Shown piece by piece: positions 1 to 32,699 of a DNA stretch of 32,699 nt. How positions within the stretch are numbered: position 1 is the stretch's first letter; every line of letters begins with the position of its first letter. Both the position numbers and the translations under genes were made by a program. The notes under the pieces are model-generated. The model did not search any database and was not told the origin of the DNA. It saw nothing but the letters and a program-made list of their open reading frames with translations. The DNA is from Nanobdellota archaeon (GTDB lineage Archaea; Nanobdellota; Nanobdellia; SCGC-AAA011-G17; GW2011-AR17): NCBI GenBank assembly GCA_018830945.1, contig JAHJRD010000074.1, forward strand, positions 1 through 32,699. Direction: 5' to 3'.

Positions 1-442
1 GCCTCTGCTTTAATTTTTGCAAAAGCGCACCCATTTGCTCTACGAATTTCTTTGCAGTTTCTAATGACGTTTCAGCTTCTTCCTGAGTGGTAAGGAAGCT
101 TAAGCTGTACTGGTCATCATGCCTCATATCCCTGTAATGGTCAAGCATGCTTACCCATTTGCTTTCAAGAAACCCCTTTTTGGCATAATTGTCCTCAATG
201 TAACGCGCAACGCAGTAATGGCTTTTTTCCCTGAACCCATCAAAGAATAATATCGCCCTTGCGGAATGAAACATGGCAACATAAGAAGCCATAAGTGCTG
301 AGTCGAATGCCTTTGCAGAGATGCCCTTTTCGGCTTCCACAAGCCATTTTTGCGCTCTCTTAATGCTTGCTTCTGCATCTTGAGAAGAAGGAGGTATCTT
401 CCGAAGCAGACCTTCCCTTATGCATCCTGATGAATCAAGCAT
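1..442 (-). CDS. HEPN domain protein (partial; C-terminus beyond window start)
   Basis: Hand translation from ATG at 442: MLDSSGCIREGLLRKIPPSSQDAEASIKRAQKWLVEAEKGISAKAFDSALMASYVAMFHSARAILFFDGFREKSHYCVARYIEDNYAKKGFLESKWVSMLDHYRDMRHDDQYSL...; matches HEPN (PF05168-like) pattern; overlaps the MNT gene by 8 nt. Not in ORF track because it has no stop in the window. Confidence 0.85.
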   Translation of the reverse strand, partial: MLDSSGCIREGLLRKIPPSSQDAEASIKRAQKWLVEAEKGISAKAFDSALMASYVAMFHSARAILFFDGFREKSHYCVARYIEDNYAKKGFLESKWVSMLDHYRDMRHDDQYSLSFLTTQEEAETSLETAKKFVEQMGALLQKLKQR

Positions 443-977
443 TTTCAATTTTATCACCATATATTGTTATTGAGCCAAAAACAAGGGCGTGATAGAAGAG
501 AGGCTCCTCCTTTTTAAGAGTTTCTAATTTTTCTTTTGTTAAGTAAAGGGGCTTTATATTGCTGTAATTCTTTCTCAAATCAGAAGTGAGCCTCGCAAGC
601 AATTCCTCTTTTGTCTTTTTAACTATTACCCACAAATCTATGTCTGAATCCCCCTTGTTCGCCCCTTTTGCAAAGCTGCCATAGAATCCTGCGGCTATTA
701 CAAATTTATACTGATTAAACATCGAATTATCAAAATATGCCAAGTTAAGCAGTATCCTTAAAGCTTTAACATGGATATTTTCCTGCAAGACAAACTTTGC
801 CCCTTCTTTTTTCAGCACATTTTCCTTCAAAAGCACATTAAACACCTTTGAAACAAGCCCCTTGCTGAGATTTATTTCTTCTGCCGTCTTATTCACGCCA
901 AAAGGCTTGTCTTCATAGAGGATATGCCTCAATACAGCAACCCTTTCCTTTGTTGATAACAATAAGTGGATGTTCAT
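435..977 (-). CDS. HTH + MNT-type nucleotidyltransferase (partner of HEPN)
   Basis: N-terminal wHTH (NKTAEEINLSKGLVSKVFNVLLKENVL) and NTase motif GSFAKGANKGDSDIDLWV. Confidence 0.88.
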   Translation of the reverse strand: MNIHLLLSTKERVAVLRHILYEDKPFGVNKTAEEINLSKGLVSKVFNVLLKENVLKKEGAKFVLQENIHVKALRILLNLAYFDNSMFNQYKFVIAAGFYGSFAKGANKGDSDIDLWVIVKKTKEELLARLTSDLRKNYSNIKPLYLTKEKLETLKKEEPLFYHALVFGSITIYGDKIENA

Positions 978-1037
978 GATTCATAAACAAAGTGTTCATA
1001 ATTTATAAACTTTTCGTTCACGTTTTAGAGACTTATG

Positions 1038-1556
1038 CTATTCAAGCTGTATCCTCAGCCCCTGCTCCTTCAATTTAAGTAAAGCCTCTGCATTCCCTAT
1101 TGCGTCGTCAAGCGCGTTGTGCGTGTGCTTTGTTTCCCTCAAATGCTTGAAGCTCTTTGACATGTCTTTCATAATACCTTTGTACAAAGAGCCGAGGTTC
1201 TGGGAACTGTGGCCGAATGGATTCTCATTCAAAAAGCGCCAGAAATACCAGCATACAAACATCCAGTCAAAGCCGTTGTTGTCTGACATGAATCTGGGCC
1301 TTCCTTTGGAGCTGTCCCTTACCCATCTTGCAAACCTTTCCATAACCTGCTTAGGCTCTTCAAACTTCAGCGCTTGTTCCCTTGTAAAGCCGGAATACTT
1401 CAGGCTTTCAGGGATATACTTATCTGATATCGGCTTCATTTCTGCATAGAATGTTTTCTTCAGCCCTTCCTCAACTGCAACAGCCCCTATTGAAAGCATT
1501 GAATACTCTCCAGGTATAGGTCCGTCTGTTTCCACGTCAACCATGATAAAGCTCAT
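1038..1556 (-). CDS. DEDDh 3'-5' exonuclease (DnaQ/RNase T-like)
   Basis: MVDVETDGP Exo I motif and HNALDDAIGNAE Exo III motif. Confidence 0.85.
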   Translation of the reverse strand: MSFIMVDVETDGPIPGEYSMLSIGAVAVEEGLKKTFYAEMKPISDKYIPESLKYSGFTREQALKFEEPKQVMERFARWVRDSSKGRPRFMSDNNGFDWMFVCWYFWRFLNENPFGHSSQNLGSLYKGIMKDMSKSFKHLRETKHTHNALDDAIGNAEALLKLKEQGLRIQLE

Positions 1557-1650
1557 GCTTATTCAAAAGGAATGCGGCAGTAATAAGCTTTTCGCACAAT
1601 TCATGTTTAGCCAAAGAAAGTATATAAACAAAAATTACTTTTAAAAACAC

Positions 1651-2226
1651 ATGGACATTTTCGCGCATGCACTATGGACAGCAGCATTGATAAAAGGATT
1701 ATCCTTGCAGCTAAAAAGAAAGATAACTATATGGAAAGCAGTGCTCTGGGGAATAGCCCCTGATGTGTTCTCTTTTGGGCTTCTGACTGCCTGGTTGATA
1801 CTCAGCCTTGTATTCGGCGGAACAGCAATGGATTTCCAACAGTTTGAGGCAATGGAGCCTGCGCAAAGGGATACAATACCCGTATTCCAGATAGTCTCAT
1901 TCATGTATAACTTTACGCACAGCATTTTTGTGTTTGCTGCTTTCTTTATCATATTCTATTTCATATTCAGAAGGCCATTATTGGCTATGCTTGGCTGGCT
2001 TGTGCATATCCTGATAGACATACCAACCCATTCATACAAGTTTTACCCCACACCATTCTTATGGCCAATATCAGAATGGAAATTCAACGGCATATCGTGG
2101 GGCCAGCCCTGGTTCATGGCTTTAAATTACACAGCAATAGTGTCAGCATACCTCTTTCTTTATGTATGGAACAGGAAATCCGGAAAACCTGAAAATCCTC
2201 CAAACCAAAAGAAGAAACATATTTAA
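1651..2226 (+). CDS. Membrane protein, YdjM/DUF457-like putative metal-dependent hydrolase
   Basis: MDIFAHALWTAALIK start, GIAPD motif, several hydrophobic helices, HILIDIPTH motif. Confidence 0.6.
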   Translation: MDIFAHALWTAALIKGLSLQLKRKITIWKAVLWGIAPDVFSFGLLTAWLILSLVFGGTAMDFQQFEAMEPAQRDTIPVFQIVSFMYNFTHSIFVFAAFFIIFYFIFRRPLLAMLGWLVHILIDIPTHSYKFYPTPFLWPISEWKFNGISWGQPWFMALNYTAIVSAYLFLYVWNRKSGKPENPPNQKKKHI

Positions 2227-2249
2227 AGAGCAAGAAGAAAGTAAGTTTC

Positions 2250-2603
2250 ATGACAGACTTGGTAGCCTGCTTATCCACAGGCAAGGGAACATGGCTTGAA
2301 GTGTCAAAGCTGATGAAGGCAGAGGAATGGAATAAAATTTACCTTATAGCCCCAAAGTTCAGCATGGAAAGGTTCACGCATGACAAGAAGTTTGAGTTTG
2401 TAGAGATTAATCCAGACGCTGAAGTTGATGATATAAAAAACAAGATTATTGAGCAGTTAAAAGGCAGGCTGGGCATTGACACTGCAATTAACTTAACTTC
2501 AGGCTCCGGCAAGGAGCACATGGCTGTGATATCAGCAGCAATTGCATTAGGCTCAGGCATTCGGCTTGTTACTCTGAAAAACAACAAGATGGCAGAGGTA
2601 TGA
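2250..2603 (+). CDS. Small Rossmann-type protein resembling a standalone CARF domain
   Basis: Alternating beta/alpha pattern; INLTSGSGKEHMAVISAAIALG resembles the CARF NxT-GG-K loop. Confidence 0.5.
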   Translation: MTDLVACLSTGKGTWLEVSKLMKAEEWNKIYLIAPKFSMERFTHDKKFEFVEINPDAEVDDIKNKIIEQLKGRLGIDTAINLTSGSGKEHMAVISAAIALGSGIRLVTLKNNKMAEV

Positions 2604-2667
2604 ATATTTAAACCAAAAGGTTTATTAACAGGATAATATATTAATATTAACAGGATAATATATCAAA

Positions 2668-4107
2668 ATGGAAGAATACTTTTGGGACAGAAAACAGGAA
2701 TTAGGGCATCTTAAGCAAAGTTACACCAGCTTGAGAACAAGCATTTTCATAGCAATGTACGGGAGGAGGAGAGTCGGCAAAACCGAGCTTATAAGAAAAT
2801 TTCTGGGGGCATTGAATACACCAAAGCTCTATGTTTATGTTGACCTTGCAGAAAAATCAGAGATATTAAACTCATTTTCCAAAGAAGTGTTTGACCAGCT
2901 CGGGCAAACAATCAAATTTAACGATTGGAACGAATTTTTGGACTTCATTGCAGAAAAGGCGGCAAAAGAGAAGTTTATACTGGTTATAGATGAGTTTCAG
3001 AGGTTTGTGCAAACCTCTCCAGAATTCATAAGCAGACTGCAGAAATATTGGGATACTTCCCTTAAGAACAAGAAACTAATGCTTTTATTGGTGGGCTCGT
3101 CAATAGGAATGATGCACAGGGTTATAGGAAGCCATACCGGAGCCTTGTATGGCAGAAGTACTGAAAAATGGAAAATAAGCCCTTTCAAATTTGCAGAGTT
3201 CAGAGAGATGTTTAAGAAACTTCCAGAAGAAGAAAAAATAATTTATTACTCTGTTTTTGGAGGCACACCTTATTATTTGAATCTAGCTCAAAAAAAGAAT
3301 GAACAAGGCATATTTGACGCGATAAACATACTAATGCTCAATAAAGCAAGCATATTATTTGAAGAGCCAAAGAACCTGCTGGAAGTAGAAAATGTAAGAA
3401 CACATGCAAGATATAATTCCATATTAAGCTCTATTGCAGAGGGAAAAGATACTCTCAAGGAAATCAGTGATTTTACAGGGATTCTCCCCACTACACTGCC
3501 GGCATATATCCACAGGCTGGATGCTTTGCTTGACTTGGTCAAAACAAGAGAGCCGCTCTTTGGGAAGAAAAAACTGGGGAAATACGCAATAAAAGATAAT
3601 TTTTTCCGGTTTTGGTATAAGTTCATTTATCCAAACCAGTCTGCAATAAACCTCAACAACAGAAAACTCGTTGAAGGGGTTATCCGCAGCAATATAAATG
3701 CATATACAGGCCTTATATTTGAGGAGATTATAGAAGAGCTCCTTATTATGCACCAAAATAAAAAAATAAAAGGCCATGATATAAGCTTTGACAAGATAGG
3801 CGGCTGGTGGGACAGAAATGGAAATGAGATTGATATAGTTGCCAGCAACAGCAAGGGAAGAAAACTCCTTGTTGGCGAAGTGAAATGGACTAATGAAAAG
3901 GCAGGAGCAGGGGTGTTGGAAAACCTGGTAAAAAAAGCAAAAATGATTAATGCATCCGGAGAATATACATTTATGATTGTGTCTAAATCAGGGTTTACTG
4001 AAGAGTGCCTCAAGAAGATGAAAGAAATCAATGCACTAAGCCTTGATTTAAAGGAAGTTGCAGCGTTGTTTGAAAATGCTGGCAAAGGGGCGCTATATGG
4101 ATCTTGA
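2668..4107 (+). CDS. Archaeal AAA ATPase with C-terminal DUF234/PD-(D/E)XK-like domain
   Basis: Walker A GRRRVGKTEL, Walker B FILVIDEFQ, C-terminal EIDIVASNSKGRKLLVGEVKW. Confidence 0.85.
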   Translation: MEEYFWDRKQELGHLKQSYTSLRTSIFIAMYGRRRVGKTELIRKFLGALNTPKLYVYVDLAEKSEILNSFSKEVFDQLGQTIKFNDWNEFLDFIAEKAAKEKFILVIDEFQRFVQTSPEFISRLQKYWDTSLKNKKLMLLLVGSSIGMMHRVIGSHTGALYGRSTEKWKISPFKFAEFREMFKKLPEEEKIIYYSVFGGTPYYLNLAQKKNEQGIFDAINILMLNKASILFEEPKNLLEVENVRTHARYNSILSSIAEGKDTLKEISDFTGILPTTLPAYIHRLDALLDLVKTREPLFGKKKLGKYAIKDNFFRFWYKFIYPNQSAINLNNRKLVEGVIRSNINAYTGLIFEEIIEELLIMHQNKKIKGHDISFDKIGGWWDRNGNEIDIVASNSKGRKLLVGEVKWTNEKAGAGVLENLVKKAKMINASGEYTFMIVSKSGFTEECLKKMKEINALSLDLKEVAALFENAGKGALYGS

Positions 4108-4972
4108 ACAAATAGCATACCCTCTTACATCATGCAAAACAAAGCCAAACAAGATTATGAGAGAAAGGATTCTGCCTTTTCTTCAGGAGCATGATGTTAA
4201 AAGAGTTTTAGATTATGGCTGCGGCAGATATCTTAGAGATTCTGCTTTTCTTGCTGAGAACGGATTTACTGTAGATGCTGTTGACCTGGAAGAGCAAGTA
4301 GAAAACATTGATTCAGAAAGAGTAAGATTTGTAAAAAGTGTGTCTTCAAGCATTAATGAAAGCAATTATGATGCAGCTTTATTGAACTTTGTATTACAAG
4401 TATTGCCGACAGAAGAGCAGAGGCAGAAGGTGTTAAGCAAGGTCTGCGCTGTTATTAAACCAGATGGATATCTTGTATTGTCATTGAGAAACCAGAGAGA
4501 CATGAAACATTGTGTGGAACACCAAGGCACCCCTTACAATGACGGCTTTTTAATGAGAAGAGGCAAGCAATACACATTTGTCAGAGGATATGAAAGAGAA
4601 GAGGTTGAAGCAATACTCAGCAAGATGGACATTGTCGAAATAATAAGAACGTGCGATTCATTCATCACAATAAGCCAGAAGACAAAGTTGTATAGTATAC
4701 TTAAGGGAGGAAGAGCAATACAAAGCCCAATGCCCGGAGAATATGCGGGAAACAGCCCAAGAAAGATTTTTGGAAGATTGGACTGTGGAACAGGAAAAAG
4801 GCTAATGAAGCCGGAAAACAGGGTCTTCTTCCACACACTAGAGGATGCTGTAACGCAGGGATACAGGCCGTGCAACAATTGCAAGCCAATCAACGAACAA
4901 GACTTTGAAAAGATAAGAGATTTAATACCAGAGCAAACACTGGAAGAGTTTTACAAGAGAAGAACAAAATAG
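4097..4972 (+). CDS. Class I SAM methyltransferase with C-terminal Ada-like zinc-binding domain
   Basis: VLDYGCGRYLRD motif; tail GNSPRKIFGRLDCGTGKRLMKPENRVFFHTLEDAVTQGYRPCNNCKP. ORF opens at 4058, but the ATG at 4097 overlapping the ATPase stop is more likely. Confidence 0.75.
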   Translation: MDLEQIAYPLTSCKTKPNKIMRERILPFLQEHDVKRVLDYGCGRYLRDSAFLAENGFTVDAVDLEEQVENIDSERVRFVKSVSSSINESNYDAALLNFVLQVLPTEEQRQKVLSKVCAVIKPDGYLVLSLRNQRDMKHCVEHQGTPYNDGFLMRRGKQYTFVRGYEREEVEAILSKMDIVEIIRTCDSFITISQKTKLYSILKGGRAIQSPMPGEYAGNSPRKIFGRLDCGTGKRLMKPENRVFFHTLEDAVTQGYRPCNNCKPINEQDFEKIRDLIPEQTLEEFYKRRTK

Positions 4973-5044
4973 AAGCATAGCCTCCTTTTAACTATCATCT
5001 GCACCACAGAAATACATAAAAACACATTAACCATCACAATCACC

Positions 5045-6100
5045 ATGGCAGACTTATTCAAGGACATGTTATCAGCAGAAGAGTCATTATTCGCAAACGA
5101 AATGGCTCTGGACTTTGACTACTTGCCAAAAGAGCTGCCGCACAGGGAAAACCAGCAGCATTACATAGCTGACTGCATTAAGCTATTACTAGCAGGAAGA
5201 ATGGGGAAGAATCTTCTAATAACAGGCGCTCCTGGCATTGGAAAGACAGCTGCAGTAAAATGGGTTTTAAGGGAAATGGAGGAAAAGGGATTGGATGAAA
5301 AAGCAATTCCATTATATGTGAACTGCTGGAAAAAAGACACACCTCACAAAATCCTATTAGACATCTGCGGCCAGCTGGGATACAAATGGGTGCAAAACAG
5401 GAACACTGATGAATTATTCAAGGAAGTTGCAAACGTACTAAACAAGAAATCAGCAATAATTGTATTGGATGAAGTGGATAAATTAGAGTCAGAGCAGGTG
5501 ATATACCAGCTTATTGAAGACATATACAGGAAATGCATTATCCTGATAACAAATGACATTGAATGGATAGGCGATGTTGATGCAAGATTGAAATCAAGGC
5601 TTGTGCCTGAAACAATTGATTTTAAGCAATATAATCTGGCTGAAACAAATGATATTCTTAAAAGAAGGATAAAGTCAGCTTTTGCGCCGAATGTTTGGGA
5701 AGAAAAGGCCATTGATATTGTTTCTGAAAAAGTGTTTGGCGCAGGAGACATGAGATATGGGCTGTTTTTGTTGAGGGAAGCAGGAAACATTGCTGAGAAA
5801 AAATCATCAAGAAAGGTTAAGCAGGAGCATGCAGAGTCTGCTGTTGAAAAGCTTAGTGATTTCAGCATAAGGAAAGAGCATGAGCTTGATGAGGAAGAGA
5901 AGAATGTTTTGGCCTTGGTTAAAGAGAACCAGGGGAAGACAAGCACTGAATTGTATGATATCTATAAAAAAAACTCTAACAAGTCATACAGGACATTCCA
6001 CAGGAAGTTAAAATCCCTGGAAGAGGCAGGAATTGTTGAAATTGAGGGGGATTTCACAGCAGCCACAGGCGGAAGGGTTTCCAGGGTTAGGATTAAGTGA
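5045..6100 (+). CDS. Orc1/Cdc6-family AAA+ ATPase (divergent)
   Basis: Walker A TGAPGIGKTAAV, Walker B IIVLDEVDKL, C-terminal winged helix. Confidence 0.82.
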   Translation: MADLFKDMLSAEESLFANEMALDFDYLPKELPHRENQQHYIADCIKLLLAGRMGKNLLITGAPGIGKTAAVKWVLREMEEKGLDEKAIPLYVNCWKKDTPHKILLDICGQLGYKWVQNRNTDELFKEVANVLNKKSAIIVLDEVDKLESEQVIYQLIEDIYRKCIILITNDIEWIGDVDARLKSRLVPETIDFKQYNLAETNDILKRRIKSAFAPNVWEEKAIDIVSEKVFGAGDMRYGLFLLREAGNIAEKKSSRKVKQEHAESAVEKLSDFSIRKEHELDEEEKNVLALVKENQGKTSTELYDIYKKNSNKSYRTFHRKLKSLEEAGIVEIEGDFTAATGGRVSRVRIK

Positions 6101-6103
6101 AAA

Positions 6104-6364
6104 TTATTTCCTTCCGTACATATACCAGCCGACAATCACTGAAAGAAGCCCCACTGAGCCGATTGAATTTGTGATTATCAAGGGAAAATTGTTTATTTCA
6201 ATGCCGTACAATATCCACAGAAAAACCCCTATGAAAAGAGTTCCAAAAGTAAGTATTGAAATGTCTTTTGCGCTCTTTCTTTTAAATATCTTGTATGCCT
6301 GCGGCAGGTTGGACACGGCCATTGCAGTGCCGAAGACAGTGACTAGGACTGATAATACTGACAT
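6104..6364 (-). CDS. SemiSWEET / MtN3-like PQ-loop transporter
   Basis: 86 aa, three hydrophobic helices, NLPQAYKIFKRKSAKDIS motif. Confidence 0.85.
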   Translation of the reverse strand: MSVLSVLVTVFGTAMAVSNLPQAYKIFKRKSAKDISILTFGTLFIGVFLWILYGIEINNFPLIITNSIGSVGLLSVIVGWYMYGRK

Positions 6365-6638
6365 TTTATGCTATAAAGTGCCTAATCTGATATAAATATG
6401 TTCCTGCAAGCTGCCAAAGGCGGCTTCTGCTGTGCTCCCTTGCTGCGAGCTGCCAAGGGCGGCCTGCAAAGAAGTGTGAGTCCCATCAAAGTGCTGTGAA
6501 GGATGCCGGCTGAAACGCAGTGAAATGCCGGCTCGGGTTGATAAGGGCTTCGCCCTTATAACCACTTGCCACTTGACAACCTTACGCACACGCTTTATAA
6601 GCATTTTTTTCGTGATTATGAATAAAGGAGATGATAAC

Positions 6639-6920
6639 ATGACACACTATGACGCGCTTCCGTACAATGTATTTACAGGAGTTTTGCCTGAGTGCCTGCA
6701 GCTCAGCACAATAAATGATATTTTCAATGAAAAGCTGAGAAATCTGCCCACTACACATTTTGTAAAGGAATGCGAAAACACAGTTCCTGAATTGCATGAT
6801 GAAAATGCCAAAAAAATAGAGCAAAAAGTGGTATGGCATATCGGGAAAAGGAAAAAATATTTATCAAAAGGGTACCTTCTCAAAAGAAAGGCCAGCCGCC
6901 TTCTTTTTTCCTGTTTTTAG
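6639..6920 (+). CDS. Small hypothetical protein
   Basis: ATG at 6639 preceded by aaaGGAGatgataac; no recognised domain. Confidence 0.4.
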   Translation: MTHYDALPYNVFTGVLPECLQLSTINDIFNEKLRNLPTTHFVKECENTVPELHDENAKKIEQKVVWHIGKRKKYLSKGYLLKRKASRLLFSCF

Positions 6921-7019
6921 AAGGCGCTCAAAAGCATTTGGCACCCCGAAAATCTGCGATTTTCGATGCCGAAACGCGCTTAAAACCTTTAATCAAAAAT
7001 CATAAATTTAAAATCTAAT

Positions 7020-7140
7020 CTATTGCTTATACAATATATTGCTTAATCAATATATATGATGTCAAATATATTGCTAACCATATATATAGAAATAGCAATA
7101 TATAGCTACTACAATATATATGATATACTATATAAGTATT
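7020..7140. promoter_or_regulatory. Cluster of ATATTGC/CAATAT inverted-repeat units upstream of the PadR-like gene
   Basis: TATTGCTTATACAATA, ATATTGCTTAATCAATAT, ATATATTGCTAACCATATATAT, AGCAATATATAGCTACTACAATATATAT read directly. Confidence 0.5.
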
Positions 7141-7168
7141 TAAATACAAGAAAAGCATAATAGAATGA

Positions 7169-7462
7169 ATGGAGCAGCCGAAACACCTCAAACTAAAGGG
7201 CTTTTTGGCATTCAAAATGCTCCATGAGTTAAATAAAAAGAGGTTATGCGGCGACGAGCTGGCTGAGGCCATAGGCACAAAATTCGGCACAAAACTCACC
7301 CCCGGAACCATATATCCAGCCTTGAAATTCCTAAGGAAGAAAAGGCTGGTTTCTTATAAGAAGTTTGGCCGGAAAAAGACCTATAGCCTGACAGATGAAG
7401 GAAAGGCGGAATTAAAGCTCCTGAAAAGGTGCTTTAGGAAAATCTTTTCCGGATTCTTCTAG
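7169..7462 (+). CDS. PadR-like wHTH transcriptional regulator
   Basis: LCGDELAEAIGTKFGTKLTPGTIYPALKFLRKKRLVSYKKFGRKKTYSLTDEGKAEL. Confidence 0.85.
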   Translation: MEQPKHLKLKGFLAFKMLHELNKKRLCGDELAEAIGTKFGTKLTPGTIYPALKFLRKKRLVSYKKFGRKKTYSLTDEGKAELKLLKRCFRKIFSGFF

Positions 7463-7636
7463 CTCTCCCGCGCCTCTTTTTATTTTTAGAGACTTTTGAT
7501 TAATCCTTGTAGGAGGGCCAAAAGTCTCTTAGAGAACTTTGTATTCAAAGTTATCTTTAATCATTTCTTAAAAGTTTTAATCACAACGAAAGCCATATAT
7601 ATCCAGATACCCTATAATTAGTTAGCCAAACAACAG

Positions 7637-7966
7637 ATGGTAAAAAAAGACAAAAGTGGAATTGAATCCATAGTTGAAGGCAGGCAGAAGAAAGATATCG
7701 TTGAAGTAATGGGAACTTATGCAGGAACCGTTGTTTCAGGCATGGGGGCTGCTGGCTCAGCATACATGTTTGTGTTTTCTGCATATAATGCAATAAGTGA
7801 GTACATAAAAGTTGACCCTTCCATGGTGATTGCAGCAGAAGCAATGGATGATTACTCGCCATACAGCTTATGCCATATTCAGATCATTATGGCTTTAATG
7901 GTGGGAATAGCAACCATGGCTTTTGTGTGCGGCATAATTGAAGGCATTAAAAAGATTAGAGAATAA
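7637..7966 (+). CDS. Small membrane protein, unknown function
   Basis: Two hydrophobic segments. Confidence 0.55.
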   Translation: MVKKDKSGIESIVEGRQKKDIVEVMGTYAGTVVSGMGAAGSAYMFVFSAYNAISEYIKVDPSMVIAAEAMDDYSPYSLCHIQIIMALMVGIATMAFVCGIIEGIKKIRE

Positions 7967-7998
7967 GGTAATTAAGAATTATCTTCTCAAAGCAGCAC

Positions 7999-8030
7999 CA
8001 CGCATATAATGTGTGTTATATGCGTGTTTT
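7999..8030 (+). terminator. Perfect 11-bp stem followed by TTTT; possible terminator
   Basis: CACGCATATAA-TGTGTG-TTATATGCGTG then tttt. Confidence 0.4.
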
Positions 8031-8046
8031 AGGCTAGAAATATAGG

Positions 8047-8134
8047 TTATACGAAGGTTTATATATTCGAAATGCCCAATATAGATATGTAAGGGGCATT
8101 TCGGATATCCCAAAATGTGAGCCATTTTGGAATA
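8047..8134 (+). repeat. Nested-palindrome element, copy A
   Basis: TTATACGAAG...TATTCGAAATGCCC...GGGCATTTCGGATATCCCAAAATG...CATTTTGGAATA. Confidence 0.65.
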
Positions 8135-8172
8135 TAATAGAATCCCTTAATTAAACGCAAGAGGAGGATTTT

Positions 8173-8997
8173 TTGGACAAAATAGACATTCTCAAGAAGA
8201 TTGAAACAGAGCTCAAGATCCAGGGAAAGAGCCAAAGAACTATACGCATGTATTGCTATTTCAACAGGAAGTTTATTGAGTTTGCAAACAAAGAGCCTGA
8301 GCAAATCACAACAGATGATATTAAGGCATATTTGGCTGAGCTCATTTCAAAGGGGAACAATGCCGCTTCCCTGGCTTTAGCAAGATCCTCCCTGAAATAC
8401 TTCTATGACGAAATGCTTGAAAAAGGGATTATGGCAAAAATAAAAACACCAAAAAGGCACAGAAAAATACCTGATGTACTTACAAAAGAAGAAGTAAAAC
8501 TCCTTATAGAGAATGCCGGAAGCCTTAGGAACAAGCTGCTTATAGAGATAATGTATGCTTCTGGCCTGAGGGTGTCTGAATGCGCTAGCTTAAAAGTGGA
8601 TGATTTAAACCTAAAGGAGAAAAATGGGCTTTTGAAGCACGGAAAGGGGGGAAAAGACCGCTTTTTCATACTTTCAGAGCAAGTAATAGCTGATTTAGGG
8701 CAATATCTGAAGCAAAATAGTGGAAACACTTATCTCTTTCCAGGCACCAAAGGCCCAATAACAGCAAAGGCTATACAAGATGTTATAAAGCGCGTTGCAA
8801 AGCGAACCGACATTAAAAAACACGTTCACTGCCATGGCTTAAGGCATGCATTTGCAACCCACCTATTGGAGGCAGGCACTGACATAAGAGTAATACAGGA
8901 ACTTTTGGCGCATTCAAACCTTCAAACAACACAGTTTTACACGCAAATAAGCAAGCAGCAGCTGATGAGGGTAAAAAGCCCAATGGATTCGCTATAA
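8173..8997 (+). CDS. xerA: Tyrosine recombinase (XerA-like)
   Basis: ASGLRVSE, HGKGGKDR, HCHGLRHAFATHLLEAGTDIRVIQELLAHSNLQTTQFYTQIS; TTG start with upstream gaggagga. Confidence 0.9.
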   Translation: MDKIDILKKIETELKIQGKSQRTIRMYCYFNRKFIEFANKEPEQITTDDIKAYLAELISKGNNAASLALARSSLKYFYDEMLEKGIMAKIKTPKRHRKIPDVLTKEEVKLLIENAGSLRNKLLIEIMYASGLRVSECASLKVDDLNLKEKNGLLKHGKGGKDRFFILSEQVIADLGQYLKQNSGNTYLFPGTKGPITAKAIQDVIKRVAKRTDIKKHVHCHGLRHAFATHLLEAGTDIRVIQELLAHSNLQTTQFYTQISKQQLMRVKSPMDSL

Positions 8998-9027
8998 TTA
9001 AATAGAAGGAGAATATACACTACTAAA

Positions 9028-9495
9028 ATGGCAGACAGGGTTATACCAGTAAAGGAGCGGCTTAAAAGGCTGCAGCAGCAGAACTATAAGTCTCTTCCTG
9101 AGAGGCAGCCTGAAGAGAAAACAGTAGAGGAAGAGCTTGAGGAGTTTAAAAACCAGGCGCTTATAAAGCCAGTTAGTGATGCTGAAACAGCTAAAAAAGA
9201 GGAGTTAAACAAGGTTATTGTCGAGGCTGACGGAGAACCCACTGACGAGGAGCTTTTTAAGCAGGAAGAAAAGGAAACAATCTATAAAGTAGAGCAGAAG
9301 ATTATTGAGATTGAAACAATAAAAAAAGAGATGATGGCAAACGGCAATTTTATGAAAAGGCTTTATGAGATAAAACAGGCTGAAAAGAAACTTTTGCCTA
9401 TATTGTACGACGCTAAAATAAAAGGCATGGAACTTTCTGAAGAGCTGAAGGCAAGGATTGCTGTTGCAGCTCCAAAGGCCGCTTTGCTTGATTAG
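9028..9495 (+). CDS. Charged, helical hypothetical protein
   Basis: 155 aa intact ORF, high Glu/Lys content, directly downstream of xerA. Confidence 0.6.
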   Translation: MADRVIPVKERLKRLQQQNYKSLPERQPEEKTVEEELEEFKNQALIKPVSDAETAKKEELNKVIVEADGEPTDEELFKQEEKETIYKVEQKIIEIETIKKEMMANGNFMKRLYEIKQAEKKLLPILYDAKIKGMELSEELKARIAVAAPKAALLD

Positions 9496-9529
9496 AATTT
9501 CTTATTTATGACTAAAGATTTTAAGAAAT

Positions 9530-10150
9530 CTATTTTCTTATTCTGGCTTTCATAACATCGACGATAGGCATTTTCTTTTTTAAGCAGGGATTCTTGTCTG
9601 TTGAGACAATATAAGCCTGTTTTCCTTTTCGTTTTCTCTTTACAAAGCCCATTTCCTCAAGCGCAGAAACAAACTGCGACAAGGTAGACCTGATAAACCC
9701 GTATTCCTTGTCAGGATAAAGCTCCTGTGCAAGATACTTAAGGCTTATCCACTGCCCGGGCATTTCTTTTTGCAGTACGGCAAGCTTCCAGCAGAGCTTT
9801 TGCTGTGTTTCTGTTAGGGTGTCCCACAGTGCCTCGTCTTGCTCATCGCTGGAAGCGCCTCCTGCTGCCTCTTCTATTTCCTCTGATTCCACCAGCTTTC
9901 CCGATGCCTTACTCAAAGAATGTTCAAGCAAGTATAACCGCTTTTCAATCGAATGAATATCCTTTACCTGCTTTTGATTGGTTGTGTTAAAGTGGTGAAG
10001 AAGTTTAGATATATGTTCCATGTCTTTTCTTAAATTGTTAAAAGACTGCTGAACAGATTTTTCAAAGGAATCCATGCGATGAGTATGCTTGGATTTGAAC
10101 AAAGGAGAATTTGAAAATGTTTCTTTTAGAGATTCAAAAAGCCCGGACAT
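9530..10150 (-). CDS. Coiled-coil protein with C-terminal wHTH
   Basis: N-terminal SFEKSVQQSFNNLRKDMEHIS heptad region; C-terminal LAQELYPDKEYGFIRSTLSQFVSALEEMGFVKRKRKGKQAYIV. Confidence 0.7.
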   Translation of the reverse strand: MSGLFESLKETFSNSPLFKSKHTHRMDSFEKSVQQSFNNLRKDMEHISKLLHHFNTTNQKQVKDIHSIEKRLYLLEHSLSKASGKLVESEEIEEAAGGASSDEQDEALWDTLTETQQKLCWKLAVLQKEMPGQWISLKYLAQELYPDKEYGFIRSTLSQFVSALEEMGFVKRKRKGKQAYIVSTDKNPCLKKKMPIVDVMKARIRK

Positions 10151-10192
10151 ATAGTTAGGGTAGATGAGCTACTTATTAAAGCTTTCGATTGT

Positions 10193-10290
10193 TTACCGAC
10201 GCGTTACAGACGTCTGCTAACGTGTCGGTAACACGTTACCGACGCGTCACCGACGCATTACTAACGCATTACTAACGCTTGTTTGACGAG
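10193..10290. repeat. Array of nine degenerate ~11-bp tandem repeats (iterons), consensus TTACYRACGCR
   Basis: TTACCGACGCG TTACAGACGTC TGCTAACGTG TCGGTAACACG TTACCGACGCG TCACCGACGCA TTACTAACGCA TTACTAACGCT TGTTTGACGAG. Confidence 0.85.
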
Positions 10291-10579
10291 GGAAAATGAA
10301 AAATTTGTGAAAATTTTCAAAAAAGAAAAAAATAATCCGGAAAAAGGTAAAAATCTACAAAAAAATGAGCTGTTAAAAACAAGCAAGAACCTAAAAAATA
10401 GCAAAAACATGAAAAATAAAGCAGAATACAAGATACTTGTTTTTGCAGCTGCAAAGGCCGCTTTAAACAATGAAAAAAAGAATAAAAATGAGAGTTTAGA
10501 GCATAATAAAATCAGCAATTGGGGCAGCCAATAGAAAAAATAAGGGAAAATGAGAGGGATTGAGGGCGAGATATAATGA

Positions 10580-10653
10580 TTATACGAAGATTATTGACAA
10601 ATATTCGAAAACAGAGTTTTCGGATATCCGAAAATGCATAGCATTTTCGAATA
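10580..10653 (+). repeat. Nested-palindrome element, copy B
   Basis: TTATACGAAG...TATTCGAAAACAGAGTTTTCGGATATCCGAAAATGCATAGCATTTTCGAATA. Confidence 0.7.
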
Positions 10654-11048
10654 AAATGAGAGTTCAGAAGCAGGATCAAGGGTTGAAAAATGACCAGCTG
10701 CAGACAAAAAAGAGTTCTGAGAGCGAAAAAACACCTGAAAAAGAGTTCTGACAGCTGATAAAGGCCAAAAAAAGAGTTTTTAGAGACTAATAAAGGATAA
10801 AAACAAGGAAAAATAGTGCTAAAAACAGCTATTAAGGCTTTAGAATGGTTTTAATGACACTATAATCGGGCCAAAGAACAGCTTAAAAAGAGCTATACAA
10901 GCTTTAAATGGTATATAAGGCAGCAAAAAGAGTGTTTAAAAGGAATGGCTATGATATATAGGGCGTTAAGCAGCGAAAAATGGCTAAAAATAGATAAGAA
11001 AAGCGATAATTCAAGCCAATTAAGCAGCCTCAAGGCAAAAAATGAGAG

Positions 11049-11894
11049 TTAGAAGCTTCCAAGCCTTTTTTGATTAGGCATGGCTGTTTCATAATACATT
11101 GAAATTAACTCTTTTTTAAGGCTTAAATCCATAAATTCCTTAGGAATCTGCAAAAACACTGTTTTATTGTTATATTTGACCTTTTCCAAGGGTATTCTCT
11201 TGCGCATAAGACCGCTGATATATGTCCTTATGCAGCCTTCTGAGAGTTTAAGCCTGTTTGCGACATCCAGATAAGACACATTTGAGCCTTTCTCTTCGGA
11301 AACCTCATATATTGTCAGGAAAGTCCTTAATTCCTGCTTGGAAAGCAGGGAAAACGCCCCCAGCAGATCCTGCCTGGAAGCTGAAATAACAGCTAATTCA
11401 GAGCTTTTAACCATCTTTGGCCTTAAGTCCTTAAATGGATTTTCCGTTGTCAAATATGTGTTTTTCTGTGATTCTGGAAGCTCCTGCCTGGGCTGCACTG
11501 GCACCATAACAGGGCCATTCATAGCCAGCGGTTTATCTACCTCTTCGGAAGAATGCGATTTCTCTTCGGAGAGTTTCTCCTCCTCCTGTTTAGTGCATGA
11601 ATGAATAGTGAATGAATGAATATTTGAATAAACCCCTTCATTTCCTATGGAACTCTCAAATGAGGCTATTTTACCCTCTAATTGCTTCAAACGAGCTAAA
11701 ATATCATCTAATTTACTAAAAACAGAAGAAAATTCACTATTTTTGCTTGAAATAGCTTCTTTTCCGGCTTTAATATCGGCTTCAAGAGCATTCATATGCT
11801 CCTTAACCTTTAGAAATGAGGATTTAACAGCCTCTTCAAAATTATCTTTCTTGTTGTTTTTAAGCCCCAGAAGCTCCCTAGCGTTCAATTTCAA
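11049..11894 (-). CDS. Coiled-coil protein with C-terminal wHTH, related to the 9530..10150 product
   Basis: N-terminal NFEEAVKSSFLKVKEHMNALEADI; C-terminal YLDVANRLKLSEGCIRTYISGLMRKRIPLEKVKYNNKTVFLQI. Confidence 0.7.
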   Translation of the reverse strand: MKLNARELLGLKNNKKDNFEEAVKSSFLKVKEHMNALEADIKAGKEAISSKNSEFSSVFSKLDDILARLKQLEGKIASFESSIGNEGVYSNIHSFTIHSCTKQEEEKLSEEKSHSSEEVDKPLAMNGPVMVPVQPRQELPESQKNTYLTTENPFKDLRPKMVKSSELAVISASRQDLLGAFSLLSKQELRTFLTIYEVSEEKGSNVSYLDVANRLKLSEGCIRTYISGLMRKRIPLEKVKYNNKTVFLQIPKEFMDLSLKKELISMYYETAMPNQKRLGSF

Positions 11895-11952
11895 TGTTTA
11901 AACCCCCTAATTAATTATGTGCACAGGATGTGCATAAGATGTGCATAAGTGT

Positions 11953-12375
11953 TTAACCCATGTAATTTGCCTTGCCTTTGGCAGCTAATGTAGGCATAGG
12001 GATGTGTGGAGGAAGCCCTATCTCCTGGGATAACAGCAGCGCCTTAATATTAGATCTGAACAGCACTGCATTCATTACCCGTTCCATCAGGGAAGGATCA
12101 ACCTTCTTTGTCTTTTTCCAGTCTGAATATATCCTTTCAATATCTTTTTCTTTCTCTGTAATAAGAATATGCCCTTTTAATTCAACAACAGCCTGCTTTG
12201 GCGTGTAATCAAGTCCAAACACAAAGTCAAACCTTAATACTGCATTTCCCTTGTCAGAAGATTTCTCCTTTTTGACGTCGGTAACAGATATGTTTGAATT
12301 TATTTTTAGCGGTGCTTCAATGTCTTTTAATTTCTCAACGAGAAACTTGTCAAATATTATTCCGGTTATTGCCAT
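11953..12375 (-). CDS. Conserved-looking hypothetical protein, possibly SecB-like fold
   Basis: Intact ORF (longest form 11953..12399; internal ATG gives MAITGIIFDKFLVEKL); beta-rich, ends VMNAVLFRSNIKALLLSQEIGLPPHIPMPTL. SecB analogy is weak. Confidence 0.55.
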   Translation of the reverse strand: MAITGIIFDKFLVEKLKDIEAPLKINSNISVTDVKKEKSSDKGNAVLRFDFVFGLDYTPKQAVVELKGHILITEKEKDIERIYSDWKKTKKVDPSLMERVMNAVLFRSNIKALLLSQEIGLPPHIPMPTLAAKGKANYMG

Positions 12376-12424
12376 TATCTCACAGGAAGTTAAAAACATA
12401 AGGAATTATATAAAGCTTTTGGCT

Positions 12425-14098
12425 TTACATTCTTTCAGGCGCATTAATCCCAAGAAGAAACAAGCCAGTCTTAATAACAATTGATGCAGAGCTTACAAGC
12501 AAAAGCCTTGCGTCCCTCAGCTTTGGCTCAACATTCTCTGAAAGGCACTGGCAGGAATGGTAAAACTCATTGAATGCCTGAGAAAGGTCAAGCAGGTATT
12601 TTGCAAGCGTCGAAGGCCTGAAGTGCGAAGCAGAAGCATTAACAGCCTCTGGGAAAGCACCTAAAAGTGAAACAAGCTTTTTCTCTGATTCGTCCATAAG
12701 CAAGCAATAATCTGCCTTTACCGGAGCCTTCCCTGCCTTCCTTAGGATTGACCTTGCCCTTGCATAAGTGTACTGGATATAAGGGCCTGTTTCGCCTTCA
12801 AAGCTCAATGCAGAGTCCCAGTCAAATGTAACATTCTTCTCATTTGAAACCTTTAAAACAGCATATTTAACAGCTCCGTAAGCAATGTCCTTTGCTGTCT
12901 TTTCATCTGCTTTTCCGTGCCTTTTCTTGATTTCGTGCTTTGCCTTTTCAACAGCTTCCTGCATGAAATCCTCAAGAAGTATTACGCTTCCCTGCCTTGT
13001 TGACATCCTGCCGTCTGAAAGAAGCACAAAAGAATAATGCACAGGCACAGGCGCCTTAAACCCAAGCAAATCCATTGCTGCTGCAAGCTGCTGGAAATAC
13101 AATTTTTGATCCTCGCCAAGCACAATAACATTTGCCCCTTTGGCAAGCTTTGCCTTGTCCATTGTATAGGCAATGTCCCTTAAAGGATACAAAGATGTCT
13201 TGTCAGCCCTTGTCAAAACAAGGAAAGGCGCCTTTAGGGGAAGATTATATTCCTCCTGGTTAAGCACAAGCCTTCCTTCCTCATCCTCTGAAAGCTTGCC
13301 TGTTTTATTAAGCAGTTCAAGGGATTGCTTTGCCTTGTTGTTCCATAAGTAATCTGACTCATAATCAAAGGAATCATACTTTATACCAAGCTCAGCAAAT
13401 ATCTTTGCCTGGCCTTTTATGCATGTCTCAACTATTGCCCTGAACCTTTTTCTCACTGACTTGTCCCCATTCTCAAGCTTGTTAAGCAATTCAAACACAT
13501 CCTTCTCAAGCTCTGGCTTTGCTTTGATTTTGTTGTTAATGTCAACGTAAAGCTTCAGAAGGCTGTCAAAGGCTGGCTTTTTAGTCCCTGCGCCAAGCAC
13601 AAGCATTGCTATTTGCTTTCCAACATCATTTACAAAATAATGGACATCTGTCTTATATCCCTGGAAGCGCATTAAACGCACAATAGCGTCTCCTATGAGG
13701 GCGTTCCTCGCCCTGCCTACATGGGGCGAGGCATTGGGATTAATGCTTGTATGCTCAATTAACGCCTTCTTTCCCTTGCCTTCCTGGGAAGAGCCGTACT
13801 TGTCTTTTTTATTTTGTATCTCTGAAATAACATCCTCAAACAAGCATGATTTTTTTATGAATAGATTTATGTAAGGCCCTTTTGCCTCTGCCTTGTCCAG
13901 CCATATTGCTTTTAGCTTTGCTGCGATATCATCTGCAATCTGCTGAGGCGCTTTTTTCAATTGTTTGGCGAGGGGAAAGCAAGGTATTGCATAATCACCC
14001 ATTGAAGAATCAGGAGGTATTTCAATCATCTGCAGAAAATCAATATTTAATCCAGATGTTTTTTTTGCAAGTTTTGCAATCTCTTCTTTGTAATCCAT
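12425..14098 (-). CDS. argS: Arginyl-tRNA synthetase
   Basis: HTSINPNASPHVGRARNALIGDAIVRLMRFQGY, MSTRQGSVI, C-terminal DALR-type domain. Confidence 0.95.
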   Translation of the reverse strand: MDYKEEIAKLAKKTSGLNIDFLQMIEIPPDSSMGDYAIPCFPLAKQLKKAPQQIADDIAAKLKAIWLDKAEAKGPYINLFIKKSCLFEDVISEIQNKKDKYGSSQEGKGKKALIEHTSINPNASPHVGRARNALIGDAIVRLMRFQGYKTDVHYFVNDVGKQIAMLVLGAGTKKPAFDSLLKLYVDINNKIKAKPELEKDVFELLNKLENGDKSVRKRFRAIVETCIKGQAKIFAELGIKYDSFDYESDYLWNNKAKQSLELLNKTGKLSEDEEGRLVLNQEEYNLPLKAPFLVLTRADKTSLYPLRDIAYTMDKAKLAKGANVIVLGEDQKLYFQQLAAAMDLLGFKAPVPVHYSFVLLSDGRMSTRQGSVILLEDFMQEAVEKAKHEIKKRHGKADEKTAKDIAYGAVKYAVLKVSNEKNVTFDWDSALSFEGETGPYIQYTYARARSILRKAGKAPVKADYCLLMDESEKKLVSLLGAFPEAVNASASHFRPSTLAKYLLDLSQAFNEFYHSCQCLSENVEPKLRDARLLLVSSASIVIKTGLFLLGINAPERM

Positions 14099-14273
14099 CT
14101 GATAAGTTATAGCGGGCTTGTTTAAATCTTTTTGTATCTAATAACCTAATTAATTTTTTTCAGCAACACAAAAATCATATACTAATTCCCAAAAATGTCT
14201 TTCCTCGACGATTAATGCGTTTAACCGCACAAATGGAAAAATATATAAACAAACAGGCTTTAAAAGAGGTATA

Positions 14274-14540
14274 ATGACGCGGCTTTCTGAAAAAACCATG
14301 AAATATGTCAAGGATGAAGTTGTTTCTGTGCTGTTTAATTCACGCACTGCAATGTACGCAAGCCAGGTTGCTTCTAATATGGGAAGGGATAAGGAATTCA
14401 TAAAAAGGATGCTTTTGGAGCTTGAAGAGGCAGGCATTCTTACAAGGTTTGACAGGAGCAAGAAAGGAAGGGCTTACAAGGAAAGGTGCAGGTGGCGCTT
14501 AAGGCCTGAAGTGGAGAAGGCGTTCAGGCAGATGCAGTGA
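14274..14540 (+). CDS. Small wHTH DNA-binding protein
   Basis: MYASQVASNMGRDKEFIKRMLLELEEAGILTRFDRSKKGRAYKERCRWRL. Confidence 0.7.
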   Translation: MTRLSEKTMKYVKDEVVSVLFNSRTAMYASQVASNMGRDKEFIKRMLLELEEAGILTRFDRSKKGRAYKERCRWRLRPEVEKAFRQMQ

Positions 14541-14610
14541 GAAAGAAGGCGGTCGGGATTCTGTGGTTGATTTGACTTCACAAAGAGAAAAAATGGATTC
14601 CTTGAGGCAG

Positions 14611-14733
14611 CTAATCTATCTTTTCCATGCCTTCACGCTTTGGATGTGCTTCAACTTGCCTCAAAGTATCAGCATCAAAGGTTGCAGCAATCTCTTCGCC
14701 AAATTTTCTTTCAATATCTAAGCAAGCTCTGGT
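14611..14733 (-). other. 40-codon open extension in frame beyond the TGA of the repeat protein
   Basis: Same-frame translation after TGA: TRACLDIERKFGEEIAATFDADTLRQVEAHPKREGMEKID then TAG. Confidence 0.55.
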
Positions 14734-15084
14734 TCAACCCAGTCTCTCCAGCACCTTGTCAAGCGTAATTTTTTTGCCTTCCCTGTCTTTAACAGCAAGG
14801 GAAATTCCGGCCGGGGTGTCCTTAAGATAAATACCCACCATGTCGCTCCACTGCAGATTAGATTTACCTGTTTGCGGGTCAACTGCAGGCCCGAATTTCA
14901 CCCTGCCTGTTTGCATTTCAGTCGGGTCTGCAAACATCCTCTGTAAGCTACTATCCTTAGTTACATTTCCCACGAATACATAAGATTTACCTGTTTGCAT
15001 TTCAGTCCGGTCTCTAAATATCCCATATACGTTACTAACCTTATCTACATTTCCCACGAATCTGTATTTTTTGTTTTCTTCCAT
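14734..15084 (-). CDS. Small protein with internal tandem repeats, unknown function
   Basis: ATG at 15084 preceded by GAGGGGGT; MEENKKYRFVGNVDKVSNVYGIFRDRTEMQTGKSYVFVGNVTKDSSLQRMFADPTEMQTGRVKFGPAVDPQTGKS... The 187-aa ORF start at 15297 is unlikely. Confidence 0.7.
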   Translation of the reverse strand: MEENKKYRFVGNVDKVSNVYGIFRDRTEMQTGKSYVFVGNVTKDSSLQRMFADPTEMQTGRVKFGPAVDPQTGKSNLQWSDMVGIYLKDTPAGISLAVKDREGKKITLDKVLERLG

Positions 15085-15233
15085 TTTATTTACCCCCTCT
15101 GTTTTTTCCTTGCGGTGCGGAGCACCGTGAGGTCCCGAAAACCCGCAGGTTTTCGCGGATGAGAAGTGCAGATAAACTTCTTTTATGTTACTATATTGCA
15201 GTAGCAACCCATATATAAAGCTTTCGGTTGAAA

Positions 15234-15307
15234 TATTCACCAACTGAATACTTAATTTTCCGCAAGCTTTAAATATATGCGCTAACTGAATATTCACTAA
15301 GTGAATA
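15234..15307. promoter_or_regulatory. Palindromic operator-like sites at the 15312 ATPase promoter
   Basis: TATTCACCAACTGAATA (15234-15250) and TATTCACTAAGTGAATA (15291-15307). Confidence 0.65.
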
Positions 15308-15311
15308 CAAA

Positions 15312-16736
15312 ATGAAATTCATAAACAGGAAGGAAGAACTGGCACGGCTGGAGGAATACAACAGGCTTTCAAAGAAAGGGCTTTTTGCGGTTGCTGTTTC
15401 CGGGCTGAGAAGAGTGGGAAAAACCACGCTGGTAAAGGAATTCATGAAAGGCAAGAAGGCGCTGTATTTCTTTGTGTACGAATCAAAGACCTCTGCCTCA
15501 TTATTGGCTGAATTTGAAGGAGAGCTGAGAAAGTGCGGCATTATCACGGAACTGGAAACAATAGGCACATGGAACGCATTTTTTGATGTAATCTTCAAAA
15601 GATGCAAAGGGCATATCATCATATTTGACGAATTCCAGAATTTCTTTTCAGTGGACAAGTCTGTGTTTTCGATATTACAGAGATATTGTGATGAATACAA
15701 GGAAACAGCAATGAACATAATCATTCTCGGCTCCTTAATAGGGCTTTTCAAGAAAATTTTTGAAGACAAAAAAAAGCCGTTATACGGAAGAATAACTGCA
15801 AAATTCAGGCTTGAGCCTTTCACATTAAAGCACAGCCTTGAAGCGGCAAAGCTCCTCAAATATGCTGATTTTGAAGAAGCAATCAAGCTATATTTCCTCT
15901 TCGGCGGCTTTCCAAAGTATTATGCCTGCATGGAGCAGTTTGAGCTCTTCAATAGAGATTTGATAGAAGTTATCGGGTATCTGTTCATACAAAAGAATGC
16001 ACCTTTGGAAAATGAGGTATCGGATATATTAAAGCAGGAGTTCGGCAAGAGGAGCTCTCTTTACTATTCTATACTCCATGCTATTGCATCAGGCAAAACC
16101 AAACTGGCGGAAATAGCGGATGCAGCGCACATGAAAAGCAGCTCTATTACCAGGCATGTTTCAGAGCTTGAAGACAGGTTTGAGCTGATAAAATCTGTAA
16201 TGCCTTCAGAAAGCAAGAAAAACAAGAGATATTTTATAGTTCATCCGCTTATCCTCTTTTGGTTTAAGTTTGTTTACGGCAAGTTCTCGGAATATAGCAT
16301 AGTAGATTGCCAGCAGATGCTGGATTCCGTCAGGGCAGACATTAATGCGTTTTACGGGAAAAGGTTTGAAGCTGTGTGCAAAGATTTCATGCTGGAACTA
16401 AACAAAGGCAATAGCCTTCCATTCAAATTAGCGCACATTAATAACTGGTGGGGCTCTGCAAATATTGAAGGTGAGAGGAAAGAGATTGAAATAGACTTTG
16501 TTGCTGACAACAATGAAGACAGGATTATGTTTATTGAATGCAAATGGAAAGAAAATGTTGATGCTGCGAAGATACTTGAAGAACTAAAGGAAAAGTCAAA
16601 GTTTGTTAAATGGCGGGACGAAACAAGAAAAGAGCATTATTGCATAATAGCCAAGTCTTTTGCAAAAAAAACAAGCGAGGACAATGTGCTTTTGTTTGAT
16701 TTGAAAGAGATGGCGGAAAAACTGTATTGGCAGTAA
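15312..16736 (+). CDS. Archaeal AAA ATPase with C-terminal DUF234/PD-(D/E)XK-like domain (second copy)
   Basis: Walker A GLRRVGKTTLV, Walker B IIIFDEFQ, C-terminal EIDFVADNNEDRIMFIECKW. Confidence 0.87.
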   Translation: MKFINRKEELARLEEYNRLSKKGLFAVAVSGLRRVGKTTLVKEFMKGKKALYFFVYESKTSASLLAEFEGELRKCGIITELETIGTWNAFFDVIFKRCKGHIIIFDEFQNFFSVDKSVFSILQRYCDEYKETAMNIIILGSLIGLFKKIFEDKKKPLYGRITAKFRLEPFTLKHSLEAAKLLKYADFEEAIKLYFLFGGFPKYYACMEQFELFNRDLIEVIGYLFIQKNAPLENEVSDILKQEFGKRSSLYYSILHAIASGKTKLAEIADAAHMKSSSITRHVSELEDRFELIKSVMPSESKKNKRYFIVHPLILFWFKFVYGKFSEYSIVDCQQMLDSVRADINAFYGKRFEAVCKDFMLELNKGNSLPFKLAHINNWWGSANIEGERKEIEIDFVADNNEDRIMFIECKWKENVDAAKILEELKEKSKFVKWRDETRKEHYCIIAKSFAKKTSEDNVLLFDLKEMAEKLYWQ

Positions 16737-16772
16737 TGAGGATGCTATCCTCTTCCTGAAACAGCGCTAATT

Positions 16773-17438
16773 TCAAGCCAAAAGCTTTACAATATAAAAC
16801 CCGGCAATTACAAGTGCAAAAAACACTAATGTCAATAAATTAAAGTATTTGTCAATGAATGTCTTAATTCTTGGGCCAAAGAAGTAGATAAGCCCTCCAA
16901 CAAGAAAGAACCTTCCTGACCTTCCAATCAAGGAAGCAAGGAATAATGTACTCAAGCTCACTTTCCATACGCCTGCGGCTATTGTAAAAACCTTGAAAGG
17001 AATCGGGGTAAATGCAGCTGTTGTAATTGCAAAGAAAGCATTGTCCTTGTACATTGTGCCCACTCTTATGAATTCCGGCCCATATCCAAGCCCGTTTATT
17101 ATTGAAGCCCCGATTGTTTCGAAAAAGAGGTATCCTATGAGAAACCCCCCAAAAGCCCCTATAACGCTTCCTAATGAAGAGATAAATGCATAGAACCATG
17201 CTTTCTTTGGCCTTGATATGCTCAATGACATAAGCAACACATCAGGCGGCACAGGAAAGAAGAACGACTCGCAGAAAGCAAGGAAAAATAATGCGTATGA
17301 GCTGTATTTAGAATAAGCCCAGGAAATAACCCAGTCATAGATTCTCCTTAACAAGCCAAAGCTGTAAAGATGCAATCCTTTTATTATCCTGTTATTTCTT
17401 AATTTTTCGGTTTCTTGTTTAATAAAAGCCAATAACAT
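16773..17438 (-). CDS. SNARE-associated/VTT (YqaA/DedA-like) membrane protein
   Basis: ESFFFPVPPDVLLMSL, GSVIGAFGGFLIGY, TPIPFKVFTIAAGV. Confidence 0.82.
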   Translation of the reverse strand: MLLAFIKQETEKLRNNRIIKGLHLYSFGLLRRIYDWVISWAYSKYSSYALFFLAFCESFFFPVPPDVLLMSLSISRPKKAWFYAFISSLGSVIGAFGGFLIGYLFFETIGASIINGLGYGPEFIRVGTMYKDNAFFAITTAAFTPIPFKVFTIAAGVWKVSLSTLFLASLIGRSGRFFLVGGLIYFFGPRIKTFIDKYFNLLTLVFFALVIAGFYIVKLLA

Positions 17439-17526
17439 TCTAAAAAGTTAAGATTGTGCTGCTTAAAAAGCTAATGCATAAGTGAATGAATAAGTGCGTG
17501 AATGAAAGGCCAGGCTCCGCCGGAAT

Positions 17527-18057
17527 TTAATGCATAATCTTCTGCATAAGAGCATCTATTTCTTTGTAGAAAGGCTTATGAGCAGTATAATTATTTGTTA
17601 AAGTCTGGTCAGCTGCATCTATCACTTTTCCAAGACCTTTGTTTTTTACATCTCTGTCATCTCTTACAGTGAATGCTTCAATAGATTCAGGATCAAGCTC
17701 ATTTCTTCTTCCAAACCTTACATTTAAGTCAGCAACTATTGCAACAAGATAGAATGAATCTGAAGATCCTCTTGAAAAAGCAATCTCTTCCATGCTTCTA
17801 AAGCCCGTAATGACCACCTTGTCATATGTTTGGGCTTTTTCCATTGTTTTTCTTATGATAATGTCCATACCATATTGCTTTCGCCATTCATCTCCCAATA
17901 AAGACCTGTTGTCTTTTGTCGGCTCCATTCCTCTTCTTACGAGCTCGTCAGCAAGAACATCACTCATGTTAAGCTTTGAAAAACCATAGTTAGAAACAAG
18001 ATAGTCTGCAAAAGCATCTTTTCCAGCTCTTGCCAAAGCAGTAACTCCGATTATCAT
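17527..18057 (-). CDS. P-loop nucleotide kinase (dNMP kinase / dephospho-CoA kinase-like)
   Basis: MIIGVTALARAGKDAFADYL with GKD-type P-loop; 4-nt overlap with upstream deaminase. Confidence 0.7.
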   Translation of the reverse strand: MIIGVTALARAGKDAFADYLVSNYGFSKLNMSDVLADELVRRGMEPTKDNRSLLGDEWRKQYGMDIIIRKTMEKAQTYDKVVITGFRSMEEIAFSRGSSDSFYLVAIVADLNVRFGRRNELDPESIEAFTVRDDRDVKNKGLGKVIDAADQTLTNNYTAHKPFYKEIDALMQKIMH

Positions 18058-18557
18058 TGTTTTTCTCCCGAAGATTGCTCAAAATGGTCTGCTATTTCAA
18101 TAAGCTCATCCATGGCATAATATTTTATGCGGCCGTTAGCCATCTTCGCAACAACCCTAACTATTTTTGCATTGATTATTTCCCTGGCGCACATGCTGCA
18201 AGGTACTCCGTCAATTAGTTTATGCCCTTTGCCTCCTTTTTCACCGCAAAGGTAAAGTGTTGCGCCTTCTGCACCTCCTTTTTTGCCTGCATCCAATATT
18301 GCATTTACTTCTGCGTGAATGCTCCTGCATGTTTCATATTGCGTACCTGAAGGAATGTTCAATCTCTCCCGTATGCAATAGCCCCTCTGAAGGCAATCCT
18401 CAAGCCCGGAAGCAGCACCATTATATCCTTCTCCAAGAAATACTTTGTCTCTTGCAATTACAGCCCCAAATCTTCTTCTAAGGCATGTCGCCCTTTTTGA
18501 AAATTCTCTTGCCACATTCAGAAACGTTTGATCCCAGCTTAACCTATACTCCCCCAT
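18054..18557 (-). CDS. Deoxycytidylate (dCMP) deaminase family
   Basis: HAEVNAILDAGKKGG and PCSMCAREIINA zinc motifs. Confidence 0.88.
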   Translation of the reverse strand: MGEYRLSWDQTFLNVAREFSKRATCLRRRFGAVIARDKVFLGEGYNGAASGLEDCLQRGYCIRERLNIPSGTQYETCRSIHAEVNAILDAGKKGGAEGATLYLCGEKGGKGHKLIDGVPCSMCAREIINAKIVRVVAKMANGRIKYYAMDELIEIADHFEQSSGEKQ

Positions 18558-18601
18558 AAGCCAAGGAATATTTCATATATTTATTAATGTTTGTATAAGA
18601 A

Positions 18602-20482
18602 TTACTTCTTCTTAAACTTCTTAAGAATATCTGTCTTTCCTTTCCACTCAAGAGCTTCCCTTAAAACATCCTCTATTGTAGAGACAGGAATTACTTTCAC
18701 TTTCTTTGCATCTTCCTTTGAAAGCAATACATCCTTTTCATTTGCGCTTGGAATCAAAACCCTTGCAATGCCTGCTTCAATCGCTGCTTCCACTTTGGCA
18801 GTAACCCCTCCGACAGCAAGAACCTCCCCTCTTACAGACAATGAACCAGTCATTGCAGTGTCCTGGCGAACAGGAACATTCTTCAAAGCAGAGATGATTG
18901 AAGCTGCAACTGCTATTGAAGCTGAATCCCCTTCAACACCCTCATGGGTCTGTATGAACTGTGTAAAGATATCATACTTCTCCCTCAAGTCCTCTCCTAG
19001 GTATTTCAAGATAATAGCTGAAACATTCTTTACAGCTTCTTTTGCAATCTCTCCCAACCTTCCTGTTGCAACAAACTCTGTTTTTTTGCCGCCAGGTGTT
19101 ACCTCTGATTCTATAGGCAATACAATGCCTGAGTAAGCAGAATCCCCTCCAATCACAGCCAGACCATTAACCCTTCCAACCAAGCTTCCTTTTGTGACAA
19201 TAACCTGGTACTTCTTCTTCTGCTCAATATACCTGTCAGCAAGCTGCTGCTCTAATGGCCTTGCTAATGACTTTGCTTTTTCTATGTGGATTGGCTCAGT
19301 AACCTTTGCGCCCTCTTCCAAAGCCAAATCACCGGCAGCCCTTACAATGCCTCCAAGCTCCCTAAGCCTGACTGTAAGCTTTCCAGCCATGCCTGCAAGC
19401 TTTCTTGCCTCGTGCACAATCCTTTCAACAGCATCCTTGGAAAAAGGAGGTATCTTACCGTCCTTGACAACTTCCTGCGCAACAAACACAGCTATCTTTT
19501 CCCTGTTTGGCTCATTATCATCCATCTTGTCATTCAGGTATACCTCATAGCCATACCCTCTTATCCTTGACCTTAACGCAGGGTGCATGTGCTTTATGGA
19601 ATCCAAATTGCCAGCAGCAATCAAAGAGAAATCAGCAGGAACCGGCTTGCTTCTTGTCATTGCGCCTGAAGAGCGCTCAGACTGCCCTGTAATGGGATAT
19701 TTCTTTTCCTGCATCACAGTAAGTATCTCCTGCTGCGTGTGCGAAGCAAAGGTGCCCATCTCGTCAATAAACAATACTCCTCCGTTTGCCCTGTGAATCA
19801 TTCCCGGAATCAATCTTAGGTATGGCGGAGTGCCTAACCCCCCTGACTGCAGGGGATCATGAAGTACATCACCTAAAAGCGCACCTGCGTGCGCGCCTGT
19901 CGCGTCTATGAAGGGCGCTTTCTTTGTGTCTGAATTATCAATTAAAAGCTTTGGCACCATTATTTCCTGCTTTCCGCCCATTCTTTTATTCAGATTAATG
20001 AAAATCATAAAGCCGATAATCAATATCATGCTTGTAATCATTGATGCTGCATATATTGTTGGATTGTCAAACGGGAAAATCTGCTTTGAATACAAATAGT
20101 AAGGAAGCAAAGAAGCAATCAAAACAAAAGCAAGCAGGAGGTAGTTCATGTTCTTCAATGAGCCCATTGCAGCAACTTTTGCCTTGTTAACAAAAAGCTT
20201 TCCCTGCCCTTTTGGCATTGTTCTTATCAAAGGCACATTATCATCAACAAGATTAGGAAATGCAAGCACATCAACCAGCTTCTCGTTTGGCAATAATTCT
20301 GCCAATGCCTGGCCTAACATTGATTTTCCTGTTCCGGATTCACCTATTAAAAGTACGTTCCTGCGCTGCCTTGCGGCTTTCCTTATTATGTTAATTCCTT
20401 CTTCCTGCCCTATAATCTGCTCTGATATCTTCTTTGATACATGTATATCCGCTGTTGTCTTGTATTTCAATGCCATTCTCAC
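18602..20482 (-). CDS. lonB: Archaeal membrane-anchored Lon protease
   Basis: Walker A GESGTGKS, inserted transmembrane segments, catalytic region [21 protein letters not shown]; start may be ATG at 20476. Confidence 0.93.
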
Positions 20483-20503
20483 TTCGCCTTGCTATGTTCG
20501 AGG

Positions 20504-20530
20504 TATTCGAAAATACTTCGCATTTTCGGA
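20504..20530 (-). repeat. Single copy of the TCCGAAAATGC/ATTTTCGAATA hairpin in the lonB leader
   Basis: Minus strand TCCGAAAATGCGAAGTATTTTCGAATA, 24/27 identical to 10627-10653. Confidence 0.65.
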
Positions 20531-20611
20531 CCTTGATTTGCCTCTAACGATTATAATCTTGCTGTTAGTTTAAAAAGCTTATCTATTGAAAAAAGAGCAA
20601 AAATAAAAGAA

Positions 20612-20875
20612 TTACATTACTTCTTCTTCAGAAACAACTACAAAGTCGCCGACAGCAACAACAGCGCTGAAAGGAATCATCCAGTTGCCGCGCTTGTCTT
20701 TTTCAAGGTTAAGCGCATCAACATAAGGAGTAGGGCTCCTCAGCAATATGTGCATCAGCTCGCCTGTCCGTGTCTCGAAGGTAATGTTACCAACTTCGCC
20801 AAATTTCTTTCCTGATTTTGTAACTACTGTCTTACCAATCAGGTGCTTTGAATATTTTTTATCGTCTTCCGGCAT
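20612..20875 (-). CDS. PRC-barrel domain protein
   Basis: LIGKTVVTKSGKKFGEVGNITFETRTGELMHILL. Confidence 0.85.
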   Translation of the reverse strand: MPEDDKKYSKHLIGKTVVTKSGKKFGEVGNITFETRTGELMHILLRSPTPYVDALNLEKDKRGNWMIPFSAVVAVGDFVVVSEEEVM

Positions 20876-20992
20876 AATTTTCCCTCCATTTATATGGTAA
20901 AATCCGTTAATAAGCTATGTATAGATACTCCCTTATAAATCTTTCTGAATACAGGCAGAAGAGTTATGCTTAAATAGTGCCATTCTTTTGTA

Positions 20993-21952
20993 ATGAGTAT
21001 GTTTGAGAATATACCTAAAATAGAGAAGCCGGAATTTTATATAGAGCTGGGCATGAGGTCTGCAAAAAGATATGCGTCCTCGAGAAAGCTCAGGGAAAAG
21101 GTAAAATCAAGGAGAATAGCTGAGCTTGAAATAATAAAAGCAGATGCCTTCACAAGAAGTGTAGGGGGCTGCATAGGAAAAATCTGCTCCTCATTTCCGA
21201 CAATAGACCAGCTCCCTATTTTTTACAAAGAACTGCTTGAAGCAATGGTTGGCATAAACGAGCTCAAGGTTTCTATCGCGAGAATGCAAGGGGCTGCTGA
21301 AAAAATAGAAAGCATGGCAATGGATTACAAAAAGAGAATAAAATCTTCCGATACAGAGTACATAGCCAAAAAAAAGCGTGAATTTTACGGAAGGGCCTTC
21401 TCCATGCTTAAAAAATCAAAAGCCGCCTTTAGTTTTGCAGAAAATGCAAGAAAAGACTTAAGGCAGTTTCCTTCAATAAAAACAAAAATACTTACAATCT
21501 GTATTTGCGGCTACCCTAATGTTGGGAAAAGCACCTTGCTAAGCAAGCTTACAGGCTCAAGGCCGGATATCGCCCCTTATGCATTCACGACAAGGCAGCT
21601 GATGATAGGGTATATAGCAAATAAAATACAAATAATAGACACACCAGGGAACTTTAAAGAGGATTTTAAGAAAATGAACTGGATTGAAAAACAATCCTAT
21701 CTTGCAATAAAGCACCTTTGCAAGAAAATAATCTATGTATTTGACATAACAGAAACCTGCGGGTTCACAATATCACAGCAAGAGGAGCTTTTCAACAAGC
21801 TTGTCAAAAAATTCAGGGCAAAGCAATTTAGTATTTATTTAAGCAAATCAGATATGGGGCTGGATAAAAAACAAGAGTTTGAAGATAATAATAAAAACCA
21901 CAAAATATTTGATGATGCAGATAAATTAAAAGCATTTCTTCTGGAAGACTAA
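20993..21952 (+). CDS. NOG1-like GTP-binding protein
   Basis: G1 GYPNVGKSTLLSKLTGS, AFTTRQLMIGY, DTPG; NOG1-type N-terminus. Confidence 0.85.
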   Translation: MSMFENIPKIEKPEFYIELGMRSAKRYASSRKLREKVKSRRIAELEIIKADAFTRSVGGCIGKICSSFPTIDQLPIFYKELLEAMVGINELKVSIARMQGAAEKIESMAMDYKKRIKSSDTEYIAKKKREFYGRAFSMLKKSKAAFSFAENARKDLRQFPSIKTKILTICICGYPNVGKSTLLSKLTGSRPDIAPYAFTTRQLMIGYIANKIQIIDTPGNFKEDFKKMNWIEKQSYLAIKHLCKKIIYVFDITETCGFTISQQEELFNKLVKKFRAKQFSIYLSKSDMGLDKKQEFEDNNKNHKIFDDADKLKAFLLED

Positions 21953-22410
21953 AAACCCAGACACACACACCTTTTTTTCCTATGGAAACCAAGTATAAAA
22001 CCATAAATAAGCCTTAAGACACCAATATTTCTAATGGAATGCTTGTTTTTGCTTTTCAATTGGAAGGAAATATTATAATAATATATAATAAAACTAAAAG
22101 ATAAATAAGAAAAGAAAGGTAAAAACCCTGTTTTTTGTGTTTATGTTTATTTTAACTCGTCAAAAGCTATTTTTTGCCTTTTGTTTTATTTTAAGCTTTT
22201 CGGTTATATAATATATATATTATAATATATATTATATAGTATATGTATATATATACAAAGAAAACATACACTAAAAATGTTTTTTCCATTTTCCATAGGA
22301 AACAGAGGTATCACTCTCAAATTTTGGCTTTAGCCAAAAAGACAAAAGACTCTCCAAAAGAAATAGAGGTTTGATTATCTATATTACATCATAATAATTG
22401 CAGTATAACA
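21953..22410. other. Putative replication origin (oriC) with ORB-like boxes and AT-only tract
   Basis: TTCCTATGGAAACCAAG (21977-21993), TTCCATAGGAAACAGAGGTATCAC (22291-22314), near-pure AT tract 22204-22256, directly upstream of cdc6. Confidence 0.65.
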
Positions 22411-23652
22411 ATGCTTAAAAACATAATAAGTCTATTTCAAGGCATGACTGAAAAGCTAACTTCTTTTTTTGAGGAATATCTTCAGAAAGAATCTATTTTT
22501 AAAGACAAGCCAGTTCTTCTTTCAAGCCATACGCCAGAGATAATGCCCCATCGTGATCCTGAAATAGAAAAAATAGCGGCAATCCTTGCTCCGTCATTAA
22601 AGCTGGAAAAACCATCCAACCTTTTTATCTACGGCACAACAGGCACCGGGAAAACAGTTGTCACAAAATATGTTACTTCAAAAATGCAAGAGATAACAGA
22701 AAAAACAAATGCAGGGTTAAAGATATACAGCATAAATTGCAAGCTGAAAAAGGTTGCTGACACTGAGTACAGGCTGATAGCAGATGTTGCAAGGACGGTG
22801 TTTAATGAAAATATTCCTGAAACAGGGCTATCAACAAACGAAGTATACAAGACTTTTGTAAATGCGCTTGACAAGGAAAGGATACTTCTTATAATGGTGC
22901 TGGATGAAATAGACAGCCTTGTGGACAAGATAGGCGACGAGATATTATATAATCTTACAAGGCTTAACTCTGAGCTGAAAAGAAGCCAGCTTTCAATCAT
23001 CGGAATATCAAACAAGCTTGATTTCACAGACCACATGGATGCAAGGGTGAAAAGCTCGCTTTGCGAGGAAGAGCTGCAGTTCTTTAAATACAATGCAGTG
23101 CAAATACTTGACATCCTGAAAGAAAGGTCTAACACGGCCTTTAGGGAAGGCACAATAGCAGAAGGTGTTTTGGAAAAATGCGCAGCGTATGCAGCAACCC
23201 ACGGGGATGCGCGAAGGGCGATAGATTTGTTGAGGGTGGCTGCAGAGCTTACAGAACGAAAAAACGAAACAAAGATTACAATTAGCTGTCTTGACGAGGC
23301 AGATGAAAAGCTTGACAATGACAAGTATTATGATGCTGTAAGGATGATGCCAAAGCATTCTCAGATGGTTCTTTTGTCGCTCTTTGACCTTTGCTCGCAG
23401 AGCAAGGACAAGCCGGTTTTAAGCGGGAATGCCTATGATGCTTACAAAACCCTTTGCGCCAACCTGAAATATAAATTCCTTACACAGCGCATGTTCTCCA
23501 ATCTATTGGGGGAAATGGAACTGCAGGGCATAATCCAAGCGAAAATAGTCAGCCACGGCAGGTATGGCAGGACAAGGCACCTTTGCCTCGGCATCCCTCC
23601 TTCAACCGCTCCTAAAATAGAAAGGTTGCTTAGAGAGGGGCTGGGTGTATGA
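22411..23652 (+). CDS. cdc6: Orc1/Cdc6 replication initiator
   Basis: YGTTGTGKTVVTKYV Walker A, LIMVLDEIDSLVDK Walker B, HGDARRAIDLLRVAAE sensor 2, C-terminal wHTH. Confidence 0.93.
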   Translation: MLKNIISLFQGMTEKLTSFFEEYLQKESIFKDKPVLLSSHTPEIMPHRDPEIEKIAAILAPSLKLEKPSNLFIYGTTGTGKTVVTKYVTSKMQEITEKTNAGLKIYSINCKLKKVADTEYRLIADVARTVFNENIPETGLSTNEVYKTFVNALDKERILLIMVLDEIDSLVDKIGDEILYNLTRLNSELKRSQLSIIGISNKLDFTDHMDARVKSSLCEEELQFFKYNAVQILDILKERSNTAFREGTIAEGVLEKCAAYAATHGDARRAIDLLRVAAELTERKNETKITISCLDEADEKLDNDKYYDAVRMMPKHSQMVLLSLFDLCSQSKDKPVLSGNAYDAYKTLCANLKYKFLTQRMFSNLLGEMELQGIIQAKIVSHGRYGRTRHLCLGIPPSTAPKIERLLREGLGV

Positions 23653-25106
23653 GCGATACTTCACAAATGGTTTCTGCATTTATGGAAAAGAACATTTTTC
23701 TTAGCCCGGAATATGCTGAGAGGATTGCATCTGAAAAAGGCGAATCTCTTTTTGGCATGGTTTCAGGAATCATGCGCAGGGACTCTCCATTGCTTTTGAA
23801 CAGCGAAGATGCCTTTAAAGAGATTTTTCCGCAGGAAGCCCCCCTAACCTCTGTTTCTATCTTAAGCTCTTATGACAAGGAGGCAAAAAAAAAAGAAGTA
23901 AGGCATTTTGTTGCTTATTTAAAGGCCAGGTATGGCTTGCTAAAAAATATTCTTATGAACAGGCTTGAGCTGCAGGGTTCTATATCAATAAAAAGAGCCA
24001 CTGAAAAAAAGTCAATGGAACGCATATCACTCATTGGAATGGTGCTTGAGAAGAACATAACAAAAAACAACAACATATGCTTTTTGCTTGAGGATACAAC
24101 AGGCACTATGAAAGTAATAGTGAAAAATAACAACAGGGATGCTTTTGAAGCTGCCAAGGAAATACTGGAAGATGAAGTTATTGGGCTGGTGGGCGGTTGC
24201 AACGGTGATGTTCTTTTTGCCAACCAAATTATTCTTCCGGACATGCCCATCATGGAATACAAAAAATGCCCTGATGATGTTTCAGCCGCATTTATCTCTG
24301 ACATGCATATCGGCTCCACTTTATTTCTCAGGAACGAATTTTCCAGTTTTATTGAATGGATTAACGGTGAGGTTGGCAGTGATGAGCAAAAAACCGAAGC
24401 CCTTAAAATAAAATACCTGTTTATTGCAGGAGATGCTGTTGACGGAATAGGGATATACCCCGGGCAGGAAGAAGAGCTTGACATAAAAGACATAGAACAG
24501 CAGTATGCTGAATGCGCAAGATACCTCTCAAGGATAAGAAAAGACATATCAATAATGATTTGCGGCGGCAACCATGATGCGCTGCGCATATCAGAGCCCC
24601 AGCCTGGTTTGGACAGGAATTATGCAAAATCGATTTATGAGATTCCAAATGTGACTGTTGTTTCAAACCCTTCCTTAATCAACATACACGCTGTAAAAGG
24701 ATTTCCAGGATTAAATGTGCTGATGTATCACGGCTTTAGCTTTGATTATTATGTTGCCAATGTAGAGAATATAAGATTAAACGGAGGATACGACCGCGCA
24801 GACCTTGTTATGAAGCTTTTGCTCCAAAAAAGGCACCTTGGGCCGGCGCACAAGTCAACTCTTCATGTTCCTGATGAGGAAACAGACCCTCTTGTGATAG
24901 GTGTTTTGCCTGATATTTTTGTAACAGGCCATATTCACAGGACAGCTGTCAGCTCTTACAAGAGCACAACACTTATTTCAAGCTCATGCTGGCAGACAAA
25001 AACCGCTTTTCAGGAAAAAACAGGGCACAATCCGCAGCCGGCAAGGGTGCCTGTTGTTAACCTGAAGACAAGGGAAATAAAAGTAATCAAATTCACAGAC
25101 AAGTAA
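23649..25106 (+). CDS. polB: DNA polymerase D small subunit DP1
   Basis: OB domain plus calcineurin-like motifs SDMHIGS, GD, GGNHDALR, YHGFSFD, GHIHR. Confidence 0.95.
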   Translation: MSDTSQMVSAFMEKNIFLSPEYAERIASEKGESLFGMVSGIMRRDSPLLLNSEDAFKEIFPQEAPLTSVSILSSYDKEAKKKEVRHFVAYLKARYGLLKNILMNRLELQGSISIKRATEKKSMERISLIGMVLEKNITKNNNICFLLEDTTGTMKVIVKNNNRDAFEAAKEILEDEVIGLVGGCNGDVLFANQIILPDMPIMEYKKCPDDVSAAFISDMHIGSTLFLRNEFSSFIEWINGEVGSDEQKTEALKIKYLFIAGDAVDGIGIYPGQEEELDIKDIEQQYAECARYLSRIRKDISIMICGGNHDALRISEPQPGLDRNYAKSIYEIPNVTVVSNPSLINIHAVKGFPGLNVLMYHGFSFDYYVANVENIRLNGGYDRADLVMKLLLQKRHLGPAHKSTLHVPDEETDPLVIGVLPDIFVTGHIHRTAVSSYKSTTLISSSCWQTKTAFQEKTGHNPQPARVPVVNLKTREIKVIKFTDK

Positions 25107-25126
25107 GCAATTGAACGAGGAACGAC

Positions 25127-28100
25127 ATGGAAGCAAGCCTAAAAATGCAGGAATATTTCAGGAAGATTGATGAAGAAGTGAATAAAGTGTATGCCTTTGC
25201 AAATGAAGCAAAAGCAAAGGGGTTTGATCCGGACATAAAAGTAAGGGTTCCTCTTGCAAAAAATATGGCAGAAAGGGTTGAAGGGCTTATTTCCACTGTC
25301 GCGCCTGAGATTGTTGGAAAAGGTGTTGTTGAAAGGATAGGCGAGCTGGAAAAGCAGTATGGGCTGCAGGACTGGAGAGTGGCTTTGAAAATAGCAGAGG
25401 AAGTGGCTTTTGAAAAATTCTGCAAATTTTCAGATAAGATAAAGGCGATTGAAACAGGAATAAGGATTGGGTTTGCTTATGTTACAGTTGGCGTTGTTTC
25501 TTCTCCTCTTGAGGGTTTTGCAGGGATAAGGCTTACAAAGAGAAATGATGACGGCAAGGAGTATTTTGCTTTATTCTATTCAGGTCCTGTAAGAAGCGCA
25601 GGAGGCACAGGCGCCGCTGTGTCTGTTCTGATTGCGGATTATGTAAGGAAAAAAATGGGATACGCGCAGTACGATCCTGATGAAACTGAAGTAAAAAGGG
25701 CGTGCATTGAGGTTTCTGATTATCATGAGCGTGTCACAAATTTGCAGTATCGCCCTTCTGATGAAGAAGTTGCATTTATGTCTTCTCATTTGCCTGTGCA
25801 GATAGAAGGTGACGGCACAGCAGAGATTGAAGTAAGCAATTACAAGGGTCTGAGCAGGATTGAAGCAAACAGAATAAGAGGCGGATTTTGCCTTGTTATT
25901 GCAGAATGCCTTTCAGCAAAAGCAAAAAAGCTATGGAAGCAGCTATCCAAATGGGGCAAGGACTTTGATTTGGAGCAGTGGAATTTTCTTGCAGAGTTTC
26001 TTGAGCTGCAGGATAGGGTTAAGGCAAAAGGAGCTGTTGCAAAAAAGGAAACCAAAGAGCAGATACTTCCGGACTACACATTCATCAAAGACCTTGTTGC
26101 AGGAAGGCCTATTATTGCTTACCCTTTAAGAAATGGGGGTTTGAGGCTTAGGTATGGAAGGGGGCGTGCTTCTGGCTTGTCTTCTGATGCAATTAATCCA
26201 GCCACAATGTTCATACTTGACTCATTTATTGGGATTGGAACCCAGCTTAAGACAGAAAGGCCCGGCAAGTCAACCACAATCTCTGTCTGCGACTGCATAG
26301 ACGGGCCAATAGTAAAGTTGAACAACGGCAGTGTTAAGCGCATTGAAACAATTGAAGATGCAAAGCAGTATAACAAGGATGTTGCTGAGATAATTTATCT
26401 TGGGGATGTGCTTGTTAATTACGGTGATTTCCTAAACAGGGGGCATAAGCTTGTGCCTTGCGGATTTAATGAAGAGTGGTGGGGGCTTTGCATTGAAAAA
26501 GCGCTTGTTGAAAAAGGAAAGGATGCTGCTGAAGCAGGTGTTAAGGATATTCTTGAAAAGCCTATAACTGCAAAGGTTTGCCTGAAAGATGCATTGGAGA
26601 TTTCAAAATCCCTTGGAGTTCCTCTGCACCCAAGATGGATATATTACTGGAACACATTAAGCAAAGAGCAGTTTTCTGCTTTATATGCTTCGCTTTTGTC
26701 AGCTGCTGTTGAGCCTGGAAAAGTGATTCTTTCTGCTCCTGACGAGACAACAAAAAGAGCATTGGAGCTGATTGGAATTCCACATACTTCTGTTTCAAAA
26801 GAGCACGTTGTTATTGAAGGGGATGATGCAGATGCATTGGTAGCAAACCTTGGCAATCTCCAGTCAAAACCAGAAGGAGAAAGCATTCTTGACATGGTAA
26901 ACAGTGCGTCTTCTGTTAAAATCAAGGATAAGCTTGGCACATTCATCGGCGCAAGAATGGGAAGGCCTGAAAAAGCTAAGATGAGAAAGCTGAAGAGCAG
27001 CCCCCATGTGCTCTTTCCTGTCGGAGATGAAGGGGGAAGGCTTAGGAGTTTTCAGGCTGCTTTGGAAAAAGGAAAGGTGACTGCGCAGTTTCCGATAAGA
27101 TACTGCAAGAAATGCGGTAAAAAAACAGTTTATCTTATGTGCGAGGAATGCGGCGGAGAATCTGAATTAAAATATTTCTGCCCCAAATGCAACAAGGAAA
27201 CCGATGAATCTTCCTGCCCCACACACGGGGAATGCCTTCCTTTCAAGAAAGAATCAATTGACATAAATTCTTATTATAACAGGGCGCTTAAAAAATCGAA
27301 ATTGCAGCACTTTCCAGAGATAGTTAAAGGCATAAGGGGAACCTCAAACAAGGAGCACATACCGGAGCATATACTTAAAGGTATTTTAAGGGCAAAGCAC
27401 AATATCTGCGTAAACAAGGAAGGCACGATAAGATATGATATGACTGAAATGAGCTGCACACATTTCAAGCCGTGCGAAGTAGGGGTTTCTGTTGAAAAGA
27501 TGCGTGAGATGGATTATACAGAAGACTGTTACGGCAAGCCTCTTGAAAACCCTGAGCAGATACTTGAGCTGAAGGCGCAGGATGTTATCCTTCCTGCATG
27601 CGAGGATGCTCTTGAAGAAGGCGCTGACAATGTGCTTTTTCGTGTTGCGAACTTCATAGACGATATGCTTGTTTTGCTTTACGAACAGAAGGCATATTAT
27701 AATCTTAAAACAAAACAAGAATTAGTTGGACATTTATGCGTTGCAATGTCCCCGCATACAGCGGCAGGCATTGTTTGCAGGATAGTTGGCTTTTCAAAAA
27801 CCCAGGGGTTTCTTGCGCATCCTCTTTTGCACTGCATTATGCGCAGGGATTGCCTTGCTTATGAAACAACATTGCCTATTTTCGATGGGGTGAAATGGAA
27901 TCTAGCAAAGATAGGAGAGGTTGTAGAAAAACTTAATCCAACAAGAAGGGTTGACTTTTATGGAACTAAGGCTGTTAAGGTAAAAGGATTTAAAACGCTG
28001 GGGCTAAATGTTCATACGAGGAAGCTTGAGGAAGTGGCAATAAGAGATTTTACAAAACATGCTAAAAGAAATATTATTAAAATAAAATTAGAGGAGGGCA

Positions 28101-30040
28101 GGAGCATAAGGGTTACAGAAAATCATGCCTTTTGCATAAAAAAAGGAAAAAGGTTAGAACGAAAAGAAGCCAAAGACCTTTTGGTTGGAGATGAATTGCT
28201 GCAGCCAATATCAACAAAGGTCAAGGAAACTGATTTTTCTCACTTTAATCTTTTTGAAATATTTTCCGGAAGAAAAAATGTTGTGGCAAGGGGAATTAAG
28301 GGTAATGTGATTAATGCTGTAAGGAAGATAAGCAAGCCTCTTGTAAGGAAAAGAGCAAGTGTCTCAAAATCCGTCTTGGACAATTATCTTGCTCGGGACA
28401 GTTTTCCTCTTGATTTTCTGAATAAAATGGATGAGTCTTTTGGAATGAAATTTTCTTTAAAAAATGCAAGAATCGCCGTAAAACGCGATACTGTTGAGTT
28501 AAAGCCATTTATAGAATTAAACAAAGATGTTCTTTGGTTGATAGGGCTTTATGTCGCAGAGGGATATTCAAGGGCAAAAGAAGGAAAAAAAGGACTGTTT
28601 CAGGTTGACTTTGCAGCAACTGAGAAGGAAATAAGGGATAAAATCATAAAAATTTGCAAAATGAATTTTGGATTACTCCCCAGCTATATCTCAAAAGAGC
28701 ACATAGTGTTCTCAAGCATGCTCCTGTACGAGCTCTTTATTGACTTTTTAGGGTGTGGAAAAAAGGCTTATGGAAAGAAGGTGCCATCTTTATTCTTGTC
28801 ACTTCCGCTGAAAAAATTGAGGCATTTTATTTCCGGATATTATGATGGAGACGGCTCTGTTTCTCTTTCAGATGCAAGAGTAACATGTGATTCTGTCAGT
28901 AATGAACTTTTAGCAGGTATTGAATTCTGCCTTTCGCGTTTTGGGATATATACGAAGAGGCATACATATAGGCACAAGCCCGGAGCAAAAGTAAGTTCCT
29001 TCTATATAAGGAAGGGGAGAAAAATTCCGGAATTTGAAGTCACAAAGCTGATTGTTCCGAGCAGCTTTTTTGTCAGATTCTACAAAGAAATTGGTTTCTC
29101 TTTGGCACGAAAGCAGAATATTTTAAAACAACTTGTAAATAAGACCAAACCTTATGGAATGAAGATAAAACACGACACCTATTATGTATATCCGCGTGTA
29201 GTATCTGTTGAGAAAGAAAGAGCAGAAGAAACATATTGCCTTAATGTTGAGAACCATATCATCTTTCCAAATAACATATCGACTTACCAATGCGACGGAG
29301 ATGAAGCAGCTGTGATGCTTTTGACAGACCACTTGCTTAACTTCTCAAAAAAGTTTTTGCCGAACACAAGAGGCGCGACACAGGACGCTCCTTTGCTTAT
29401 TACAACAAAGCTAATACCTGCTGAGGTTGATGATATGGTGTTTGACATGGACACTGCATGGAAATATCCTATTGAGCTTTATGAGGCGGCAGAGCAGTAC
29501 AAGGCTCCTTATGAGGTAAAAGGGATTGAGATATTCAGGCAAAGGCTGGGAACAGAGGGGCAGTATGAAGGCATGGGTTTTACGCACGACACATCTGATT
29601 TCAATATGGGTGTCCTGTGCAGCGCATACAAGTCAATACCTTCAATGAAAGAAAAGGTGACGAAGCAAATGATCCTTGCAGAGAAAATAAGGGCTGCTGA
29701 TGCTGATGACACTGCGCGCCTTATAATAGAAAGGCATTTCATAAGGGATATCAAAGGCAACCTTAGGAAATTTTCAACGCAGCAGTTCAGATGCGTTGGC
29801 TGTAATGCAAAATACAGAAGGCCCCCTTTGCAAGGGCATTGTTTGAAATGCGGGGGAAAGATAATTTTCACAATATCCCACGGCTCTGTGATAAAGTATG
29901 TGGAACCTGTTGATGATTTGATAAGAAAGTATAATGTTCCTGCTTACTTGAGGCAGACTGTTGAAATTACCAAGAAAAGAATTGATTCTGTGTTTGGAAG
30001 GGATGCAGAAAGGCAGGAAGGGCTTAACAAGTGGTTCTAA
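25127..30040 (+). CDS. polC: DNA polymerase D large subunit DP2, interrupted by an intein
   Basis: SGPVRSAGGTGAAVSVLIADYVR, zinc ribbons CKKCGKKTVYLMCEECGG and CVGCNAKYRRPPLQGHCLKCGG, CDGDEAAVMLLTDHLLNFS. Confidence 0.97.
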   Translation: MEASLKMQEYFRKIDEEVNKVYAFANEAKAKGFDPDIKVRVPLAKNMAERVEGLISTVAPEIVGKGVVERIGELEKQYGLQDWRVALKIAEEVAFEKFCKFSDKIKAIETGIRIGFAYVTVGVVSSPLEGFAGIRLTKRNDDGKEYFALFYSGPVRSAGGTGAAVSVLIADYVRKKMGYAQYDPDETEVKRACIEVSDYHERVTNLQYRPSDEEVAFMSSHLPVQIEGDGTAEIEVSNYKGLSRIEANRIRGGFCLVIAECLSAKAKKLWKQLSKWGKDFDLEQWNFLAEFLELQDRVKAKGAVAKKETKEQILPDYTFIKDLVAGRPIIAYPLRNGGLRLRYGRGRASGLSSDAINPATMFILDSFIGIGTQLKTERPGKSTTISVCDCIDGPIVKLNNGSVKRIETIEDAKQYNKDVAEIIYLGDVLVNYGDFLNRGHKLVPCGFNEEWWGLCIEKALVEKGKDAAEAGVKDILEKPITAKVCLKDALEISKSLGVPLHPRWIYYWNTLSKEQFSALYASLLSAAVEPGKVILSAPDETTKRALELIGIPHTSVSKEHVVIEGDDADALVANLGNLQSKPEGESILDMVNSASSVKIKDKLGTFIGARMGRPEKAKMRKLKSSPHVLFPVGDEGGRLRSFQAALEKGKVTAQFPIRYCKKCGKKTVYLMCEECGGESELKYFCPKCNKETDESSCPTHGECLPFKKESIDINSYYNRALKKSKLQHFPEIVKGIRGTSNKEHIPEHILKGILRAKHNICVNKEGTIRYDMTEMSCTHFKPCEVGVSVEKMREMDYTEDCYGKPLENPEQILELKAQDVILPACEDALEEGADNVLFRVANFIDDMLVLLYEQKAYYNLKTKQELVGHLCVAMSPHTAAGIVCRIVGFSKTQGFLAHPLLHCIMRRDCLAYETTLPIFDGVKWNLAKIGEVVEKLNPTRRVDFYGTKAVKVKGFKTLGLNVHTRKLEEVAIRDFTKHAKRNIIKIKLEEGRSIRVTENHAFCIKKGKRLERKEAKDLLVGDELLQPISTKVKETDFSHFNLFEIFSGRKNVVARGIKGNVINAVRKISKPLVRKRASVSKSVLDNYLARDSFPLDFLNKMDESFGMKFSLKNARIAVKRDTVELKPFIELNKDVLWLIGLYVAEGYSRAKEGKKGLFQVDFAATEKEIRDKIIKICKMNFGLLPSYISKEHIVFSSMLLYELFIDFLGCGKKAYGKKVPSLFLSLPLKKLRHFISGYYDGDGSVSLSDARVTCDSVSNELLAGIEFCLSRFGIYTKRHTYRHKPGAKVSSFYIRKGRKIPEFEVTKLIVPSSFFVRFYKEIGFSLARKQNILKQLVNKTKPYGMKIKHDTYYVYPRVVSVEKERAEETYCLNVENHIIFPNNISTYQCDGDEAAVMLLTDHLLNFSKKFLPNTRGATQDAPLLITTKLIPAEVDDMVFDMDTAWKYPIELYEAAEQYKAPYEVKGIEIFRQRLGTEGQYEGMGFTHDTSDFNMGVLCSAYKSIPSMKEKVTKQMILAEKIRAADADDTARLIIERHFIRDIKGNLRKFSTQQFRCVGCNAKYRRPPLQGHCLKCGGKIIFTISHGSVIKYVEPVDDLIRKYNVPAYLRQTVEITKKRIDSVFGRDAERQEGLNKWF
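27851..29290 (+). mobile_element. Intein with LAGLIDADG homing endonuclease in DP2 (480 codons)
   Basis: Cys1 in RRD|CLAYETTLPI; block B VTENHAF; endonuclease motifs LIGLYVAEGY and ISGYYDGDGS; C-terminal end NNISTYQ|CDGDE. Confidence 0.93.
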
Positions 30041-31341
30041 ATTTCTTTTCTTATGTTTTCAGCTATTGATTCTGCATATTGGCTTGCGTTTTCTTTTGCT
30101 TCCACCATAACTCTTAACAGCATTTCAGTGCCTGAGTATCTTACAAGAATTCTCCCCTTGTTTTTTAATTCATTTTCTGTTTTTTGTATAAGGGGATATG
30201 TTTTTAGGGTTTTGATTTCCTTCTTTTCTTTGACAGGCACATTTATCAGCACCTGGGGATATTTTTTCATGCCTTCTGCGAGTTCTGAAAGGTTTTTTTT
30301 GTAGGTTTGCATTGCTTTCACTATCTGCAGCCCGCAAATAATGCCATCTCCTGTTGTTGAATAGTCTGCAAGTATAATATGCCCTGACTGCTCTCCACCG
30401 AGGTTATATCCTTGCTTTTTCATTTCCTCTATGACATACTTGTCCCCTACAATTGTTTTCACAACAGAAATATCCTCTTTCTTTACTGCTTCATCAAATC
30501 CTGCATTGCTCATGACTGTCGCAACAACTGTGTTCTTGTTTAATTTATTATTGTCTTTGAGAAGCTTTGCGCAGATGTAAAGGAGGTAATCGCCGTCAAG
30601 CTTGTTTCCTTTTTCATCTACAACTATAATTCTGTCTGCATCACCGTCCAATGCTATTCCAAGGTCTGCTTTTTGTTTTATGACTTCTTCTCTTAATCTG
30701 TCTGTGTGCAGTGCACCACAATTGCAGTTGATGTTATTTCCATCAGGCTGGTTGTGTATTGCAGTAACTTCTGCATTTAATTGCTCAAATATCTCTTTTG
30801 CAACAGTGCACGCAGCGCCGTTTGCGCAGTCTATTACAATCTTTAATCCTTCTAATGTGCCTCCCAAAGAACTTTTTGCAAACTTAATGTAGTCTTCCTT
30901 TGCATTTTCATAATTTTCAATAAATCCTTTCTTATTTTGAAAATTTAGGCTCATCAGCTTTTCTATTTCTTCCTCATCCTTGTCTTCAAGCTTGAATCCT
31001 TCTGAAGAAAACACTTTTAGCCCATTGTCTTTTGGAGGATTATGCGATGCCGAGATCATGATTCCTGCATCTGCTTTTAATTTTTTCGTGAGGTAAGCAA
31101 CAGCCGGTGTTGGAAGTGTGCCTAATAAGACAGCTTTTCCCCCTGCCTTACATATGCCTTCTGCAACTGCTTTTTCAAAATCATTGCCGGATATTCTTGT
31201 ATCCCTTCCTATAACTATTACTGGTTTTTCTTTTTTTGAGAACAATGCAACTGCAGACCCTAGCTTTTCTGCAATATCAAGAGTGACTGGGTGCTTGTAT
31301 GCCTCTCCCCTTATGCCGTCTGTGCCAAATAATTCCCTCAT
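30037..31341 (-). CDS. glmM: Phosphoglucosamine mutase / phosphomannomutase family
   Basis: MRELFGTDGIRGEA, ISASHNPPKDNGLKVF, DGDADR, RYSGTE. Confidence 0.9.
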   Translation of the reverse strand: MRELFGTDGIRGEAYKHPVTLDIAEKLGSAVALFSKKEKPVIVIGRDTRISGNDFEKAVAEGICKAGGKAVLLGTLPTPAVAYLTKKLKADAGIMISASHNPPKDNGLKVFSSEGFKLEDKDEEEIEKLMSLNFQNKKGFIENYENAKEDYIKFAKSSLGGTLEGLKIVIDCANGAACTVAKEIFEQLNAEVTAIHNQPDGNNINCNCGALHTDRLREEVIKQKADLGIALDGDADRIIVVDEKGNKLDGDYLLYICAKLLKDNNKLNKNTVVATVMSNAGFDEAVKKEDISVVKTIVGDKYVIEEMKKQGYNLGGEQSGHIILADYSTTGDGIICGLQIVKAMQTYKKNLSELAEGMKKYPQVLINVPVKEKKEIKTLKTYPLIQKTENELKNKGRILVRYSGTEMLLRVMVEAKENASQYAESIAENIRKEI

Positions 31342-31379
31342 TCTTCCTGAGAAATAAGATGGTTGTTTTTATATTTAAC

Positions 31380-32516
31380 TCATTTAGAATCTTGAAGCTG
31401 TGCTGCCCTTCCTGCTTTATACTCCTTATATCTGTCGTAATCAAACAAATGCTGGCTCAAGGAACGCCCGTTGCAAATGCACCACATTGCCTGCGCAATC
31501 GGATAAGATATGTCAAGCACAGTAATATTTGGATATTTCTCCCTGTCAGGAATAAGGATGCTTTCTGTTGTAACAAGTTTTATGCCTTCATTAAGAAGTT
31601 TGTCTTTAGCTGTTCCGCTCAGGACAGGGTGTGTGCAGTATGAACTAATATCTTTTGCACCTTTTGCTTTCAGGACCTTTGCTGCCTCTACCAAAGTCCC
31701 CCCTCCGTCAACAAGGTCATCAGTAAGAATGCAATGCGAGCCCACAAGGCTTTCATCAGTTATGATCCCTCTTACTTCTGAAACACCCGGTCTTACTCTT
31801 CTTTTGTCAACTATTGCAAGCGGCCTTTCGAAGTATGTTGCATAATCGCTTGCGCGCTCGGCGCTTCCGTGGTCTGGCGCAACAAAAACAACTCTGCCCA
31901 TATCCCCCATAAGGTTGCTCTCAGTATATTCAGCAAATATCACAAAGCTGTCAAGTTCTTCAAATCCTGTAATTGCTTCATCATAGAAACCTTCTATCTG
32001 CTTGAAATGAGGGTCAAGGTTTATTACCATATTTGCACCAGATGCTTCTGTTTTTTTTGCATATACTTTTGCAGAGATTGGACACCTTATTTTTTTCCCT
32101 TCCCTCTTTGCTCTCCTATCTTGTCTTTGATAAGGCATATAAGGGAGAACATTGGTAATTGTGCTGGCTCGGCTTCTTCTAAGCGTATCATTTAATACGA
32201 ACAGCTCGTCATATCCTGCGGATGGTTCATATACAAGCATATCCAGGGTAGGTCTGCTTATTTTATTTTTATCCCATTTAACAGGGCATATATTAAAGGA
32301 TTTAAAAAGGAAAACATCCCTTCCTCTTACATTGCATACGATCCTTGGATCTATTTCTCCATTGCCAAACCGGTTTATGGATAATCCGTCCGGATTGAAA
32401 GGTGTCAAGCCTCCATATATCTCGTCTCTTTTTGAAAGTTCCTCATACACGCGCTCTGCAAGGCTTATGCTTCCGTAATCTGCAAGAAGTATTACTTTTC
32501 GGAAATCTTCGCCCAT
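31380..32516 (-). CDS. prs: Ribose-phosphate pyrophosphokinase-like protein
   Basis: NVRGRDVFLF, MPYQRQDRRAKREGKKI, NLDPHFKQIEGFYD, VAPDHGSAERA, LTDDLVDGGGTLVEAA. Confidence 0.85.
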   Translation of the reverse strand: MGEDFRKVILLADYGSISLAERVYEELSKRDEIYGGLTPFNPDGLSINRFGNGEIDPRIVCNVRGRDVFLFKSFNICPVKWDKNKISRPTLDMLVYEPSAGYDELFVLNDTLRRSRASTITNVLPYMPYQRQDRRAKREGKKIRCPISAKVYAKKTEASGANMVINLDPHFKQIEGFYDEAITGFEELDSFVIFAEYTESNLMGDMGRVVFVAPDHGSAERASDYATYFERPLAIVDKRRVRPGVSEVRGIITDESLVGSHCILTDDLVDGGGTLVEAAKVLKAKGAKDISSYCTHPVLSGTAKDKLLNEGIKLVTTESILIPDREKYPNITVLDISYPIAQAMWCICNGRSLSQHLFDYDRYKEYKAGRAAQLQDSK

Positions 32517-32597
32517 AATGCAGGAGAATTACTTATAGTATAAAAACTTTGCTTACGGAAGGCACTGTCTGAAAAGTGAGTGATAGACCTTATAAGG

Positions 32598-32638
32598 GGA
32601 AAACACCCTATTTTAATTGCTAAAACGAGGTGTTTTCC
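32598..32638. repeat. 10-bp inverted repeat upstream of the right-edge ORF
   Basis: GGAAAACACC (32598-32607) / GGTGTTTTCC (32629-32638). Confidence 0.7.
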
Positions 32639-32639
32639 A

Positions 32640-32699
32640 ATGACAGAAATACATACAACCTTTTTTAACTTTTCGGAAGTCACACTCCTAAGTGAGATA
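32640..32699 (+). CDS. Start of an ORF running off the window, possible transposase
   Basis: ATG at 32640: MTEIHTTFFNFSEVTLLSEI... open to window end; upstream GGCACTGTCTGAAAAGTGAG looks like an IS end. Confidence 0.3.
   Translation, partial: MTEIHTTFFNFSEVTLLSEI

Follow-up and report, generated by a model that had tools for sequence, protein, structure and literature searches.

An origin-proximal locus with two winged-helix proteins and two sets of diverging iterons, a candidate chromosome anchor in DPANN archaea

Computational analysis shows that an 11-bp iteron array in an archaeal contig is real, is conserved across an order, lies near a replication origin, and belongs to a locus in which two proteins, B and A, have predicted specificity for the array and for a second set of repeats, respectively, and in which an embedded origin recognition box (ORB) and embedded iterons are under selection at the DNA level. 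Throughout an order of Woesearchaeota-like DPANN archaea, the two genes keep their tandem arrangement at a distance of 1.5-16 kb from an Orc1-type oriC. We favour, by a modest balance of the evidence, the interpretation that the array is a multi-site target of B within an origin-proximal two-protein, two-iteron locus and that it acts as a centromere or anchor of the chromosome. We know of no account of how chromosomes are segregated in DPANN archaea, which have tiny genomes and are mostly uncultured, and of only a few proposed archaeal centromeres. The locus is a concrete, conserved candidate, and its predicted protein-DNA pairs and residue-to-base rules are testable in vitro.

The DNA analysed (the window; 32,699 bp) is one entire contig of a 1.5-Mb, 109-contig archaeal genome. 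It contains orc1/cdc6, both PolD subunits, Lon, ArgRS, and an XerA-type recombinase (PolD, Lon, and ArgRS being identified from their sequences), and scans of the window for Rfam families and for tRNAs returned zero matches. The features of the locus are listed in Table 1, in which gene 9530-10150 is designated B and gene 11049-11894 is designated A. The minus strand carries both genes, one behind the other, and the array directly precedes B, the second gene; an earlier, sequence-only reading of this DNA had placed the array between divergent coiled-coil/wHTH contexts, and in this it was mistaken. The window also contains a second Orc1/Cdc6-like protein (5045-6100; no Cdc6_C domain match), which is kept near the locus in the genus, and a PolD large-subunit gene (25127-30040) that apparently carries an intein, with hedgehog/intein and homing-endonuclease-like sequence in an insertion at about residues 950-1400. 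Three minus-strand copies of AACTCTCAYTTTT (10484-10496, 10652-10664, and 11038-11050) lie just past the A stop codon and in the A-B intergenic region; this element, which is also present 3' of A in five relatives, is possibly another binding site or a terminator.

Table 1. Positions of the features of the locus and of the predicted origin in the window
Feature	Coordinates	Strand	Description
XerA-type tyrosine recombinase	8173..8997	+	recurring neighbour of the A/B locus
Gene B	9530..10150	-	N-terminus aromatic or amphipathic; long coiled-coil helix 16-83; C-terminal winged helix, recognition helix 150-167
BRE/TATA-like promoter element of B, CGAAAGCTTTAATAAG	~10172..10187	-	read from sequence; inferred from archaeal promoter consensus
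B iteron array	10193..10290		seven palindromic units of 11 bp (CGTYRNYRACG class), plus a 10-bp and a degenerate unit
Special central palindrome AGACGTCT	10208..10215		at the 10-bp step
Gene A	11049..11894	-	coiled-coil helix 16-77; disordered linker; C-terminal winged helix; C-terminal QxxL motif
A-type repeats in A coding sequence	11585..11631	-	directly past the ORB; TTCATTCA, TTCATGCAC
Exact origin recognition box TTCCATAGGAAATGAAGGGGT	11632..11652	-	in A coding sequence; motif from PMC4164010
A-type 11-bp repeats upstream of A	11917..11949	-	TTATGCACATC, three copies
Predicted canonical oriC	21967..22372		ORB-like boxes at 21967 (-), 22019 (-), 22291 (+), and 22352 (+, weak)
orc1/cdc6 initiator gene	22411..23652	+	

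The array has a period-11 self-match of 0.61 over 98 bp, the top period-11 score in the window, and in a 70-bp period-11 test scores 0.69, as compared to a maximum of 0.59 among 100 dinucleotide shuffles. Its GC content is 51%, vs. 34-41% in the neighbourhood. The sequence-only reading had claimed a tandem array of ~11-bp units at 10193-10290 in a GC-rich patch of AT-rich DNA, and both claims are borne out; its count of nine 11-mers is right for seven well-formed 11-bp units, starting at 10193, 10204, 10225 (inverted), 10236, 10247, 10258, and 10269, and gives way, for the rest of a clean nine, to one 10-bp unit (10215-10224) beside the central palindrome and one degenerate stretch (10280-10290). 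The spacing from 10204 to 10236 is 32 bp, corresponding to 11+10+11. The 10-bp step is not noise, because 29 of 62 upstream regions of orthologs contain AGACGTC (0.25 expected from shuffles), commonly 65-71 bp before the start codon and in unrelated families. The array is better described as palindromic dimer sites of 11 bp, CGTYRNYRACG, set end to end with a single step of 10 bp. The BRE/TATA-like element stands between the array and the B ATG, with the array ending a few bases before the element, and the earlier statements that the array starts 43 bp from the ATG and overlaps the promoter region are correct. Elsewhere in the genome, the consensus TTACYRACGCR has only one match, on a different contig. 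A CGTCGAT-like element is frequent at the promoter-distal end of the B array (seen in six orthologous loci) and in the window is at 10277-10288, minus strand, as CTCGTCAAA.

The locus is conserved across the order. In comparisons in which nearly all genomes were draft or metagenome-derived, a single-sequence search detected B in 46 of 60 relatives, mostly of the same family and order, and a profile search recovered B from 90 of the 103 genomes of the order and from 46 of the 47 good genomes. A was detected in 49 of the 60 relatives, and A-type winged-helix proteins in 179 of 236 genomes drawn from the phylum. The gene order A-array-B is conserved, as is the surrounding cluster, orc1/PolD - PRC - Lon - ArgRS - small gene - A - B - Xer; a closed genome of 736,702 bp has orc1 at 270.9 kb, A/B at 286.6-287.9 kb, and Xer at 297 kb. 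Looking for arrays beside orthologs of B, a check proposed with the sequence-only reading, revealed arrays upstream of B orthologs across the order: for 25 of 30 upstream regions of orthologs, no more than 4 in 100 dinucleotide shuffles matched the 11-bp period score, whereas weak arrays, of which four are examples, failed the period test. The array word varies by lineage, with CGTTAGTAACG, GTTCGGTGAAC, GTCTACGAC, GTTCACTGAAC, and GTTAAC types. Gene A was not found in one genome (G006, with loci on contigs C41 and C24), which apparently has a gene of the type at 11953 directly upstream of B, a normal B array, and its sole exact ORB upstream of orc1. A shorter gene of the A type, noted at ten loci in other orders of the class, often neighbours an XerA-type recombinase and has after it a palindromic TTGATTAAAASTTTTAATC-like element that could be a dif or A site.

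To relate the repeats to the proteins, we compared array similarity (5-mer vectors of the upstream region) to residue identity at each B alignment column, using pairs of genomes from different families and regressing out overall B identity, with these two steps constituting the whole of the phylogenetic control. B residue 156 was the top column of 170 (r = 0.517; 5.3 SD above the mean; 0 of 2000 permutations), and positions 153, 154, 159, and 160 were likewise in the top six. All five residues are within helix 150-167, the predicted recognition helix of the winged helix in an AlphaFold2 model of B comprising a coiled coil and a winged helix (mean pLDDT 79 overall and ~90 in the winged-helix domain; structures here are single-chain predictions). 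At residue 159, E pairs with CTACGA/GTCGACGA words and Q pairs with CGGTAA/ACCGAA words, and this pairing holds inside a single family (f12; G044 and G271 vs. G055, G269, and G252), with exceptions to the rule such as genome G292, which has Q with a TCGTCGAAC word. As a control, the highest correlation of any A column with the B array was r = 0.219. For the repeats in A linker DNA and upstream of A, the top column was A residue 224 (0.389 and 0.374, respectively), which lies in the predicted recognition helix of A, residues 219-231. Mainly because of this double dissociation, obtained with family exclusion and identity regression only, we propose that B very probably binds the array and that A very probably binds its own repeats; the specificity of B for the array is, as a prediction, well supported computationally.

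The N-terminus of B has an unusual composition. It comprises an aromatic/hydrophobic cluster followed by lysines or arginines (e.g., MVWWLFKKK or MGFLFFGKK), or, in the genus of the window, instead an amphipathic stretch, MPGFLEIIKQKFF. At least two aromatics in residues 2-7 are present in 54 of 62 B proteins, in 57 of 565 crude proteome ORFs of genome G022, and in 0 of 28 A proteins; at least two aromatics together with at least three basic residues are present in 84% of B proteins vs. 2% of crude proteome ORFs. This composition suggests that the N-terminus of B may dock on the membrane.

The repeats of A are embedded in coding sequence, beside an ORB. The common archaeal ORB motif of DoriC is TCCA[CG]T[TG]GAAA[TC][GA]AAGGGGT (PMC4164010, table 1), and the consensus of the box in A is the same. 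Its sequence TTCCANNGGAAANNNNGGGGT, exact in 49 of 70 A genes and with one mismatch in 15 (64 of 70 in total), encodes SSxGNxGV, the best-conserved peptide of the disordered linker of A. The codons of the box are fixed (Ser as TCC; Gly as GGA and GGG), whereas elsewhere in the same genes TCC accounts for 12% of Ser codons and GGA and GGG for 28% and 23% of Gly codons; and in nine A genes the box, in some cases diverged, is read in another frame, yielding VPQETRGS, VPQEMKGS, SPSERKGY, and others. Fixed codons and alternative frames imply that the box is held at the DNA level, and a reading of SSxGNxGV as a protein motif was rejected on this evidence, which shows an ORB. The exact ORB pattern occurs 65 times across 102 genomes of the order, vs. 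0 for a reversed control pattern; three of the 65 matches are at orc1-side origins (G006, G030, and G046), and the other matches that could be placed fall within an A gene or A paralog or directly before one. The box in A is usually the strongest ORB of its genome; by coordinates, in loci containing both, it lies ~1.5-16 kb from the boxes on the orc1 side and faces away from them. It is highly likely that Orc1 binds it.

Past the ORB, the A linker DNA consists of successive short repeats, and their words recur upstream of A in the same genome, with a linker-to-upstream similarity of 0.32 in the own genome and 0.13 with another family. In shuffles that preserved the protein and the codon usage of the gene, the observed repeat score of A linkers was matched in no more than 1% of trials in 63 of 69 genes; a downstream control segment of A passed the same threshold in 11 of 69, probably because some linkers extend into it. 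Such strong selection at the DNA level on initiator and iteron sites in coding sequence would escape origin finders that consider intergenic DNA only, e.g., Ori-Finder 2 (PMC4164010). At the C-terminus of A is a QxxL[F/S/G] motif (window 11049-11100 and alignment), with QxxL in 53 of 59 A proteins vs. 6% of proteome C-termini; some orthologs have a PIP-box-like sequence (QKSLFDSFF), and on a PIP-box reading the C-terminus of A possibly contacts PCNA.

These features support the main rival to the anchor reading, according to which Orc1, A, and B, near the origin, regulate or assist initiation, with a co-initiator of the WhiP kind or with a titration or negative-control site, and the B array is a regulatory iteron cluster. 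The exact ORB in A fits this explanation and the anchor reading equally well; the A sites adjoin the ORB, the QxxL motif is strongly enriched, and an ORB cluster downstream of Haloarcula oriC2 has been proposed to exert negative control (PMC4010727), providing a published model. However, upstream of orc1 there is already a canonical oriC, which has inverted ORBs and a stretch rich in TA, the B array is without an ORB, and the membrane-type N-terminus of B is left unexplained. In the window, the boxes of the predicted oriC are weaker than the box in A and flank a TA-rich stretch at 22205-22255, just upstream of orc1; GC skew in genome G022 has a broad minimum at 270-322 kb, which agrees with the origin placement and is not decisive. 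We consider control of replication to be a possible but rather unlikely main role. A separate candidate, that the array is oriC itself, is disfavoured because the canonical oriC lies upstream of orc1.

A simpler explanation is plain autoregulation, in which the array serves only as an operator for B, itself an ordinary transcription factor. The array does abut the BRE/TATA element of B, its units are palindromic dimer sites, and the folds are generic MarR/ArsR-like wHTH folds. The least compatible point comes from ~20 genomes that have a variant, B', in which the N-terminus and coiled coil of B are constant but the winged-helix domain is different. The B' genes are mostly convergent with A and have no obvious promoter array; their C-terminal DNA-binding domain is of two types, LSIVTVRRHINDIKR and LGKDxSTIRGQINNIK; and their iterons, GTTCATGAACGTTCAATC or TGTCCAAACAGC repeats, lie within the part of the B' gene that encodes the linker. 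The repeat scores of 19 of 21 B' linkers exceed those of all 500 synonymous shuffles, as compared to 0 for control segments. The persistence of the array away from the promoter in these genomes argues against a mere operator, as do the order-wide linkage to the origin, the length of the array (up to eight or nine units, long for an operator), and the specialised N-terminus and coiled coil of B. We therefore regard autoregulation as improbable as the sole role. Descent from an iteron plasmid or virus that had integrated, B having been the Rep or partition protein, is brought to mind by iterons beside DNA-binding protein genes, which are typical of plasmids, and by the nearby tyrosine recombinase, but is contradicted by position and synteny that are conserved vertically across the order, with no homolog in 72,556 plasmids and no relative among viral contigs (a single-protein query that detects close relatives only), and is very improbable, except perhaps as an ancient domestication.

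We return to the anchor reading. On this proposal, B dimers would read one palindromic 11-bp unit per helical turn through the winged HTH, and, because there is one unit per helical turn, several dimers would line up next to each other along the same face of the DNA. B on the array would sit just upstream of its own promoter, and autoregulation of B is likely. The coiled coil of B would cluster the complex, and its aromatic/basic N-terminus would dock the complex on the membrane; A would bind its own repeats, both those before its gene and those within it beside the embedded Orc1 box, and would thereby connect the complex with the initiator and the newly fired origin. The steps that we infer are autoregulation, membrane docking, contact between A and B, and segregation or anchoring; anchoring or segregation is, we think, somewhat the better candidate for the main role. 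A partner motor gene was absent from the A/B cluster, and the ParA/MinD-family genes found elsewhere are generic. Array words are confined to a single locus in the window genome and in the closed relative, and a dispersed-site reading, of the SegB or nucleoid-protein kind, was rejected for this reason. Tentatively, and with less than even confidence, we suggest that the locus represents a new DPANN origin-anchored chromosome maintenance system, in which A and B, coiled-coil winged-helix proteins alike in architecture, each read iterons of their own that diverge rapidly, B holds the origin region at the membrane, A connects it with Orc1 via the ORB in its own gene, and iterons shift between promoter and coding sequence as the DNA-binding domain swaps.

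The sequence-only reading had offered three options for the array: a centromere, an operator on which filaments form cooperatively, or a replication iteron. The options held up insofar as arrays stand beside orthologs and the recognition helix of B covaries with the repeat word. As an interpretation, the centromere fits best of the three, and we lean toward it; the operator is supported by position, but a pure operator is unlikely, since iterons also lie in B' coding sequence; and a link to replication is real, but through an Orc1 origin 1.5-16 kb away and an Orc1 box in A, unlike the kind of link that had been suggested.

The A/B locus fits no described family with which we compared it, and a search of open-access literature for DPANN origins or centromeres yielded nothing on the A and B proteins. 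The TubR proteins of pBtoxis and pBM400 are small winged-helix proteins that bind and repress at tandem repeats upstream of their own operon, and these repeats are the centromere (PMC5016525). B and its array share with TubR/tubC a small, predicted winged-helix binder and tandem repeats upstream of the gene of that binder, and in a Foldseek search with B, TubR chains rank 2 and 5, with an E of ~0.009 that is not significant and mixed with generic ArsR/MarR folds; we make no claim of TubR membership for B. The A/B locus differs in having no TubZ in the cluster, in the coiled coil and aromatic N-terminus that B adds, in being chromosomal, and in encoding a further protein, A, which comes with iterons of its own and an ORB. 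In ParR/parC of plasmid R1, iterons spaced by about one helical turn overlap the promoter of the operon of the binder (PMC5016525), and the B array likewise has 10-12-bp iterons at or over a promoter. The analogy to R1 parC drawn in the earlier reading thus stands as a functional likeness but not as a relationship: ParR is a ribbon-helix-helix protein with an actin-like ParM, whereas B is a winged-helix protein with no match to an RHH family, and the conserved A/B cluster has no ParM gene. ParR membership was rejected on the fold of B (coiled coil plus winged helix) and the missing ParM.

SegAB, a chromosomal system of Sulfolobales, includes a DNA-binding protein whose sites cluster close to the genes of the system and, in certain species, close to oriC1; the sites of SegB are a conserved 13-bp palindrome scattered over the chromosome, and SegB is linked to the ParA-type SegA (PMC12284271). 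The likeness is in archaeal chromosomal sites clustered near the genes of the binder or the origin. In contrast, the words of the A/B array diverge by lineage and occupy a single locus with no adjacent SegA; PF13614 matches are present in 17 of 20 genomes, with none within the A/B cluster. SegAB membership was rejected, there being no linked ParA-type ATPase and no scatter of sites. Winged-helix accessory or initiator proteins at archaeal origins are known (PMC12141716). Unlike the boxes of known archaeal Orc1/ORB origins, the ORB of A sits in a protein-coding gene, kilobases from the orc1-side oriC and beside lineage-specific iterons, and our searches with A and B yielded no match to the Orc1, WhiP (Sulfolobus oriC3), or UBP (UBP/ucm) families. 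RacA of Bacillus has a MerR-like DNA-binding domain and a coiled coil, occupies dispersed origin-proximal sites, and is attached to the cell periphery through DivIVA. As a tentative parallel, B resembles RacA in its combination of a DNA-binding domain with a coiled coil, in its origin-proximal sites, and in its proposed peripheral attachment, and differs in that attachment of B would be through its own N-terminus.
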